64,000 nucleotides of DNA from positions 558,001-622,000 of the forward strand of contig NZ_CP108036.1 in NCBI RefSeq assembly GCF_036170895.1, read 5' to 3'. Each line of letters begins with the position of its first letter. The stretch's first letter is position 1. The position numbers and the translations under genes were made by a program. Under the pieces are notes generated by a model. That model worked only from the letters and a program-made list of their open reading frames with translations. It ran no database searches and had not been told where the DNA came from. The stretch is from Streptomyces erythrochromogenes. Lineage in GTDB: Bacteria > Actinomycetota > Actinomycetes > Streptomycetales > Streptomycetaceae. Shown here piece after piece: positions 1 to 64,000 of the stretch.

Positions 1-1916
1 TTGACCAACAGCGGGAGGGTGTCGAGGGGCGCCTGGTACCCGTCGAGCCGGCCGGGGCCCGCGTACGTGCGGCCCGTCCAGTAGTCCGTCCAGGTGCCGG
101 CCGGCAGGTGGATGCCGTCCCGGACCGTGGTGTCGGAGACGACGGGCGCGACGAGGAGGGAATCGCCCGCCATGAACTGGCCGCTGGTGGCGTTGCCGCG
201 GGCCACCGGGTCGTCGGGGTACTCCAGGACCATGGCGCGGGTGCTGGGGACGCCCGTCTCGTGGGCGACGCGGCTCATCGTGTAGAGGTAGGGCATCAGC
301 CGCATCTTCAGCTGGAGGTACTTGCGGTTGACGGAGAGGTACGGCTCGGCGAACCGCCACGGCTGCTTGTCGTGGTAGCCGGCGGAGGGGTTGACCGCGC
401 CCCAGCCCGACATGGTCATGAAGGCGGGGGTGAAGGCCTTCCACTGGAGGTCGCGGGTGTACGTCTTGGGGCTGCCGCCGAAGATCCCGTCGACGTCACC
501 GGCGGCGTAGTTGAGGCCGGAGAGGCCCGCGCCGGTGATGGCGGGGACGTGCCAGCGCATGTCGTCCCAGGTGCCGTAGGTGTCGCCGGTCCAGACGACG
601 GCGTTGCGCTGGGTGCCCGACCAGCCGTCGACGGTCCACACGAAGCGGCGGGCGTCGGAGTTCTTCTCGATCCCTTCGACGGCCTGCCGCACCCCGTCGA
701 AGGCGTACTTGTAGCCGCTGCCGATCCACGCCACGTCGGTCTTCACGCCCCGGCTGCCGGCGGTGCCCACCTCGTCGGCGATGGAACCGAGGCCGGTCGA
801 GGTCCACAGGCCGGTCTGGAAGCCCTTGGCCCGCAGGGCGTCGACGGTCGATTTCAGGGGTGCGGTGTAGCCGCAGCCGTAGCCGTCGTTGGGGAGGAAC
901 CAGCCCGAGGGCATGTCGGCGGCGCGGGCGTCGGCCGCGTAGCCGACGACATCGGGCGTGGTCTGGTGGCGGGGACGGCCGTGGTCGCCCTGGTAGTCGG
1001 GGTTGGAGGCGTTGAAGCAGTCGGCGTTGCCGAGCTCGAAGCCCCACATCGGTGCCATGAACGGCTTTCCGCTGACGTCGGTGTAGGCGTCGAGCACGGA
1101 TTTCAGCGTATCGCCGGTGAAGTACCAGGCGTCGAAGCGCTTCTCGTCGTGGGCGAGGGTGGTGGGGGCGTTGAATCCGTAGGAGCCCGGGGCCCAGGTG
1201 TTGCGCATGACGCCGTAGCCGTTGGTGGACATGTAGAAGGGGGCGGGGCTGGCGTTGTCGTTCTCGCGCCACTTGTTGTCGACCGCGATGGGGACGGTCT
1301 TGCCGCGCAGCGCCCACTCGCCGAGGCGCAGGCCGGTTCCGTAGAACTGCTCGTCCGCGCCGCGGGCGAGGTACTGCGTGGTGCGGCTGCCGGTCCAGCT
1401 CGTGGGCCGGGTCTCCTGCCAGACGGGGGTGGTGTCACCGGCTCGGTAGACGGAGAACCGCAGCGGCGACTTGTACACACGGATGGAGAGGGAACCCGTG
1501 CTGATCCGGTAGTACGCGCCCGCGTCGGTGCCGGTCGCGGCCACGGAGCCGAAGTCGGTGGTGACGGCGAGGTCGGAGCCGGCCGGGTCGTCGGTGAAGG
1601 TCCCGTCGGGCGAGAGCCAGAGGCGGAAGATGTCGGCGCGGGCGACGACCACGCGGGCCTTGGCGCCGCTGGAGGCCGTGACGGTGAAGGTGTTCCCGGA
1701 CCGGGTGAAGCCGGTGACGTCGCCCGCGGTGGCCGTGGCCCCGGAGGGGGCGGCGGTGGCGGGCGCGACGAGCGGTCCGGCGGCGGCCAGGCCCACGACG
1801 GTGAGGGCGGCGGCGAGCAGGGCGGCGCCCGGGGCGCGCAGGCGCCGTCGCCGTGGTGCGCGCGGCCGCCCGGATAAGGGGGCCCGTCGGCTCCTGCGGA
1901 TGCTGGGCAGTCTCAT
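1..1916 (-). CDS. Secreted GH31 alpha-glycosidase (3' end outside window)
   Basis: Hydrolyses or transfers alpha-linked glycosyl residues outside the cell; alpha-glucosidase, alpha-xylosidase or 6-alpha-glucosyltransferase are all possible. The product starts with an Arg-rich signal peptide and a hydrophobic stretch ending in A-A near residue 56, then a beta-sandwich N-terminal domain, then the GH31 barrel. The barrel carries VKTDVAW, whose Asp fits the catalytic nucleophile, and VWTGDTYGTWDDMRWH, whose first Asp fits the acid/base. About 638 residues are in the window and the reading frame is open at the window edge, so any C-terminal CBM is unseen. ATG at 1916 has GAGGAG eight bases upstream. 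The gene stands alone and is divergent from helR. The family is secure; the substrate is not. Confidence 0.9.
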   Translation of the reverse strand, partial: MRLPSIRRSRRAPLSGRPRAPRRRRLRAPGAALLAAALTVVGLAAAGPLVAPATAAPSGATATAGDVTGFTRSGNTFTVTASSGAKARVVVARADIFRLWLSPDGTFTDDPAGSDLAVTTDFGSVAATGTDAGAYYRISTGSLSIRVYKSPLRFSVYRAGDTTPVWQETRPTSWTGSRTTQYLARGADEQFYGTGLRLGEWALRGKTVPIAVDNKWRENDNASPAPFYMSTNGYGVMRNTWAPGSYGFNAPTTLAHDEKRFDAWYFTGDTLKSVLDAYTDVSGKPFMAPMWGFELGNADCFNASNPDYQGDHGRPRHQTTPDVVGYAADARAADMPSGWFLPNDGYGCGYTAPLKSTVDALRAKGFQTGLWTSTGLGSIADEVGTAGSRGVKTDVAWIGSGYKYAFDGVRQAVEGIEKNSDARRFVWTVDGWSGTQRNAVVWTGDTYGTWDDMRWHVPAITGAGLSGLNYAAGDVDGIFGGSPKTYTRDLQWKAFTPAFMTMSGWGAVNPSAGYHDKQPWRFAEPYLSVNRKYLQLKMRLMPYLYTMSRVAHETGVPSTRAMVLEYPDDPVARGNATSGQFMAGDSLLVAPVVSDTTVRDGIHLPAGTWTDYWTGRTYAGPGRLDGYQAPLDTLPLLV

Positions 1917-1972
1917 GGGCAGCTCCTCGTGCGGTCCGGAGAACGGACACAGCTCTTTGGCATGCACCCGGC

Positions 1973-2001
1973 AAGATAGCGCCCCGGAGGCGTTCTTTGA
2001 A
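1973..2001 (-). promoter_or_regulatory. Predicted promoter of the GH31 gene
   Basis: On the minus strand TTCAAA (1996-2001) and TATCTT (1973-1978) are separated by 17 bp, close to the vegetative consensus, and lie about 57 bp before the ATG. The TCAAAGA motif of the -35 recurs about 37 bp upstream (2035-2041), which could be a repressor half-site pair. Prediction from sequence only. Confidence 0.45.
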
Positions 2002-2201
2002 GGATGCTGCTCGAAGTTGCCCTCCATCACGCATCTTTGAGCATTCGTCAGGTTCGCGTCGGCGCGCGGAAGCCACGGGTGACCAGGCGGTCGCGGCCGC
2101 AACGGGCGGTCGTCGATGCACGGGGACGAAATTGCGGGGGGGGGCGTCCAGAGCGGACGAGAAAGGCAAGGAGGTGAACCCACTCCTTGCCACTCTCAAC
2201 T

Positions 2202-2234
2202 TATAGCGCACCGGGGGGCTTGCGGCAAGGCCCC
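2202..2234 (+). promoter_or_regulatory. Rifamycin-associated element (RAE)-like palindrome with possible -10
   Basis: GGGGCTTGCGGCAAGGCCCC at 2215-2234 is an imperfect inverted repeat (GGGGCTTGC / GCAAGGCCCC). From memory it matches the RAE that precedes rifamycin-inactivation and helR genes in actinomycetes and mediates rifamycin induction. TATAGC at 2202-2207 may be the -10, which would put the element at the transcription start. It lies 60 bp before helR, the gene type expected for it. A second cccc/gggg pairing just downstream could form an alternative hairpin. Confidence 0.75.
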
Positions 2235-2293
2235 GTCGCTGGGGCAAAATCGCGGACCGAAGCCAGAAGCTGCAGAAATGGGAGATCCACGAA

Positions 2294-4516
2294 GTGCATG
2301 CGTTTTTGCCGGTTCACGCATCGCGCGGTGACGTCGAGCAGGTCTCGGTCGCCCCGCGGGCCCGCAGCGCGTTCGACCTTCCCGACCACCTCTCCCCCAA
2401 GGCCGACCCGGCCCTGACCGACGCCGACGAGCGGCACTTCGCCGCCATCTCGGAGAGTCTCGCCCAGTCGATCGGCGAGCTCTCCGACCGCCTGGAGGCC
2501 GAGCGCAGGGCGCCCGGCGGCATCGGCCGGGAGGCGATGGACCGGGACGCCGAGATCCACCGTCTGACCGCCCGCCTGCGCACCCTGCGCCGCTTCGGCC
2601 TGGACCTGTGCCTGGGTCGCGTCGTCCCCGCCGACGGCCACGAGCCCGTGTACGTGGGGCGTCTCGGCCTCACCGACAGCACGGGGCGCAGGCTTCTGCT
2701 CGACTGGCGCTCGCCCGCGGCGGAGCCGTTCTTCGCGGCGACCCACGCCAACCCGATGGGCCTGGCGAGCCGCCGCCGGTACCGCTGGACCGGTGGCCGG
2801 ATCAGCGACTACTGGGACGAGGTCTTCAGCGCCGACGCGCTCGAGGGGCACGCGGCGCTCGACGACCAGTCCGCGTTCATCGCAAGCCTGGGCGGCAACC
2901 GGTCGGCCCGGATGCGCGACGTGCTCTCCACCATCCAGGCCGACCAGGACGCCGTCATCCGCGCGGGGTCCCGCGGCGCACTCGTCGTCGACGGCGGCCC
3001 CGGTACGGGCAAGACCGTCGTCGCGCTGCACCGCGCGGCCCACCTCCTCTACTCCGACCCGCGTCTCGGCCACCGCCGCGGCGGCGTCCTCTTCGTCGGC
3101 CCGCACCAGCCCTACCTGGCCTACGTCGCCGACGTACTGCCCAGCCTCGGCGAGGAGGGCGTGCAGACCTGCACGCTGCGCGACCTCGTGGCGGAGGGCG
3201 CCGGGGCGGCGGAGGAGAGCGACCCGGCCGTGGCCCTGCTCAAGTCCTCCGCGGACCTGGTGAAGGCGGTCGACGCGGCCGTCCGCGTCTACGAGGAGCC
3301 GCCCACCCGCGGGATGACGGTCTCCAGCCACTGGGCCGACGTCTGGCTGAGCGCCGACGACTGGGCGGCTGCGTTCGAGGCGGTGGAACCGGGAACCCCG
3401 CACAACGAAGCCCGCGAGCAGATCCGGGAGGAGTTGATCGCCGTCCTCATGGACAAGCACGAGGACGGCGGCGAGGGCCACGACGTCCCGCCCGAGCTGC
3501 TCCGGCGGTCCCTGCTGCAGGACCGGGAACTGATCAGGACCCTCAACCGGGCGTGGCCGATGCTCGAGGCGACCGACCTCGTCGGGGACCTGTGGTCGGT
3601 GCCCGCCTACCTGCGCAAGTGCGCGCCCTGGCTGGGCCCCGACGACGTGACCAGGCTGCAGCGGGCGGACGCCCAGGCCTGGACGGTGTCCGACCTGCCG
3701 CTCCTGGACGCCGCCCGGCAGCGGCTCGGCGACGCGGAGGCCTCCGTCCGCAGGCGCCGGCACGAGGCCGCCGTCGCCGCCGAGCGCGCCCGCAGGGCCG
3801 ACGCCATCGACAGCCTGCTGCAGAACGTCGTGATCGACGAGAGCGAGGGCGCGATGGGGATGCTGCACGGCCGCGACCTCCAGGACACCCTGATCGACGA
3901 GAGCGGGCTGCCCGGCGCCGAACCGGACCTCCTGGCCGGCCCGTTCGCGCACGTCATCGTGGACGAGGCCCAGGAACTGACCGACGCGGAATGGCAGATG
4001 CTGCTGGCCCGCTGCCCGTCGCGGAGCTTCACGATCGTCGGCGACCGGGCCCAGGCCCGGCACGGGTTCACGGAGTCCTGGACGCAGCGGCTCGAACGCG
4101 TCGGCCTCGACCGGATCACGGTCGCGTCGCTGAGCATCAACTACCGCACCCCGGAGGAGGTCATGGCGGCGGCCGAACCGGCCATCCGGGCCGCGCTGCC
4201 CGACGCCAACGTGCCGACGTCCATCCGCAGCAGCGGCATCCCGGTCGTCCACGGGTGCGTCACCGACCTGGAGTCGGTCCTGGACGGCTGGCTCGCCGCG
4301 CACTCCGGGGGGATCGCCTGCGTCATCGGCGATCCCGCGTTCCGGCCGACCTCCCGCGTCCGGTCGCTGACGCCGACGCTGTCGAAGGGGCTCGAGTTCG
4401 ACCTGGTCGTCCTGGTCGACCCGGACCGGTTCGGCGAGGGCGTGGAGGGAGCCGTCGACCGCTACGTCGCGATGACCCGTGCGACCCGGCAGCTCGTCGT
4501 CCTGACGAGCTCATGA
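2294..4516 (+). CDS. helR: HelR, HelD-family RNA polymerase motor ATPase (rifamycin tolerance)
   Basis: A UvrD/HelD-like ATPase that binds RNA polymerase, displaces rifamycins and recycles stalled polymerase. The 740-residue product has a charged helical N-terminal arm (about 30-110) as in HelD/HelR, a Walker A GGPGTGKT near residue 235, a Walker B VDEAQEL near 555, and the C-terminal GLEFDLVVLVDP and YVAMTRA motifs of superfamily 1 helicases. The GTG start at 2294 has GGGAG ten bases upstream; a start closer to SAFDLPD is conceivable because the first 20 residues look unconserved. An RAE-like element precedes it, which separates HelR from ordinary HelD. A flavin monooxygenase follows after 42 bp and is probably co-transcribed. 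Confidence 0.9.
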   Translation: MHAFLPVHASRGDVEQVSVAPRARSAFDLPDHLSPKADPALTDADERHFAAISESLAQSIGELSDRLEAERRAPGGIGREAMDRDAEIHRLTARLRTLRRFGLDLCLGRVVPADGHEPVYVGRLGLTDSTGRRLLLDWRSPAAEPFFAATHANPMGLASRRRYRWTGGRISDYWDEVFSADALEGHAALDDQSAFIASLGGNRSARMRDVLSTIQADQDAVIRAGSRGALVVDGGPGTGKTVVALHRAAHLLYSDPRLGHRRGGVLFVGPHQPYLAYVADVLPSLGEEGVQTCTLRDLVAEGAGAAEESDPAVALLKSSADLVKAVDAAVRVYEEPPTRGMTVSSHWADVWLSADDWAAAFEAVEPGTPHNEAREQIREELIAVLMDKHEDGGEGHDVPPELLRRSLLQDRELIRTLNRAWPMLEATDLVGDLWSVPAYLRKCAPWLGPDDVTRLQRADAQAWTVSDLPLLDAARQRLGDAEASVRRRRHEAAVAAERARRADAIDSLLQNVVIDESEGAMGMLHGRDLQDTLIDESGLPGAEPDLLAGPFAHVIVDEAQELTDAEWQMLLARCPSRSFTIVGDRAQARHGFTESWTQRLERVGLDRITVASLSINYRTPEEVMAAAEPAIRAALPDANVPTSIRSSGIPVVHGCVTDLESVLDGWLAAHSGGIACVIGDPAFRPTSRVRSLTPTLSKGLEFDLVVLVDPDRFGEGVEGAVDRYVAMTRATRQLVVLTSS

Positions 4517-4558
4517 CCGCCTCCGGCGGCCCTCTCCCGTCCGACCGGAGTACCCGCC

Positions 4559-6199
4559 ATGGCGGTTGACGCGGACGTCGCGGTGGTGGGGGCGGGGCCG
4601 CTCGGGCTGAGCGCCGCGCTCCTGCTCGCCCGGGCGGGGCTGGGCGTCGTGGTGCTGGAACGCCGTCCCGGCCCGGTCACCGAGTCGCGGGCGACGGACC
4701 TGCACGCGCGGACCCTGGAGGCCCTGGCCCCGAGCGGGCTGGCCGAGGCCCTGCACCCGCTGGGGCGGCGCGTGGACACGGTCGACATGTGGTCCGGGCG
4801 GCGCCGGCTCGGCGGCTTCGACCTGGCACGGCTGCGCTCCCCGTACCCGTACGTCCTGACCGTCCCGCAGTGCGCCACCGAGGGACTGCTCGCGGCGGAG
4901 GCCGAGCGCGCGGGCGTGCGCGTGCACCGGGCGGCGGCCGTCCGGTCGGTGGCGGAGGACGCCGGCGGTGTCACCGTACGGTGCGAGGCCCTCGAACCGC
5001 TGCGCGCCCGCTGGGTGGTGGGGGCCGACGGCGCGTCGAGCACCCTGCGCGCCCTGACCGGGACGGCGTTCCGCGGCCGGACCTACGGGGGCACCTGGCA
5101 GCTCGCCGACCTGCAGGTCGACGGTCCTTCGACGGACCCGGCGCGGGTCCACATGGTCGGCGGTCCGCGCGGGCTGCTGGTCGTGCTGCCGATGCACCTG
5201 GACGGCTGGGCCCGGGTGGTGCTGCACCGGCCGGGCGGGCCCGTGCCGGACGGTACGGAGGACCCCTGGTCGCTCGCCGCCGAGGCGGCGGCCCGGGGCT
5301 GGACGGCGAGCGTCCGCGCCTGCCGCTGGACGAGCACCTTCCGCACCCAGCGACGGCTGGCCGGCCGTACGGGGAGCCGGCGGGTGCTGTTGATCGGCGA
5401 CGCCGCCCACGTGTGCAGCCCGATCGGCGGGCAGGGTCTCAACCTCGGGCTCCGGGACGCCGTGTCCCTGGCCTCGGCCCTTCCGGGGGCGGAGCCCGAC
5501 GGGCTCACCGCGTGGCACCGCGGCCGCCGCGCCGACGCCCTGCGCGTCCTGGCCCGTACCGATCTCGCCACGCGCGCCTGGACCCTGCGCGCGGCGCCCG
5601 CCCGGGCCGTCCGCGACACGGCCCTGCGCGGTGCGCTCACCACGCCGGCGGGCCGCCGCCTCCTCGCCGAGGCCGTCGCCGGCCCCGCTTGGCACCCGGA
5701 CGCGCTGACGGTCCGTCGGGGGCGGTCGCGCAGCGGGTGTCCGGGACGGGCGGGCAGAAGACCCTCCGCCGCGCCAGGATCGGGGGCGGCCCGTCCCGGA
5801 GCGGACCGGCTGCTCGGCCAGCTGCCGCCGACGAGGCCCTCGTCAGGGCTTTCACCTGGGGTTTTGACGTCGGGAGATGCAGGTGGGTGGAGCGCGGCGG
5901 ACAATCGGCAGGGATGGGGGGTGACCGGCGGCGGCGTACGCCGCGTCTGCCGCTTCTCGTCGAGAAGGAAGGTAATCCCATGGTTTTCGGATCCGGCCGT
6001 ATACGGCGCGGGTGCACCGCTGTGTGTGCGTCCTCGCTGCTGGTCCTCGGGGGCGCCATCGGCGCCGGAGCGGCTGCCGCCGCTGAGCCCGCGTCTGGGA
6101 CTGTGGGCGCGCGCGCGAGCGTTCCGCTGCAGGTCGACCCCAACGAGTTGCTCAGTCTCGAAAACGCCGCCCGTGCCAAGGCGGGTTGCGGCAACCTGA
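4559..6199 (+). CDS. Rox-like FAD-dependent monooxygenase, 3' end anomalous
   Basis: PheA/TfdB-type aromatic hydroxylase. It has the dinucleotide motif VVGAGPLG at residues 9-16, RATDLHARTLE, a GADGASS motif near 160 and GDAAHVCSPIGGQGLNLG near 280. The closest functional idea is a rifampin monooxygenase (Rox), because the gene sits directly behind RAE-helR and has its own GGAG site. Convincing homology and GC3 stop near 5700 (AWHPDALT, about residue 383). After that the frame runs on with non-coding codon use to 6199 and overlaps the next gene by 220 bp. A one-base shift would end the protein at a TGA at 5706-5708. The usual C-terminal thioredoxin-like part of Rox is absent. The real product is probably about 385-400 residues; a lost stop or an indel is likely. 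Confidence 0.65.
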   Translation: MAVDADVAVVGAGPLGLSAALLLARAGLGVVVLERRPGPVTESRATDLHARTLEALAPSGLAEALHPLGRRVDTVDMWSGRRRLGGFDLARLRSPYPYVLTVPQCATEGLLAAEAERAGVRVHRAAAVRSVAEDAGGVTVRCEALEPLRARWVVGADGASSTLRALTGTAFRGRTYGGTWQLADLQVDGPSTDPARVHMVGGPRGLLVVLPMHLDGWARVVLHRPGGPVPDGTEDPWSLAAEAAARGWTASVRACRWTSTFRTQRRLAGRTGSRRVLLIGDAAHVCSPIGGQGLNLGLRDAVSLASALPGAEPDGLTAWHRGRRADALRVLARTDLATRAWTLRAAPARAVRDTALRGALTTPAGRRLLAEAVAGPAWHPDALTVRRGRSRSGCPGRAGRRPSAAPGSGAARPGADRLLGQLPPTRPSSGLSPGVLTSGDAGGWSAADNRQGWGVTGGGVRRVCRFSSRRKVIPWFSDPAVYGAGAPLCVRPRCWSSGAPSAPERLPPLSPRLGLWARARAFRCRSTPTSCSVSKTPPVPRRVAAT

Positions 6200-6489
6200 C
6201 GATCGACCCCAAGGTGCAGGCCGCGGCCCAAAAGCTCGCCGACGACAACGTGGGCGTCAGCCACACGGGCTCGGACGGCTCCAGCGTCCAGGACCGGCTG
6301 AAGGCTGCCGGAGCGACGTACAACGCGTCCGCCGAGAACGTCTCGCAGGGGACGGATGCAGCGCAGGGGCACTTCGACCGGTGGATGAACTCCACCGGGG
6401 TCCACAAGCAAAACATCCTCAACTGCGCTTACACCAAGACGGGCATCGCGGTCAATGGCGACAGGGTCGTGCAGGTGTTCACCGACTGA
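5980..6489 (+). CDS. Secreted CAP (SCP/PR1) domain protein
   Basis: A 169-residue exported protein: signal peptide with hydrophobic core CASSLLVLGGAIGAGAAAAAE (cleavage near residue 35), then one compact CAP domain. Family signatures are the helix ending in CGNLTIDPKVQAAAQKLADD, VSHTG, the AENVSQG strand, and the W-M-NS-x-HKQNIL box followed by KTGIAV. CAP proteins of this type are secreted, often lipid- or wall-associated, with no agreed enzymatic role. ATG 5980 follows GAAGGAAGG at the right distance, better evidence than anything in the overlapping upstream frame. Two Cys residues (in GCGNL and ILNC) could form a disulfide. Confidence 0.85.
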   Translation: MVFGSGRIRRGCTAVCASSLLVLGGAIGAGAAAAAEPASGTVGARASVPLQVDPNELLSLENAARAKAGCGNLTIDPKVQAAAQKLADDNVGVSHTGSDGSSVQDRLKAAGATYNASAENVSQGTDAAQGHFDRWMNSTGVHKQNILNCAYTKTGIAVNGDRVVQVFTD

Positions 6490-6518
6490 CCGGATCGGAT
6501 CGGCACGCCGGCGCCGGC

Positions 6519-6755
6519 TCAGCCGGCGTCGGCGTGACCGTGTACCCGTGGCGGGGTGACCGCGAGGACGGGCGGGGCAGGGGTGCTCCAGCGGTGGCCG
6601 CAGGGGTCGAAGACCAGAAGCACCGGCCGTCCCGGGCGCTGGCGCCAGGAGATGCGTTCCGGCAGGCCGTCGCACACCGGACAGCACGGCAACGGGCCGT
6701 GCTCCGGCGCGCACCCGGGGGCGGCCGCGAGCGGCGTGACGTGCGGATCGCGCAT
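6519..6755 (-). CDS. Small Cys-rich hypothetical protein
   Basis: A 78-residue protein of unknown function. It has CCPVC in the middle and a FDPCGHRW motif 25 residues later, so CxxC plus C-x-H could form a small zinc site. ATG at 6755 follows GGGAG; the frame stays open further upstream, but that part has no start signal. It is convergent with the CAP gene and lies 143 bp downstream of the response-regulator gene on the same strand, so it may be the last gene of that transcript. Small actinobacterial proteins of this kind are common and uncharacterised. Confidence 0.5.
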   Translation of the reverse strand: MRDPHVTPLAAAPGCAPEHGPLPCCPVCDGLPERISWRQRPGRPVLLVFDPCGHRWSTPAPPVLAVTPPRVHGHADAG

Positions 6756-6898
6756 GGAGGCTCCCTGGTCGTGCGGTTGGGCTGATCGCACTGTGCCATG
6801 CCCGGGGCCTCCTCCGCACGGGCGAATCATCCAGTGTTCTGGCTGGTCAGAGGTGCGGTCACCAGGAGGATTCCGGTCCTCTTGCGGGCACTCCGTGA

Positions 6899-7573
6899 TC
6901 AACCGCTCCCGCAACCGGCCTCCACCAGGCCCGATTCGTACGCCGCTATCACCGCCTGGGCGCGGTCGCGGACGCCCAGCTTGCCGAAGATGCCGGTGAT
7001 GTGGTTCTTGACCGTGGAGACGCTGATGTCCAGTTCTGCGGCGATCTCCGCGTTGTCGAGCCCGGCGGCCAGGAGCTGCCAGATCTCCCGTTCGCGCGGG
7101 GTCATGTCGGTCGGGGCCGCCGCGGCTGCCACGGCCGGGCGGGCGGGCGCGGGGGTCCGTACGTAGGCGGAGAGCAGCCGGGTGAGCAGCCGGGGTGCGA
7201 CGACCGCCTCACCGCCGTGCACGGTGCGGACCGCGGCGCCCAGTTCCTCCGGGGAGACGTCCTTCGGGAGGAAGCCGTACGCTCCCGCGCGCAGGGCGGC
7301 GACCACGTACTCGTCCATGTCGAAGGTGCTGAGCGCCAGGACGCGGACGTCGGGGAGGGTCCGCGCCAGTTCCGCGGTGGCCTGGACGCCGTCGAGGACG
7401 GGCATCCGGATGTCCATGACGACCACGTCGGGCCGCAGTTCCCGGGCGAGGGCGACGGCGCGGGCGCCGTCCTCGGCCTCGCCGACCACCTCGAACTCGG
7501 GGTCCGGGCCGAGGATCAGGGCGAGGCCCCGCCGGACCAGCGGCTGGTCGTCGGCTATGAGCACACGGATCAT
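6899..7573 (-). CDS. NarL/LuxR-family response regulator
   Basis: DNA-binding partner of the histidine kinase encoded just upstream. The 224-residue product has a receiver domain with acidic pocket D8-D9, phosphoacceptor D54 in VVMDIRMP, the switch Thr/Ser in LALST and Lys in FLPKDV. A flexible Ala/Pro linker leads to a LuxR-type helix-turn-helix from about 155 to 210 (TPREREIWQLLAAGLDNAEIAAEL, STVKNHI). Its ATG overlaps the kinase stop by four bases (ATGA), so the two are translationally coupled. The inverted repeat in front of the divergent MMPL gene is a natural candidate target. Confidence 0.92.
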   Translation of the reverse strand: MIRVLIADDQPLVRRGLALILGPDPEFEVVGEAEDGARAVALARELRPDVVVMDIRMPVLDGVQATAELARTLPDVRVLALSTFDMDEYVVAALRAGAYGFLPKDVSPEELGAAVRTVHGGEAVVAPRLLTRLLSAYVRTPAPARPAVAAAAAPTDMTPREREIWQLLAAGLDNAEIAAELDISVSTVKNHITGIFGKLGVRDRAQAVIAAYESGLVEAGCGSG

Positions 7574-8739
7574 CGGTGTCGTTCCCCTCCCTCGCCGCCC
7601 CGCCCCGCCGGTACCGGGAGGCGGGCCGCCACCCGGAATCCCCCGCCGTCGCGTGCGGCAGCCTCCAGGGTCCCGCCCTGGAGGGCTACGCGTTCGTGCA
7701 TTCCGATCAGACCGTACCCGGTGCCCGCGGCGGGCCTGGCGGTCGGCGGCGGCGCACCGGCTCCGTCGTCGCACACCTCCACGGCGACCTCGTCCGGGTG
7801 GTACGTCACCCGGACCCGGGCGCGCGCCTGCCCGGCGTGCTTGCGGGTGTTGGTGAGCGCCTCCTGCACGATGCGGAAGAGGGTGAGGCCGACGCTGGGC
7901 GGCAGCGGGCGGACGGGGCCGTCGACGGTGAACTCCGTCTCCGTTCCGGCCAGCCGTGACTCGGTGACGATCCGCTCCAGGTCCGCGGCACCCGGCTGAG
8001 GCGCCGGAGGGGTTTCGTCCGGTTCTTCTCCGGCCCGCAGGACGTCGAGGAGTTGGCGCATCTCGCGCAGGGCGATGCGGCCGGAGTCCTCCAGGATGAC
8101 GAGGGCTTCGCGGGCCGCCTCGGTGTCGTGCGCCAGGTTGGCCCGGGCGCCGCCCGCCATCAGCTGCATGGCGGTGATGTGGTGGGCGACGATGTCGTGG
8201 AGTTCCCGGGCGATCCGGCGGCGTTCCTCGGCGACCGCGCGCTCGGCCTGGCGGGCCTGGTTGGCCGCGACGTCCCGCTGCCAGCGGTTGATGACCAGGG
8301 CGGTGCCCGCGACCAGGGCTGCGGCCGCCGCATTGGCGGCGAGGGACAGGCCGGACGGAACGAGCGTGCCGCCCTGGCCCGCCGAGGCCAGCGGCACGGT
8401 CAGGGCGACGGCCGCTGCTGCGACCGCGGGCCGGCTGAAGCGGACCACCGAGTACAGGGCGACGGCGAGGCCGAGGGGGAAGTGCGGCGAGGTGTCCGCG
8501 ATGACCACGTTGGGCACGACCCCCAGGGCCAGCACGGCCGCCAGCACGGCGACCGGCCGGCTGCGGCGCGCGAGCAGGCACATGGCGGCGGCCACGAGTG
8601 CGCCGGCGGCCGAGAGGGTGAGGGACATCCCTTCGGTCTGGGTTCCGACCGAGAACCCCAGCAGGTCCGCCGCGGCGGCGCCGATGGCCACCAATGCGTC
8701 GTTGCGCGTCCAGCGCAGCATGTCGGCGCCCTTGCCCAT
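7570..8739 (-). CDS. Sensor histidine kinase, HisKA_3/DesK-NarX type
   Basis: Membrane sensor that phosphorylates the response regulator encoded after it. The 389-residue protein has several N-terminal membrane helices (about residues 12-150) without a large extracellular domain. The dimerisation helix is RIARELHDIVAHH with phosphoacceptor H181. The ATP-binding domain carries N-box FRIVQEALTNTRKHA, G1 CDDGAGAP and the GYGLIGMHERVALQGG box. ATG 8739 has GGGGAGGA about ten bases upstream; a second ATG at 8721 has no such site. Membrane-stress sensors often have this shape, which fits the divergent MMPL exporter. Confidence 0.9.
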   Translation of the reverse strand: MGKGADMLRWTRNDALVAIGAAAADLLGFSVGTQTEGMSLTLSAAGALVAAAMCLLARRSRPVAVLAAVLALGVVPNVVIADTSPHFPLGLAVALYSVVRFSRPAVAAAAVALTVPLASAGQGGTLVPSGLSLAANAAAAALVAGTALVINRWQRDVAANQARQAERAVAEERRRIARELHDIVAHHITAMQLMAGGARANLAHDTEAAREALVILEDSGRIALREMRQLLDVLRAGEEPDETPPAPQPGAADLERIVTESRLAGTETEFTVDGPVRPLPPSVGLTLFRIVQEALTNTRKHAGQARARVRVTYHPDEVAVEVCDDGAGAPPPTARPAAGTGYGLIGMHERVALQGGTLEAAARDGGGFRVAARLPVPAGRGGEGGERHR

Positions 8740-8857
8740 CTTTGCCGATCCTCCCCCGCCGGCGGGCCTTCCCGCCGGTGCGGGGCGGTTCGTGCCGGTT
8801 CCTCGCGTTCCATTCTGGCAGTCCGGCCGGCCGGTGCCGCCGTCCGGTGGTCTGGTT

Positions 8858-8885
8858 CCCGACCAGGACCAGGGTCCTGGTCGGG
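8858..8885. promoter_or_regulatory. Perfect 13-bp inverted repeat (candidate operator)
   Basis: CCCGACCAGGACC (8858-8870) and its exact reverse complement (8873-8885) are separated by only AG. The hexamer GACCAG occurs again immediately downstream. It lies between the divergent kinase and MMPL genes, 125 bp before the MMPL start. Spacing and symmetry fit a regulator dimer site better than a terminator, because no gene ends here. Confidence 0.55.
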
Positions 8886-9009
8886 ACCAGGATCCGGACC
8901 CTGCTCCCGGGGGCGGTTCCTCCCGTACGGCGACGATCGCGCGGTCCGCGCCTGATGGTCTGGAGACCGGCCGGGAACCCCCGGCCCGCCCCGCGACCTG
9001 AGGAGTCAC

Positions 9010-11211
9010 GTGATCCGCGCCCTGACCGGGTTCTCGACGAGGAATCCGTGGAAGGTGATCGCCGTCTGGGCCGTGCTCGGCATCGCCCTGACGATCGCCG
9101 GCCAGGCGTTCGTCTTCCGCGCCACCCAGAGCAACACGGGCGATTTCCTGCCCCCGTCCTACGACTCGGCGGCGGCCCTGAAGGTCGCCGAGGAGCGGTT
9201 CGGGGTGAAGCCGGACGCCAACACCCTGACCGTGCTGGTGGCCCGGCCGGACGGCACGCGGCTGAGCGAGGCCGACGAACGGCGCATCGACGCGGAGGCC
9301 TCGAAGCTGGGCCGCCACCGGGTGGCCATGCCCAAGCCCGAGGAGGAGACGCCGTTCGCCCAGGACCACTCGCAGACCCCGAAGGTCGCGCCGGTCATGA
9401 CGGCTCCCGACCGCGACTTCCGCCTGCTGTCCGTGGAGCTGAAGGGCAACCCCCAGGACCCCGGACTCCAGGACACCTACCGGGCCTTCCGCGAGCAGTC
9501 CCGGGCCGGGTTCGCCGAGGCCGGGTTCCGCACCGGCTACACGGGCGGGCTCGCCTCGACCGTCGACGACATCGACGCCGAGGAGACCCGGGCCCGGGTG
9601 ATCGGCGCCGTGATGCTCGGCGTGATCGTGCTGCTGCACGTGCTGGTGTTCCGCAGCGTGCTCGCCGCCCTCCTGCCGCTGATCGTCGTGTCCATCATCG
9701 GCGGAGCCGCGACGGGCACGGTGGTCGGCGCCGCGATGCTGACCGGCGTCACCCTCGACCCCTCCACCCCGCAGCTGATCAGCGTCGTGCTGGTGGGCAT
9801 CGGCATCGACTACTTCCTCTTCCTGCTGTTCCGCTTCCGCGAGCAGTTGCGCCGGCGGCCCGAGCAGCCGGGGCGGGCCGCGGCGGCCGAGGTGTCCGGG
9901 CGCGTGGGTACGGCGGTGACCTCGGCGGCGCTCACCATCGTCGCGGCGTTCGCCACGCTCGGGGTGGCCTCCTTCGGGCAGTTCCGGGTGCTCGGTCCGG
10001 CCATCGCCGTGTCCGTGCTGGTGATGCTCCTCGGCAGCCTCACCTTCATGCCGGCGCTGCTCGCGGTCACCGGGCGCAGGATGTTCTGGCCCTCGCGGTC
10101 CCACCGGCGCGAGCCCCGCGGCGGATCGGCCGCCCGGCTGGGCACGTGGCTGGTCCGGCGTCCCCTCACGGCGGCCCTCGCCTCCGTGGCACTGCTGGGC
10201 GCCCTCGCCGCGGGCATGGCCGGCATGCGGATGGACTACGGGTCGGGCGGCGCGGGCGGTGAGCGGACGGCCGCCGCGGCCACCGCGGCCGAGATCTCCC
10301 GGGCGATGCCGGCCGGTGTGTCGGATCCCATCAGCGTCTACGTCACCGCGTCGGACGGGGCACCGCTCACCACCGGGCGTCTCGACGGCCTGTCCGGGAC
10401 GCTCTCCCGGCTGGAGGGGGTGGGGCAGGCCGCCCCGACGGTGCTGAGCGAGGACCGCCTGGCGGCGCGCATCGACCTGTTCCCGAACGCCGATCCGCAC
10501 GGGCAGGAGGCCCGCGACCTGGCGTCGGGCACGGTCCGCGACGCGGTCTCCGCGCACCGGCCGGCCGGTACCGAGGCCCATGTGGGCGGCACCGCGGCGG
10601 TGTTCGCCGACGTCTCGACGGCCGTGGACAAGGACCTGCGGCTGGTGTTCCCGGTCGCGGCGGCCCTGATCGCGCTGATCCTGTTCCTGCTGCTGCGCAG
10701 CCTTCTCGCTCCGCTGATCCTGATGCTCGCGGTGGGTCTGGGGTTCGCCGCCACGCTGGGTGCCGCGGCGCTCGTCTTCCAGCACGGGCTGGACCAGCCG
10801 GGCGTGGCCTTCACGCTGCCGCTGGTGCTGTTCCTGTTCGTGGTCGCGCTGGGCACCGACTACAACATCCTCGTGACCGACCGGATCCGGGAAGAGATGG
10901 AACGGCCCGGTCCGGCCCGGGAGGCGGTGGCGCGGGCGGTACGGCACACCGCGCCGGCCGTGGCGACGGCCGGGGTGGTGCTGGCCGCCTCCTTCGGCAG
11001 CCTCGCGGTCAACCCGGTCGCGGCCACGCAGCAGATCGGCTTCGCGACGGCGCTCGGGATCCTGCTCTCCGCCTTCGTCCTGTCGATCGTCCTGGTACCG
11101 GCGTGCGCGGTGCTCCTGGGCCGGTCCCTCTGGTGGCCCGCGAAGCCCCGGCCGGCGGCGCTCCGGCCCGCGCCGGAAGCCGGGACGCCGGAACGCGTCC
11201 TGGTGCCCTGA
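9010..11211 (+). CDS. MMPL/RND-family transporter
   Basis: Inner-membrane, proton-driven exporter of lipids or drugs in the MMPL/ActII-3 family. The 733-residue protein has the standard two-fold plan: one N-terminal helix (WKVIAVWAVLGIALTIAG), a periplasmic-type domain (about 40-190), six helices, then a repeat starting near residue 380 with a second loop and five or six helices. Characteristic motifs are GIGIDYFLFLLFRFRE in the first half and ALGTDYNILVTDRIREE in the second, both with the proton-relay Asp-Tyr. GTG 9010 has AGGAG at 9001-9005. It is divergent from a two-component system that probably controls it. Substrate unknown. Confidence 0.92.
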   Translation: MIRALTGFSTRNPWKVIAVWAVLGIALTIAGQAFVFRATQSNTGDFLPPSYDSAAALKVAEERFGVKPDANTLTVLVARPDGTRLSEADERRIDAEASKLGRHRVAMPKPEEETPFAQDHSQTPKVAPVMTAPDRDFRLLSVELKGNPQDPGLQDTYRAFREQSRAGFAEAGFRTGYTGGLASTVDDIDAEETRARVIGAVMLGVIVLLHVLVFRSVLAALLPLIVVSIIGGAATGTVVGAAMLTGVTLDPSTPQLISVVLVGIGIDYFLFLLFRFREQLRRRPEQPGRAAAAEVSGRVGTAVTSAALTIVAAFATLGVASFGQFRVLGPAIAVSVLVMLLGSLTFMPALLAVTGRRMFWPSRSHRREPRGGSAARLGTWLVRRPLTAALASVALLGALAAGMAGMRMDYGSGGAGGERTAAAATAAEISRAMPAGVSDPISVYVTASDGAPLTTGRLDGLSGTLSRLEGVGQAAPTVLSEDRLAARIDLFPNADPHGQEARDLASGTVRDAVSAHRPAGTEAHVGGTAAVFADVSTAVDKDLRLVFPVAAALIALILFLLLRSLLAPLILMLAVGLGFAATLGAAALVFQHGLDQPGVAFTLPLVLFLFVVALGTDYNILVTDRIREEMERPGPAREAVARAVRHTAPAVATAGVVLAASFGSLAVNPVAATQQIGFATALGILLSAFVLSIVLVPACAVLLGRSLWWPAKPRPAALRPAPEAGTPERVLVP

Positions 11212-11249
11212 GCACCGCGGCCCCTACGAACGCAGGCGCCGGGCGCGCG

Positions 11250-11267
11250 GGATCCCGTACGGGATCC
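11250..11267. terminator. Palindrome between convergent genes (possible terminator)
   Basis: GGATCCCGTACGGGATCC is a perfect 18-bp palindrome in the 126-bp gap between the convergent MMPL and betaine-transporter genes. It could act as a bidirectional terminator, although the absence of a loop and of a T tract makes an operator possible too. Confidence 0.35.
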
Positions 11268-11337
11268 GCGTGCACCGGCGCCTCCGGGCGGCGGGCCGCC
11301 CTCCGGGTCGGGCCGTCCTCCCTGTCCGGCCTCGTCG

Positions 11338-13131
11338 TCAGGACAGTGCGGCGACCTCGGGGTGGTCTCCCAGCCACGCGCGGACCGCCTGCTGCTCCTT
11401 GCCCTTGCCGGTCTGCTGGATCCGCGCCTCCAGGCCGGTGAGCTGCTCCTCGGTGAGCTTGAAGGAGCGCAGCCAGGCGGCCACCTCGGGCTCGTCGGCG
11501 GCGAAGCCCTTGCGGGCCAGGGTGTGGATGCCGTCGCCCTTGCCCCAGACGCCCTTGGGGTCCTCCAGCTTGGTCAGCTCGTACGAGGAGTACGCCCAGT
11601 GCGGCGACCACAGGACGGTGACCACCGGCTCCTTCTTGTCGTAGGCGCGCCCCAGTTCGGCGAGCATGCCGGGGGTGGAGCCGTCGACGACCTGGTACTC
11701 GCCCTCCAGGCCGTACTCCTTCATGACCTTGTCCTTCAGCAGGCTCATGGCGCCGGCGCTCGGCTCGATGCCGATGATGCGGCCCTTGAACTGCCCGGAC
11801 TTGCCCTTGAGGTCGGCGAGCGAGCGGACGTCCTTCATGTACGAGGGCACGGCGAGCTCGATGGAGGTCGGGCCGTACCAGGAGCCGAGGTCTTCCAGCT
11901 TGTTGCCGTACTTCTCCCAGTACTGGGCGTGGGTGACGGGCAGCCAGGCGTCGGTCTGGAAGTCGAGGCCGCCGCCGGCCAGGCCGGTGTAGAGCGCGCC
12001 GGCCTCCAGCTGCCGGGTGTCGACCTTGAAGCCGCGCCGTTCCAGGAGCTCCTTCCAGAGGAAGGTGGAGGCGATGCCCTCGTCCCACGGGATGTAGCCG
12101 ATCGAGACGGTGCGGCCCTTGCCGATGTTCTCGGCGCCTTCCGGTCCCTCCTCGCGGGCGGCGCCGCCGAAGGTGCTCAGGCCGCCCGCGACCAGGGCCA
12201 GTACGACGGCTCCGGTGACGGCGTAGGCGGGCTGGGGGCGGTGGTTCCACACGCGGGCGGCGCCGGTGGCGGCCGACCGGGCCCTGGCGAGGGTGCGCCG
12301 GCCGAGCGGGGAGACCTGGCGGCCGAGGGCCCCGGTCATCCGGTCGAGGTACATGGCGAGGATCACGATGGAGAGGCCGGCCTCGAAGCCGAGCCCGATG
12401 TCGACGTTGCCGATGGCCCGGTAGACGGCGCCGCCGAGTCCGCCGCCGCCGACCATGCCGGCGATGACGACCATGGACAGGCCGAGCATGATGACCTGGT
12501 TGACGCCCGCCATGAGGGTGGGCAGGGCCAGCGGCAGCTGGACGCGGACGAGGGTGTCGCGCGGGGTGGTGCCGAACGCTTCGGCGGCCTCGACCAGTTC
12601 GGCGTCGACCTGGCGGATGCCGAGTTCGGTCATCCGTACGCCCGGCGGCAGCGAGAAGACGATGGTAGCGATGATGCCGGGCACCACGCCGACCCCGAAG
12701 AAGATGATGCCGGGGATGAGGTAGACCATGGCCGGCATGGTCTGCATGAAGTCGAGGACCGGCTTCATGACGGCGCTGACCCGGTCGGACCGGGCCGCCC
12801 AGATGCCGAGCGGGATCGCGAACACCAGGGTGACGAGGGTGGCGACCAGGACCAGCGACAGCGTGGACATGGCGTCGGACCAGAGCCCGACGGAGTCGAC
12901 GAGGGCGAAACCGGCGAAGGCGAGCACGCCCGCGAGCAGGCCGCGCAGCCACCAGGCCGCGATGGCGAGGATGCCCGCGAACAGCAGCGGGGCGGGCGCG
13001 GAGAGGACGGCGACGAGGCCGTCGTAGAGACCGGTGACGAGTGCGCTGATGGCGTCGAACAGCCAGGACAGCCGGCTCTGGAGGAAGTCGACTCCGCTGT
13101 CGACCCAGGCGCCGAGGGGAATGCGGGGCAT
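11338..13131 (-). CDS. Glycine betaine/proline-type ABC permease fused to substrate-binding domain
   Basis: Import of quaternary-ammonium osmoprotectants (OpuA/ProU class). One 597-residue chain combines both parts. Residues 1-280 are a permease with about six helices and the EAA-type loop VEAAEAFGTTPRDTLVRVQLPLALPT. A further helix (about 305-325) leads to an OpuAC-type extracytoplasmic binding domain (345-597). Its signs are VSIGYIPWDEGIASTFLWKELLE, DFQTDAWLPVTHAQYWEKY and VTVLWSPHWAY, whose Trp residues belong to the betaine box. Fusion of permease and receptor is known in this family (OpuABC-like). It shares one base with the ATPase gene stop (TGATG), so it is the second gene of the operon. 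Confidence 0.92.
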   Translation of the reverse strand: MPRIPLGAWVDSGVDFLQSRLSWLFDAISALVTGLYDGLVAVLSAPAPLLFAGILAIAAWWLRGLLAGVLAFAGFALVDSVGLWSDAMSTLSLVLVATLVTLVFAIPLGIWAARSDRVSAVMKPVLDFMQTMPAMVYLIPGIIFFGVGVVPGIIATIVFSLPPGVRMTELGIRQVDAELVEAAEAFGTTPRDTLVRVQLPLALPTLMAGVNQVIMLGLSMVVIAGMVGGGGLGGAVYRAIGNVDIGLGFEAGLSIVILAMYLDRMTGALGRQVSPLGRRTLARARSAATGAARVWNHRPQPAYAVTGAVVLALVAGGLSTFGGAAREEGPEGAENIGKGRTVSIGYIPWDEGIASTFLWKELLERRGFKVDTRQLEAGALYTGLAGGGLDFQTDAWLPVTHAQYWEKYGNKLEDLGSWYGPTSIELAVPSYMKDVRSLADLKGKSGQFKGRIIGIEPSAGAMSLLKDKVMKEYGLEGEYQVVDGSTPGMLAELGRAYDKKEPVVTVLWSPHWAYSSYELTKLEDPKGVWGKGDGIHTLARKGFAADEPEVAAWLRSFKLTEEQLTGLEARIQQTGKGKEQQAVRAWLGDHPEVAALS

Positions 13132-14192
13132 CAGGCGGCCACCTCCGCGCAGCGCACCGGGGCCCGTTGCTCGTCACCGATGAAGGCGACGAGGCGGTCC
13201 TGGGGTACGGAGCCGACGACGCCGCCGTCGGTGCCGGTGACGGCGACCGGGTGCGGGACGCGCGCGCTGACGGCGCACAGGTCGGCGAGGGGGGTGTCGG
13301 CGCTGACGGTGGGGCAGCCGCAGGTGCCTGCGTGGGGGCGGGCCGGGCCGGTCGTCGTCATCACCGCGTCGGCGGTCAGCACCCGGGAGCGGTCGACGTC
13401 CTGGACGAAGGAGGCGACGTAGTCGTCGGCGGGGCGGGTGAGGATGTCCTCGGCCGTGCCCTGCTGGACGATGCGGCCGTCGCGCATGACGGCGATGCCG
13501 TCGCCCAGGCGCATGGCCTCGTTGAGGTCGTGCGTGATGAAGACGATGGTCTTGCGCAGGCTGCGCTGGAGTTCGAGGAGCTGGTCCTGCATGTCGCGGC
13601 GGATGAGCGGGTCCAGGGCGCTGAAGGACTCGTCCATCAGCAGGAGGTCGGCGTCGGTGGCCAGGGCCCGGGCGAGGCCGACTCTCTGCTGCATGCCGCC
13701 GGAGAGCTCGTCGGGCCAGGCCATCTCCCAGCCTTCGAGCCCGCACAGGGCCAGGGCCTCGGCTGCCCGGCGGTCGCGCTCGGCGCGGGGCACCCCCTGT
13801 ACCTCCAGCCCGTAGCCGGCGTTCTCCAGAACGTTGCGGTGCGGGAAGAGAGCGAAGTGCTGGAAGACCATGGATATCTTCGTGGACCGGACGCGGCGCA
13901 GCTCGCGCGCGCTGAGCGCGGTGAGGTCCTGGCCGCCGAAGAGGATGCGTCCCGCGGTGGGCTCGAGCAGGCCGTTCAGCATGCGCAGCAGGGTGGACTT
14001 GCCGGAACCCGACAGCCCCATGACGACGAAGATCTGGCCGGGCTCGACGTCGAAGGAGACGTCGATGACCGCGGCCGTCGCTCCGTCGGCGCGCAGCTCG
14101 GCGCGGTCGCTGCCGCCTTCGAGTGCGCGCACGGCGTCATCGGGCCGGTTTCCGAACACCTTGTAGACGTGCTCGGCCTGGAGCGTTGACAC
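13131..14192 (-). CDS. Glycine betaine/proline-type ABC transporter ATPase
   Basis: Energises the fused permease/receptor encoded next. The 353-residue product has Walker A GLSGSGKST, signature LSGGMQQRVGLARAL, Walker B LLMDESFSALDP and the H-loop VFITHDLNEAMRLGD. A C-terminal CBS-like region (about 285-350) includes VPHPVAVTGTDGGVVGSVPQDRLVAFI; CBS modules in OpuAA sense ionic strength. Only one partial module is visible, with CGCP at its start. The chosen GTG at 14192 has GAGG five bases ahead; the frame is open further upstream, but that part has no homology. Confidence 0.9.
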   Translation of the reverse strand: MSTLQAEHVYKVFGNRPDDAVRALEGGSDRAELRADGATAAVIDVSFDVEPGQIFVVMGLSGSGKSTLLRMLNGLLEPTAGRILFGGQDLTALSARELRRVRSTKISMVFQHFALFPHRNVLENAGYGLEVQGVPRAERDRRAAEALALCGLEGWEMAWPDELSGGMQQRVGLARALATDADLLLMDESFSALDPLIRRDMQDQLLELQRSLRKTIVFITHDLNEAMRLGDGIAVMRDGRIVQQGTAEDILTRPADDYVASFVQDVDRSRVLTADAVMTTTGPARPHAGTCGCPTVSADTPLADLCAVSARVPHPVAVTGTDGGVVGSVPQDRLVAFIGDEQRAPVRCAEVAA

Positions 14193-14275
14193 ATACACCT
14201 CGCGGGTCGTACCGGGTACGGCGCGCGGGTCGGGCCGGCGCGGCCGTGGAGCGGGACGGGGTCCGCCCGCATGCG

Positions 14276-14310
14276 CCCCGTCCTCCGGCACAAGGTGCCG
14301 GAGGACGGGG
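14276..14310 (-). terminator. Strong 16-bp hairpin downstream of the GntR gene
   Basis: CCCCGTCCTCCGGCAC (14276-14291) pairs perfectly with 14295-14310 around a 3-base loop. It lies between the GntR gene stop (14400) and the ABC ATPase start (14192), all on the minus strand. It most likely ends the regulator transcript, or it is an attenuator in the transporter leader. There is no T tract. Confidence 0.6.
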
Positions 14311-14399
14311 TTCCGCTCCAGCTGCGCCGATGCCCGGCATTCACTCCGGCAAACGCGCGCGTGATCCACCTCACGCGCGGCCTCACGTGCGGGTGATGA

Positions 14400-15194
14400 C
14401 TACAGGACGCGGAAGCCGGCGACGGCGGGGTGACGGCGGTCACGATGGAACGTCAGGTGGTCCCACGTGGGGAAGGCCAGGTCGGTCACGGCGACGAGCA
14501 GGCCGGAGGGGGCGTGCACGGTGCGGCGTACGGTCAGGCCGCAGGCGGGGGCGGAGGCCGGGGCGGCGGCCGGCGGGTGGATGGTGCGGGTCATGGTGAT
14601 GGTCTCGGCGACCCGGCCGCCCGCCGCGGCCCGCTCCAGCCAGCTCTGGAGGCAGGCCAGGTCCTGGTCGGTGGAGCGCTCCGCCCGGTTGCGGCAGACG
14701 GCCAGCTCGGGGGTGCGCGCGACGACGTCCGGGCTGAAGTGGGTGACGGCGTGCCGGAGGGTCTCCCCGGCCCGGCCCCGCTCGCGGTGGTGATGGACCA
14801 GGGTGCGGTCCCCGCCCGACATGCGGAGCGGTACGGCGAGCGAGGGCGGGACGCTGACCACCGTGACCCAGCTCCGGGTCAGGCCGGGCGCGGGGGACAC
14901 AGGGGACGCAGGCCCGAGGGCCACCGGATCGGGCGCGGCGGGGACGGCCTCGGCCATGACGGCGGGGCGGGAGCCGCGGCGCCCGGTCACGACCAGGCCG
15001 TCCTCGCGCAGGTACTGCAGGGCGGCCCTGATGGTCTGCCGGTTGACCTGGTAGCGGGCGGCGAGACTGCGCTCGGAGGGCAGTCTTCCGCCGGGGGTGT
15101 GCGCGGCGCGGTCGAGATCGCGGCGCAGTGCTGCGGCGATCCGCTGGTACTTGGGCATGGCGGCCGGGCCGCCGCCCCGCGAAGGGGAGGGCAT
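14400..15194 (-). CDS. GntR/HutC-family transcriptional regulator
   Basis: A 264-residue regulator. The winged helix-turn-helix is at about residues 14-78 (YQRIAAALRRDLD, LPSERSLAARYQVNRQTIRAALQYLREDGLV, GRRGSRPAV). A UTRA-like effector domain (about 105-260) follows, with the dimer-forming RTIHPPA and the terminal AFPTWDHLTFHRD. ATG 15194 has AGAGGAG seven bases upstream; an internal ATG at 15158 lacks one. A HutC-type half-site pair GTCTATAC sits 57 bp before the start, suggesting autoregulation. The next gene downstream is the betaine-type transporter, beyond a hairpin, so control of it is possible but unproven. Confidence 0.85.
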   Translation of the reverse strand: MPSPSRGGGPAAMPKYQRIAAALRRDLDRAAHTPGGRLPSERSLAARYQVNRQTIRAALQYLREDGLVVTGRRGSRPAVMAEAVPAAPDPVALGPASPVSPAPGLTRSWVTVVSVPPSLAVPLRMSGGDRTLVHHHRERGRAGETLRHAVTHFSPDVVARTPELAVCRNRAERSTDQDLACLQSWLERAAAGGRVAETITMTRTIHPPAAAPASAPACGLTVRRTVHAPSGLLVAVTDLAFPTWDHLTFHRDRRHPAVAGFRVL

Positions 15195-15250
15195 GGCTTC
15201 TCCTCTGACGGGTGGTCAAGGACTGCGCGGTGCCCGACCAACCTAGCATT

Positions 15251-15260
15251 GGTCTATACC
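15251..15260. promoter_or_regulatory. HutC/DasR-like operator
   Basis: GGTCTATACC is palindromic apart from its two central bases and contains GT-N-TA-N-AC, the consensus for HutC-subfamily GntR regulators; ATTGGTCTATACC also resembles the DasR box. It overlaps the promoter region of the GntR gene, where a minus-strand TAGGTT could be the -10, and lies just past the end of the frameshifted remnant. Confidence 0.5.
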
Positions 15261-15261
15261 T

Positions 15262-15536
15262 TTAAGTGAGAGGGGATCGGACCCCGCCGTCACCTTGGCC
15301 GGTTCCGAACCACTCGGTGCCGACCAGTTCCCGGCTGTCGGGGCTGAATCGGAGGATGTCCGGTGTGTCCCACAGCCAGGGCCTGCTGCCGAAGGTGGTT
15401 GCGAAGAACCGCTCGCGTTCCTGCGCGTTCGCATTCCGTGGGCGAGGTCCACGGAATCGCCTGTGAAGCGGGGGGTGACGGACAGCGGGGCGCCCGTCAC
15501 CGTCGCGGTCCGATCACCGTCGAAGGTCAGTCGCAT
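15262..15536 (-). pseudogene. Frameshifted small hypothetical gene
   Basis: The reading frame beginning ATG 15536 (MRLTFDGDRTATVTGAPLSV, then VTPRFTGDSVDLAHG) is sensible to about 15430 and then turns into low-complexity residues. The neighbouring frame continues the protein from there with QERERFFATTFGSRPWLWDT, then PDILRFSPDSRELVG, to a TAA at 15262-15264. One indel near 15430-15440 therefore splits a gene of about 90 codons. I do not recognise the family. The stop lies against the HutC-like operator of the next gene. Confidence 0.6.
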
Positions 15537-15562
15537 GGGAAGAACTCCCGGCGGGCCGGCGG

Positions 15563-16423
15563 TCAGTCGCGGTAGACGAGGATGAAGTCCCCGTAGGGGT
15601 GGCTGCCGTGGTGGTTCGCCGTCTCGTCGAGGGCCCCGCGCAGGGTGCGCAGGTGGTCCGTGGTGAGCTGGAGCGGCGGCTCGTCCGGCTGGTGCGTGGT
15701 GCCGCGGGGGTAGTCCTCGCCCGGCGTGGTGGTCATCTCGATGTGGCAGCCGAGGACATGGCGGACCGGGTGGGCGGCACAGAAGTCCAGCAGCCGGTCG
15801 ACGGTGGCCGAGTAGGCCGCCCGGTCCTCGACGTAGAGCCGCCCCGGGTAGAGGGAGTCGCCGGTCAGCAGGAGGCCGGTGTGGCGGTCGTGGAAGACCA
15901 GGGCTGCCCGCTGGTGGCCGGGGCCGGGGATCAGGTCGAGGATCCGGCCGCCCAGGTCGAGCGCGCCGGTGCGGTGCGGCCAGTCGGTGAGGCCGAAAGC
16001 GGTCGTGACCTCCTCCAGTCCGGGGCCCACGACCGTGGTGAGGGGCCGGTCCGCGAACTGCCCGTCCGCCGCGACGTGGTCGCCGTGTCCGTGGGTGTGG
16101 GCGACCACCAGCGGGTACGCGGGCCTCGGATGCCGTTCCAGCCAGGCAGCGACGAGCCGGTCGACCGTTTCCCGCAGGGGGAAGTGGGCCGGGTCGGCGG
16201 ACGCGCCCGTGTCGAGGAGCAGCGCCCGTTCATTGCCGAAGAGGAGGAAGAGGAACGGGGCTTCGTAGTGCACGGACTTGTTCTGGCGGAGGATCACCGT
16301 GTGTTCGGAGTAGGCGTGGACCTGGATCTCCGGGGCCGGGTCGTGCTTCGGGGAGGGCCAGCCCGCGTGCCAGACGACGTCGAGACTGCCTGCGACCGGG
16401 GCGCCCCGGAGAAAGTCGATCAC
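15563..16423 (-). CDS. MBL-fold metallo-hydrolase
   Basis: A 286-residue beta-lactamase-fold hydrolase. The metal ligands are visible as HTHGHGDH near residue 110, a His in the GPGHQ motif near 167, the Asp in LLTGDSLYPG near 187 and the His in GCHIEMT near 223. The substrate is unknown; relatives include lactonases, thioesterases and glyoxalase II-like enzymes. The presumed start is GTG 16423, but GGAGG stands only one base before it, so a later start is possible. It is divergent from the aminopeptidase gene. Confidence 0.85.
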   Translation of the reverse strand: MIDFLRGAPVAGSLDVVWHAGWPSPKHDPAPEIQVHAYSEHTVILRQNKSVHYEAPFLFLLFGNERALLLDTGASADPAHFPLRETVDRLVAAWLERHPRPAYPLVVAHTHGHGDHVAADGQFADRPLTTVVGPGLEEVTTAFGLTDWPHRTGALDLGGRILDLIPGPGHQRAALVFHDRHTGLLLTGDSLYPGRLYVEDRAAYSATVDRLLDFCAAHPVRHVLGCHIEMTTTPGEDYPRGTTHQPDEPPLQLTTDHLRTLRGALDETANHHGSHPYGDFILVYRD

Positions 16424-16585
16424 GCCTCCAACCTACCCTCGCCGTCCGACGCCGGGGAGCGAGCCGCCGGCCGGCTCGCGCCGGCTGCCGAAACGCGGTT
16501 TGGTGGGGTGGAGAGGCGTGTGCAGCCGATGCGGCGGCATCGGCCTGCCGGACCGAGCCCTCGCCGTGTCCGAGGAGGGCCCACC

Positions 16586-18184
16586 ATGTCCCCACCAGGC
16601 CCCACAGCCCGCCGCCGGCGCCGCGCGGCAGTCCTCACCGCGGCGCTGGCCTGCTCGGCGCTGCTCACCGGGCCCGCGCCGGCCGTCGCCCACGGCACGC
16701 CCGCCGGGGCTCCCACACCCCCCTCGCCCTCACCCTCGGTGACGGTCCCGAAACTGGACTGGAGCCCGTGCAAGCCCGGCAGCCCATGGGACTGCGCCAC
16801 GGCGAAGGTGCCGCTCGACCACGCCGCCCCGGCGGGCCGCACCATCGATCTGGCGGTCGTCCGCCGCCTGGCCACCGAGCCGAGCAGGCGCATCGGCACC
16901 CTGTTCGTGAACCCCGGCGGCCCCGGCGGCCCCGGGACCGTGCAGGTGCCGCAGAACTACGACGCCTTCCCCAAGGACCTGCGGGAACGCTTCGACATCG
17001 TCAGCTGGGACCCGCGGGGGGTCGGCAACAGCACCGCCGTGAACTGCTTCGACACCACCGATCAGGCCGGTGCCTGGGCGGCCCGCCCGCCCGGCGGCTT
17101 CCCGGTGGGCGCCCAGGAGCGCACGGCGTGGATCGACGCGTACGAGGACCTCGGCCGCCTCTGCGAGAAGCGCGACCCGGACCTGCTGCGCCACGTCTCG
17201 ACCGCCGACACCGCCCGGGACCTCGACCTGCTCCGCCGGTCGGTGGGCGAAGGACAGTTGAACTACCTGGGCGTCTCCTACGGCACGATCCTCGGCGCCA
17301 CCTACGCCAACCTGTTCCCCGGCAGCGTCCGCGCCATGGTCCTCGACAGCAACATCTCCCCCCGGGCCTGGACCGACGGCGCGGGACAGGGCGAGTCCCG
17401 CACCACGACCTTCCTGCGCATGGGCTCGGACGTCACCGCCGCCGCCACCCTGGACCGGTTCCTCACCCTGTGCGGATCGGCGCCCGCGGCCCGCTGCCCC
17501 TTCTCGGCCGGCGGCCCCGAGGCCACCCGTGACAAGTTCGACCGGCTGATGCAGCGGCTGCGGGAGCGTCCGATCGGGCCGTGGACGTACGCCAGGACGG
17601 TCGCCGACACGGTCAACGGCCTCTACATCGTCGACCCCGGCTGGACGGCTCTCGCGGGCCGGCTCCAGGAGCTGTCACAGGGCCGGGAGCCCAAGCCCCC
17701 GGTGTACCCGCCGCCGCCCCCGGTGGACCGGCCGAACCCGTACCTGGGCGACGAGCAGGCGGCGGCCGTCTGGTGCGCCGACAGCCCGAACCCGCGCGAC
17801 CCGGCCGCGTACCACGCCCTGGAGGAGGACAGCGCCCGGCGGGCCGGCGACGCGGGACGCTTCTGGACGTGGGCGGCGGAGTCCTGTGCCACCTGGCCGG
17901 CCCGGGCCGCCGCCGGGTACGACGGCCCGTGGAACACGCCCACCGCCCGTCCGGTCCTGGTGATCGGAACCCGGTACGACCCCTCCACGCCCTACACCGG
18001 CGCCCAGGCCATGGCCGGTGAGCTGGCGAACGCCCGCCTGCTCACGAACGACGGGTACGGGCACACCGCGCTCTTCAACAACGGCAGCCGCTGCATCAGC
18101 GCGTACGAGAGCCGCTACTTCGTCGACGGGACGCTCCCGCCACCCGGCACGGTCTGCGACCCGGACCGGGTTCCCTTCTCCTGA
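16586..18184 (+). CDS. Secreted tripeptidyl aminopeptidase-type alpha/beta hydrolase
   Basis: Exported peptidase of the S33 family, like the tripeptidyl aminopeptidases of Streptomyces that trim N-terminal tripeptides. The 532-residue protein has a signal peptide with an Arg-rich n-region and A-H-A-type cleavage near residue 38. The oxyanion/cap region is VNPGGPGGPGT, the nucleophile elbow GVSYGT has Ser231, and the TAP-like C-terminal domain contains VLVIGTRYDPSTPY (Asp) and DGYGHTALF (His). ATG 16586 has GAGGAGG. A proline cluster near 375 (YPPPPPV) is a linker. No partner genes are evident. Confidence 0.92.
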   Translation: MSPPGPTARRRRRAAVLTAALACSALLTGPAPAVAHGTPAGAPTPPSPSPSVTVPKLDWSPCKPGSPWDCATAKVPLDHAAPAGRTIDLAVVRRLATEPSRRIGTLFVNPGGPGGPGTVQVPQNYDAFPKDLRERFDIVSWDPRGVGNSTAVNCFDTTDQAGAWAARPPGGFPVGAQERTAWIDAYEDLGRLCEKRDPDLLRHVSTADTARDLDLLRRSVGEGQLNYLGVSYGTILGATYANLFPGSVRAMVLDSNISPRAWTDGAGQGESRTTTFLRMGSDVTAAATLDRFLTLCGSAPAARCPFSAGGPEATRDKFDRLMQRLRERPIGPWTYARTVADTVNGLYIVDPGWTALAGRLQELSQGREPKPPVYPPPPPVDRPNPYLGDEQAAAVWCADSPNPRDPAAYHALEEDSARRAGDAGRFWTWAAESCATWPARAAAGYDGPWNTPTARPVLVIGTRYDPSTPYTGAQAMAGELANARLLTNDGYGHTALFNNGSRCISAYESRYFVDGTLPPPGTVCDPDRVPFS

Positions 18185-18210
18185 CGGATCTCTTCCAGCG
18201 ACGATCTCTT

Positions 18211-19788
18211 CTAGCTCAGAAGGGGGTTCGGCAGGGGGCGGTAGCGGGCGTCCGCGCCGTCGGCGCGGGTCCAGCGCAGCAGCAGGTTGGTCTTCGCGGG
18301 CAGGGCGGGAGCGGTGAGGAGCGCGGCGATCTCGGGGAGCCCGCGCAGGGCCTCGTAGCGCAGCAACTCCTCGCGTACGGCGGGCCACAGGAGCGGTGAG
18401 GCGTCCGGATACCGGTCGGCCAGGGTCCCCGCGATCTCCGACAGGTTGTTGACCACCAGGCAGTACACCAGGCGCTCCCAGGCGTCCGCGCGTGGCAGGT
18501 CCGGCAGGAGTTTGACCCCCTCCGCGTCCCGGAAGAGGGCCTGCACCGGCATGCCCGAAGCGTCGACCGCGATCACCGTGTTCTGGAGGTGGGCCTCCAG
18601 AACGACGCCGTGCCGGGCGAAGAGTTCGAGCACCGGAGGGACGACCTGGCGCAGGTACGCCCGCCACCACGCGAGGGGGTCGGTGGCGCCGGCCGGCGGG
18701 CTCCCGGGGTAGCCCTCGGCGAGCGCGGCGGCCAGCAGCGGGGTGGCCCCGGGCACGGTGTGGGCGCGCAGGCCGTCGCGAACCAGGACGGCGAGTTCCT
18801 CGAAGGCGAAGGCGGCGGTGCGGTAGCCGCGGTCGGCGAGCCAGGCCGCGTCCGAGCCGGTCCCGCGCAGTGCGGCGAATCCGGCCTCGACGGCCGCGTC
18901 GGTGCGGCGCAGCTTGAGCAGGTCGTGCCGCCACAGCCGGCGCACGTCGTTGGTGATCCGCACGTCGAGGCTGAACTTCACGAAGAGGTCGGCCGCCGGA
19001 TCCGGAACGTGGAGGGTCCGGATGGACGCGGTGGGCCAGGCGGGCCGCCGGCTCTCGCCGAGCCGCAGCAGCCGGCCGTCGGCGAACGCCTCGCGCAGCG
19101 CGGGCCGGTCGCCGACCAGGTCGAGCTGCCAGGGGTGGGCGGGCAGCAGCTCGTAGCCGGCGGGGGCGCGCGGCCCGTCGAGGAGGTCGGCGAGGGAGTC
19201 GACGGCCTCGGTGACGGCCCGCCCGCCCTCCTCGACGCTCTGGTCCTCGCGCAGCCCCAGGAAGACCAGCGGGAATCGGGCGTGCGCCTCGGGCGCGTAC
19301 GGCAGCCAGCTCCCGGCCGGCGCCCCGCCGCGGGCCTTGGGGGCGGGGTGGTGCGGGTGGCCCGTCACGAGGGACTGCTCGGAGAGCACGTACGGGTCCG
19401 CCGGGGGCTCGGCGGCGGCGCGGGCGGCCAGCAGTGCGACGAGCGCGTCGCGGCTGTCGGTGATCTCGACCGGGAGTTCGTCGTTGGTGACCCCGGTGAA
19501 CCGGCCGAGCTCGTCGGAGACGAGCTTGACCAGTTCGGTGTGGCTGAGCGGGTGCCAGCCGTTCGCCGTCCGCAGTTCCGGGTACACGGGCCGGCGGCCG
19601 CCGCGTACGCGGAGCAGCCGCCCGCTGCCCCGCAGCCGGTGCACGGCCGCCCCGGCGGGCTCGTGCACACCGGCGGGCTCGTCCGGCCCAACCGGCTCGG
19701 CCGCCTCCCTGAGCAGGCAGTTCAGGAGCGGGGCGGCGGCGTAGGCGTCTGCGACGGCGTTGAGGTCCACTGGTTCCATTCGGTCCAT
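18211..19788 (-). CDS. NRPS-independent siderophore synthetase (IucA/IucC family), first copy
   Basis: ATP-dependent ligase joining a carboxylate (citrate or succinyl group) to an amine or alcohol during siderophore assembly. The 525-residue product has GHPHHPAPKAR, the ATP/phosphate motif, near residue 145; LLPAHPWQLD; and the FhuF-like C-terminal part with HGVVLEAHLQNTVI and ALFRDAEGVKLL. It ends in YRPLPNPLLS, as usual. Starts at 19788 and 19779 (MDRMEP) are both possible; a TTG at 19845 is open but unlikely. It is divergent from a second synthetase of the same family, which suggests two successive condensations. Confidence 0.9.
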   Translation of the reverse strand: MDRMEPVDLNAVADAYAAAPLLNCLLREAAEPVGPDEPAGVHEPAGAAVHRLRGSGRLLRVRGGRRPVYPELRTANGWHPLSHTELVKLVSDELGRFTGVTNDELPVEITDSRDALVALLAARAAAEPPADPYVLSEQSLVTGHPHHPAPKARGGAPAGSWLPYAPEAHARFPLVFLGLREDQSVEEGGRAVTEAVDSLADLLDGPRAPAGYELLPAHPWQLDLVGDRPALREAFADGRLLRLGESRRPAWPTASIRTLHVPDPAADLFVKFSLDVRITNDVRRLWRHDLLKLRRTDAAVEAGFAALRGTGSDAAWLADRGYRTAAFAFEELAVLVRDGLRAHTVPGATPLLAAALAEGYPGSPPAGATDPLAWWRAYLRQVVPPVLELFARHGVVLEAHLQNTVIAVDASGMPVQALFRDAEGVKLLPDLPRADAWERLVYCLVVNNLSEIAGTLADRYPDASPLLWPAVREELLRYEALRGLPEIAALLTAPALPAKTNLLLRWTRADGADARYRPLPNPLLS

Positions 19789-19865
19789 CCGGTGGCCGGA
19801 GGCCCGCGAAGCGGAACCACCGGCCGTGATCGTCGGTATCCGCAATGATTACTTGATCATCCCGT

Positions 19866-19889
19866 GAAGCGACATTCGAAGTGACATTC
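19866..19889 (+). repeat. Tandem 12-bp direct repeat in the siderophore divergent promoter
   Basis: GAAGCGACATTC is followed at once by GAAGTGACATTC (one mismatch) and a partial third copy, CGAAG. It sits in the 118-bp gap between the divergent synthetase genes, just upstream of the second. It may be an activator or repressor array. I do not see a convincing DmdR/IdeR iron box (TTAGGTTAGGCTAACCTAA-like) here. Confidence 0.45.
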
Positions 19890-19906
19890 CGAAGGCGGAG
19901 CCCAGC

Positions 19907-21421
19907 ATGCCCATTCCCTCCTCCGCGGCCGAAGAAGCCGTCGCCGCCGGACTGGCCGCCGTACGGCCCGCGCTCGGGCCCTCGTACGCCGCCTCACTGG
20001 GCGGCGCACGGGCGGCCGTGCTCACCCGGTTGTGGCGGGCCCTGGCCTTCGAGCCCCTGCCGTGGGTCGTGGGCCGGGAGACAGCGCCGGTCGGTCTGGC
20101 GCTGCTGCTGGCGGGGGGAGGCCGGCTGGAGGGTCCGCCGCCGGACCCGTACGCGACGCGGCCGTACGTGGACGAGGTGCTGCTCGACGGCCGGGCCCAC
20201 CGCCATGCCGGACGACTCGTCAGGGCCCTGGGGATCCCGCACGGGGAGGATTTCGCCGCCGAGCTGGACGCCAGTACGGCCTCCCTCGCGCTCTCCCGCG
20301 CCGGGCAGCCGCCCGCCGGGCAGGACCGTGCGGCACGGGCCACCTGGGAGTGGGAGCAGCGCGTGGTCGACGGCCATCCGTACCACCCCAACTGCCGCTC
20401 CCGGCCCGGTTTCTCGGTCGCGGAGCAGCTGGCGTACGCGCCCGAGCACCGGCCGGTGGTGGAGCTCGGCCTGGTCTCCGTACGGGCCGAGGAGTGCCTG
20501 GTCACCGGCGACTGGCCGCAGGAGATGCGCGACGCCGGGCGGATCCTGGTCCCGGTGCACCCGTGGCAGGCGGCGCACGTGCTGAAGCACGAGCGCGTGC
20601 GGACCGGTTTCGCGGCACACCCGCTGATGGCCCTGCGGACGCTGGCTCCCGCCGACGGCGGCGCGCACGTGAAGACGGCGCTGAGCGCCCGGCTGACCTC
20701 CTCCGTCCGGGACATCTCGGTCTACTCCATCGAGACGGCGGCGGCCGTGTCCGCCTTCGCCCAGGGCCTGGCCGAACGGCTCGACGGGCGGCTGCACATC
20801 ACCCGCACCCTGGGCGCGGCGACCGCGCACAGCCCCGACCTCGCGGCCGTGCTGCGCGAGCCGCCCGAGGCGTACGCGGACGCCGCCGCCGGCGAGCGGG
20901 TGCTGCCGGTGGCGGCCCTGGCCTCCTACCCGCCGGCCCGATCGGCGGCCTGGCGGGCGCAGTTCGCCCGCCTCGCGCTGTCGGTGTGCCTGCGGGTGCT
21001 GGAGCTCGGGGTGGCGCTGGAGGCACACGGGCAGAACCTCCTGGTCGTCCTCTCCCCCGCCGGCGCGCCCGTGCGGCTGGTCTACCGCGACCTCGCCGAC
21101 ATCCGGATCAGCCCGGCCCGGCTGCGGGCGCACGGGCTGCCGGTGCCGCCGCTGTCGGGCCGGCTGGTCACGGACGACGTGGCCGTCCTGCGCCGCAAGC
21201 TGTTCGGGTCCCTGCTGACGGGGGCGCTCGGCGCCACGTCGGGCTCGTCCGCAGCCTTCGCCGAGGCGCTCGCGGAGGCGGCCGCCCTGCCGGCCACCGC
21301 CGACACCGAGGCCCTGCTGACGGGCCCGCTGCCCACGAAGGCGCTCACCCTCATGCGGCTGAGCCCGGGGGTCCCGGGCGACCAGTGGGCGGAACTGCCC
21401 AATCCGCTGGCCGGAGGGTGA
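19907..21421 (+). CDS. NRPS-independent siderophore synthetase (IucA/IucC family), second copy
   Basis: Second NIS ligase, 504 residues. Motifs: GHPYHPNCRSRPGF near residue 150, where the Lys usual in HPxHPxxK is Arg; LVPVHPWQAAHV; VKTALSARLTSSVRDIS; EAHGQNLLVVL and YRDLADIRIS near the C-terminus; final ELPNPLAGG. ATG 19907 has GGCGGAG ten bases ahead. Together with the divergent copy it could build a citrate-based siderophore, but no lysine or ornithine hydroxylase, decarboxylase, exporter or receptor is encoded nearby, so precursors and transport must come from elsewhere. Confidence 0.9.
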   Translation: MPIPSSAAEEAVAAGLAAVRPALGPSYAASLGGARAAVLTRLWRALAFEPLPWVVGRETAPVGLALLLAGGGRLEGPPPDPYATRPYVDEVLLDGRAHRHAGRLVRALGIPHGEDFAAELDASTASLALSRAGQPPAGQDRAARATWEWEQRVVDGHPYHPNCRSRPGFSVAEQLAYAPEHRPVVELGLVSVRAEECLVTGDWPQEMRDAGRILVPVHPWQAAHVLKHERVRTGFAAHPLMALRTLAPADGGAHVKTALSARLTSSVRDISVYSIETAAAVSAFAQGLAERLDGRLHITRTLGAATAHSPDLAAVLREPPEAYADAAAGERVLPVAALASYPPARSAAWRAQFARLALSVCLRVLELGVALEAHGQNLLVVLSPAGAPVRLVYRDLADIRISPARLRAHGLPVPPLSGRLVTDDVAVLRRKLFGSLLTGALGATSGSSAAFAEALAEAAALPATADTEALLTGPLPTKALTLMRLSPGVPGDQWAELPNPLAGG

Positions 21422-21454
21422 TCCGGGGCCCCGGGCGGGCTACTGTTCAGGGGC

Positions 21455-22108
21455 ATGACAGCTTCCTCGTACCTGCACTCCGTACGGGCGTCCTACGACG
21501 CCGTCGCCGTCGACTACGCGCGGCTGCTCGGCACGGAACTGGCCGGGAAGCCGCTGGACAGAGCCGTGCTGGCCGCCTTCGCCGAGTGCGTGCGCGGGGA
21601 GGAGGGCGGCGCCGGCCGGGCGGTCGCCGACCTGGGCTGCGGCCCGGGCCGGGTGACGGCACACCTGGACGGGCTCGGTGTACGGGCCTTCGGGGTGGAC
21701 CTGTCCCCGGCGATGGTGGCGGTGGCCCGCCGGGCCTACCGGGGGCTGCGGTTCGAGGTGGGGTCGATGGCCGCGCTGGACGTGGCGGACGGGGTGCTGG
21801 GCGGGGTCCTCGCCTGGTACTCCACCGTCCACACGCCGCCCTCGGAACTGCCCGGGGTGTTCCGGGAGTTCGCCCGCGTACTGGCGCCGGGCGGTCACGC
21901 CCTGATCGCCTTCGAAGCGGGCGACGAACGCGTCCGGCTGGAGCACGCGTACGGGCACCCCGTCGACCTCGACCTCTACCGGATCCCGCCCGACCGGCTC
22001 GCCGCCCTGCTGGCCGGCGCCGGCCTGACCGAGGTGGCCCGCCTCCTCCGCGAGCCGACCCCCCGAGAAACCGCCCCGCAGGCCTTCCTGCTGGCCCGCA
22101 AGGGGTAG
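21455..22108 (+). CDS. Class I SAM-dependent methyltransferase
   Basis: Transfers a methyl group from S-adenosylmethionine to an unknown acceptor. The 217-residue product has motif I VADLGCGPGRVTAHLD near residue 57, GVDLSPAMVAVARR, the motif III-like GVLAWYSTVH, and VLAPGGHALIAFEAG. It lies 33 bp behind the second siderophore synthetase on the same strand and may be co-transcribed, but a tailoring role in that pathway is only a guess; the sequence type is the generic Streptomyces small-molecule methyltransferase. It ends LLARKG. Confidence 0.85.
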   Translation: MTASSYLHSVRASYDAVAVDYARLLGTELAGKPLDRAVLAAFAECVRGEEGGAGRAVADLGCGPGRVTAHLDGLGVRAFGVDLSPAMVAVARRAYRGLRFEVGSMAALDVADGVLGGVLAWYSTVHTPPSELPGVFREFARVLAPGGHALIAFEAGDERVRLEHAYGHPVDLDLYRIPPDRLAALLAGAGLTEVARLLREPTPRETAPQAFLLARKG

Positions 22109-22199
22109 GGGGTCCCTTCCGGACCTTCTCCGACCCGCCGCGGCCGAAATCCGTTGGCGGGCGGGCGGAGGCGCGGGCGATCACGGGCTGCCGCCGTTC

Positions 22200-22755
22200 C
22201 CTGCCCGGGACGGCGGCGCTTTCGTGTCGCGCTGCCGCCCGGAGGGACCGCCTGGCCGGACCGCGCACGGCGGGCCCGCCGGCTGCGGGCGGACCTCGCG
22301 GGGCCCGGGTCGCCCTGGACGCGGGGCGGGTGCTGGAGACCGTGAGCGCGGGCGAGTACGCGGTCCTCTTCGCAGGCGGGCAGCGGCTGGTCCTGCGGCC
22401 GGTGGAGGATTCCGACAAGGCCGAGCGGCGGCTGTTGATGTGGTGTACGCGGGCTGCGTCTACGCGGCGCAGGGGCACAGCCCGGGCAGCTCGTACGTCG
22501 TAGGGCGGTCCCCGGACGGCGAGGTGCTGTGGGAGCACCGCGCCGACCACTGCGCGACGGCGCTGGACTCGGACGGCGAGACGGTCTGCGTGACGGTCAA
22601 CTCCGGAGCCCTGACGGCCCTGGACGCCGCGACGGGCGCGGTGCTGCGGCGGACCGCCCTCGCCGTCGGCGGCCCTGTCCTGGAGTACGGGCGACCGGCC
22701 GCAGCAGTGGTGCTGTTCGGCGACGAGCCGCGGGTCACGGGCGGCAGCGGGCCGG
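22200..22755 (+). pseudogene. Broken beta-propeller (WD40/PQQ-like) gene fragment
   Basis: Two reading frames complement each other. One reads ALDAGRVLETVSAGEYAVLF, then AGGQRLVLRPVEDSDKAERRL, up to about 22435. After a missing base at 22435-22437 the next frame continues DVVYAGCVYAAQGHSPGSSY and later ALDSDGETVCVTVNSGALTA, then fades near 22690. This pattern (repeated short beta blades, ALDAATG) is that of propeller proteins reading out quinoprotein or WD-like repeats. The upstream 80 codons may hold a further shift (WPDRARRARRLRADL). It is a remnant without a usable start. Confidence 0.6.
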
Positions 22756-22773
22756 CTCCGTACACTGATGGGC

Positions 22774-23172
22774 ATGGCATGCCGCATCAGTGAGCTGGTC
22801 CTGGACTGTGCCGAGCCCGAACGGCTCGCCGAGTTCTGGAGCAAGGTCCTCGGCTACGTCGAACTCGGACGCGAGGACGACGGGAGCATCGAGATCGGGC
22901 CGCCCGGCGCTGGCTTCGGCGGCCCGCAGCCCACGCTCGTCCTCAGCCCGAGCGACACCCCGCGGACCGGCAAACTCCGTCTGCACATCGACGTCAACGC
23001 CACCGATCGCGACCAGGCCGCCGAGCTGGAACGGCTGCTCGCACTCGGCGCCAGACCCGTCGACATCGGCCAGGACGGCACGGAGAACTGGCACGTCCTG
23101 GCCGACCCGGAGGGCAACGAGTTCTGCCTCCTCCACCGCCGCCTCCAGCCCCTCGGCCCGCCGGCACCCTGA
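22774..23172 (+). CDS. VOC-family (glyoxalase-like) protein
   Basis: A 132-residue single-chain vicinal-oxygen-chelate protein: ISELVLDCAEPERLAEFWSKVLGY at the start, LRLHIDVNATD in the middle and VLADPEGNEFCLLHRR at the end, with metal-ligand candidates in LHIDV and EFCLLH. The start chosen is ATG 22774, because TACACT at 22761-22766 lies seven bases before it, the usual spacing for a leaderless Streptomyces transcript. ATG 22768 is in frame but would sit upstream of the predicted transcription start. Function (dioxygenase, drug binding or isomerase) cannot be told. Confidence 0.85.
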   Translation: MACRISELVLDCAEPERLAEFWSKVLGYVELGREDDGSIEIGPPGAGFGGPQPTLVLSPSDTPRTGKLRLHIDVNATDRDQAAELERLLALGARPVDIGQDGTENWHVLADPEGNEFCLLHRRLQPLGPPAP

Positions 23173-23303
23173 CGCCGAGCGCCCTGCCGGGCGGCCCCGC
23201 GCACCCGTGGCCGGGGCCGCGCGCTGGTGGCGGTGGGCCGAGATCCTCGCAAGGCTGACGCGGCTCAGCGGCCGGGGCCCAACCGCCCCGCACCGGAGCG
23301 AGG

Positions 23304-23726
23304 ATGAGCCCCGTGAACCTTCAGCTGCACCTCGACCGCACGCTCGACGAGCTGGACCCACCGCGCTGGACGCCTCCGGCCGCCGACTCGACCTGTCTGG
23401 TGCACAAGGTGCACGGGCTGCGCCGCGCGCCCCTGGGCGAGCTGCGGCCGGCCGACCTGCTCACCCTCGTCACGCAGCGGGTGGCGCTCCCGTTCGTCCT
23501 TCCCCTCGCGGTGCGCCTGCTGGCCGAGGAGCCGCTGCTGGACGCCTACTTCTACGAGGGGGACCTGCTGCTCGCGACCGTCACGGTCCCCGCGGAGGCC
23601 TGGGCCGTGCTGCCGGAGCTGGAGGCGCGGCTGCGGGCCGTCGTCGCCGGTCTGCCCCGGACGGCGGTGGAGGAGCTGCCGGGTGGGGGCGCCGGGGAGC
23701 TGGAACGGTTCGCCGCGCGGGGCTGA
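23304..23726 (+). CDS. Contact-dependent inhibition immunity-like protein (CdiI_3 type)
   Basis: A 140-residue cytosolic protein. The pattern LDRTLDELDPPRWTPPAADS, then CLVHKVHGLRRAPLGELRPADLL, VTQRVALPFVLPLAVRLL and DAYFYEGDLL is that of proteins annotated as contact-dependent growth inhibition immunity proteins. These bind and neutralise a cognate toxin. No toxin, filament or Rhs gene is adjacent, so it is an orphan or a house-keeping variant. ATG 23304 has AGG directly before it and GTG 23313 has GAGGA at better spacing; either start is possible. Assignment is by remembered family pattern. Confidence 0.6.
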   Translation: MSPVNLQLHLDRTLDELDPPRWTPPAADSTCLVHKVHGLRRAPLGELRPADLLTLVTQRVALPFVLPLAVRLLAEEPLLDAYFYEGDLLLATVTVPAEAWAVLPELEARLRAVVAGLPRTAVEELPGGGAGELERFAARG

Positions 23727-23741
23727 TCGCGGGGTGCCGGG

Positions 23742-24935
23742 TCACCAGCGCAGGGGGAGCTGGGTCACGCCGCGCATCAGGGTGCCCGGCAGCCAGTCGC
23801 GCGGGCCCGCGTCCGGGTCCTCGGCCAGGTCGGGGAAACGTTCCAGCAGCGAGCGGATCGCGATGCGGCCCTCCATGCGGGCGAGCGGTGCGCCGAGGCA
23901 GTAGTGGATGCCGTGGCCGAACGCCAGGTGGCCCGGGCCGGTACGGCGGATGTCGAACACCTCGGGCCCGGGCCCGGCGAAGCGCGCCGGATCGCGGTCG
24001 GCCGCGGCGAGGGCGACCATGACGGAGGATCCGGTCGTGATGGGGACGCCGCCCAGCTCCAGATCGGTGTCGGCGAAGCGGTACGTGGCGTGCTGTACGG
24101 GGCCGTCGTAGCGCAGCATCTCCTCCACCGCGCCGTCGATCAGCCCGTCCGGGTCGGCGCGCAGCGCGGCGAGCTGGTCGGGGTGGTCGAGCAGGGCCCG
24201 TACCCCGTTGCCGATCAGATTGACGGTTGTCTCGTGGCCCGCGACCAGCAGCAGGAAGGCCATTCCGATCAGCTCGTCCGGGGAGAGCTGATCGCCGTCC
24301 TCGTCGCGGGTCCGGATCAGGGCGCTGAGCAGGTCGTCGCCCGGGTCCTGGGCCTTGGCGGCGACGAGTTCGGAGAGGTACGCGGTCATCTCCTCCAGGA
24401 CGCGGGGGTCCGCGCCGACGCCGTCGAGCGGGGCGACGATCTCGCCCGACCAGTAGCGGAAGCGGGCCCGGTCCAGGTCGGGGACGCCCAGCAGCTCGCA
24501 GATGAGGGTCATCGGCAGCGGTACGGCGAAGGTCCGGATCAGGTCGGCCCGGCGGCCGGGCAGGGCCTCCATCGCGTCCAGCAGCCCGTCGGCGATCTGC
24601 TGGACGCGGGGCCGCAGGGACTCGACCCGGCGGGTGGTGAACTCGCGGGCCACCAGGCGCCGCAGCCGGGTGTGGTGCGGCGGGTCGGTGTCCAGCATGT
24701 TGGTGGCGACGGCGTGGACCTGCGCGACCTCGAACAGCTCCGATCCGAGCCAGTTCTTCGACAGGGCGGGGTGGCTCAGGGCCTCCCTCGCCTCCTCGTG
24801 GCCGACGACCAGCCAGGCACGTTCGCCGCCCAGGACCAGCCGGTGGACAGGGCCGGTGGCGCGCAGGGCCTCGTAGAAGGGGTACGGGTCGGCGTTGAAC
24901 TCTTCGGCGTGCGCGGTGAGATCCACAAGACTCAT
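23742..24935 (-). CDS. Cytochrome P450 (bacterial class I)
   Basis: Heme monooxygenase of 397 residues. I-helix FLLLVAGHETTVNLIGNG (acid-alcohol pair E-T), ExxR in EEMLR, and heme loop FGHGIHYCLGAPLAR with the Cys ligand near residue 350. Electrons must come from a ferredoxin encoded elsewhere. ATG 24935 has no Shine-Dalgarno, but on the minus strand TACGCT lies exactly six bases before it, so a leaderless mRNA is likely. It is divergent from a flavin oxidase gene, with 182 bp between. It resembles CYP105/107-type enzymes; the substrate is unknown. Confidence 0.93.
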   Translation of the reverse strand: MSLVDLTAHAEEFNADPYPFYEALRATGPVHRLVLGGERAWLVVGHEEAREALSHPALSKNWLGSELFEVAQVHAVATNMLDTDPPHHTRLRRLVAREFTTRRVESLRPRVQQIADGLLDAMEALPGRRADLIRTFAVPLPMTLICELLGVPDLDRARFRYWSGEIVAPLDGVGADPRVLEEMTAYLSELVAAKAQDPGDDLLSALIRTRDEDGDQLSPDELIGMAFLLLVAGHETTVNLIGNGVRALLDHPDQLAALRADPDGLIDGAVEEMLRYDGPVQHATYRFADTDLELGGVPITTGSSVMVALAAADRDPARFAGPGPEVFDIRRTGPGHLAFGHGIHYCLGAPLARMEGRIAIRSLLERFPDLAEDPDAGPRDWLPGTLMRGVTQLPLRW

Positions 24936-25117
24936 GGGGGCAGCGTACGGCGGCGGGTTCGCCCGGCGGGGGATGGTCGCAGGGTTTCCACGAGGGCGAC
25001 CCGGTCTGCACATATGACGAGTCGAACCGTTTCCGCGATGAGCCGTTCGGGGGTCAACGCGGTGCGCGTGGGACCCGCCTGCACCGGGATCCGGACGGAC
25101 GGTGGCAGGAAGGAGGT

Positions 25118-26680
25118 ATGAGCCTCCCTCGGCGCCAGGTACTCGGCGGTGCTGCCGCGGCCGTCCTCGCCACCGTCGGCGCGGCGGCCCGGGGCCCGGA
25201 CTACGGCGCGCTGGCCCTCGGCATCGACGGGCGGCTGGTGCTTCCCGGGGACCGCGACTACCCGGAGGCCCGGCGGCTGTTCCAGCCCCGCTACGACGCA
25301 GCAACACCGGCCGCCGTCGCCTATCCCGCGCACGCCGGGGACGTCGCCGTCTGCCTGGACTTCGCCCGTCGCGCGGCCGTGCCCGTGGTGCCGCGCGGCG
25401 GCGGGCACAGCTACGCCGGCTGGTCCACCCGGACCGGCGCCCTGGTCGTCGACACCGGAGCGATGGCCGCGGTGACGGTCGAGGGGGACGGCGTACGGAT
25501 CGGCGCGGGCGCCCGGCTCGGCGACGTGCACGCGGCCCTCGCCGCGCGGGGCCTGTCCGTCCCCGCCGGGCTGTGCCCCTCCGTCGGCATCGCCGGGCTC
25601 ACGCTCGGCGGCGGGCTCGGCCTGGCCTCGCGGGCGTACGGCACCACCGCCGACCGGCTGACCGGGGCACGGGTGGTCACTGCCGACGGGACCGTCCGCG
25701 AGGTCTCGGCGGAGCGGGACGGGGATCCGGATCTGTTCTGGGCCCTGCGCGGCGGTGGCGGCGGCAACTTCGGCGTGGTGACCGAGTTCCGCTTCCGGAC
25801 GCACCGGGCCGGCGACTGCGCCTTCGCGGAACTCCACTGGCCGGCCGCCGGTTCCGCGGACGTCCTGCGCGGCTGGCAGCGCTGGCTGGCGGGCCTGCCG
25901 GACCCGTTCTGGAGCCAGGTGGAGTTCACCGTCGAGGCCGGATCCGGATCCGGGGCCCGGCCCGGACCCGGAACCGGGTCGGGCGACACGGCCGCCGCGG
26001 TGCCCTCGGTCCGGGTGGTGTGCCTCGACGGACGCACGGAACTGGAACGGCAGTTGACCCGGCTGGCCGACCTGGTGGGCGCAGCGCCGCGGGACAGCTG
26101 GACCGTCGTACGCAGCCACGGGGACACCCTGCGGGCCATGTCCGGGTGCCTGGACCTGAGCGCCGCGGAGTGCCGGCTGCCCGGCACCCTGCCCGGCCGG
26201 GACCCGCGGGGGCGGCTCGGCAGGGACTCGTACGCCGCCCGCTCCGACTTCTGGGCCGGCGCGGGGCTGCCGGACGCGGCGATCGGCGCGGTCCTGGACG
26301 CCGTCCGGAGGTACGGGGCCGGCGCTCCCCGGGGCGGGCTCGGCGTGGTGCAGTTCGACGGGGTCTGCGGCGGCGCCGTGAACCGGGTCGCGGTCGGCGA
26401 CACCGCCTTCGCGCACCGCGACGGCGCCTTCCTCGCCCAGTACCTCGTCTACTGGCCCGAATCCGCGCCGGCCGCCGACGTGGCCCGGCACGAAGCCTGG
26501 CTCGACGGGCTGTGGCGGGACCTGCGCCCGTGGGCGAGCGGCCGCGCCTACCAGAACTACATCGACCCGAAGCTCAGCGGCTGGCGCGAGGCCTACTACG
26601 GCCCGAACCTCGCCCGGCTGGAGGAGGTCCGGCGCACCCACGATCCGGACCGGCTCTTCCGTTTCCCCCAGGCCGTTTAG
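25118..26680 (+). CDS. Berberine-bridge-type FAD oxidase with bicovalent flavin signature, exported
   Basis: FAD-linked oxidase of carbohydrates or secondary metabolites. The 520-residue product begins PRRQVLGGAAAAVLA, a possible twin-arginine or lipid-free export signal. The PCMH FAD domain has RGGGHSYAGW with H97 and PAGLCPSVGIAG with C153, the two residues that anchor FAD in bicovalent enzymes. The C-terminal BBE motif is AYQNYIDPKL and YYGPNLARLEEVRRTHDPDRLFRFPQ. ATG 25118 has AAGGAGG. The stop is 12 bp before a secreted serine peptidase, so the two form an operon. The Gly/Ser-rich insert near 270-290 is unusual. Confidence 0.9.
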   Translation: MSLPRRQVLGGAAAAVLATVGAAARGPDYGALALGIDGRLVLPGDRDYPEARRLFQPRYDAATPAAVAYPAHAGDVAVCLDFARRAAVPVVPRGGGHSYAGWSTRTGALVVDTGAMAAVTVEGDGVRIGAGARLGDVHAALAARGLSVPAGLCPSVGIAGLTLGGGLGLASRAYGTTADRLTGARVVTADGTVREVSAERDGDPDLFWALRGGGGGNFGVVTEFRFRTHRAGDCAFAELHWPAAGSADVLRGWQRWLAGLPDPFWSQVEFTVEAGSGSGARPGPGTGSGDTAAAVPSVRVVCLDGRTELERQLTRLADLVGAAPRDSWTVVRSHGDTLRAMSGCLDLSAAECRLPGTLPGRDPRGRLGRDSYAARSDFWAGAGLPDAAIGAVLDAVRRYGAGAPRGGLGVVQFDGVCGGAVNRVAVGDTAFAHRDGAFLAQYLVYWPESAPAADVARHEAWLDGLWRDLRPWASGRAYQNYIDPKLSGWREAYYGPNLARLEEVRRTHDPDRLFRFPQAV

Positions 26681-26692
26681 GGAGTGTCCGGC

Positions 26693-27910
26693 ATGCGACG
26701 TACGTTGACGGTGGCCGCGGCGGCGGCCGCCCTGCTGGTGTCCGCGGGGCCGCTGCCCGTGGCCGAGGCGGGGGGCGCCGCTGCGGTGGCCGCGGGCCGC
26801 TGGGGCGCGCACGAGGCGGAGTCCTTCTGGACGCCCGAGCGGATGGCATCGGCCCGCCCCCTGCCGCCCGGCCCCCCGGAGCCGGACGCGGCACCGCAGG
26901 CCGCCGTGGCACCGCAGGCCCCCGCCGCGCCACAGCCGCCAGTACCGCCGGTGTCGCCGGCGCCGCCCGTGCCGCCCGTGCCGCCCGTGCCGCCCGTCGG
27001 GATTCCGCCGGTCGCACCGGTCCCACCCGCCCAGCCGGTCCCAGTGCCGACGCCGTCCCCCACCGTTACCACGCCCCAGTCCACGCCCGAGCCCTCGCCG
27101 ACGCCGACGCCGACGCCCGTCACCCTCCCGGCACCCGCACCCGCACCGCCCGTACGTCCGGCCCTCCCCCGGATCCCGGCCGCCGGCCCCGGCGTCGGGC
27201 AGGACTTCGGCGGTCTCCCGGTCGTCGGCCGGATGTTCCTCGTCAAGGGCGGCGGCTCCTATTTCTGCACCGCGAGCGTGGTCGCCTCCCCCGGCCGCAA
27301 CCTGGTGATCAGCGCCGCGCACTGCCTGCTCGGTGCCGACACCCAGCAGGTGGCCTTCGTACCGCAGTACACGCGGGCCAAGCCGCGGCCGTTCGGCATG
27401 TTCCCGGTCGTGCGTACGGCGGCCGGACGCTCCAGGATCTGGATCGACCAGCGCTACCGCGCCCAGGGCGTCAACCGCGCGGCCGCCCTCGACGTGGCCT
27501 TCGCACAGGTCGGGCCCGGCCCGAAGGGGCGGCGCGTACAGGACGTGGTCGGCGGCAACCGGCTGGTCACCGGCGCCGGTTACGCGCACGCGCGGGCCAC
27601 GCTGATCGGGCACCCCTCCACCGCCGCCCGGCCGCGGCTGTGCGTGAACCGGACGACGAAGTACACCAGCGCCGACGCCCGGATCCCGGGCTCGTTCCTG
27701 CGCATCGCCTGCACCGGCTACCCGGGCGGCACCAGCGGCGGCCCGTTCCTGCTCCGCCTCGACGGCCGCACCGGGACCGGCGACGTGGTGGGCGTGATCG
27801 GCGGCTGGAAGACGGGCGGGGACAAGCCCGACGTGTCCTACAGCTCGTACTTCGGCGCGGACATCAGGAAGTTGTACCAGAAGGCGGTTGCCGGGGCGAA
27901 GGCGCGGTAA
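26693..27910 (+). CDS. Secreted trypsin-like serine peptidase with long Pro-rich spacer
   Basis: A 405-residue exported protein: signal peptide (RRTLTVAAAAAALLVSAGPL), then about 110 residues dominated by P, V, A and T in PPVPPV and PTPTPTP runs, probably a wall-spanning spacer. An S1-type protease domain follows from about residue 165. The triad is visible as VISAAHCLL (His), AALDVAFAQVG (Asp) and GYPGGTSGGPFLL (Ser, GxSGG). Cys pairs flank the His and Ser. ATG 26693 has GGGAG eight bases upstream, overlapping the end of the flavin oxidase gene. Its 3' end overlaps the convergent gene by 47 bp. Confidence 0.9.
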   Translation: MRRTLTVAAAAAALLVSAGPLPVAEAGGAAAVAAGRWGAHEAESFWTPERMASARPLPPGPPEPDAAPQAAVAPQAPAAPQPPVPPVSPAPPVPPVPPVPPVGIPPVAPVPPAQPVPVPTPSPTVTTPQSTPEPSPTPTPTPVTLPAPAPAPPVRPALPRIPAAGPGVGQDFGGLPVVGRMFLVKGGGSYFCTASVVASPGRNLVISAAHCLLGADTQQVAFVPQYTRAKPRPFGMFPVVRTAAGRSRIWIDQRYRAQGVNRAAALDVAFAQVGPGPKGRRVQDVVGGNRLVTGAGYAHARATLIGHPSTAARPRLCVNRTTKYTSADARIPGSFLRIACTGYPGGTSGGPFLLRLDGRTGTGDVVGVIGGWKTGGDKPDVSYSSYFGADIRKLYQKAVAGAKAR

Positions 27911-28256
27911 GGGCCCGCACCCACCGCGTCCGGCGCGGGTTGCCGACCGTCCGCGGGATCGTCGGCAGCCCGTCGCCCGTCAGCAGCTCGGCGGGTGCGA
28001 GGCCGAGCCGGCGGCGCAGGTCGGCCAGGGCCGCGTGGACGGGCGCCAGGACCACCTCGGCTCCCGGGGCGGCGGAGGCGAGGGCGTACGCGGTGGTCTC
28101 GATCGCCTCGGCGGCGTCCTCGGCCGCGGTCCGGCTCCACCCGCCGGGCGCTCCGGGCCCCCAGGGCGCGACGGTGTCGTAGAGGTGGCAGGCGGCATCG
28201 GCCGCGGCGTCGGCCCGTTCCCCGACGCCCGGCGCCGCGATGGTCGGCAGTTCCAT
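27864..28256 (-). CDS. Hypothetical protein
   Basis: A 130-residue, Ala-rich, mainly helical cytosolic protein (ADAAADAACHLYDTVAPWG, then EDAAEAIETTAYALASA and VHAALADLRRRLGL) of a type common in Streptomyces but unknown to me. ATG 28256 has only a weak GGA site. The C-terminal 15 codons overlap the peptidase gene on the other strand, so the natural C-terminus may be shorter. An alternative overlapping minus-strand frame (27838-28266) is Arg/Pro-rich and looks like a shadow. Confidence 0.5.
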   Translation of the reverse strand: MELPTIAAPGVGERADAAADAACHLYDTVAPWGPGAPGGWSRTAAEDAAEAIETTAYALASAAPGAEVVLAPVHAALADLRRRLGLAPAELLTGDGLPTIPRTVGNPRRTRWVRALTAPSPRQPPSGTTS

Positions 28257-28354
28257 GCCGGTCCAACGAGCCGGTCCCGCCCGGGGGTACGTGGGCGTTG
28301 ATGCGGTTCGTACCGCCCGCTGGCTCTGCCGTTCACCCGACGGGAACGGCCCGG

Positions 28355-29302
28355 TCAGGAGGCGACCGTCTGCAGCCAGAGGGGCAGCAGCACCAGCGAC
28401 ACGAGCGAGGTCTTGATCACGACGGAGGCGGAGAGGCCGACACCCACGTCGTAGCGCTGGGCGAAGATGAACAGGTTCTGCGGGGTCGGCATCGCGGCGA
28501 TCAGCACCAGGTACGCCAGCCAGTCGCCCCGCACCCCGAAGAGCAGCCCGCACACCGCCCACGTCAGCAGCGGGAACACCAGGCATTTGAAGGCGATCAG
28601 GGCCAGTTCCTCGCGCGTGGTGCCCCGCAGGTGGAGGCCGGCGCCGCCGAGGTGGAGGCCGAGGGCGAACAGGGCCACCGGCGAGGCGCTGTTCCCGACG
28701 AAGGCGGCTCCGTCGAGGACCACGGCCGGGACCCGCACCGAGAGCAGGTTGAGCAGGATGCCCGCGTTGCAGGCGAGGACCAGCGGGGTGGCGAGCGAGG
28801 CGCCGACGGCCCGGGACAGGCGCCGGCCCGGGCCGCCCCCGGCGGGGCCGGCGCGACCCAGCTCCATCAGGGCGATGACGACCAGGGACAGCACGCAGAC
28901 CTGGAAGAGCAGGATCGGGAAGATCGGCGCGGCCGTCCCGAAGACGGTGATGAACACGGGGACGGCGAAGTAGGCGGTGTTCACCTGGACTCCGGCCATC
29001 ACGCGCAGGGCCACCTCGCGGGGCTCCCGCCGGCCGCGGGCGACGGCCGCCACGGCCACGGCCGCCACGGCGACCGCCGCGGCCGCGGCGTATCCGCCGA
29101 TCGCCCGCCAGTTGAACAGGGCGGCGAGATCGCTCGCGTAGATGTTGCCGAAGAGGTAGCACGGCACCGCGAAGAGGAAGGCGTAGTCGGAGAAGACCTT
29201 GGAGGCCTCGGCCGGAACGACCTTGCGGCGTGCGAGAAGGACCCCGCCGCCGAAGGCCAGCAGCACCGGCACGAGCTTCTCCAGCGCGGCCGCCCCGCCC
29301 AT
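28355..29302 (-). CDS. AEC-family (auxin efflux carrier-like) permease
   Basis: A 315-residue integral membrane protein with about ten helices in the inverted-repeat plan of AEC/BASS transporters. Helix-break motifs include VNTAYFAVPVFITVFG in the first half and AAMPTPQNLFIFAQRYDVG in the second. Bacterial members move dicarboxylates, amino acids or hydrophobic anions. The ATG at 29302 is supported by GGGGGAG eight bases upstream; another ATG eight bases earlier is out of frame. It is divergent from a histidine kinase gene with 84 bp between, and TAGGCT on the minus strand could be its -10. Confidence 0.88.
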   Translation of the reverse strand: MGGAAALEKLVPVLLAFGGGVLLARRKVVPAEASKVFSDYAFLFAVPCYLFGNIYASDLAALFNWRAIGGYAAAAAVAVAAVAVAAVARGRREPREVALRVMAGVQVNTAYFAVPVFITVFGTAAPIFPILLFQVCVLSLVVIALMELGRAGPAGGGPGRRLSRAVGASLATPLVLACNAGILLNLLSVRVPAVVLDGAAFVGNSASPVALFALGLHLGGAGLHLRGTTREELALIAFKCLVFPLLTWAVCGLLFGVRGDWLAYLVLIAAMPTPQNLFIFAQRYDVGVGLSASVVIKTSLVSLVLLPLWLQTVAS

Positions 29303-29386
29303 GCGAACATCTCCCCCATGATCGACTGGCGTGCAGCCTACCCCTGCGCCCCAGGCCGGCCCGGCGGAGCATAGGCTGGTGCGATC

Positions 29387-30832
29387 ATGAGCGACAGAGC
29401 CCGCGAACGGACCGGAGGGCGCACCCCGGCAGGGGAGCCCGCCCGCACCGCCGACGCCCGTGAGCCCGGCGCCCTGACCCAGTTCGCCGCGGCCCTGCGC
29501 ACGCCCGCCGCGGCGGCGCAGCCCCTGTTCGCGCAGGCCCCCAAGGCCTGGCAGCGGGCGCTTCCCTACGTCGTGGTCGGCATCTTCGTGGTCTCGCTGC
29601 TGCCGACGACGATCGTGGTGCTGACCAACGACTACGGGCTGGACGGCGGTTGGTCGGGGGCCCTCGGGGTGGCGCAGACCGTGCCGCTGCTCCTCGCGGT
29701 GACCCGGCCGCTGCCCGCATGGCTGCTCGTCCTGGTCGCGGACACCGTCGGTGCGGTCCTGCTGGCCCAGGCCGACAAGGTGGCCGGCCACCCCTGGCCG
29801 TGGACGCCGATGGCCGTCGTCGGCTACCTCGTGCTGATGGCCTGCCTGGGGCTGCGCGAGTCCATCCGGAACCTGGTCGGGGTGTGGCTGGCGACCGGCG
29901 CGCTCGGTGCGGTGCTGCGCTTCCTCCAGCCCGGGGCCACCGCGAACACCGCCGCGCTGCTCTTCGTGCTCAGCGGCATGGTGCTGGCTCTGACGGGTGC
30001 GTTGCGCGGTCTGGGCGACGCGCGCCAGCGGATCGCCGAGCAGGAGAGCATCAGCGAGGCCGAACGGTCCCGGCGCACCCTGCTGGAGGAACGCGCCCGA
30101 ATCGCACGCGAGTTGCACGACGTCGTCGCCCACCACATGTCGGTGATCACCGTGCAGGCCGATTCGGCGCCCTACCGGCTGCCGGGCATGCCGGAGCCGG
30201 TGCAGCAGGAGTTCGCGGCGATCGCGGCCAGTGCGCGGGAGTCCCTCGGGGAGATGCGGCGGCTGCTGACCGTGCTGCGGGCCCCCGACGGGGCGGGCGG
30301 CGCGGGCGGCCCCGGCGGCGCCGACGGGGCCCGGGCTCCACAGCCGGGGATCGGCCGGCTCCAGCAGCTCGTGGAGACGACCGTGCGGGCGGGCCAGCCG
30401 GTGGAGCTGTCGCTGGCGGCCGGCGCGGCGCAGGCCGCCCCGCCCGCGGTGGACCTGTCGGCGTACCGGATCGTGCAGGAGGCCCTCGCCAACGTGGTGC
30501 GCCACGCGCCGGGCGCACCTACCCGGGTCTCGGTCACGGTCGACGACGACGAGGTGCTCGTGCTCGTCGTCAACGGTCCGGCGGCCCGGGACGCGGTGGT
30601 GGAGCCGGAGGGCCCGGGCACGGGGCACGGTCTCGTGGGGATGCGGGAGCGCGTACGGTTGACCGGCGGGACGCTGGACACCGGGCCGCTGCCCGACGGG
30701 GGCTTCCGGGTCGCCGCGCGCCTGCCGCTGCACGCCGGTGACGGGACCGCCGTCGGCACGAACGCAGCTCACGAAGCGAACGCAACCAACGACACGAACG
30801 ACTTGAACGACTCGAACGGGGAGCGCAGTTGA
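29387..30832 (+). CDS. Sensor histidine kinase (HisKA_3)
   Basis: A 481-residue kinase. A cytosolic N-terminus of about 60 residues precedes six membrane helices (about 62-215) with almost no loops. A helical linker then leads to RIARELHDVVAHHMSV with phosphoacceptor H244. The ATPase domain has N-box YRIVQEALANVVRHA, the G region VVNGPAAR (where the canonical D-N-G is degenerate) and GHGLVGMRERVRLTGG. The tail is repetitive, rich in N, T and D (ANATNDTNDLNDSNG), from a near-tandem acga/acgaac DNA run. TAGGCT nine bases before the ATG suggests a very short leader. It is coupled to the regulator gene by overlap. Confidence 0.92.
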   Translation: MSDRARERTGGRTPAGEPARTADAREPGALTQFAAALRTPAAAAQPLFAQAPKAWQRALPYVVVGIFVVSLLPTTIVVLTNDYGLDGGWSGALGVAQTVPLLLAVTRPLPAWLLVLVADTVGAVLLAQADKVAGHPWPWTPMAVVGYLVLMACLGLRESIRNLVGVWLATGALGAVLRFLQPGATANTAALLFVLSGMVLALTGALRGLGDARQRIAEQESISEAERSRRTLLEERARIARELHDVVAHHMSVITVQADSAPYRLPGMPEPVQQEFAAIAASARESLGEMRRLLTVLRAPDGAGGAGGPGGADGARAPQPGIGRLQQLVETTVRAGQPVELSLAAGAAQAAPPAVDLSAYRIVQEALANVVRHAPGAPTRVSVTVDDDEVLVLVVNGPAARDAVVEPEGPGTGHGLVGMRERVRLTGGTLDTGPLPDGGFRVAARLPLHAGDGTAVGTNAAHEANATNDTNDLNDSNGERS

Positions 30833-31509
30833 CCATCCGCGTGGTCATCGTCGACGACCAGGCCATGGTGCGGGCGGGGTTCGCCGCGCTGCTGTCCGCG
30901 CAGGCCGACATCGACGTGGTGGGCGAAGCCCCGGACGGACGCCAAGGCGTGCAGGTCTCCCGCTCCGCGCACCCCGACGTGGTGCTGATGGACGTGCGGA
31001 TGCCGGAGATGGACGGGCTGACGGCGGCCCGGGAGATCCTCGACCCGCCGCCCGGGGTGGTGCACCGGCCGAGGGTGCTCATGCTGACCACCTTCGACAT
31101 CGACGACTACGTGTACGAAGCCCTGCGCGCCGGGGCCTCCGGCTTCCTGCTGAAGGACGCCCCGCCGGCCGACCTGATCGCGGCCGTCCGGGTCGTCGCC
31201 TCGGGCGAGGCGCTGCTGGCGCCCTCGGTGACGCGGCGGCTGATCGCGGACTTCGTCCAGCAGCGGCCGGCGCCGCGCAAGGACCCGGCGCTGCGGCTGA
31301 ACGGGCTGACACCGCGCGAGACCGAGGTGCTGGAGCTGATCGCGCGCGGGCTGTCGAACCAGGAGATCGCCGGTCACCTGGTACTGGCGGAGCAGACGGT
31401 GAAGACGCACATCGGGCGGGTGCTGGCCAAACTCGACCTGCGGGACCGGGCCCAGGCCGTGATCTTCGCCTACGAGGCGGGCCTGGTGCGCCCGGGCGAC
31501 TCGGCCTGA
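30829..31509 (+). CDS. NarL/LuxR-family response regulator
   Basis: Partner of the preceding kinase. The 226-residue product has D9-D10, phosphoacceptor D55 (VLMDVRMPEMDG), switch Thr in MLTTFD and K in FLLKDAPP, then a LuxR helix-turn-helix (LTPRETEVLELIARGLSNQEIAGHL, EQTVKTHIGRVLAKL). The TTG start overlaps the kinase stop (TTGA) with GGGGAG five bases ahead. Targets are unknown; the AEC carrier gene upstream and the hydrolase/acyltransferase operon downstream are the neighbours. Confidence 0.92.
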   Translation: MTIRVVIVDDQAMVRAGFAALLSAQADIDVVGEAPDGRQGVQVSRSAHPDVVLMDVRMPEMDGLTAAREILDPPPGVVHRPRVLMLTTFDIDDYVYEALRAGASGFLLKDAPPADLIAAVRVVASGEALLAPSVTRRLIADFVQQRPAPRKDPALRLNGLTPRETEVLELIARGLSNQEIAGHLVLAEQTVKTHIGRVLAKLDLRDRAQAVIFAYEAGLVRPGDSA

Positions 31510-31547
31510 TCCGAGGAGCCGGGTCGCTCGCCGCGGCCGTCTCCTCC

Positions 31548-31564
31548 ACCCCCTACCGGGGTAT
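31548..31564 (+). promoter_or_regulatory. CsoR/CstR-like G/C-tract operator
   Basis: ACCCCCTACCGGGGTAT has C-tract and G-tract arms (ACCCC / GGGGT) around a short TA-containing centre, followed by GACA. This is the layout of copper- and persulfide-sensing CsoR-family operators (for example ATACCCTACGGGGGTAT). It stands about 90 bp before the hydrolase start. No csoR gene is in the window, so the site would act in trans; a NarL-type site is the alternative. Confidence 0.35.
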
Positions 31565-31621
31565 GACATCCGACTTGGCTCCACGGTCCGACGTACGTGG
31601 TGGTGTCGCCTTCCTACCTTC

Positions 31622-31638
31622 CTCCTCGTCACGAGGAG
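31622..31638 (+). promoter_or_regulatory. Hairpin next to the ribosome binding site
   Basis: CTCCTCGT and ACGAGGAG form an 8-bp stem with a single-base loop ending just before the GGAGAAGGGG ribosome site of the hydrolase gene. It could modulate translation initiation. It may simply reflect a duplicated purine-rich site. Confidence 0.3.
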
Positions 31639-31650
31639 AGGAGAAGGGGC

Positions 31651-32742
31651 ATGCGCCGCTTCGGAAGGACGCTGGTCACGGCCGCGCTGGCGGTGGCCGT
31701 CGTCGGGGGAACCGCCGGATGGGCTTCGGGCGACAGCCAGTCGGCGGTCACCGGGCCGCCGCCGGGCAGCGCCGCCTGGCGGGCCGACACGGCGTACGGC
31801 AGGGCGCTGCCCGATCCCGCGACGGCGACGCCGCAGGAGGTGGCCCGGTTCTTCGCCGGGCTGGACGACGCGGCGCGCGCCGCGCTCGTACGGTCCCACC
31901 CGCTGGTGGTGGGCAACCTCGACGGGGCGCCGCTCCCCCTGCGGTACGAGGCCAACCGGCTCGCCGTCGCCGCCACGGGTGACGCGCGGTACGCGTCCCT
32001 GGCCGCGCCCGACCGGCGGATCCTGGCCTTCGACCCGCGCGGCCGGGGCCAGGTCGCCGAGGTCTTCGGGGACCTGGAGCACGCCGCGCACGTGTCGGTG
32101 ATCGTGCCCGGCTCCGACAACGACGCCGCCTCCGACGACGCCCGGCGCGCGCCGCACACCGGTCCGGCGGGAATGGCCCGGGCGCTGCGCACGGCGACCG
32201 AAACCCCTGCGGCCGGCGGGTCGGTGGCCAACAGGTCGGTGGCCGGCGGGTCGGTGGCCGTCATCGCGTGGACCGGGTACACCACCCCGGTCGGCGTCGG
32301 CCTCGACGCGGCCGACGGACGGCTTGCCTCGGCCGGGGCGACCCGCCTGGCCCGCTTCACCGCGGGTCTCGACGCGGTCGGCGCACCCGACCCGGTGCTG
32401 TTCTGCCACAGCTACGGCTCGGTGGTCTGCGGACTGGCGGCCCGGCACACCGACGCGACCGACGTCGTGGCCTTCGGGTCCCCCGGCATGCGGGCGGACA
32501 CCGCGGCCGCCCTGCACACCGGGGCGCGCGTCTGGGCGGCCCGGGGTCCCTCGGACTGGATCGCGGACGTTCCGAACGTCCGCTTCGCCGGCCTCGGCCA
32601 CGGCGCCGACCCCGCCTCCGCGGCCTTCGGCGCGCGCCGGGTGCCCGCCGCCGACGTGCGGGGCCACACCGGCTACTTCACGCCCGGTACGCAGTCCCTC
32701 GCGGCGTTCGCCGCGATCGCGAAGGGAGAGGCCGCCCGATGA
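31651..32742 (+). CDS. Exported alpha/beta hydrolase (DUF1023 type)
   Basis: A 363-residue protein with a signal peptide or anchor (RRFGRTLVTAALAVAVVGGTAGWASG) and an alpha/beta hydrolase fold. The nucleophile elbow is FCHSYGSVVCG with Ser near residue 255. A core strand reads VSVIVPGSDND, and a late His is in GHTGYF. This arrangement matches DUF1023 actinobacterial hydrolases, of unknown substrate. A short internal repeat (GGSVANRSVAGGSVA) comes from three copies of a GTCGGTGGCC DNA motif at 32220-32262. ATG 31651 has GAGGAGAAGGGG. It overlaps the acyltransferase start by four bases (ATGA). Confidence 0.85.
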   Translation: MRRFGRTLVTAALAVAVVGGTAGWASGDSQSAVTGPPPGSAAWRADTAYGRALPDPATATPQEVARFFAGLDDAARAALVRSHPLVVGNLDGAPLPLRYEANRLAVAATGDARYASLAAPDRRILAFDPRGRGQVAEVFGDLEHAAHVSVIVPGSDNDAASDDARRAPHTGPAGMARALRTATETPAAGGSVANRSVAGGSVAVIAWTGYTTPVGVGLDAADGRLASAGATRLARFTAGLDAVGAPDPVLFCHSYGSVVCGLAARHTDATDVVAFGSPGMRADTAAALHTGARVWAARGPSDWIADVPNVRFAGLGHGADPASAAFGARRVPAADVRGHTGYFTPGTQSLAAFAAIAKGEAAR

Positions 32743-33968
32743 GCGCCTCCGCCCTGTCGGCACCGCTGCGCAAGACCGCCGAGCGGATCGACCGGCAGAC
32801 CCCCGCCCACCGCGACCGGGCGGTCGACGGGCTGCGCGCCCTGGCCCTGCTGGCCGTGCCGACCGGCCACTGGCTGCTCGGCGGTTTCACGCTCGACGCC
32901 GACGGCGGTCTGCACAACGCCAGTCCCCTGTCGGCCTTCGGCGCCCTGGCCCCGGCCGGCTGGGTGCTCCAGATGCTGGGCATCTTCTTCCTCGTCGGCG
33001 GGTACGCCTCGGCGCTCTCCTACCGGCGGCGCCCCGGGTCGGCGCGCGCCTGGCTGAAGGGCCGGATCGTACGCCTGGGCCGGCCCGTGCTCGGGGTGAC
33101 GGCCGTGTGGGCGCTGGCCGCGCCGGTGCTGTACGCGGCCGGGGTGCCGGAGGCGTCACTGCGGACCGGCGCGAAGCTGGTCGTCCAACCGCTGTGGTTC
33201 GTCGGGGTGTACGTGGTGGTCACCGCGCTGACCCCGTACTGCGTGCGGGCCGCGCGCCGGCTCGGCGGCTGGGCGGCGGCCCCGCTGATCGCCTCGGTCG
33301 CGGTGGTGGACCTCCTGCGCTACGGGCCGTTCGCCGAGTCCGTGCCGTCCTGGCTGTCGGTGCTGAACATCCTGCCGGGCTGGCTGTTCGCTTACCAGCT
33401 GGGCGTGTCCTGGGCCGAGCGGCGGATCGGGCGCCGCGGGGCCTGGCTGCTGCTGGCCGGCGGGGCGCTGTTGTTCGCGGCGCTGCTGGCGGTCTTCCAC
33501 TATCCGGCGTCGATGGTGGGGGTGCCGGGGGCGGTGCGGACCAATTCGCACCCGCCGTCGCTGCTCGTGCCGGCCCTGGCCTCGGCGCAGTCGGGTGCGG
33601 CCATGCTGTTGCGGGACCGGCTGGCGCGGCTGCTGGCCCGGCCCGCCCTGTGGGCTCCGGTGGTCGTGGTCAACCTGTGCGCGATGACGATCCTGTGCTG
33701 GCACCAGACGGCGATGCTGGCCGCGGCGGTACCCGCCTCGTTCGCCGGTGGGGTGGCCGGGCTGACGACGGCGCCGGACAGCCTGGGATGGATCGCGGCG
33801 CGGGTGGCGTGGATGCCGGTGTTCGCTGCCCTGCTGGTGGGGATCGCCCGGTACGCGCGACGGTTCGAGGCACCGCCGGCGGCGGGCCGGCCGGCGAGCG
33901 CACTGCGTCGTACGGTGGCGGGGCTGCTGGCGGTGGGCTTCGGGCTGTTCGCGCTGGGCCTGGCGTAG
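32739..33968 (+). CDS. Membrane acyltransferase (acyltransferase-3 family)
   Basis: A 409-residue protein with about ten transmembrane helices, the plan of O-acyltransferases that modify sugars, lipids or antibiotics. The conserved N-terminal region is RDRAVDGLRALALLAVPTGHWLLGGF, whose His in the first helix is the probable catalytic base. Later motifs include WFVGVYVVVTALTPY and LCWHQTAML. It is translationally coupled to the secreted hydrolase, so the pair could add and remove acyl groups on an envelope component. Substrate unknown. A strong terminator follows. Confidence 0.88.
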   Translation: MSASALSAPLRKTAERIDRQTPAHRDRAVDGLRALALLAVPTGHWLLGGFTLDADGGLHNASPLSAFGALAPAGWVLQMLGIFFLVGGYASALSYRRRPGSARAWLKGRIVRLGRPVLGVTAVWALAAPVLYAAGVPEASLRTGAKLVVQPLWFVGVYVVVTALTPYCVRAARRLGGWAAAPLIASVAVVDLLRYGPFAESVPSWLSVLNILPGWLFAYQLGVSWAERRIGRRGAWLLLAGGALLFAALLAVFHYPASMVGVPGAVRTNSHPPSLLVPALASAQSGAAMLLRDRLARLLARPALWAPVVVVNLCAMTILCWHQTAMLAAAVPASFAGGVAGLTTAPDSLGWIAARVAWMPVFAALLVGIARYARRFEAPPAAGRPASALRRTVAGLLAVGFGLFALGLA

Positions 33969-34020
33969 CGGAGCCCGGACGCCGGACGGTGACGGCACGT
34001 GTCCGAAGGCCGGGTACGAA

Positions 34021-34054
34021 GAGAGCGCCGCTCCCCTGACGGAGCGGCGCTCTC
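34021..34054. terminator. Bidirectional hairpin terminator
   Basis: GAGAGCGCCGCTCC and its exact complement GGAGCGGCGCTCTC enclose a 6-base loop (CCTGAC). It is placed between the convergent acyltransferase and DUF350 genes. Arms of 14 bp make it a strong terminator despite the lack of a T run. Confidence 0.8.
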
Positions 34055-34076
34055 GACGCGTTCGGGTGCTCCCGCG

Positions 34077-34499
34077 TCAGGCGATCGAGGCGGCGACGAT
34101 CGCGGCGACGGCCAGGTTGCAGGCGGAGGAGACCCAGACCGCCGGGTGGGGCTGCGGGTCGACGACGATGGCGCCGAGCTTGCCCGGGGTCACCAGGTCG
34201 AGCACCAGGAAGGCCACCGCCATCAGGACCAGGCCGAGGAGCCCGAAGGCGGCCGTCGACGCCAGGCCCTTGCCGAAGTCGTCGTAGGTGGTCCAGATCG
34301 ACGTGAAGACGATGCCGCCGATGCCGAGGAGCGCCGAGCTGAGGAAGAGGGCCGCGTTGCGGTTGCGCTCCTCCCAGATCTGCTTCGGGAGCTTCCCGGG
34401 CGTCAGCACGTCCACGAGGACGATGCCGAGGATCAGCAGGACCAGGCCCAGGGCACCATAGGCGCTGGTTCGGCCAAGTCCGTTGATGATGTCGCTCAT
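34077..34499 (-). CDS. DUF350-family membrane protein
   Basis: A 140-residue protein with four predicted helices in two repeats. Each repeat ends in a conserved L-T-P-G-K-L motif (VDVLTPGKLPKQIWEERN in the first, LDLVTPGKLGAIV in the second). That duplication is the DUF350 signature. No biochemical function is established; related proteins occur near potassium channels and glutathionylspermidine-type ATP-grasp enzymes in other bacteria. That makes the adjacent divergent ATP-grasp gene notable. GGAG stands 13 bases before the ATG. Confidence 0.85.
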   Translation of the reverse strand: MSDIINGLGRTSAYGALGLVLLILGIVLVDVLTPGKLPKQIWEERNRNAALFLSSALLGIGGIVFTSIWTTYDDFGKGLASTAAFGLLGLVLMAVAFLVLDLVTPGKLGAIVVDPQPHPAVWVSSACNLAVAAIVAASIA

Positions 34500-34593
34500 T
34501 GAGAAGCCTGTCTCCGATTGGTGGGAAAATACACGCCGTGGGGAGGCCGAATCTATCGCACGGCCTTCCGGCAGACCATGGGGAGGTCAGCGA

Positions 34594-36411
34594 ATGGTAA
34601 AGGTCAGGGCCGCACGGGCGGCCGAGGCGGAGGCCCTGACCGGGCTGGTGATGCGCTCCAAGGCGCACTGGGGGTACGACGCCGGGTTCCTGGCCGCCTG
34701 CGCCCCGGAACTGCGGATCCGGCCCGAAGAGGTGACCGCGCGCCGGATCGTGGTCGCCGAGGACCCGCAGGGGACGGTCCTCGGGCTCGCCTCCCTGGAG
34801 GGCGCCGCCCCGCTGGCGACGCTGGGGCTGCTCTTCGTCGAACCGTCCGCCATCGGGCAGGGCGTGGGGCGGCTCCTGTACCGGGACGTGCTGCGGCGGG
34901 CCGTGGAGCAGGGCGTGCGCAGGCTGGTCATCGACTCGGATCCGCACGCGGCCGGCTTCTACCGGGCGATGGGCGCGGTCGCGGAGCCGACCGGACCGAC
35001 CGCGGCGGATGCTGCTGTCGCGGCGGCAGACCCGGCGGCCGGCCCCAACGGGCAGCTGGTGCGGTTCGAGGCGGCTCCGGCCCCGCTCGCCGACTGGGCA
35101 CGGGCCTGGACCGGCGGCGGGCGGGCCGTGCACGTGGGCAACGTCGCGGAGTTCAACGCGCAGTTCGGCGACTCTTCCCTGGACCGCGAGCAGGCGGCCG
35201 CGCACCACTACTCCTGCCTGGCCGCCTTCTACAGCCCCTGCCCGTCCGCCCTGGTGCTGCCCCGGGCGGTGCCCGCAGGCTGGATCGACCTGGTCTGCCG
35301 GCAACTGGGCTGGACCGGGGTCGAGGTGTACGACGGCCTGGTGGACCGGGGTCCCGGGCTCGTGGACGCCGTACGGGCCCGGCCGGCGCTGGCCGCACGG
35401 CTGACGGGGGCCGGGGAGCCGCTCGTACCGTGGGGGCTCACCCGGCCGTTCGGGCTGCTGACGGGGCGGCCGTGGCGGTCCGGGGAGCTGCGCTACGAGT
35501 CGAAGGCCGCGGCGCACGGCCTGTTCGAGCGGATCCTGGCGGAGGGCGGCCATCCCGGGATCGTGCTGCCCGCGCAGGTGCGGGCGGCGACGCGGTGGGC
35601 GGCGGCGCGGCTGCTGGCCGCGCGGGCGCGGGCGGGGAAGAGCACCGTTCTGAAATCGGAGCACGGCGTCGGGGGTTCGGGCACGACCGTGGTCACGGCC
35701 GGGCAGGTGCGGGCGGCGGGCGGTGCCCGGACCGTTCTGCGGCGGCTGCCGCGCGGACCGCTGCTGGTGGAGGAGTTCGTCGAGGGCCCGCCGGATCCGG
35801 GCGCCGCCCGGGACCTGACGTACGACGGTTTCGTGGACGCGGCGGGCCAGGTGCACGAGGTCGGCGCGGCCCTGATGGACGTGACGGCGGGTGCCTACCG
35901 CGGAGCCACGGTGGGCCCCGGGGCGGTGCCGGAGTGGGCGGAGAAGCCGATCCTCGCCTTCGGTGCGGCGGTGGGCCGGGAGCTGGCGGCGTCCGGCTAC
36001 CGGGGCTGGTTCGACGTGGACTTCGTCGCGGACGCCGCGGGGCGGCTGGCGCCGACCGAGACGAACCTGCGGCTGACCGGGCCGTCGATCGCCTTCATGG
36101 TGGCGGCCCGGCTCGACGCGCTGCGGGGCGCGGGGCACCTCGTACGGATCGCCGACCGGGTGGAGCTCGGGGCTCGGCTGCCCGAGGCACAGCTGGACGA
36201 ACTGTGCGCGGACCTGGCCCGGGCGTGCGCGGACCTCGGGGCAGTGTTCGTCCCCGCGATCCCGACGGGAGCCTTCGATCCGGCGCCCTGGCTGGGGGTG
36301 CTGGTGGCCGCGCACGGCCTGGAGGCCCTGGACGCGGCCGAGGCCCTGGTGCGCTCCGGGGCGGCGGCCGTCGGCGCGATGTTCGACGCCCCGACGCCCG
36401 CCGCCCCATGA
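34594..36411 (+). CDS. GNAT acetyltransferase-ATP-grasp ligase fusion
   Basis: A 605-residue two-domain enzyme. Residues 1-130 are a GNAT domain: RAARAAEAEALTGLVMRSKAHWG, acetyl-CoA loop GLLFVEPSAIGQGVGRLLY, and VIDSDPHAAGFYRAMGAV. From about 160 on it reads as an ATP-grasp ligase: a Lys in STVLKSEHGVGGSGTTV, then LVEEFVEG, then WFDVDFVADAAGRLAPTETN and LRLTGPS, where the Asp, Glu and Asn fit the metal ligands. ATP-grasp enzymes make carboxylate-amine bonds, so the protein may ligate and acetylate a peptide-like metabolite. ATG 34594 has GGGGAGG nine bases ahead; the frame is open upstream without support. I know no characterised homologue. Confidence 0.75.
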   Translation: MVKVRAARAAEAEALTGLVMRSKAHWGYDAGFLAACAPELRIRPEEVTARRIVVAEDPQGTVLGLASLEGAAPLATLGLLFVEPSAIGQGVGRLLYRDVLRRAVEQGVRRLVIDSDPHAAGFYRAMGAVAEPTGPTAADAAVAAADPAAGPNGQLVRFEAAPAPLADWARAWTGGGRAVHVGNVAEFNAQFGDSSLDREQAAAHHYSCLAAFYSPCPSALVLPRAVPAGWIDLVCRQLGWTGVEVYDGLVDRGPGLVDAVRARPALAARLTGAGEPLVPWGLTRPFGLLTGRPWRSGELRYESKAAAHGLFERILAEGGHPGIVLPAQVRAATRWAAARLLAARARAGKSTVLKSEHGVGGSGTTVVTAGQVRAAGGARTVLRRLPRGPLLVEEFVEGPPDPGAARDLTYDGFVDAAGQVHEVGAALMDVTAGAYRGATVGPGAVPEWAEKPILAFGAAVGRELAASGYRGWFDVDFVADAAGRLAPTETNLRLTGPSIAFMVAARLDALRGAGHLVRIADRVELGARLPEAQLDELCADLARACADLGAVFVPAIPTGAFDPAPWLGVLVAAHGLEALDAAEALVRSGAAAVGAMFDAPTPAAP

Positions 36412-36432
36412 GCGTTCGCGGACGGCCGGTGG

Positions 36433-38502
36433 TCAGGTCCTGTCCTCGAAGTCGAAGGGCGAGTCCGGCCTGCGGGCGAGGTGGACGGCGACGAGGAGGC
36501 CCGCGATCATCAGGGGGATGTTGAAGGTGTAGACGAGGAAGGCCTGGAGGGGCCAGTCCTGTTTGGCCGCCAGGCGGTAGGCGTTGTCCTGCGGCCACCA
36601 GGCCAGCAGCAGGTAGCTCGCGGCGAGGTGGACGGCCCTGGTGCGGCCCGGGGGCCGGCCGCGTTCGCGGCGTTCGATCAGGCGGTACCCGGTGAACAGG
36701 AACGCGAGGCCCGCGCCGAAGGCCAGGCTTTCGGCCACGTAGAGCAGGAAGAAGAGGGCCGCCCACGGGTACGGCACGGCGGAGAGGTCCGTGGATCCGG
36801 GCCACACGACGTTGGTGAGCGCCAGGGTGAGGAAGGCGAGGACGATCGTCAGGCACCCGGCGGCGACGACGCGGCCGCCGTCCGGGTCGCCCACGTTGGC
36901 GGCCGCCCGGGCGAACTTGCTGCCGTGCAGCGCGGGGCGTTCGGAGACGGGCTGTGTGGGCAGCGGCAGGGCGGAGCGGTCCTCCTGTCCGCCCCGCTTG
37001 CGCGGCAGGGCCCTCAGCCGGATGAGGATGGTCGGCGTCACTTCCTTGAGGACGACGCCCGCGAGGTGGTTGCGCAGGCCGTAGATCTCCGGCAGCGGCG
37101 CGGAGGCGTCCCAGGCCGGGTCGCCCGGCGGCGGGGACACGTAGGCGACGAGCCGGCGCTCCCCGTCCTTGCCGACGCCGTCGACGAGGGCGACGAGGGC
37201 GGCGCCGATGCCCGGGTGGGTGCGGATCGCCGCTTCGACGGGGTGTGGGTCGAAGGAGCCTCCGTGGCGGGGGATCCGGTCCCGGATCCGGCCGGCGTAC
37301 TCCAGCAGGCCGTCGGGGCGGAGCACGCCGAGGTCGCCGGTGGGTATCGCGTCACCGCCGCCGGGCGGGGTGAGGTGTATCTCGCCGCCCCGCACGTGGA
37401 CCTGGCACCCCGCGAAGGGGGTGCCCAGCAGGGAGAGCCGCTCCGGTTCGGCGACGGGGGCGGGCAGCTGCGGGAGTTCGAAGCAGGTGCCCGCTCCGGC
37501 GGTCTCGGTGAGGCCGTAGACGTCGAGGATCCGTACGCCGGGACGCAGGCGGACGTGCAGGGCGTCCAGTTCGTCGAGGTGGAGGCGGTCGCCGGTGACG
37601 GTGGCCAGCCGCAGCGAGCGCAGCGGCCGGGGACCGGTCCTGCGGTCCGCTGCGGTGGGCCTGGGGCCGTCGATCACCAGCGCGGCGATGCCGGCGGGGT
37701 CGGAGTGCAGGACGGTGACCTTCTGGGCCTCCACCGCCGTGCGGACCTGGTACGGGTGCTCGGTCCGCCAGGAGGCGTCGGGCGGCAGGACGAGAGCGCC
37801 GCCCGTGCACAGGACCCGGGTCCATCCGGCGGCGAAGGCGGTGACGTCCGGGCGGGCGGTGATGAGGTGCCGGTCCTGCGGGGTCGGCCGGGCCAGCTCC
37901 GTCCAGCCCGAGTGGGCGGCGAGCAGCACGGCGTGGCCGACGGGTACGGGCCGCGGTTCGGTGCTCGCCGTGAACAGGACGGCCGCGCGGCCGGCTTCCG
38001 GCGTGACGCGGCCGTCGGCCGCCTCCGTGAGGTCCGGTGCGTAGCCGGGCCGGGCGGCGATCTCGGTGGCGTCGTCGTCGGTCCGGATCGCGCGCAGGCC
38101 CGAGGCCGTGTCGAGGGCGGCCCGGTGGGGCGAGTGGGTGAGCAGTGCGAAGGGCGCCAAGGGCCCGAGTGCGGTGAGCTGTTGGCGCCCGGTGCGGGGC
38201 GTTTCGGCGTCGACGACGGCGTAGGATCCGCCGGCTTTCAGGACGGCGAGGATGCCGACGACGAGCTCGTCGTGCCGGGTGGTGCCGATGGCGACGAGAC
38301 CGCCGGGCGGCAGGCCCTGGGCGAGCAGATGGTGCGCCAGCCGGTTGGCCCGGGCGTCCAGCACCCCGTAGGGGAGCTGGTGCTTCGGGGCGGCGATGAG
38401 GGCGGGCGCCTCGGGCGTGTCCCGCGCCCAGCGCTCGAAGTGGTGCAGGACGGTGTCGGTGGTGCCCTTGGAGAATCGGACGGACTCGGATCCCTGCGTC
38501 AT
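36433..38502 (-). CDS. Adenylation-domain-like protein fused to a membrane domain, catalytic residues degenerate
   Basis: A 689-residue protein. Residues 1-510 follow an NRPS/acyl-CoA ligase adenylation domain: DARANRLAHHLLAQGL, GGSYAVVDAETP, DVYGLTETAGAG, PTGDLGVLRPDG, EYAGRIRDRIPRHGG. The A3 phosphate loop (usually SGTTGxPKG) reads TASTEPRPVP, and the A10 motif (usually PNGKVDR) reads RGGQEDR with Gln in place of the essential Lys. Residues about 545-680 hold four membrane helices (TIVLAFLTLALTNVVW, AALFFLLYVAESLAFGAGLA, HLAASYLLLAWW, FNIPLMIAGLLVAVHLA). It may bind a carboxylate or nucleotide without activating it. It is divergent from an ABC exporter. No clear ribosome site precedes the ATG. 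Confidence 0.75.
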   Translation of the reverse strand: MTQGSESVRFSKGTTDTVLHHFERWARDTPEAPALIAAPKHQLPYGVLDARANRLAHHLLAQGLPPGGLVAIGTTRHDELVVGILAVLKAGGSYAVVDAETPRTGRQQLTALGPLAPFALLTHSPHRAALDTASGLRAIRTDDDATEIAARPGYAPDLTEAADGRVTPEAGRAAVLFTASTEPRPVPVGHAVLLAAHSGWTELARPTPQDRHLITARPDVTAFAAGWTRVLCTGGALVLPPDASWRTEHPYQVRTAVEAQKVTVLHSDPAGIAALVIDGPRPTAADRRTGPRPLRSLRLATVTGDRLHLDELDALHVRLRPGVRILDVYGLTETAGAGTCFELPQLPAPVAEPERLSLLGTPFAGCQVHVRGGEIHLTPPGGGDAIPTGDLGVLRPDGLLEYAGRIRDRIPRHGGSFDPHPVEAAIRTHPGIGAALVALVDGVGKDGERRLVAYVSPPPGDPAWDASAPLPEIYGLRNHLAGVVLKEVTPTILIRLRALPRKRGGQEDRSALPLPTQPVSERPALHGSKFARAAANVGDPDGGRVVAAGCLTIVLAFLTLALTNVVWPGSTDLSAVPYPWAALFFLLYVAESLAFGAGLAFLFTGYRLIERRERGRPPGRTRAVHLAASYLLLAWWPQDNAYRLAAKQDWPLQAFLVYTFNIPLMIAGLLVAVHLARRPDSPFDFEDRT

Positions 38503-38599
38503 GGACCGATGATGCCACCAGGCACCGACAGCGGAGGAGCCCCGAAGTCGCTTGAGCTCGCACGCAGTTGCTCCGGTCGGGGGGTCCGGAGCCGAATCC

Positions 38600-38630
38600 T
38601 TGACCTCAAGCTTGGTCGAGGTCCTAGCGT
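38600..38630 (+). promoter_or_regulatory. MerR-type promoter (19-bp spacer with dyad)
   Basis: TTGACC (38600-38605) and TAGCGT (38625-38630) are 19 bp apart, too long for normal sigma recognition. A dyad with outer arms GACCTC and GAGGTC fills the spacer. Overlong spacer plus central dyad is the hallmark of promoters twisted into shape by MerR-family activators. The -10 is seven bases before the ABC exporter ATG, so the transcript is probably leaderless. No merR gene lies in the window. Confidence 0.7.
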
Positions 38631-38637
38631 TCGGGTC

Positions 38638-40551
38638 ATGGACATGGAAGTCACCGCTTGGACATCGCTGCACAGCGCGATCAACGCACAGCAGGACCGT
38701 CGCCCCCTCTCCCGGGACGGTCTGCGCCGTGTGGCCGCCTTCGCCCGCCCGCACCGGCGCGGGCTCGTTCTCTTCCTCCTGCTGAGCGTGGTGACCGCCC
38801 TGCTGGCGGTGGCCACCCCGGTGCTCGCCAGCCGGGTGGTCACCGCCATCGTGGACGGCCGGGACGGCGGCGCGGTGACCCGGCTCGCCCTGCTCATCGC
38901 GGTGATCGCGGTCGCGGAGGCGGGGCTGGGGCTGCTGGCCCGCCGGCTCTCCGCCACCCTCGGGGAGGGGCTGATCCTGGACCTGCGGACGGCGGTCTTC
39001 GACCACGTGCAGCGGATGCCGGTCGCCTTCTTCACGCGCACGAGGACCGGGGCCCTCGTCAGCCGCCTCAACAACGACGTCATCGGCGCCCAGCGGGCCT
39101 TCGCCAACACCCTGTCGGGGGTGGTCGGGAACACCGTGACCCTGCTGCTGACCCTCACCGTGATGCTGAGCATCTCCTGGCAGATCACCCTGCTGGCGCT
39201 GGTGCTGCTGCCCGTGTTCGTCCTGCCGGCCCGCCGGATGGGGGCGCGGATGGCGGCGATGCAGCGGGAGGCCTCGGCGCTGAACGCAGCGATGGGCACC
39301 CAGATGACCGAGCGGTTCTCGGCGCCCGGCGCGACGCTGGTCAAGCTGTTCGGGCGGCCCGCCGACGAGTCCGCGGAGTTCGCGGTACGGGCGGCGCGGG
39401 TGCGGGACATCGGGATCCGCACGGCGATGGCCCAGTCGGCCTTCATCACGGCCCTCACCCTGGTCTCGGCGCTGGCCCTGGCGCTCGTCTACGGACTCGG
39501 CGGGTACTACGCCCTGCGCGGGAGCCTGGACGCCGGTTCCGTCGTCGCCCTGGCCCTGCTCCTGACCCGGCTGTACGCCCCGCTGACCTCGCTCGCCGGC
39601 GCCCGCGTCGAGGTGATGAGCGCGCTGGTGAGCTTCGAGCGGGTCTTCGAGATCCTCGACCTGAAGCCCCTCATCACGCAGAAGCCGGACGCCCGCCGGG
39701 TGCCGGAGGGCCCGGTGACCGTGGAGTTCGACCGGGTGTCCTTCGGCTACCCGGCCGCCGACAAGGTCTCGCTCGCCTCGCTGGAGGAGGTCGCCGCGCT
39801 CGACGCCCGGGGCGGTACGCAGGTCCTGCACGAGGTGTCCTTCCGGGCCGAGCCCGGCCGGATGATCGCCCTGGTGGGTTCGTCCGGCGCCGGCAAGTCC
39901 ACCATCGCGCAGCTGCTGCCGCGGCTGTACGACGCCGACGCGGGCGCGGTCCGGCTCGGCGGGGTCGACGTACGGGACCTGACGGCCGAATCGATCCGCG
40001 AGACCCTCGGCATGGTCACCCAGGACGGGCACCTCTTCCACGAGTCGGTACGGGCCAACCTGCTGCTGGCCCGGCCGGACGCCACCGAGGAGGAGATCTG
40101 GGAGGCCCTGCACAGGTCCCGGCTGGACGGCCTGGTCGCCTCGCTGCCGGACGGTCTGGACACGGTGGTCGGGGAGCGCGGCTACCGGCTGTCGGGCGGC
40201 GAGCGGCAGCGGCTGACCATCGCCCGGCTGCTGCTGGCCCGGCAGCGGGTCGTGGTCCTCGACGAGGCCACCGCGCACCTGGACTCGACCTCGGAAGCGG
40301 CGGTGCAGGAGGCCCTGGGCGAGGCCCTGGCGGGTCGCACCGCCGTGGTGATCGCGCACCGGCTGTCGACGGTGCAGGCGGCCGACCTGATCCTCGTGGT
40401 GGAGGAAGGCCGGATCGTGGAACGGGGCACGCACACCGAGCTGCTGGCGGCGGGCGGCCGGTACGAGGAGCTGTACCGCACGCAGTTCGCCGCGGCGGAC
40501 ACGCCCGCCGGAACGGAATCCGGCGGTGCGGCACCGGTGCGGGGAGCATGA
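38638..40551 (+). CDS. ABC multidrug/lipid exporter (half transporter)
   Basis: A 637-residue type IV ABC exporter: six membrane helices (about 40-320), then an ATPase domain. Motifs: FFTRTRTGALVSRLNNDV in the first cytosolic loop, Walker A GSSGAGKST, Q-loop VTQDGHLF, signature LSGGERQRLTIARLLL, Walker B VVVLDEATAHLD and H-loop VIAHRLSTV. A stretch between Walker A and the preceding strand (KVSLASLEEVAALDARGG) is slightly longer than usual. It probably works as a homodimer. Start ATG 38638 rather than 38644 is chosen by distance from the -10. The promoter form suggests induction by a MerR-type sensor, as for drug or redox-cycling compounds. Confidence 0.93.
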   Translation: MDMEVTAWTSLHSAINAQQDRRPLSRDGLRRVAAFARPHRRGLVLFLLLSVVTALLAVATPVLASRVVTAIVDGRDGGAVTRLALLIAVIAVAEAGLGLLARRLSATLGEGLILDLRTAVFDHVQRMPVAFFTRTRTGALVSRLNNDVIGAQRAFANTLSGVVGNTVTLLLTLTVMLSISWQITLLALVLLPVFVLPARRMGARMAAMQREASALNAAMGTQMTERFSAPGATLVKLFGRPADESAEFAVRAARVRDIGIRTAMAQSAFITALTLVSALALALVYGLGGYYALRGSLDAGSVVALALLLTRLYAPLTSLAGARVEVMSALVSFERVFEILDLKPLITQKPDARRVPEGPVTVEFDRVSFGYPAADKVSLASLEEVAALDARGGTQVLHEVSFRAEPGRMIALVGSSGAGKSTIAQLLPRLYDADAGAVRLGGVDVRDLTAESIRETLGMVTQDGHLFHESVRANLLLARPDATEEEIWEALHRSRLDGLVASLPDGLDTVVGERGYRLSGGERQRLTIARLLLARQRVVVLDEATAHLDSTSEAAVQEALGEALAGRTAVVIAHRLSTVQAADLILVVEEGRIVERGTHTELLAAGGRYEELYRTQFAAADTPAGTESGGAAPVRGA

Positions 40552-40558
40552 TGCTGTG

Positions 40559-40945
40559 ATGGACATCAAACTGGAACTCGTCGCCGTGCCCGTCACCGAT
40601 GTCGACCGGGCCAAGGCCTTCTACGAGAAGATCGGCTTCAACGCCGACCACGACGTCACCGTCAGCGAGGACATCAGGTTCGTGCAGCTGACCCCGCCGG
40701 GGTCGGCCTGCTCGATCGCGATCGGCAAGGGCCTCACCCGGATGACCCCGGGAGCCCTCGACAACATGCAGGTCGTCGTCACCGACATCGAGGAGGCGTA
40801 CGAGGACCTGCGCGGCCGGGGAGTCGAGGTGACGGAGATCCAGGACCTGCCGTGGGGCTCCTTCGTCTACTTCTCCGACCCGGACGGCAACGGCTGGGCG
40901 GTCCAGCAGACCACGCCGCGCAAGTCGGCTGAACCCGGCCCGTGA
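40559..40945 (+). CDS. VOC-family (glyoxalase-like) protein
   Basis: A 128-residue VOC protein: KLELVAVPVTDVDRAKAFYEKIGF, RFVQLTPPGSACSIAIG, NMQVVVTDIEEAYEDLRGRGVEV and VYFSDPDGNGWAVQQ. Members with this layout are often annotated as extradiol dioxygenase or bleomycin-resistance relatives. It starts eight bases after the ABC exporter stop with GGGGAG upstream, so both are one transcript. A drug-binding or detoxifying role alongside the exporter is an inference. GTG 40556 is an alternative start. Confidence 0.88.
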   Translation: MDIKLELVAVPVTDVDRAKAFYEKIGFNADHDVTVSEDIRFVQLTPPGSACSIAIGKGLTRMTPGALDNMQVVVTDIEEAYEDLRGRGVEVTEIQDLPWGSFVYFSDPDGNGWAVQQTTPRKSAEPGP

Positions 40946-40980
40946 GGTCCGCCGGCCGCGGCGGCGGCCGCGGGACGTCG

Positions 40981-41011
40981 CGCCGCACGGTGCGGGGAGC
41001 ACCGTGCGGCG
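40981..41011. terminator. Bidirectional hairpin terminator
   Basis: CGCCGCACGGTGC pairs perfectly with GCACCGTGCGGCG around GGGGA. It sits between the convergent VOC gene (stop 40945) and the hypothetical gene ending at 41053. Confidence 0.8.
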
Positions 41012-41052
41012 GGGGCAGGCGGGTCCGGCGGCGTGAGCCGGGTCCGGCGGGG

Positions 41053-41400
41053 TCAGGCCCGGGCTGCGGCGTGGTGGTGGTCGAGCTCCCAGGCGTGGTG
41101 CTTGAACTCGTGGCGGAAGTCGGCGTGGTCCTCCCACTGGCGGGCGATGCCGCGCAGCACGTCCCAGTGGTGCTCGACGGACTGGTCGATGACGCGGCGC
41201 ACGGCCGGCTCGGCGGAATCCCGCTTCTCGATGAGGCCCTTGACGGCCGAGGCCTCCAGGACGGAGTTGCGCAGGGCGCGCAGCGCACGGGAGGTGTCTT
41301 CCATCGAGAAGCCGTGCTCGCTGCCCGTCGCCTCGTCGAACAGCGGGGTGAGCCGCGCCTCGATGAAAGCGGTGATCCGCTCGAAGTGCTGCACGTCCAT
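41053..41400 (-). CDS. Hypothetical protein, His-rich C-terminus
   Basis: A 115-residue soluble helical protein: FERITAFIEARLTPLFDEAT, RALRALRNSVLEASAV, then a C-terminal part rich in His and Trp (EHHWDVLRGIARQWEDHADF, FKHHAWELDHHHAAA). The clustered His could bind a metal. A similar protein type (DUF6221-like) is common in Streptomyces, but I am not certain of the match. ATG 41400 has GAGAGGAAG about nine bases ahead. It is divergent from the sigma factor gene; two inverted repeats lie between them. Confidence 0.7.
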   Translation of the reverse strand: MDVQHFERITAFIEARLTPLFDEATGSEHGFSMEDTSRALRALRNSVLEASAVKGLIEKRDSAEPAVRRVIDQSVEHHWDVLRGIARQWEDHADFRHEFKHHAWELDHHHAAARA

Positions 41401-41464
41401 CGGGGGCTTCCTCTCCTGCCGGACCACCACGTGACCCGGCGTCTCCACTGCTTGTGCCGTTCGC

Positions 41465-41510
41465 GGCCATTATGGCCGACGAGCCTTCCCGGTGATCTAT
41501 TTTGTAGATC
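41465..41510. promoter_or_regulatory. Two short inverted repeats in the sigma-factor divergent promoter
   Basis: GGCCAT-T-ATGGCC (41465-41477) and GATCTA-TTTTG-TAGATC (41494-41510) lie in the 127-bp gap between the hypothetical gene and the ECF sigma gene. The second ends 17 bases before the sigma GTG. The AT-rich second repeat stands out against local composition. I do not see the ECF41 autoregulatory promoter motif (TGTCACA) here. Confidence 0.45.
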
Positions 41511-41527
41511 CACGGCGAGGAGGGGAC

Positions 41528-42421
41528 GTGGTACGGGTGGACGGGCATGCAACGCCGACGGAGCGGTTCGAAGAGCACCGCTCTCATCTCAGGGCGGTGT
41601 CCTACCGAATGCTGGGTTCGCTCTCCGAGGCCGACGACGCCGTTCAGGAGGCGTGGCTGCGCCTGAGTCGCTCCGACGTCGGCGAGGTGGCGAACCTCGG
41701 CGGGTGGCTGACCACGGTCGTGTCTCGGGTGTGCCTGAACATGCTGCGCTCGCGCGCGACCCGGCGCGAGGACCCGCTGGACGCCTGGTCCACCGACCCC
41801 GCCGCCGGCCGCGAGGACACCGTCGACCCCGAGCAGGAGGCCGTGATGGCCGACTCGGTCGGGCTCACCCTGCTGGTGGTGCTCGACACCCTGACGCCCG
41901 CCGAACGCCTCGCGTTCGTGCTGCACGACCTGTTCGCCGTGTCCTTCGACGAGATCGCCCCGCTGCTCGGCAAGACCCCCGCGGCCACCCGCCAGCTCGC
42001 CAGCCGCGCCCGCCGCAGGGTCAAGGGGGCCCCGCTGGTGTCCGAGGGCGACCTGGCGCGCCGGCGCCGCGTCGTGGAGGCCTTCCTCGCCGCCACCCGC
42101 GGCGGGAACTTCGACGACCTCGTCTCTCTGCTCCATCCCGACGTGGTGCTCCGGGCCGACCAGGCCGTCGGCCCCACCCCGCGGCCGCTTCTGGTCGCCG
42201 GGGCGGTCACCGTCGCCAAGGGCGCCATGGCCGCGATGCAGCGGGCGCGGTCCACGCAGCCGGCGCTGGTGGGCGGCACGGTGGGCATCGCGATGGCTCC
42301 GCTGGGTCGGCTGTTCCTGGTACTGGAGTTCACGATCGAGGACGACTTGATCACCGCGATCGACATCACGGCGGAACCGGAGCGCCTCGCCACGCTGGAA
42401 CTGGCCGTGCTCGACCCCTGA
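41528..42421 (+). CDS. sigJ: ECF41-group RNA polymerase sigma factor (SigJ-like)
   Basis: A 297-residue sigma-70 family factor with sigma2 (FEEHRSHLRAVSYRMLGSLSEADDAVQEAWLRLSR), sigma4 (LTPAERLAFVLHDLFAVSFDEIAPLLGKTPAATRQLASRARRRV) and a fused C-terminal SnoaL-like domain (residues about 185-297; FLAATRGGNFDDLVSLLHPDVVLRAD, LEFTIEDDLITAIDI). In ECF41/SigJ factors that extra domain replaces an anti-sigma factor. The GTG at 41528 with GAGGAGGGG is preferred to an ATC-like start upstream. ECF41 genes usually sit beside a carboxymuconolactone-decarboxylase or oxidoreductase gene; here none is adjacent, though such a gene lies at 57964-58443. Confidence 0.9.
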   Translation: MVRVDGHATPTERFEEHRSHLRAVSYRMLGSLSEADDAVQEAWLRLSRSDVGEVANLGGWLTTVVSRVCLNMLRSRATRREDPLDAWSTDPAAGREDTVDPEQEAVMADSVGLTLLVVLDTLTPAERLAFVLHDLFAVSFDEIAPLLGKTPAATRQLASRARRRVKGAPLVSEGDLARRRRVVEAFLAATRGGNFDDLVSLLHPDVVLRADQAVGPTPRPLLVAGAVTVAKGAMAAMQRARSTQPALVGGTVGIAMAPLGRLFLVLEFTIEDDLITAIDITAEPERLATLELAVLDP

Positions 42422-42518
42422 AACCACCGACCGCCCGCCCCGTCCAGGAAGCGGCCGTAGCGATTCCGTGCCGCGGCCGCATCTTCTGGGCCCGGCACGG
42501 CGCTCCCATACTGGCGCC

Positions 42519-43757
42519 GTGACCGACTTCGTCAAGCACCTGCCCCGGGCATCGATACCCGAGGGCGCGGTCCGGTTCTGGGACGTCGACGGCGCCCGGC
42601 GCTGGCTCGGCGCCCGGGCCCCGGCCGCTTTCGCACCCGTCCGCGGAGCCTGGCTCCTCGGCACTCTGGTCATCCTCTCCCTCGTCCTGACGTCCTGGAA
42701 CGGCGCGCAGGCCGCCGGTCTCGCCGCCGGCCGGCCCGGTTACGCCCTGGTCGTCCTACTGGCCGCCCTGCCGGTTTGGTTCCGGTACCTGCCCGCGGGC
42801 GTCCTGGCCGCCGCTCCCGTCCTCGCCGCGGACGCCGCCCTCGCGGCGGCCCGCGTCTCCGGCGTCGCGGGCAGGACCGGCCGGGCCCTGGTCGTCGCCG
42901 GCTGCGCGTGGGCGTTCACCGGGGCCCTGCTGCGGCTGCGCGCCCGCCGCCGCCAGCGCGAACTGTCCCTCGCCGCCGCCGGATCGGCCCGGTTCGCGCT
43001 GCCGTCCCCGCTCCCGGCCGCGCACCGGCGCCGCGGGCTGACGGGCATCGTCCTCGGATCCCTGTGCTGTGCCGCGGCCGCCGTGGCCCTGGCGGGGACG
43101 CGGGTGCACCCGGACCCGTACGACCTGTCCGGCCGGCAGGTGTTCGCCGGGGCGCTGCTGGTCGTCGGCTCGGCGCTGCTCGGCCGGGGACTGGGCAGTC
43201 ACCGGGCGGCGCGGCGCCTGCACGCCCGGCCGCAGCCCGCGCTGCTGGTCGGCGTGCGCAAGGCTCCGTCGGGGCACCTCTGGCTGTACCCGGACGCCGC
43301 CACCCGCAGCGCTCCCCCGCTGATCTCCCACTCCGGGACGGCCCGGAACTCCCGCACGGGACAGCGCACGCTCTTCGCCGGCTCCGGACGGAGCCTGCGC
43401 ACGGCGCACCACGACGTCGACCTCCTTGCGGAGCCGGTCGAGGCCGTCCTCTACGGGGTCGTGCACGAGGGGGCCGAAGTCGTCCTGGAATGCGCCGTCT
43501 ACGAGGGCGACACCCGGCTCGTCCCGCAGGTGACCGCCGCTCCGCTGCTGACGCGCCGCCGCCACGGGCTGCCCGGTTGGCAGCCGTCCACCACGTCGTT
43601 CCGCGAGCGCGTACGGGAACGGCAGCGCCTGGCGCGCGAGATGCAGGCGGAACGGGACCGGCAGCGCAAGGAGTCGCGAGGCTCCGACACCTCGGCTGCC
43701 GGCTGCGGCGGCGGCGACTGCGGCGGAGGCTGCGGCGGGTGCGGGGGGTGCGGCTGA
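42519..43757 (+). CDS. Membrane protein with Cys/Gly-rich C-terminal tail
   Basis: A 412-residue protein of unknown function. Helices at about 45-65, 70-90, 95-145 (two) and two more at 185-235 are followed by a cytosolic or exported domain (about 245-360) of beta type (VGVRKAPSGHLWLYPDA, VEAVLYGVVHEGAEVVLE). A charged coiled stretch (RERVRERQRLAREMQAERDR) follows. The last 17 residues are CGGGDCGGGCGGCGGCG, six Cys among Gly, a likely metal-binding or disulfide tail. GTG 42519 has no Shine-Dalgarno; CATACT six bases earlier may make it leaderless. It is downstream of and possibly independent from sigJ. Confidence 0.75.
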   Translation: MTDFVKHLPRASIPEGAVRFWDVDGARRWLGARAPAAFAPVRGAWLLGTLVILSLVLTSWNGAQAAGLAAGRPGYALVVLLAALPVWFRYLPAGVLAAAPVLAADAALAAARVSGVAGRTGRALVVAGCAWAFTGALLRLRARRRQRELSLAAAGSARFALPSPLPAAHRRRGLTGIVLGSLCCAAAAVALAGTRVHPDPYDLSGRQVFAGALLVVGSALLGRGLGSHRAARRLHARPQPALLVGVRKAPSGHLWLYPDAATRSAPPLISHSGTARNSRTGQRTLFAGSGRSLRTAHHDVDLLAEPVEAVLYGVVHEGAEVVLECAVYEGDTRLVPQVTAAPLLTRRRHGLPGWQPSTTSFRERVRERQRLAREMQAERDRQRKESRGSDTSAAGCGGGDCGGGCGGCGGCG

Positions 43758-43826
43758 CGAATCCTCCAGGGGCGTCTTGTCGATCAGGCCGGATCAGGGA
43801 GCGCGGCATGATCGGCGGGACGGCCC

Positions 43827-44549
43827 TCAGGGGGTGAGCAGGACGTCCAGTTCCTCCAGTGCGCCCTCGGCGATCCGCCGGGTCAGCGCCTCGGCGCGGG
43901 CGGCGTCGCCCTCGCGCACCGCCTCGGCCACCTGGACGTGCAGGGTGACGGCGGCGGGGTCGGGGTCGTGGAACATCACCTCGTGTTCGGTGCGCCCTGT
44001 CAGGACCTCGGCGACGACGTCCCCGAGCCGGGCGAACATCTCGTTCCCCGAGGCGTTCAGCACCACGCGGTGGAACGCGATGTCGTGCTGCAGATAGCCC
44101 TCGAGCTGGTGGCCGCGCGAGGTGCGGACCATGCCGAGGGCCGCCGCGGTGAGGTCGGCGCAGTGCTGCGGCGTGGCCAGGGTCGCGGCCAGGCCGGCCG
44201 CCACCGGCTCGATGGCGGAGCGCAGCACGGTGAGGGAGCGCAGCTGCCGGGGCCGGTCGGGGCCGGCCAGCCGCCAGCGGATCACCCGCGGGTCGTAGAC
44301 GTTCCACGTGGCGGTCGGGCGCACCGTGACGCCGACGCGGCGGCGGGACTCGACCAGGTGCATCGACTCCAGCACGCGGACGACCTCGCGCACCACCGTG
44401 CGGGAGGCGTCGAAGCGTTCGGCGATCTCGTCGGTGCGCAGGACGCTGCCCGGGGGATACTCCCCCGCGGCGATGGCGAGGCCGATCGTGTCCAGCACGT
44501 GGGAGTGGAGGCCCTGGCCGGGACCGCTTTCGGCGCCTTCGGTGGTCAT
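43827..44549 (-). CDS. gntR: FadR-type GntR regulator of gluconate genes
   Basis: A 240-residue regulator: winged helix-turn-helix (LDTIGLAIAAGEYPPGSVLR, DEIAERFDASRTVVREVVRVLESMHLV, RRVGVTV) followed by an all-helical FCD effector domain (about 95-235) with DIAFHRVVLNASGN and HVQVAEAVREGD, whose His and Asp residues usually hold a metal. It is divergent from gluconokinase, so gluconate or 6-phosphogluconate is the likely effector. ATG 44549 lacks a ribosome site, but TATGCT lies six bases before it on the minus strand: a leaderless start. The frame is open upstream without support. Confidence 0.85.
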   Translation of the reverse strand: MTTEGAESGPGQGLHSHVLDTIGLAIAAGEYPPGSVLRTDEIAERFDASRTVVREVVRVLESMHLVESRRRVGVTVRPTATWNVYDPRVIRWRLAGPDRPRQLRSLTVLRSAIEPVAAGLAATLATPQHCADLTAAALGMVRTSRGHQLEGYLQHDIAFHRVVLNASGNEMFARLGDVVAEVLTGRTEHEVMFHDPDPAAVTLHVQVAEAVREGDAARAEALTRRIAEGALEELDVLLTP

Positions 44550-44608
44550 GGCGCAAGCATACGGTGACGACCCGTCGGGCAAAAGATGTGACGTTTTCGG
44601 CCCTGGGC

Positions 44609-44627
44609 TTGAATACGTAGTACTTAA
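44609..44627. promoter_or_regulatory. Candidate GntR operator
   Basis: TTGAATACGTAGTACTTAA is a 19-bp imperfect palindrome (outer TT-A-TAC / GTA-T-AA) in the 131-bp gap between divergent gntR and gntK. It shares the AGTAC core with the gluconate-regulator sites known in corynebacteria (TATGATAGTACCAAT). It is AT-rich against a very GC-rich background. Confidence 0.55.
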
Positions 44628-44680
44628 TGCGCTTCAGTGGTGCCGCACGAACCGATGTCGACGAGGACAGCGAGGTGGAC

Positions 44681-45202
44681 GTGAGCACCCAGCGCGTCAT
44701 TGTGGTGATGGGCGTGGCCGGCACGGGCAAGACGACCGTGGGCCGGCTGCTCGCGCAACGTCTCGGCCTTCCCTACGCGGAGGGCGACGCCTTCCACCCG
44801 GCGGCCAACGTCGCCAAGATGGCGGCCGGCCACCCGCTGGACGACGTGGACCGGTGGCCCTGGCTGGACGCCGTGGGCGAGTGGATCCGCAACCGCGCCG
44901 GGATGAGCGGCGGTGTGATCGCCGCGTCCTCGCTCAAGCGCGTCTACCGCGACCGGCTGCGCGCAGCGGCCCCCCGGGCCGTCTTCGTGCATCTCACCGG
45001 TGAACGGGCGCTGATCGAGGAGCGGATGGCGGCGCGCAAGGGCCACTTCATGCCCACCACCCTGCTGGAGTCGCAGTTCGCCACGCTGGAGCCGCTCCAG
45101 GACGACGAGCTCGGCGTCGCGGTCGACGTGGCCGGGTCTCCGGAAGACGTCACCGAGCGGGCCCTGGCCGCGCTGGGCCGGCTCGACACACCCGAGAGCT
45201 GA
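44681..45202 (+). CDS. gntK: Gluconokinase
   Basis: Phosphorylates D-gluconate to 6-phosphogluconate for the pentose phosphate pathway. The 173-residue product has P-loop GVAGTGKTTVGRLLA, EGDAFHPAANVAKMAAGHPLDDVDRWPWLD (the signature of GntK/IdnK kinases), ASSLKRVYRDRLR and LIEERMAARKGHFMPTTLLESQFATLEPL. GTG 44681 follows GAGGTGG at a usual distance; an ATG 54 bases upstream would add residues of no homology. It is followed after 12 bp by the permease, forming an operon divergent from gntR. Confidence 0.93.
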   Translation: MSTQRVIVVMGVAGTGKTTVGRLLAQRLGLPYAEGDAFHPAANVAKMAAGHPLDDVDRWPWLDAVGEWIRNRAGMSGGVIAASSLKRVYRDRLRAAAPRAVFVHLTGERALIEERMAARKGHFMPTTLLESQFATLEPLQDDELGVAVDVAGSPEDVTERALAALGRLDTPES

Positions 45203-45214
45203 GGGAACGTCACC

Positions 45215-46618
45215 GTGACCAGTCTCAGCGTCCCGGCACTGGCGGCCGCCGCCGGCACCGTGCCGATCACCTCCGCCGGCAACACCCGGCTCGGGATCGC
45301 CGTCCTCGCCGCCATCGCCCTCATCGTCCTGCTCATCACCCGCCTCAAACTGCACGCCTTCCTGGCGCTCACGCTCGGCTCGCTGGCCCTCGGGGTCTTC
45401 GCGGGCGCGCCCCCGGCCAAGACCATCGCCAGCTTCACCGCCGGACTCGGTGCCACGGTCGCGGGAGTCGGCGTACTGATCGCGCTCGGCGCGATCCTCG
45501 GCAAGCTGCTCGCGGACTCGGGCGGCGCGGACGAGATCGTCGACACCATCCTGGCCCGCGCCAAGGGCCGGGCCATGCCGTGGGCGATGGTGCTCATCGC
45601 GTCGGTGATCGGGCTGCCGCTCTTCTTCGAGGTCGGCATCGTGCTGCTGATCCCGGTGGTGCTGCTCGTGGCCAAGCGGGGGAACTACTCCCTGATGCGG
45701 ATCGGCATCCCGGCGCTGGCCGGCCTGTCCGTGATGCACGGCCTGATACCGCCGCACCCCGGACCCCTCGTCGCCATCGACGCGCTCCACGCGAACCTGG
45801 GCGTCACCCTCGCGCTCGGAGTGGTCGTCGCCATCCCGACCGTGATCATCGCCGGGCCGCTGTTCTCCCGGTACGCGGCGCGGTGGGTGGACATCCCGGC
45901 GCCGGAGGAGATGGTCGCCCGGGCCCGCCCCTCGGCCGAGCCGGGGCACCGACCGCGGTTCGGGGCGACGGTGTTCACCGTGCTGCTGCCCGTGGCCCTG
46001 ATGCTGGTCAAGGCCCTGGTCGACATCGTGGTCGACGATCCCGCGAACCCCGTGCAGCGCGTGGCCGACGTCGCCGGCTCCCCGCTGAACGCACTGCTCG
46101 CGGCCGTGCTGGTGGGCATGTTCACCCTCGGCCGGGCGGCCGGCTTCACCCGGGCCCGGATCTCGGTGACGGTGGAGAAGTCGCTCGCCCCGATCGCCGG
46201 AATCCTGCTGATCGTCGGCGCCGGCGGCGGCTTCAAGCAGACCCTCATCGACGTGGGCGTGGGCCGGATGATCCTGGACCTGTCGCAGAACTGGGCCGTC
46301 CCGACCCTGCTGCTGGCCTGGCTGATCGCCGTGGCCATCCGGCTGGCCACGGGCTCGGCGACCGTGGCCACCATCTCGGCGGCCGGTCTGGTGGCCCCGC
46401 TCGCGGCGGACATGTCCACCACCGGGACCGCACTGCTGGTCCTCGCCATCGGCTCCGGCTCGCTCTTCTTCAGCCACGTCAACGACGCCGGTTTCTGGCT
46501 GGTCAAGGAGTACTTCGGGATGACCGTCGGGCAGACCGTGAAGACCTGGTCGGTGATGGAGACGGTGATCTCGGTGGTAGGCCTGGGCTGCGTCCTGCTG
46601 CTGTCACTCGTGCTGTAG
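45215..46618 (+). CDS. gntP: Gluconate:H+ symporter (GntP family)
   Basis: Imports gluconate for the kinase encoded before it. The 467-residue protein has about 12-14 helices and the GntP motifs GATVAGVGVLIALGAILGKLLADSGGADEIV, GLPLFFEVGIVLLIPVVLLVAKR, GLIPPHPGPLVAIDAL, GGGFKQTLIDVGVG and ATGSATVATISAAGLVAPL. GTG 45215 has GAGGGAA upstream. Perfect tandem repeats begin 27 bp after its stop. Confidence 0.93.
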   Translation: MTSLSVPALAAAAGTVPITSAGNTRLGIAVLAAIALIVLLITRLKLHAFLALTLGSLALGVFAGAPPAKTIASFTAGLGATVAGVGVLIALGAILGKLLADSGGADEIVDTILARAKGRAMPWAMVLIASVIGLPLFFEVGIVLLIPVVLLVAKRGNYSLMRIGIPALAGLSVMHGLIPPHPGPLVAIDALHANLGVTLALGVVVAIPTVIIAGPLFSRYAARWVDIPAPEEMVARARPSAEPGHRPRFGATVFTVLLPVALMLVKALVDIVVDDPANPVQRVADVAGSPLNALLAAVLVGMFTLGRAAGFTRARISVTVEKSLAPIAGILLIVGAGGGFKQTLIDVGVGRMILDLSQNWAVPTLLLAWLIAVAIRLATGSATVATISAAGLVAPLAADMSTTGTALLVLAIGSGSLFFSHVNDAGFWLVKEYFGMTVGQTVKTWSVMETVISVVGLGCVLLLSLVL

Positions 46619-46645
46619 GTCCTGCCGGCCCTGCAGCCGTCACGG

Positions 46646-46759
46646 GTCCTGCAGCCGGCACGGTCCTGGAGCCGTCACGGGTCCTGCAGCCGGCACGGTC
46701 CTGGAGCCGTCACGGGTCCTGCAGCCGGCACGGTCCTGGAGCCGTCACGGGTCCTGCAG
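46646..46759. repeat. Perfect 35-bp tandem repeats (three copies plus partial)
   Basis: A 35-bp unit starting GTCCTGCAGCCGGCACG recurs without change at 46646-46680, 46681-46715 and 46716-46750, with a partial fourth to 46759 and a degenerate half copy at 46630-46645. Each unit is itself two diverged halves (GTCCTGCAGCCGGCACG / GTCCTGGAGCCGTCACGG). The array lies between convergent genes, and the last copy carries the stop codon of the minus-strand gene. It is a minisatellite, not a CRISPR array, because there are no unique spacers. Confidence 0.9.
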
Positions 46760-47710
46760 TTGGGCGGCGGCGAGGGCGAGGCCGCCCGCCGCCGTCGCGC
46801 AGCGGGCTGCGAGGTTCTCGACCTCGGCGCGCAGGGCCTCCGTCTCCCGGCCCTGCCATCCCGGCGACCAGGCCGCGGCCCTGCGCAGGTGGACCGCGTG
46901 CGTGCGCAGCGCGGCGGCGTGGCCCTGCAGGCTCCCGCCCTGGGGCCGCGGCGCCGGCCGGAGCGGCCGCGGCCGCTGGGGCGGCCGGTCCGCGACACGG
47001 CGCCGGACGACGGGACCGCGATCGGGGGCCGGCCCCGCCGGGGGCCGTACGGGCAGACCCGGGCCGCTGTCGCAGAAGGCCCACAGGGCGGCGCCGAGTC
47101 CGAGGAGCGGCCGGGCCGGCTCGGCCCGGCCCGTGGCGACCTGCCAGCCGGCGTGGTCGTTGAAGGGGTTCGCGTCGGTCAGGGCGTTCCAGGCGAGGAT
47201 GTCGGCGAACGACGGCGCCAGCAGGGAGAACGCGTGCTCGGCGCCCCGCTCGCGCATGATGCCGCGGAACAGCCGGACGGCCTCGGCCTGGCGGCCGGCC
47301 TCGACGGCCCGCAGGACCGCCGCGGTGCCGGGGTCCTCCCGGAGTTCGGGGCGGTCCGTGCTCGCCGCCCGGATCCGGGCCTTGAGTCCGCAGACGGCGA
47401 TGCTGATGGCGAGGCTCTCCCGGCCGGCCAGGACTCCTGCGAGACGGCCGGCGCGAGCCGCGCCCCGGCCGCGCGCAGCCCAGCCGAGGCCCGCCGGATC
47501 GGTGAGGGTGCGCAGCAGGGTGCGCCAACCCCGCCTGCTGCGGCCGCCCCTGGCGAGCGCCGTCACGGGCAGGCGGGCGCCGAAGGCCAGGCCGGAGGCG
47601 TAGCGGGCGGCCTCGCCGACCGCGTCGGCGGCGTCGGCAAGTGCGCGGCACGGGGCGTCGAGCTGGTCGGCGTCCGGGGCGGTGGACGCGGAGGTCGCGG
47701 CGTCGGACAT
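46745..47710 (-). CDS. Hypothetical protein linked to a P450
   Basis: A 321-residue protein I do not recognise. It is soluble and helical: CRALADAADAVGEAARYASG at the start, Arg-rich segments, then EDPGTAAVLRAVEAGRQAEAVRLFRGIMRERGAEHAFSLLAPS and ADILAWNALTDANPFNDHAGWQVATG, a well-formed conserved-looking core. A Pro/Arg-rich linker leads to a final helix pair (LRTHAVHLRRAAAWSPGW, EALRAEVENLAARCATAAGGLALAAAQLQ). The stop codon lies inside the 35-bp repeat array, so repeat expansion may have changed the C-terminus. ATG 47710 has GAGGA. It is 105 bp downstream of a P450 on the same strand, suggesting one pathway. Confidence 0.65.
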   Translation of the reverse strand: MSDAATSASTAPDADQLDAPCRALADAADAVGEAARYASGLAFGARLPVTALARGGRSRRGWRTLLRTLTDPAGLGWAARGRGAARAGRLAGVLAGRESLAISIAVCGLKARIRAASTDRPELREDPGTAAVLRAVEAGRQAEAVRLFRGIMRERGAEHAFSLLAPSFADILAWNALTDANPFNDHAGWQVATGRAEPARPLLGLGAALWAFCDSGPGLPVRPPAGPAPDRGPVVRRRVADRPPQRPRPLRPAPRPQGGSLQGHAAALRTHAVHLRRAAAWSPGWQGRETEALRAEVENLAARCATAAGGLALAAAQLQDP

Positions 47711-47815
47711 GGGATCCTCGTGGGTTTCGGCAGGGACGTGAAGGCGTACGGGGCAGGGCGGTGCAGGAGGTGCGGGTCGTGCGGATGAGGCGGCGGCGCC
47801 GACGGGGAGACCGCG

Positions 47816-49438
47816 TCAGCGGCGGGTGAGGACGAGCCGGATGCCGTGCGGATCGAGCGTCACGGGCAGTGGTCCGACCGGGTCCAGGACCGGCCTGACG
47901 CCGGTGACCCGGTGGCCCCGCAGCACCTCTGCGCAGAACGCGGCGGTGATCATCAGTCCGAGCTGGTCGCCCGGGCAGCGGCCGCCGCCGTGGCTGAAGG
48001 GCGCCATCCGGATGTCCTGGTCGGCCCCCGGGTTCTTCCACCGGCCCGGTACGAAGACATGGGCGGCCGGTACCCGCTCGGGGTCGCGCTGGTGGAACGC
48101 GGCGGGCAGGAGCACCGAGGTGCCGGCCGGGTGGCGCACGCCGCGCCATTCGGTCTCGCCGCGGGTGACACGGATCAGGTCGGGCACCACCGGATACAGC
48201 CGCAGCGACTCGCGGACGCAGGCCCGCAGCCTGGGCAGTTCGCCCCGGGCCGGCCCGGCGGCGACCTCGGCGGCCGCTTCGGCGGCGGCCGCGTCCTGTT
48301 CGCAGGGGTGCGCGCCGAGCAGCAGCAGCGTGCGCAGCACGGTGTCAGGAACGGCGTCCATGGCCAGGAGCCAGAGCCGGGCCTCGTCGCCGGGGTCGAC
48401 GGCGCCTTCGCGGTCGGTGGGGTCGGCGTGGCGGGCGGCGCGGCCTGCGAGGGTGTCGTCCCCGGCGTGCCGGACGTATTCCCCGATGCGGGCGCGGGCC
48501 TTGTCGTGCACCGAGCGCGCGGCGCGCCTCGGGCCGCCGCGCAGGCGCTTGTCCTCGGCACGCAGTTGGGTGAGCCATCCGGCGAGTTCGTCGTCCTCGG
48601 CGGCGGGGTCGCCGAGGACGATCCGCCGGGCGGCCCTGTTCACGGCGTGCCGGGCGCGGGCGAGTTCGAGGGTGCCGGCGGCGGTGAGGTGCCGGGCCTC
48701 TTCGGCGACGGCCCTGAGGATCGGGCCGGCCGCGGGGTGCACGGGCAGTCCGGCGGCCAGCACGTCCTCGTGCATCCGCCGCCGCTCGGCCCGCTGTTCG
48801 CCGCGGACGCAGCCGGAGCCGTCCCCGTCGGGGTCGGGCTCGTGCGTGCTCAGGCCCCGGCACTTCTGCGGCGGGTCGGCTGCGAGGACGCTGACGGGTT
48901 CGGCGTAGAAGCGGCGCAGGTCCCGCGGGTCGAGGAGGACGAGGAGCGTCTTCCCGGACCGGGTGCGTACGAGCGCGGGCGCGTCCCCGTGGCGTGCGCG
49001 CAGCGCGCGGAGCGCGGCGGCGGAGGCGCGCGCCCCGTCCGGCCGCCGGCGGCGGCGCGGGCGGGGCCGGCCGGTGCCGGAGAGCAGGGCGCCGAGGGCG
49101 GCGAACACGGTGGTCGCGGCCGCGGGGGACACGGCGGGCACGAGGAGTGCGGCGCGGCCGGCGGGCGCGGCGGGCGCCTTGCGGAGCACCGCCTTCACGG
49201 TGGTCCGCAAGGCGGGAGCCTGCGCGCCGAGCGGCGGCGCGGCCGGCCCGGGGTCCGCGGGCGGCGTTCCGGCCCGGGAGGTCGGACCGACGCGCTCTCC
49301 GGGGCGCCGGCGGACGGCCGGGCCGCCGTGCGTCCGGGTCTCGCCCCTCGCGGACCGCACCGGCAGCCCGGTCCGTTCCGCGAGGGCCCGTACGCGGGCC
49401 TTGATCCCGTCGAGGGCGGCCCCTTGGACCGTACGCAT
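47816..49438 (-). CDS. Cytochrome P450 with long N-terminal extension
   Basis: A 540-residue P450, about 130 residues longer than usual. The first 120 residues are Arg/Pro/Ala-rich with one hydrophobic segment (GRAALLVPAVSPAAATTVFAALGALLSG, about 80-108), so the enzyme may be membrane-anchored. The P450 part has ExxR in CVRESLRLYPVVPDL, the meander PERVPAAHVFVPGRWKNP and heme loop FSHGGGRCPGDQLG with the Cys ligand. The I-helix (LWLLAMDAVPDTVLRTLLLL) keeps a D-T pair but lacks the usual A-G-x-E-T. ATG 49438 has GGAGG eight bases ahead. The downstream gene is probably its partner. Substrate unknown. Confidence 0.85.
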   Translation of the reverse strand: MRTVQGAALDGIKARVRALAERTGLPVRSARGETRTHGGPAVRRRPGERVGPTSRAGTPPADPGPAAPPLGAQAPALRTTVKAVLRKAPAAPAGRAALLVPAVSPAAATTVFAALGALLSGTGRPRPRRRRRPDGARASAAALRALRARHGDAPALVRTRSGKTLLVLLDPRDLRRFYAEPVSVLAADPPQKCRGLSTHEPDPDGDGSGCVRGEQRAERRRMHEDVLAAGLPVHPAAGPILRAVAEEARHLTAAGTLELARARHAVNRAARRIVLGDPAAEDDELAGWLTQLRAEDKRLRGGPRRAARSVHDKARARIGEYVRHAGDDTLAGRAARHADPTDREGAVDPGDEARLWLLAMDAVPDTVLRTLLLLGAHPCEQDAAAAEAAAEVAAGPARGELPRLRACVRESLRLYPVVPDLIRVTRGETEWRGVRHPAGTSVLLPAAFHQRDPERVPAAHVFVPGRWKNPGADQDIRMAPFSHGGGRCPGDQLGLMITAAFCAEVLRGHRVTGVRPVLDPVGPLPVTLDPHGIRLVLTRR

Positions 49439-49526
49439 CCGTGTACCTCCGCGGCGGGAACGACGACAACGGTCGGTGACATCGGCATCACCGTACGTCT
49501 CGCCTGCGGAGCGCGCGCTCCGAGCG

Positions 49527-50366
49527 CTACACCTGGGGGATCCCGCCCGGCCCGCTGCTCCGCGTGGATCCGTCCGGGGTGAAGACGGCCTCGCGGAAGG
49601 TGGTGCGCAGGGGGCCGCGGGCGGCCGGGAGGAGGACCGCCCAGCGGTGGTGGCGGGGGGAGATCCAGACGGCGGGGCCCGGGTCGGTCGGGGCGTGGTG
49701 GGTCCAGACGCCGTGCGGGGCGGGGTGCCAGAGGAGCCCGCGGGCGGGGGTGAGTTCGCCCGTGCGGATGCGGAGGGACTCGGCCGTCCAGGCGCGGGTG
49801 AGGGGTGCCGGTGCGGGCGCCCCGCCCCTGTCACCCGGAGCACCCGGAGCACCCGGAGCACGCGGCTCGTTCACATCATTCGGCTCACTCGGCGCGCTCG
49901 GGTGCAGGAGGTGCCTCAGGAAGAGGGCGAGGTCGCCGAGGGGTGCGTGGAGGGTGCCGCCGGCGAGGCGGGTGCGGGTCATGCCGAGCGGGTTCCAGAC
50001 CCGTACGGCCGCGAGCTCGGCGAGGGTGCTGCCGGACAGGTGCTCGACGAGACGGGTGAGGGCGGCCGTGCCGCCGGGGTGGGTGAGGAGGTGGTGGGCG
50101 GTGGTCCCGGCGGGGGTGTCCGCCGCGGCCTCGTCCCCGTACGCGGTGAGCGGGGTGTGCAGCCGCAGCGCGCCCTCCTCGACGAGGGTTCCGACGGCCG
50201 GCCACAGCGCGAGGACGGCGGTGAGGCCGCCGACGTCGTGGACGTCGTCCGCGGCGCCCGAACCGGCGTGGGGGCCGTCGGGGCCGCCCACGGCCCACAC
50301 CGCCCCGGGATCGGCGGACTCCACGAGGGCCCGGACGGCGTCTGCCTGGTCGCTCAGGAGCGTCAT
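49527..50366 (-). CDS. Serine beta-lactamase/PBP-like protein lacking the catalytic residues
   Basis: A 279-residue cytosolic protein with the class C beta-lactamase/EstB layout: AVGGPDGPHAG, LALWPAVGTLVEEGALRLHTPLTAY, HHLLTHPGGTAALTRLVEHLSG, WNPLGMTRTRL, then WWisp-like C-terminal strands (GPAVWISPRHHRWAVLL). The active-site motif S-x-x-K, expected at DVGGLTAVLALWP, has Gly and Ala instead, and HTSG is HPGG. It cannot use the usual mechanism. A Pro/Ala/Gly-rich loop (APGAPGAPGDRGGAPAPAP) interrupts the fold. TAGCGT eight bases before ATG 50366 suggests a near-leaderless start. Confidence 0.75.
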   Translation of the reverse strand: MTLLSDQADAVRALVESADPGAVWAVGGPDGPHAGSGAADDVHDVGGLTAVLALWPAVGTLVEEGALRLHTPLTAYGDEAAADTPAGTTAHHLLTHPGGTAALTRLVEHLSGSTLAELAAVRVWNPLGMTRTRLAGGTLHAPLGDLALFLRHLLHPSAPSEPNDVNEPRAPGAPGAPGDRGGAPAPAPLTRAWTAESLRIRTGELTPARGLLWHPAPHGVWTHHAPTDPGPAVWISPRHHRWAVLLPAARGPLRTTFREAVFTPDGSTRSSGPGGIPQV

Positions 50367-50513
50367 GGTCGCTCACGCTAACGACCCGGGCCGCGGGCCC
50401 GTGGCAGGTCGCGCGGATCCGCCGCTCCCGCCACCCGAATGGGCCGGAAAGCCGCGGTGCCCGGACCGGAAGGAGGGGGCGGGGCCCGCGGGCGGCCCCG
50501 CCCCCTCGGCGCA

Positions 50514-53500
50514 CTAGCCCTTGTCCGGGCGGTCGGTCACCCGGAGCGTGTTCAGCAGGGGCTTGCCGAAGCCGGAGTGCGTCACGAAGCGGACGTTGAG
50601 CACCCCGTCGGTGACCGTGACCGTGTAGGTGCGGGTCAGGGCCTTGTAGGTGCCCGCCTCCAGGGCGATGTCGAGGGAGGGCAGGACCTGCGTGCCCTCG
50701 GCCAGGACGTCGAAGACGCGCTTGTTCGGCTTGGTGGAGGAGAGCTCCGCGAAGCCGAGCTCCACCGTGTATGTGCCGTTCGGCACGTTGTCGAAGCGGT
50801 ACTCGTACATGCCCTCGCGGGCGTTGCGGAAGAGCCGCTGTTCGTCCGTGCCGGCGATGGTGCGGCCGGTGGACTGGACGGTGCCGTTGCCCTGGTAGCC
50901 GTAGGAGCCGGCCGTGTACTTGCGGTCCGGGGACCAGGCGTCGCCGAGGGCGTCGGTGGAGCCGTAGCCGGAGCCCGCGTCCAGGGCGACCTGGTAGCGC
51001 GGGACGACGACCTTGACCGGGACGGTGAGGACCGGGGTGCGACCGCTCGCGGAGGTGATCTTCAGGTCGGCGGTCAGGACCGTGCCGGCCGCCAGTCCGG
51101 TCGTGTCGACCGAGAGGGTGACCGGCACCTTCCCGCCCGTCGGCAGGTCGCCGGCGGCCGGGGCGGCCGTCAGCCAGGCCGCGTCCTCGGTCACGGTGAA
51201 CGCCGTGCCCAGGCCCGGGTTGGTGAGGTCCAGGGTCCGGGTCCGCTGCTGGTCGGCCGGGAGCACGACCTCCAGTGCCGGCTTGGACGCCGTCACCTTG
51301 CCGGTGCGCAGGGACTGCGTCACCTTCGTGACGTCGGCGGCCTTGACGTCCACCGTGGCCGTGGCGGACTCGTACTGCGCCGCCGCGAGGGAGACGGCCC
51401 GCGAGCCGGAGGGGCTCTGGACGACGTACCCGCCGTCGGCGGCCGTGGTCGCCGACACGGCGGTGTCACCCGTGCCGACGGTCACCGTGGCGCCCGCGAT
51501 GCCGTTGCCGTCGTTGGCGTCGAGCACCCGGCCGGCCACCACGCCGCTCTTGGTCGTGCGGAAGGCGATGGAGAGGCCGCCTGTGATGACCGGGGTGTTG
51601 AAGGAGTACTTGAAGGCGTCGGTTCCGGTGGCGTTCTCCACGCCGACCGTGGCCGTGGATCCGCCCTTGATGCCGGTGCCGCCGGTGCCCTTGTAGGAGT
51701 AGGTGACGGTGCCGTCCTCGCCGATGGCCGCCGAGAAGGAGAACTTGTCGGCCTGCGCCGACCAGTGGGACACCTCGCGCCACTCGATCACGTAGCTGCG
51801 GTGCGGGGCGGTGCCGGTGACCGCGGTGAAGACGCCCGAGCCGCTGCCCGCCGCGCCGACGACGAGGTCGTCCCAGAAGGGGTAGAGGGCCGCGTTGGGC
51901 GTGGCCGTGCTCGGGAGGTCGCCGTTGATGTCGCCGGTGTTGTTGCCGCCGAAGCTGACCGTGCCGTTCGTGCCGATCCAGGCCTGGGCGTACGTCTTGC
52001 CGTACAGCGGCAGCGGGAAGGGCAGGTCGACCCGTTCGGTGGTGTTGTCGCCGGTCAGCGCGAGCTGCCGGCTCCCCTCCACGTACGGCCGGTCGGCGGT
52101 GGCGCAGGCGTAGCCGTAGCCGTCGGTGCGCTCGGGGAGGTTGACGGCGACGGTGGTGTCGCCGCCGACGGTGACCTCGGCCGTGCCGCCGCCGAGGCAG
52201 CGGGAGGCGTGGGTGGCGTTCACCCGGTAGGTGCCGTGCGGCAGGGTGACCTCGAAGCGGCCCTGGGCGTCGGCGGTCGCGGTCACCGGGGTGTCGGCGA
52301 TGGTGACGGCGGCTCCGGCGGCCGGCCCGGAGGCCGAGGCGACGGTGCCGGCGACCTTGCCGGAGGCCGCCTGGGTGAGGGTGAAGTCGCCGGTGGCGGT
52401 GGCGTTCTCGGTCACGGTGGCGGTCGCGGTCTGCTGCCCGTAGCCGAACTTGGCCGCGGTCAGGGTGTACTCGCCCACCGAGAGGGCCGGGAAGGAGTAG
52501 CTGCCGTCGGCCGCCGTGGTGGCCGTACGGTCGATCGGGCCGTCGGCGGTGACCTTCACGCCCGCGAGGGGCTGGCCGCCGGAGCGGACGGTGCCGCCGA
52601 GGGCTCCGAGCGCGCCGCGCGGGGCGGCGTTGACGGCGGCGAGGACGTCGAGGCGGCCCTCTCCGAAGACGTTGTTGTCGGCGGCGTTGCCACCGCACTG
52701 GCTGCTGTCGGTGTCCAGGGCGGTGCCGTCCAGGAGCGACTCGGTCTGCGCGATGTCGCCTTCGAGGGACGGGGCGGCGGACCACAGCAGGGCCACGGCG
52801 GCCGCGGTGTGCGGCGAGGCCATGGAGGTGCCGGAGAAGGCCTCGTACGCGCCGCCGGGGACGGAGGAGCGGACGTTCACGCCCGGCGCGGAGATGTTCG
52901 GCTTGACGATGCCGCCGGGGCCGGCGCCCCGTGAGGAGAAGGACGCGATGGCGTTGTTGATGTCGAAGGCGCCGGAGCTGTAGGAGCTCGCGTAGTCACC
53001 GGGTGAGCCGCTGGTGGAGCAGCCGGGTCCGGCGTTGCCGTTGGAGAACGCCGGGAAGATGCCGGCGGCCCGCCAGGTGTCGACGATCTGCTGGTACCAG
53101 CTGTCGCCGCCCGTGCCGCCCCAGGAGTTGTTGACGATGTGCGGGGCGAGGTCGGGACGCGGGTTCTGGCCGTTCAGGTCCGTCGGGGCCACGATCCACT
53201 GGCCGGAGGCGAGCAGCGAGGCCTCGGAGCAGGAGTTGGACTCGCAGCCCTTGGCGGCGATCCACTTGGCACCGGGGGCGACGCCGATCTTGTTGGCGCC
53301 GCCGTCGTCGCCGACCATCGTGCCCATGGTGTGGGTGCCGTGGTCGTTGTTGTCGCACGGTGCGGCGCCGGCGCAGACGCCCGCCGGGTCGAACCAGTTG
53401 TAGGCGTGGGAGTGGCTGCCGTCCGCGTTCTTGCCGCGGTACTGGTCGGCCACGGCCGGGTGCGTGAAGTCGACGCCGCTGTCGATGTTGGCGACGACGA

Positions 53501-54119
53501 TGCCCTCGCCGCGGACGCCTATCTGGTCCCACACCTGCGGGGCCTTGATCCGGTCGATGTTCCACTCGACGGCGTCGGCGAGGGCCTTCTCGCGCTTGCC
53601 CTCGGCGGGCTTGGGGAGGTCGACCTTGTCGTCGGCGTCGATCCGGGCCACCTCGGGGCGCTGCGCCAGCGTCCCGGCGAGCTTCTCGCTGCCGACGACG
53701 CGGACGGCGTTCACGATCCAGTACGAGGTGTACTCGGCCCCCGCGCCGTCCAGTGCCTTGATGACGTCGGCCTGGCTGCGCGCGGCGTGGTCCTTCTTCG
53801 TCCTCAGCACCGTCTCGGCCTTGGCGGCGCGGGTCTGCTGCTTCCCCGCGGCGGTGAGGTCGGCGGCGCTGTCGAGATAGACCCAGAAGACGGCCTTGGC
53901 GGAGCCGTCGAGCTGGGCGCGGAGCTTGGGTTCGATCTTGCGCTCGGCCGCGCTCGGCGCGCCGGCGCCGGGATCCGGTGCGGCCGCTGCGACGCCCGCG
54001 CCGAGCGGGAGGAGCAGGACCGAGGTGAGGGCGGCGAGCGCCGTGCGTAAGGACCGTGCGGACCTGCCCGGCCTTGTGGGCCTCAGGGCTCGTGAGGACC
54101 GCTTGTCGCGTTGGGCCAC
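50514..54119 (-). CDS. Large secreted subtilase with repeat domains and malectin-like C-terminus
   Basis: A 1201-residue exported S8 peptidase. Signal peptide ends near residue 50 (TSVLLLPLGAGVAAAA). An I9-type propeptide (about 60-180) precedes the catalytic domain, with Asp213 (NIDSGVD), His260 (DHGTHTMG), oxyanion Asn in VNNSWGG and Ser432 (SGTSMASPH). C-terminal of it come two or three carboxypeptidase-regulatory-like beta domains (GTVRSGGQPLAGVKVTADG, TTAADGSYSFPALSVGEY, and again near 900), a beta region (TNGTVSFGGNN), and a malectin-like carbohydrate-binding domain (about 1040-1200: VALDAGSGYGSTDALGDAW). GTG 54119 has GAGGAG eight bases ahead. It is divergent from an MFS gene. Confidence 0.93.
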   Translation of the reverse strand: MAQRDKRSSRALRPTRPGRSARSLRTALAALTSVLLLPLGAGVAAAAPDPGAGAPSAAERKIEPKLRAQLDGSAKAVFWVYLDSAADLTAAGKQQTRAAKAETVLRTKKDHAARSQADVIKALDGAGAEYTSYWIVNAVRVVGSEKLAGTLAQRPEVARIDADDKVDLPKPAEGKREKALADAVEWNIDRIKAPQVWDQIGVRGEGIVVANIDSGVDFTHPAVADQYRGKNADGSHSHAYNWFDPAGVCAGAAPCDNNDHGTHTMGTMVGDDGGANKIGVAPGAKWIAAKGCESNSCSEASLLASGQWIVAPTDLNGQNPRPDLAPHIVNNSWGGTGGDSWYQQIVDTWRAAGIFPAFSNGNAGPGCSTSGSPGDYASSYSSGAFDINNAIASFSSRGAGPGGIVKPNISAPGVNVRSSVPGGAYEAFSGTSMASPHTAAAVALLWSAAPSLEGDIAQTESLLDGTALDTDSSQCGGNAADNNVFGEGRLDVLAAVNAAPRGALGALGGTVRSGGQPLAGVKVTADGPIDRTATTAADGSYSFPALSVGEYTLTAAKFGYGQQTATATVTENATATGDFTLTQAASGKVAGTVASASGPAAGAAVTIADTPVTATADAQGRFEVTLPHGTYRVNATHASRCLGGGTAEVTVGGDTTVAVNLPERTDGYGYACATADRPYVEGSRQLALTGDNTTERVDLPFPLPLYGKTYAQAWIGTNGTVSFGGNNTGDINGDLPSTATPNAALYPFWDDLVVGAAGSGSGVFTAVTGTAPHRSYVIEWREVSHWSAQADKFSFSAAIGEDGTVTYSYKGTGGTGIKGGSTATVGVENATGTDAFKYSFNTPVITGGLSIAFRTTKSGVVAGRVLDANDGNGIAGATVTVGTGDTAVSATTAADGGYVVQSPSGSRAVSLAAAQYESATATVDVKAADVTKVTQSLRTGKVTASKPALEVVLPADQQRTRTLDLTNPGLGTAFTVTEDAAWLTAAPAAGDLPTGGKVPVTLSVDTTGLAAGTVLTADLKITSASGRTPVLTVPVKVVVPRYQVALDAGSGYGSTDALGDAWSPDRKYTAGSYGYQGNGTVQSTGRTIAGTDEQRLFRNAREGMYEYRFDNVPNGTYTVELGFAELSSTKPNKRVFDVLAEGTQVLPSLDIALEAGTYKALTRTYTVTVTDGVLNVRFVTHSGFGKPLLNTLRVTDRPDKG

Positions 54120-54318
54120 GTGTTGTCTCCTCGTACGCCGTGTGCGAGATGTGCGGGAAGGGTGCGCGTGACGTGCGCGGGTCATGGTGAAGGAGACGTC
54201 ATGCTCATTACAAGAGGGCCTTATGAGCCGTTCCCGGCCACAGGACACCCCACCTCTCCCCGCAACGCGCCGCCGCGCCCCGGTGGCCCTTCCGCGCCGG
54301 GCGGGCCAGCCTGAAGGC

Positions 54319-55827
54319 ATGACCGTGCCCGCCGAGTCGCCTGACACGTCGCCCGAGCCCGCCGTCGCCCTCGCCTCGGCGCGGGGCCGGTGGATCCTGC
54401 TGACCACGGTGCTCGGGTCGACCATGGCCATGCTGGACGGGACCGTGGTGAACGTGGCGCTGCCGCGCATCGGAGAGGACCTCGACGCCGATCTGGCGGT
54501 CCTGCAGTGGACGGTGAACGCCTACCTGCTGACCCTGGCCGGGCTGATCCTGGTCGGCGGCTCGCTCAGTGACCGCTTCGGGCGTCGCCGGATCTTCACA
54601 CTCGGCGTGGTCTGGTTCGCCGTCGGCTCGCTGCTGTGCGGCATCGCGCCGAACGCCGGCGTGCTGATCGCCGCCCGGGCCCTGCAGGGCATCGGCGGGG
54701 CGCTGCTGGCGCCCGGCTCCCTGGCCCTGATCCAGGCGTCGATCCGCGCCGAGGACCGGGGGCGTGCGATCGGCCTGTGGTCGGGGTTCGGCGGGGTGGG
54801 CGCGGCGGTGGGGCCGTTCCTCGGCGGCTGGCTGGTGGACGGGCCCGGCTGGCGGTGGGTCTTCCTGCTGAACGTTCCACTGGCCGCGGTGTGCGTGCCG
54901 GTCACCCTGCGGCACGTACCGGAATCCCGGGACGCGCAGGCGCACGGGCGGTTCGACGTGGCCGGCGCGGCACTCGGCGCGGGCGCCCTGGGGCTGGTCA
55001 CCTACGCCCTGATCGAGGCCCGGTCCGGATCGCCCGCGGTGATCGCCGCGGCGGTGCTCGGGGTCCTGCTGGGCGCCGCCTTCGTGTACGTGGAGCGGCG
55101 GCGGGCCGACCCGATGGTGCCGCCGGACATCTTCGCGTCCCGGCTGTTCACCGCCGTCAACCTCGTCACCCTGTGCGTGTACGCGGCCATCGGAGGGTTC
55201 TTCTTCCTCGTCGTGCTCCAGCTCCAGGTGGTGTCCGGGTACTCGGCGCTGGCCGCCGGGGCCGCGATGCTGCCCACGACCCTGCTGATGCTCCTGCTGT
55301 CGGCGCGCTCGGGTGAGCTCGGCGAGCGGATCGGACCGCGCATCCCGCTCACGGTGGGGCCGGTGCTGTGCGCCGTGGGGACGCTGCTGATGCTGCGCGT
55401 AGGGCCCGCGGCCTCCTACGTACAGGACGTGCTGCCCGCGATGGTCGTGATGGGCATGGGCCTGGTGGCCCTGGTCGCCCCGCTGACGTCCACCGTGCTG
55501 GCCTCGGTGGACCCCGGCCGGGCGGGGCTGGCCAGCGGCATCAACAACGCGGCGGCGCGCGTCGCCGGGCTGCTCGCGGTGGCGGCGCTGCCGCTGCTGT
55601 CCGGAATGGGGCCCGAGTCGTACCGCTCGGCGACCCAGTTCGACGCCGCGTTCGGGCGGGCCATGCTCTGGTGCACCGGGGCGTTCCTGGCCGGCGCCGC
55701 CGTGGCCTGGGCGACCGTACGCTCCCCGGCGTCCGAGGCGTGCCACCCGCAGTGCCACACGTACTGCGCGGTGTCGGCCCCGCCGCTCGAACCCCGCGAA
55801 CGGGGAGACCGTACGGCGCCGGACTGA
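54319..55827 (+). CDS. MFS drug exporter, DHA2 (14-helix) family
   Basis: A 502-residue proton antiporter of the EmrB/QacA type. Motifs: LDGTVVNVALPRIGEDLDADLAVLQWTVNAYLLTLAGLILVGGSLSDRFGRRRIF (motifs D1 and A), ARALQGIGGALLAPGSLALI (motif B/C region), GFGGVGAAVGPFLGGWLVDGPGWRWVFLLNVP. The C-terminus ends in a short cytosolic tail with three Cys (SEACHPQCHTYC), unusual for the family. The start at ATG 54319 is the first with homology downstream; ATG 54184 is in frame but would add 45 Arg/Pro residues. Confidence 0.92.
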   Translation: MTVPAESPDTSPEPAVALASARGRWILLTTVLGSTMAMLDGTVVNVALPRIGEDLDADLAVLQWTVNAYLLTLAGLILVGGSLSDRFGRRRIFTLGVVWFAVGSLLCGIAPNAGVLIAARALQGIGGALLAPGSLALIQASIRAEDRGRAIGLWSGFGGVGAAVGPFLGGWLVDGPGWRWVFLLNVPLAAVCVPVTLRHVPESRDAQAHGRFDVAGAALGAGALGLVTYALIEARSGSPAVIAAAVLGVLLGAAFVYVERRRADPMVPPDIFASRLFTAVNLVTLCVYAAIGGFFFLVVLQLQVVSGYSALAAGAAMLPTTLLMLLLSARSGELGERIGPRIPLTVGPVLCAVGTLLMLRVGPAASYVQDVLPAMVVMGMGLVALVAPLTSTVLASVDPGRAGLASGINNAAARVAGLLAVAALPLLSGMGPESYRSATQFDAAFGRAMLWCTGAFLAGAAVAWATVRSPASEACHPQCHTYCAVSAPPLEPRERGDRTAPD

Positions 55828-57866
<2,039 letters not shown>

Positions 57867-57890
57867 GGCCGCGCCCTCCCCCCAGCGGCC

Positions 57891-57922
57891 GGGGCCGTTC
57901 GGATCGCCGAACGGCCCCTTTT
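57891..57922 (+). terminator. Rho-independent terminator of cholesterol oxidase
   Basis: GGGGCCGTTCGG and CCGAACGGCCCC form a perfect 12-bp stem with an ATCG loop, followed by TTTT at 57919-57922. It starts 24 bp after the stop codon, in the gap before the convergent AhpD-like gene. Confidence 0.88.
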
Positions 57923-57963
57923 CACGCCCTGCCCCTCTGCACGCCCTGCCGGCTCCGCCCCGC

Positions 57964-58443
57964 TCAGTGCCCGGGCAGCACGCAGACGCTGTCGAGGCCC
58001 AGCACGTGGTTGAGCCGCCCGAAGGCCAGCCAGGACCCGATGCTCATGGTGAGCTCCACGATCTCCAGCTGGCTGTAGTGCGCGGTCATCCGGTCCCAGA
58101 ACTCTTCGTCGAGCCCGTGGTGGTCGAGGGTGTACCGCTCGGCGTACTCCGCCGCCAGCCGGGTGCGCTCGTCGAACGCGTCGGTGGTGCGCCACTCGGT
58201 GACCGCGTCGGCGAACTCCTCCTCGACCTTCTGCCCGTCCCGCTCGGTGCGCCAGTCCAGGCAGAAGACGCACCCGTTGATCTGCGCGACGCGCAGCCGT
58301 GCGGCCTCGAACTCGCGCAGCCCGAGGGTGGTGTGGGCGTACACCGACAGGGAGAAGTTCGCGGCGGCCATGCCGATCCCGGGCACCATGTCGCCCCACA
58401 CGTACTCGATCGGGTGCTGGCCTTCGGGGATGTCGATCCTCAT
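57964..58443 (-). CDS. AhpD/carboxymuconolactone decarboxylase-like protein
   Basis: A 159-residue all-helical protein of the AhpD-like superfamily. The redox signature is ARLRVAQINGCVFCLDWR with CxxC near residues 57-60 and the following acidic/His network (AAEYAERYTLDHHGLDEEFWDRM, SQLEIVELTMSIGSWLAFGRLNHVLGL). Such proteins act as peroxidase partners or in detoxification. The ATG overlaps the stop of the DapB-like gene (ATGA), so both are co-translated. ECF41 sigma factors commonly control genes of this family. Confidence 0.88.
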   Translation of the reverse strand: MRIDIPEGQHPIEYVWGDMVPGIGMAAANFSLSVYAHTTLGLREFEAARLRVAQINGCVFCLDWRTERDGQKVEEEFADAVTEWRTTDAFDERTRLAAEYAERYTLDHHGLDEEFWDRMTAHYSQLEIVELTMSIGSWLAFGRLNHVLGLDSVCVLPGH

Positions 58444-59522
58444 GACGGTTTCCTTCCGAGTCTGCCGGTGGCGGGGCGCAGCGGGACGTCGAGGGCGTCG
58501 TAGAGTCCGGGCTCCGCCGCCGCGAGCCAGTCGATGGCGCCGACGAGGCGGCCGACGGCGGTGGCGTTGCCGCCCGCGGAGCGGTTCTCGCCCTCGTCGG
58601 CGGCCTCGACGGTGACCTCGATGCGGGGGCGGCCCTCGATGACGACGCGGTGGGCGCCGTCGCCGCCGCCCGGCGGCACCGGCCAGTCCGGTGCGCACGA
58701 GGGGTGGATGCGGGTGACGTGCTCGATGACGATGCGGGGCTCGCCGCCGACGACGCCCTGCACCTCGAAGCGGATCGCGCCCTGGGTGCCCGCCTCGAAC
58801 TCGCCCATGGTGCGGGTGGTCACGGTGGTGTCGAGGGCGCGGCGCTCCGACGTCTCGCGGATCTCGTCGAGTTCGACGCCGAGCGCCCGGGCCATCATCC
58901 GTATCTGGCCGCCCCAGACCATCGTCGGGATCGAGGGCATGAGCATCATCGGCTCGAAGTCCATGGGGTGGCCCATGCCGATGAGGTTGCGGACCGAGTC
59001 CGGCTGGTCGTAGGTGGAGTAGTCGAAGATCTCCTGGCAGCGGATGGCGTCGACGGTGGTGCCGAGTCCGCTGAGCAGGAGCGGGAGTACGTCGTTGCCC
59101 CAGCCGGGGTCGACGCCGGAGGCGAAGAGCGAGCCGCCGCCCTCCGCGACGGCCGCCAGTACCGGGTCGCGGAACTCCGGCGGGGCACTGCGGTGGTCGT
59201 AGAGCGGGTAGAGGGCCGGGCTGACGACGACCGCGCCCGCCCGGATCGCACGGGTGATGTCGGCGAGGGCCTCGTCGGGGCGGACGTCCCCGGACGCGGC
59301 GTACACCACCGCGCGGGGACGGCCGGCCAGTACGGCTTCGGGGTCGTCGGTGGCCGCGACGCCCAACAGGTGGTCGAGGCCGCCGAGTTCGCCCGCGTCG
59401 CGGCCGACCTTGGCTGGATTGTGGACGATGACTGCGGACAGTTCGAGTGCGGGATGGGCCGCGACGGCGCGGATGGCCAGACGGCCGACGTTGCCGGTAC
59501 CCCAGACAACCGTGGGAATCAT
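58440..59522 (-). CDS. NAD(P)-dependent DapB-like oxidoreductase
   Basis: A 360-residue enzyme with an N-terminal Rossmann domain (IPTVVWGTGNVGRLAIRAVAAHP, then VIVHNPAKVGRDAGEL) and a C-terminal domain like those of dihydrodipicolinate reductase and 2,4-diaminopentanoate dehydrogenase relatives (LFASGVDPGWGNDVLPLLLSG, IFDYSTYDQPDSVRNLIGMGHPM). Substrate unknown. Start ATG 59522: on the minus strand TACCCT is exactly six bases before it, so the mRNA is probably leaderless. It is translationally coupled to the AhpD-like gene; the pair may handle a reactive carbonyl or peroxide substrate. Confidence 0.82.
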   Translation of the reverse strand: MIPTVVWGTGNVGRLAIRAVAAHPALELSAVIVHNPAKVGRDAGELGGLDHLLGVAATDDPEAVLAGRPRAVVYAASGDVRPDEALADITRAIRAGAVVVSPALYPLYDHRSAPPEFRDPVLAAVAEGGGSLFASGVDPGWGNDVLPLLLSGLGTTVDAIRCQEIFDYSTYDQPDSVRNLIGMGHPMDFEPMMLMPSIPTMVWGGQIRMMARALGVELDEIRETSERRALDTTVTTRTMGEFEAGTQGAIRFEVQGVVGGEPRIVIEHVTRIHPSCAPDWPVPPGGGDGAHRVVIEGRPRIEVTVEAADEGENRSAGGNATAVGRLVGAIDWLAAAEPGLYDALDVPLRPATGRLGRKPS

Positions 59523-59592
59523 GCGCGGAGGGTAGCCACCGCCTCCGCACCTTTCCATAGCCGCGCGGCCCCGACTCGCCCGCTCCGGGCGG

Positions 59593-59757
59593 TTACTGGT
59601 TCTGGCCACCCAGGACGAAGAGGAGGTAGACGAAGAAGGCGAAGAGGTGGCCCACGAAGAGGTAGGCGATCAGCCGGATGATCAGGCCGCGCGGGAACTT
59701 GGCCTCGAAGCGCGCACGTACGCCGACGGGCTCGTCTGCAGGGGGCACGGGGGTCAT
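59593..59757 (-). CDS. Small membrane protein, DUF6126-like
   Basis: A 54-residue protein: short cytosolic N-terminus (MTPVPPADEPVGVRARFEAK), then RGLIIRLIAYLFVGHLFAFF and VYLLFVLGGQNQ, one long hydrophobic helix with a central His and a Gly-rich end. It is too short for most gene finders, but has GAGGAG nine bases before ATG 59757 and clean GC3. It resembles small proteins labelled DUF6126 that accompany XRE-cupin regulators in Streptomyces; here the regulator ends 15 bp upstream. Function unknown. Confidence 0.8.
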   Translation of the reverse strand: MTPVPPADEPVGVRARFEAKFPRGLIIRLIAYLFVGHLFAFFVYLLFVLGGQNQ

Positions 59758-59772
59758 GGGTGGGCTCCTCGC

Positions 59773-60408
59773 CTATCGGTGGTGCGTGGTGGTCGCGGCC
59801 CCGCCGAGGCACAGCCCGGCGAGGCTGCTCTGGAGCAGGGTGTGGACGAACAGCAGGTCGGCTCCGTTCGGGGAGGCGGCGCCGATGCGGTGCGGGGTGA
59901 GGGAGTCGAAGTGGGCACTGTCTCCCGGCTCCAGCAGGTATTCGGCCTCGCCCAGGTGCAGGCGCAGCCGCCCCTGAAGGACGTACAACCATTCCTCGCC
60001 GGGATGGACGCGGACCAGTTCGTCCGGTCCGCGGCCGTGCGGCACGTGGACGCGCAGCGCCTGCATCCCGCGCCCGGCGCCGCCCGCCTGCCAGTACGTC
60101 CAGCCGTCGGCCTCGCGGGCACCCGGACCGCCGGCCCGTACGATGGGATCGGCGACGGCAGGGGTCTCGCCGAGCAGCTCGGAGACCGTCGTGCCGTAGG
60201 TGCGGGCGAGCCCCAGCAGGAGCGGCAGCGAGGGCTGGCGCCGGCCGGTCTCCAGCCGGGACAGGTGGGCGGGCGACAGCCGGGCCCGCGCGGCGGCGGC
60301 CTCCAGGGTGAGGCCGGCACGGCGGCGCAGCTCACGCAGCTGCGGCGCCACGGCGGGCAGCTCGTCGACCACGTCGTCCGGGCGGTCGGGTGCGGGACCG
60401 GGGTTCAT
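59773..60408 (-). CDS. XRE-family regulator with C-terminal cupin domain
   Basis: A 211-residue regulator. Helix-turn-helix at about 20-75 (LRELRRRAGLTLEAAAARARLSPAHLSRLETGRRQPSLPLLLGLARTYGTTVSELLG). The cupin domain (about 105-190) has VHPGEEWLYVLQGRLRLHLGEAEYLLEPGDSAHFDSLTPHRIGA. Such regulators sense small ligands through the cupin barrel. Two identical-arm inverted repeats lie 21-56 bp upstream of ATG 60408 and are probably its own operators. It is followed by the DUF6126-like gene in one transcript. Confidence 0.9.
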   Translation of the reverse strand: MNPGPAPDRPDDVVDELPAVAPQLRELRRRAGLTLEAAAARARLSPAHLSRLETGRRQPSLPLLLGLARTYGTTVSELLGETPAVADPIVRAGGPGAREADGWTYWQAGGAGRGMQALRVHVPHGRGPDELVRVHPGEEWLYVLQGRLRLHLGEAEYLLEPGDSAHFDSLTPHRIGAASPNGADLLFVHTLLQSSLAGLCLGGAATTTHHR

Positions 60409-60428
60409 GCCCCGATTGAGCCAGAATC

Positions 60429-60464
60429 TTGCCTTCCTGGCAAACCTCCTTGCCTCTGAGGCAA
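60429..60464. promoter_or_regulatory. Tandem operators TTGCC-N5-GGCAA
   Basis: TTGCCTTCCTGGCAA (60429-60443) and TTGCCTCTGAGGCAA (60450-60464) are inverted repeats with the same 5-bp arms and 5-bp spacer. Their centres are exactly 21 bp apart, two helical turns, so two dimers would bind one DNA face. They directly precede the XRE-cupin gene. Confidence 0.8.
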
Positions 60465-60472
60465 AACGACGG

Positions 60473-61042
60473 CTACCACCAGCGGACCGGGTACCGGCCC
60501 GCTGCCGGGTGCGTGCGGGAGGCGGCGACACCTCCGAGGACGAGGACCACCGTCGCGCCGAACAGCAGCGGGACGAACCGCAGGGGTGCCGGGGTCTGCA
60601 GCACGACGACGACGGCGGTGGCGCAGGCGGGTGAGTGCGGGGTCCGGGCGAGGGTCGTGGCGGCGAAGGTCAGACCTCCCGCCAGGGCCGCGCTCCAGGG
60701 GGCGCTCGGAGCCGCGGCGAGGACCGCGTAGCCGGCTCCGGCGCCCAGGAGGTGTGCGACGACGACGGTCCGGGGCTGGGCGGTGGGCAGGGCGGGGGTG
60801 TGGTGGAGGACGGCGGCACTGGCGGCCAGGGACGGTATGAGGACCGGTTCGCCGATCATCGTGCCGACGGCCGCGAGGGCGAGGAGGACCGCGGTGACAG
60901 CGCCGGTGCGATGGAGGACCGCGACCGCGCCGGCCCGGGCACGGTGCAGGCGCCCGGACCCGGGCCCCTTCGGGGGCGTTGTGCCGCAGGGCGCCTCCGG
61001 GCCGGCAGACGGCCGGCGGGTCAGCACGGAGTCGAGGTCCAC
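60473..61042 (-). CDS. HPP-family membrane protein
   Basis: A 189-residue protein. A cytosolic N-terminus (about 40 residues) precedes four helices (AVTAVLLALAAVGTMIGEPVLI, VVVAHLLGAGAGYAVLAAA, AALAGGLTFAATTLAR, FVPLLFGATVVLVLGG). Motifs PLLIPSLAASAA-like and ARTPHSPACATAV, with its H-P-P-like HSPA, fit the HPP family, some members of which transport nitrite or other anions. The GTG start at 61042 has AGGAG eight bases upstream. The stop lies against the XRE operators, so read-through could influence that unit. Confidence 0.8.
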   Translation of the reverse strand: MDLDSVLTRRPSAGPEAPCGTTPPKGPGSGRLHRARAGAVAVLHRTGAVTAVLLALAAVGTMIGEPVLIPSLAASAAVLHHTPALPTAQPRTVVVAHLLGAGAGYAVLAAAPSAPWSAALAGGLTFAATTLARTPHSPACATAVVVVLQTPAPLRFVPLLFGATVVLVLGGVAASRTHPAAGRYPVRWW

Positions 61043-61077
61043 GATGGCGGCTCCTGGCGTGTCGGGGTGCGGCCGCC

Positions 61078-61119
61078 GTCACGGCGGTCACGGCAGTCGC
61101 GGCAGTCACGGCGGTCGCG
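61078..61119. repeat. Short 9-bp tandem repeat
   Basis: Four and a half copies of GTCACGGCG/GTCGCGGCA lie in the gap between the HPP gene start and the ligase gene stop. Repeat units differ at one or two positions. Probably slippage-derived; no function is evident. Confidence 0.7.
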
Positions 61120-61269
61120 TTCAGCGCCATGACGGGGCGGGCCCGTCGTGGCCGTGCCAGCCGTCCGGGGCCGGCACGTGGACAACCACCCTGGCCCGCT
61201 CGTCTATCGCCGGTCTATGACGGTTCGCCGGTCCGGCCTGCACCACCGGCCGCCGGCCCCCGGCTGTCC

Positions 61270-62805
61270 TCAGGAGGCGTTCCGCCGGCCCAGCACCGTC
61301 TCGACGGTGTCGGCCTGCTCCGCGTCCTTGTCCGGGCGGTGCCTCACCACCCGCGCGAAGCGGAGAGCCACTCCGGCCGGGTAGCGCGTCGAGCGCTGCA
61401 GTCCGTCGTAGGCGATCTCCACCACCAGCTCGGGGCGCACCCGTACGGTGAAACCGTCGTCCGAGGTGGCGAGCGCCCGCAGCGCCTCCGTCTGCCAGCG
61501 CAGCATCTCGTCCGTGAGGCCCTTGAACGTCTTGCCGAGCATGGCGTAGGTGCCGTCGGCGGCCCGGGCCCCCAGGTGCAGGTTCGAGAGCAGTCCGGTG
61601 CGCCGCCCGTGGCCCCATTCGGCGGCGAGCACGACCAGGTCCAGGGTGTGCACCGGTTTCACCTTCAGCCAGTGCCTGCCGCGCCGGCCGGCCGCGTACG
61701 CCGATTCCAGGGCCTTGACGACCACGCCCTCGTGGCCGCGGCGCAGGGTCTCGGCCCAGAACTCCACGGCCTCGGCCTCCTGGGCCGCCGGGTCCCGTAC
61801 CTCCAGGCGGCGCACCCGGGCGCCCTCGGGCACGAGGGCGGCGAGGGCCGCGTACCGCTCGCGGACGGGGAGGTCGAGCAGGACGTCGCCGGCGGCGGCA
61901 AGGACGTCGAAGAAATAGGGGACCACCGGCAGCGTCCGCCGGGCGGCGGCCACGTCCACCCGGGAGCCGACCCGGCTCGCGATCTCCTGGAAGGGGACGG
62001 GGCGGCCGTCCGCGGTCTGCCCGATGACCTCCCCGTCGAGGATGAACCGCTCCCCCGGCAGCGACCTGGCCAGTTCGGCGACCTCCGGCAGTCTCCCGGT
62101 GATCTCGTCGAGGGAGCGCGTGTAGACCCGTACGTCGTCCCCCTCGCGGTGGACCTGCACGCGGATCCCGTCCAGCTTCTCCTCCACCGCGCACGGGCCG
62201 AGCGCGGCCAGCGCCTCGGCGACCGATCCGGCCGTGCCCGCCAGCATCGGCTGGACGGGCCGCCCCACCCGCAGGGTCACGGTGCGCAGCGCCTCGGCGC
62301 CGTCGGCGAGCACCGCCTCGGCGACGCGGGGCAAGGAGCCGTCCAGCATCACCGCCCGGCGCAGCTCGGCCGCGGGTACCCCGGCGGCCGCGGCCACGCC
62401 CTCCAGGGCCACGGCGTCGAGCGCGCCCTGGCGCACCTCGCCCGAGAGCAGGCTGCGCAGGAAGGCCTGCTCGGCCTCGGTGGCCGCGCCGAGCAGCCCG
62501 GCGACGATCGCGCTGCGCCGGGCGGCGGACCCGGCGCCGGCCTGCGCCGCGAGGCCGCTGACCGCCTCGTCGACATCGCGGACGGTGAGGGTGGGCTGCG
62601 CTGCCGGTGCGGTCTCCTGGGCCAGGGTGCGCCAGCCGATGCCGGGACGGCCCTGCGGGAGGCGTCCGGAGAGGTAGGAGATGACCAGCCCGGCCTCCTC
62701 GGGGGGAGCGGCGGCGAAGAGCTCCGCGAGCAGCGCGGTCTTGCGGGACCGGGCGGAAGTGGCGGCGACTTCCCGTGACACGCGAGCGACCTCGGCCAGC
62801 AGCAT
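61270..62805 (-). CDS. ligB: ATP-dependent DNA ligase LigB
   Basis: A 511-residue DNA ligase, an accessory to the essential NAD-dependent LigA. N-terminal DNA-binding domain (about 1-175; MLLAEVARVSREVAATSARS, LISYLSGRLPQGR-like, AEQAFLRSLLSGEVRQGALD). The nucleotidyltransferase has motif I EEKLDGIRVQVH with adenylated Lys210, motif III FILDGEVIG, motif IV HEGVVVKALESAY and motif V WLKVKPVHTLDLVVLAAEWG. An OB domain follows (GKTFKGLTDEMLRWQT, RPELVVEIAYDGLQRSTRYPAGVALRFARVVRHRPDK). ATG 62805 has AGGA eight bases ahead. It matches mycobacterial/Streptomyces LigB from memory across its length. Confidence 0.93.
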   Translation of the reverse strand: MLLAEVARVSREVAATSARSRKTALLAELFAAAPPEEAGLVISYLSGRLPQGRPGIGWRTLAQETAPAAQPTLTVRDVDEAVSGLAAQAGAGSAARRSAIVAGLLGAATEAEQAFLRSLLSGEVRQGALDAVALEGVAAAAGVPAAELRRAVMLDGSLPRVAEAVLADGAEALRTVTLRVGRPVQPMLAGTAGSVAEALAALGPCAVEEKLDGIRVQVHREGDDVRVYTRSLDEITGRLPEVAELARSLPGERFILDGEVIGQTADGRPVPFQEIASRVGSRVDVAAARRTLPVVPYFFDVLAAAGDVLLDLPVRERYAALAALVPEGARVRRLEVRDPAAQEAEAVEFWAETLRRGHEGVVVKALESAYAAGRRGRHWLKVKPVHTLDLVVLAAEWGHGRRTGLLSNLHLGARAADGTYAMLGKTFKGLTDEMLRWQTEALRALATSDDGFTVRVRPELVVEIAYDGLQRSTRYPAGVALRFARVVRHRPDKDAEQADTVETVLGRRNAS

Positions 62806-62957
62806 GCGGCCATCCTGCCGCCCGGCGGCGAGGTGCGCAGGTCGGACGCCCGTACCGCAGGTGCGGTACATGACGGCTGCGGCCTAGTCCCTGAGAAGGT
62901 CGCCGGTTCCGCCTGTGGGTGCTCGGAGGCCGGGTACCGGGCGTTTAGGGTGCCCGT

Positions 62958-64000
62958 ATGAAGCTCCGAATGCCCCGGCGCCGCCGAGACCGCCTGCTCT
63001 CGGGCGCCGCCGCGCTGGCCGTCGTGGCGGGTGCCGGTACGTGGACGGCCTCGTCCGCGTCCGGCGACGCGCCCGCCGTGCACCGCCAGGACCAGGTCCT
63101 GAAGATGCCCGGTGCCGACATCGACACCTCCTACTTCCTCGCACGCGGCGGGGAGGGCGACAGGGGGAAACGTCCGGCCGTGCTCCTCGGACACGGCTTC
63201 GGGGGCAGCAAGGACGACGTCCGTGAACAGGCCGAGCGGCTGGCCCGCGACGGCTACGCCGTCATGACCTGGTCGGCGCGCGGCTTCGGCCGCTCCGGCG
63301 GCCGGATCGGGCTGAACGACCCCGAGCACGAGGTCAAGGACGTCTCCCGGCTCATCGACTGGCTGGCGGCCCGGCCCGAGGTACGGCTCGACGCGGACGG
63401 TGACCCGCGCGTCGGGGTGTCGGGAGCCTCCTACGGCGGGGCCGTCTCGCTGCTGGCCGCCGGTCACGACCGGCGCGTGGACGCGATCGCCCCGGAGATC
63501 ACCTACTGGAACCTCGCGGACTCCCTCTTCCCGGGCGGCGTCTTCAAGAAGCTGTGGTCCGGCATCTTCTTCACGACGGGCTCGGCCGCCGGGATGCAGC
63601 AGCCGGGGACGGCGCCGCAGGACGTCGGCGGCGGCGGACGGCCGCAGGACGCCGGGGCCGGACGGCCTGAGGCCGGCGCCGCAACAGGTGCCGCGACCGG
63701 GTCCGGTCCCCAGGACGGCACCCCGACCGGTCCCGGCTGCGGGAGGTTCACCCCCGAGCTGTGCGCGATGTACGAACGCGTCGCCGTGGCCGGGAAGCCC
63801 GACGCCGAGGCCCGCACCCTGCTGGAACAGCGCAGTCCGTCGGCGGTCGCCGACCGGATCAAGGTGCCGGCCCTCATCGTGCAGGGCCAGGACGACTCCC
63901 TCTTCCCGCTGGACCAGGCCGACGCGATGGCCGCGGCCATCGCGGCGAACGGCGCACCCGTGTCGGTGGACTGGGCGGCCGGCGGACACGACGGCGGCAT
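62958..64000 (+). CDS. Secreted alpha/beta hydrolase, S15/CocE-like (3' end outside window)
   Basis: At least 347 residues. Arg-rich signal peptide (MPRRRRDRLLSGAAALAVVAGAGTWTASSASG), then an alpha/beta hydrolase domain: VLLGHGFGGSKDD (oxyanion), TWSARGFGRSGG, nucleophile elbow VGVSGASYGGAVSLL, a Pro/Gly/Ala-rich insertion (about 215-255, GTAPQDVGGGGRPQDAGAG), VPALIVQGQDDSLFPLDQA (Asp) and WAAGGHDGG (His) at the window edge. ATG 62958 has TAGGGT exactly six bases upstream and no ribosome site: a leaderless mRNA is likely. Relatives cleave acyl or X-Pro groups; proteins of this type are often followed by ABC transporter genes, which would lie outside the window. Confidence 0.88.
   Translation, partial: MKLRMPRRRRDRLLSGAAALAVVAGAGTWTASSASGDAPAVHRQDQVLKMPGADIDTSYFLARGGEGDRGKRPAVLLGHGFGGSKDDVREQAERLARDGYAVMTWSARGFGRSGGRIGLNDPEHEVKDVSRLIDWLAARPEVRLDADGDPRVGVSGASYGGAVSLLAAGHDRRVDAIAPEITYWNLADSLFPGGVFKKLWSGIFFTTGSAAGMQQPGTAPQDVGGGGRPQDAGAGRPEAGAATGAATGSGPQDGTPTGPGCGRFTPELCAMYERVAVAGKPDAEARTLLEQRSPSAVADRIKVPALIVQGQDDSLFPLDQADAMAAAIAANGAPVSVDWAAGGHDGG

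Follow-up and report, generated by a model that had tools for sequence, protein, structure and literature searches.

A probably inserted RAE-helR cassette in front of an unrelated short flavin monooxygenase gene in Streptomyces erythrochromogenes

The RAE-helR-monooxygenase locus

A rifamycin-associated element (RAE), helR and a gene for a flavin monooxygenase (FMO) follow one another near the start of a 64,000-nucleotide stretch of Streptomyces erythrochromogenes DNA (NZ_CP108036.1, positions 558,001 to 622,000), which is called the window here. Genomes are given G-numbers, such that G000 is the window genome, G042 is Streptomyces virginiae NRRL ISP-5094 and the others are genomes of relatives. 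The features of the locus, in window coordinates, are the following.

1-1917, minus strand: GH31-type glycoside hydrolase gene, the left neighbour, running off the window (PF01055, E 4e-26; PF13802, E 2.1e-13)
2058-4547, plus strand: RAE-helR cassette, the segment absent at the empty site of G199, from flank alignment (G227 ends within about 20 nt)
2165-2191, plus strand: second inverted repeat of the RAE leader, GGCAAGGAG (2165-2173) and CTCCTTGCC (2183-2191), from a repeat search; the arms covary over related leaders
2202-2207, plus strand: TATAGC, a -10-like block conserved in RAE leaders, with a putative promoter role (information content per column 1.8-2.0 bits in 94 leaders, 2.0 in the final column)
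2215-2234, plus strand: RAE palindrome, exact match
2245-2250, plus strand: CAAAAT, in register with a conserved GCAGAAT in the leader alignment; putative -10 of a second promoter with its -35 within the RAE
2294-4516, plus strand: helR, 740 aa (NF041254, motor_HelR, 1269.8 bits, cut-off 750); start at GTG 2294, with ATG 2298 also possible
4517-4558, plus strand: helR-FMO junction, 42 nt, with no promoter or terminator pattern found and a strong predicted fold over the FMO start
4546-4551, plus strand: CGGAGT, decayed counterpart of the TANNNT (-10) hexamer found in 11 of 13 FMO loci
4559-5686, plus strand: short group A flavin monooxygenase (FMO), conserved part, 376 aa (PF01494, E 2.5e-54; extent from relatives and alignment; model pLDDT 90.3)
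5980-6489, plus strand: gene for a CAP-domain protein, the right neighbour (PF00188, E 2.3e-13)

The RAE palindrome, GGGGCTTGCGGCAAGGCCCC, is the only site in the window at up to three mismatches, seen on both strands as a palindrome must be, and 0.10 matches would be expected by chance. It is also the sole exact RAE in the 8.6 Mb genome, which has one more site at a single mismatch; the sites at two and three mismatches are background, given that a reversed control yields 4+4 sites against 3+3 for the real pattern at up to three mismatches. The gene 3' of the palindrome, whose GTG lies 59 nt beyond the end of the RAE and whose TGA stop is at 4514-4516, is by its family score a true helR, of the class II HelD type. 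The earlier note on this DNA had named both the element and the HelR behind it, and both identifications hold.

The combination of RAE and helR is already known from the available portions of PMC8655204, PMC10719064 and PMC12802891, and the available portion of PMC10194278 places RAEs upstream of several putative helicases. The window resembles the RAE-helR pairs of Streptomyces venezuelae and Mycobacterium abscessus, as far as these appear in the accessible text of PMC10719064 and PMC8655204, in having an RAE palindrome in the 5' region and a HelR family protein, which in the window scores well above the family cut-off. Unlike in those pairs, helR of the window is followed after 42 nt by a monooxygenase gene, and its induction by rifamycin is a prediction for this species. 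helR is present in 186 of 295 congeners (E<=1e-200). A promoter architecture with the -35 element in the RAE, as is proposed here for CAAAAT, has been described for mycobacteria in the accessible text of PMC10719064. No Rfam family was found at gathering score in 1900-6600.

The RAE site with one mismatch (C1:7764348-7764367) lies 5' of an rph-like gene, and the whole leader is common to both sites. The first 483 residues encoded by this gene, which is as far as the locus extends, score 806.5 bits to NF041857, for which the cut-off of 999 applies to the whole protein. Arr was searched for in the same genome and was not found, and no alteration was seen in the rifamycin region of RpoB, where the stretch compared is identical to that of three relatives.

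The FMO gene begins at the next ATG (4559), 42 nt 3' of the helR stop, as previously noted, and its end had to be corrected. The TGA at 5706-5708, formerly taken as the stop, lies in a different frame from ATG 4559 (offset 1). The frame from 4559 continues to 6199 and extends over part of the CAP-domain gene, which is read in another frame. Of 7997 candidates scored in a search for homologues, 72 proteins reached E<=1e-40. Close full-length relatives have about 372-406 aa, a 449-aa protein and some fragments also being among the homologues, and a 99% identical relative has 383 aa. Therefore, the conserved FMO ends near residue 376 (5686), and by comparison with relatives the frame from 5687 to 6199 is an unconserved run-on. 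The protein has the FAD_binding_3 fold, with G11, G13 and G16, D157 and G158, and G280 and D281 invariant in 27 alignment rows; these we take to be the motifs named GxGxxG, DG and GD in group A flavin monooxygenases. An AlphaFold model has a pLDDT of 90.3. The invariant FAD motifs suggest that the FMO is a working enzyme. The dN/dS between G000 and G042 is 0.316 for the FMO, the highest of 15 FMO pairs (0.157-0.264 for the others) and well under 1, compared with 0.173 for helR. These ratios point to a gene still under purifying selection, perhaps slightly relaxed.

Empty sites and the promoter of the monooxygenase gene

The FMO was found in 6 of 295 congeners (E<=1e-70) and in 7 of 392 in a second draw, largely the same genomes, while a family-wide draw of 200 genomes returned it in the window genome and in three genomes of another genus, g14. 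All six FMO congeners also have helR, and the two genes are adjacent in G000 and G042 only, separated by 42 and 10 nt, respectively. Among the best 30 helR loci, the FMO is within 1.5 kb in two only. A search for RAE-helR-monooxygenase synteny, as suggested in the earlier note, found the pairing in 2 of the 186 helR genomes, which rules out a conserved arrangement.

An orthologue of the GH31-type gene lies beside the FMO in G042, G199 and G227. In G199 and G227 these two genes are side by side without helR between them, with approximately 400 nt between the matched parts, the 5' end of the GH31-type gene included, and the helR genes of both genomes sit elsewhere. The G199 site aligns to the window up to about 2057 and again from about 4548; for G227 the match stops at about 2052 and resumes at about 4568. 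From these breaks, the difference between the occupied and the empty sites is the RAE-helR cassette. The same two-component genes flank the FMO on its other side, at a distance of about 0.4 kb in G199 and about 6 kb in G227, and the CAP-domain gene that follows the FMO in G000 and G042 was not detected in the FMO neighbourhoods of these two genomes. In the 11 FMO loci besides G000 and G042, flanks of at least 1.5 kb each way (0.6 kb upstream in G033) contain neither helR nor a RAE. The loci outside this group of relatives come from other Streptomyces, Kitasatospora sp. MBT63 and the three g14 genomes. The cassette ends (2021-2110 against 4501-4575) have no common exact word of 7 or more bases, and no target-site duplication was found between them; these ends bear no mark of a transposition event.

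A TANNNT hexamer, mostly TAGAGT, is located 6-7 nt 5' of the start codon in 11 of the 13 FMO loci, and is probably the -10 element of a leaderless promoter, judging from its position. The exceptions are Isolate_45 and the window, where the block reads CGGAGT. G042 keeps TAGAGT, whose TAG doubles as the stop of helR and lies 10 nt from the FMO start. The cassette thus sits between the FMO -10 and its former upstream part. Transcription of helR and the FMO as one unit, which had been raised as a condition for a joint response, is probable on these grounds: the gap is 42 or 10 nt, no terminator or promoter pattern was found between the genes, and the -10 of the FMO is cut off and, in the window strain, decayed.

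The locus is likely, therefore, to be the product of an insertion, in which a RAE-helR cassette came to lie before a pre-existing and unrelated FMO gene that is now most simply read through from the helR promoter. A cassette of approximately 2.5 kb would have entered between the divergent GH31-type gene and the short FMO gene in the common ancestor of the window strain and Streptomyces virginiae. The event would have left the FMO coding region intact and detached the -10 element of the FMO promoter, which was probably leaderless, from the upstream DNA. The FMO would thereby have become the second gene behind helR, reached by read-through from a rifamycin-responsive promoter (promoter capture), while HelR presumably keeps its known job of protecting RNA polymerase. 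On this arrangement of sequences, helR and the FMO appear to resemble an operon by accident of position and not by design. The locus would then show a drug-responsive resistance cassette moving to a new site and putting an unrelated gene under what is predicted to be rifamycin control.

It is rather unlikely that the two genes are mere neighbours, with the FMO still read from its own promoter and indifferent to rifamycin. Such independence would be easiest to picture in G042, where TAGAGT is intact and the 3' coding DNA of helR could supply a new -35 element, and this possibility also counts against promoter capture. In the window strain the block has become CGGAGT. A scan of 1900-6600 found no sigma-70-like promoter and no terminator pattern (0.1 and 0.7 expected by chance), a result of little weight against an FMO promoter since the same scan also misses the RAE promoters. 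Read-through need not bring much FMO protein, given that the RNA of 4490-4570 is predicted to form a fold of -40.7 kcal/mol (z -4.2 against shuffles) that covers the FMO start and could keep translation low. Given this predicted fold, ribosomes coming off helR may be needed for the FMO to be translated at more than a low level.

The monooxygenase compared with Rox

The placing of the FMO in the Rox superfamily, made in the earlier note, stands if the superfamily is taken broadly, as group A flavin monooxygenases in general, and does not extend to Rox proper. The FMO scores 172.8 bits to the Rox profile NF033145, for which the cut-off is 800, and takes sixth of 24 places in its own genome, where five proteins score higher and none reaches the cut-off. 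In a quick tree of 58 proteins, which includes several long branches, the 19 rows of the FMO family and the 14 of Rox form separate groups with 99-100% SH-aLRT. The FMO thus falls far from Rox, a placement that the earlier note had listed, together with a lack of rifamycin turnover, as refuting its proposal. The FMO and 30 Streptomyces Rox loci are 33-37% identical over 320-395 residues. The FMO lacks the C-terminal domain of Rox, with a conserved length of approximately 376-383 aa compared with 470-487 aa in the 14 Rox rows. The absence of this extension had been correctly noted, and is true of the whole short family.

Another protein of the same genome (C1:7050491-7051867) is a Rox-like monooxygenase with 454 bits to the Rox profile, below the cut-off, and has no RAE (at up to one mismatch) nearby. 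It forms a long branch that groups with Rox (98%), and is nearer to Rox than the window FMO is.

The substrate pocket has diverged as well. Of the 14 rifampicin-contact residues given for RIFMO in the available part of PMC11375879, the FMO keeps six. Its changes include F69 to V, V71 to T, F74 to M, R201 to L, T284 to I and L341 to W, at positions that include some nearly fixed in Rox: F74 is kept in 14 of 14 Rox rows, and T284 and R201 in 13 of 14 each. Two further changes occur in Rox itself, in that R43, which is T in the FMO, is kept in none of the 14 Rox rows (13 L, 1 Q), and I215, which is V in the FMO, is likewise V in 9 of 14. Rox was discovered by way of the RAE, according to the accessible text of PMC7283461, and 28 of 30 Rox loci have a RAE within 1.5 kb (up to four mismatches), compared with a background of 11 in 954 windows of 660 nt. 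The FMO has no RAE directly upstream and is reached only through helR. The FMO shares with Rox/RIFMO (PDB 5vqb, 6brd, 5kow, 5kox) the group A fold and the FAD motifs, and differs in falling outside the Rox clade, in lacking the C-terminal domain and an RAE of its own, and in its pocket residues. Identification as Rox is ruled out by family score, tree, pocket and domain.

Rox structures are the top matches of a PDB sequence search with the FMO (147.5 and 141.4 bits), and the frame is under purifying selection. Both would be expected if the FMO were a diverged hydroxylase of rifamycin or another ansamycin, working within the RAE response, such that RAE-helR-FMO formed a functional operon for protection plus modification and replaced Rox. 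The close spacing of helR and the FMO in both species, tighter in G042, would fit such an operon, as would the lack of a Rox above cut-off in G000 and G042 when 92 of 150 congeners have one. This reading is nevertheless quite unlikely. The family score, the separate clade and the pocket substitutions all speak against it, as does the absence of RAE and helR from the examined flanks of the 11 other FMO loci. A structure search with the FMO model ranks MtmOIV first (TM 0.81) and gives PnpA a TM of 0.86 and the Rox chains 0.74-0.80, so that on the model these and other group A hydroxylases are as near to the FMO as Rox; their substrates differ, and none is orthologous to the FMO. The window genome also has the rph-like gene behind an RAE already. 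The absence of Rox was considered as support for a hydroxylase role and rejected, because no protein reaches the cut-off in 58 of the 150 congeners, among them G000, and G033 and G034 carry a true Rox as well as the FMO.

Drug modification, the half of the proposed joint response that had been assigned to the FMO, thus finds no support in score, clade, domain or pocket, or in the FMO loci elsewhere. Rifamycin hydroxylation by the FMO is unsupported by its sequence, and the protein is probably not a rifamycin-destroying enzyme. From its conserved motifs it would be a functional-looking NAD(P)H/FAD hydroxylase, presumably of another aromatic or polyketide substrate. The case is a warning that a neighbour should not be named Rox-like from its position and superfamily.

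As to the direction of the change, an rpoB tree puts G000/G042, G199/G227 and five other genomes in one clade and leaves the order of the three subclades open. The HelR of G000/G042 groups with that of the neighbouring subclade and the HelR of G199/G227 stands apart, a pattern compatible with both orders. A single insertion is a more economical account than a deletion, given that 11 other FMO loci are without helR or RAE in the examined flanks and all but one of them have the -10 block. That the adjacency is older, and that G199/G227 deleted helR there and regained one elsewhere, is highly improbable: the differing HelR lineage of G199/G227 and the open subclade order would allow it, but the outside FMO loci have no helR in the examined flanks and all except Isolate_45 have the -10 block, which is also in place in G199/G227 and which a deletion would have had to rebuild.

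The RAE leader and RAE-rgt-helR tandems

An inverted repeat lies 5' of the RAE in the window (2159-2197) and in 93 related leaders, and its arms change together before helR, rgt and rox. The 94 leaders comprise 38 of helR, 27 of a class with a distant RAE, 28 of the 30 of rox and one of rph, those without an RAE having been dropped. Approximately 70 nt are conserved over them, including CTCCTTGCCACTCTCAAC.TATAGCGCAC.GGGGGGCTTGCGGCAAGGCCCC and GCAGAATC. CTCCTTGCC pairs with a left arm situated 8-9 nt upstream in most leaders, at a mean of 8.1 of 9 positions, compared with 7.2 for arms taken from other leaders and 5.8 after shuffling. Since a whole-leader MAFFT alignment left the left arms unaligned, covariation was scored with the tested position left out, which kept 86-90 leaders and dropped the 4-8 of 94 that fitted badly. 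Three stem positions covary (T-A 68 and C-G 6; T-A 69 and C-G 7; G-C 65 and T-A 12), and each value was reached by 0 of 2000 shuffles, which do not remove relatedness. Four other positions are not clearly above the shuffles (117-503 of 2000), and two are invariant on the right side. Of the 37 leaders whose right arm departs from the consensus, 21 have a left side that matches the leader's own arm better, 7 one that matches it worse, and 9 show no difference. The second stem thus carries compensatory changes before helR, rgt and rox, and is present at rph.

In mycobacteria the RAE is approximately 20 bp downstream of a start site, according to the available portion of PMC10719064; with such a start, the stem would stay untranscribed. 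The RAE makes up only the 3' portion of the leader. It can be suggested only tentatively, and on the condition that the stem works at the RNA level or, together with the RAE, as one of a pair of DNA elements, that the rifamycin sensor of actinobacteria is a structured leader of two elements, stem and RAE, and extends beyond the 19-bp operator. If so, the helR-FMO locus would be a self-contained sensor-plus-helR cassette that captured a neighbouring gene.

Sixty-six of the 186 helR loci were surveyed, selected mostly by likeness to the helR of the window, with those of the FMO genomes and of G016 added, and thus a non-random sample. A RAE is within 500 nt before helR in 38 of the 66, and a Rgt-like glycosyltransferase is encoded between the RAE and helR in 26. 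The counts come from wider scans, as a 460-nt upstream window misses RAEs before rgt. Of the other two loci, G077 has its RAE at -1115 with no Rgt detected, and G187 has no RAE within 1700 nt before helR. None of the 26 tandems has an extra RAE right before helR. Eight better-ranked loci outside the survey, with flanks of 1.5 kb, include three with a full Rgt before helR (the RAE inside the flank in one), four with an RAE and no Rgt, and one with a piece of Rgt. On the HelR tree the arrangement requires 10 changes, at least five of them forced. In the last of those eight loci (G023), the piece of Rgt has 120 residues and lies between RAE and helR, as if rgt had been mostly lost.

The RAE-rgt-helR tandem is like the arrangement first proposed for the window in that a single RAE precedes a drug-modifying gene and helR, and differs in that the modifier is a Rgt-like glycosyltransferase upstream of helR, with no monooxygenase. 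The idea of modification plus protection behind one RAE thus has its counterpart in other Streptomyces (26 of 66 loci), and is unsupported for the window in its drug-modification half. This frequent arrangement, with genes for drug modification and for target protection following a single RAE, bears, like the covarying second stem, on how actinobacteria sense rifamycin. No mention of helR-monooxygenase pairs, rgt-helR tandems or the second stem was found in the available portions of the RAE and HelR literature, and the main papers may describe them.

The tandem of G016 has its RAE at 10219, the glycosyltransferase gene up to 11513 and helR at 11651-13831, and its Rgt copy scores 502.6 bits to NF000354 over nearly the whole length (cut-off 800). 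In the same locus, a transporter gene, judged by eye to be of the MFS type, forms an island with the RAE-rox and RAE-rgt-helR units inside 9 kb (4853-13831).
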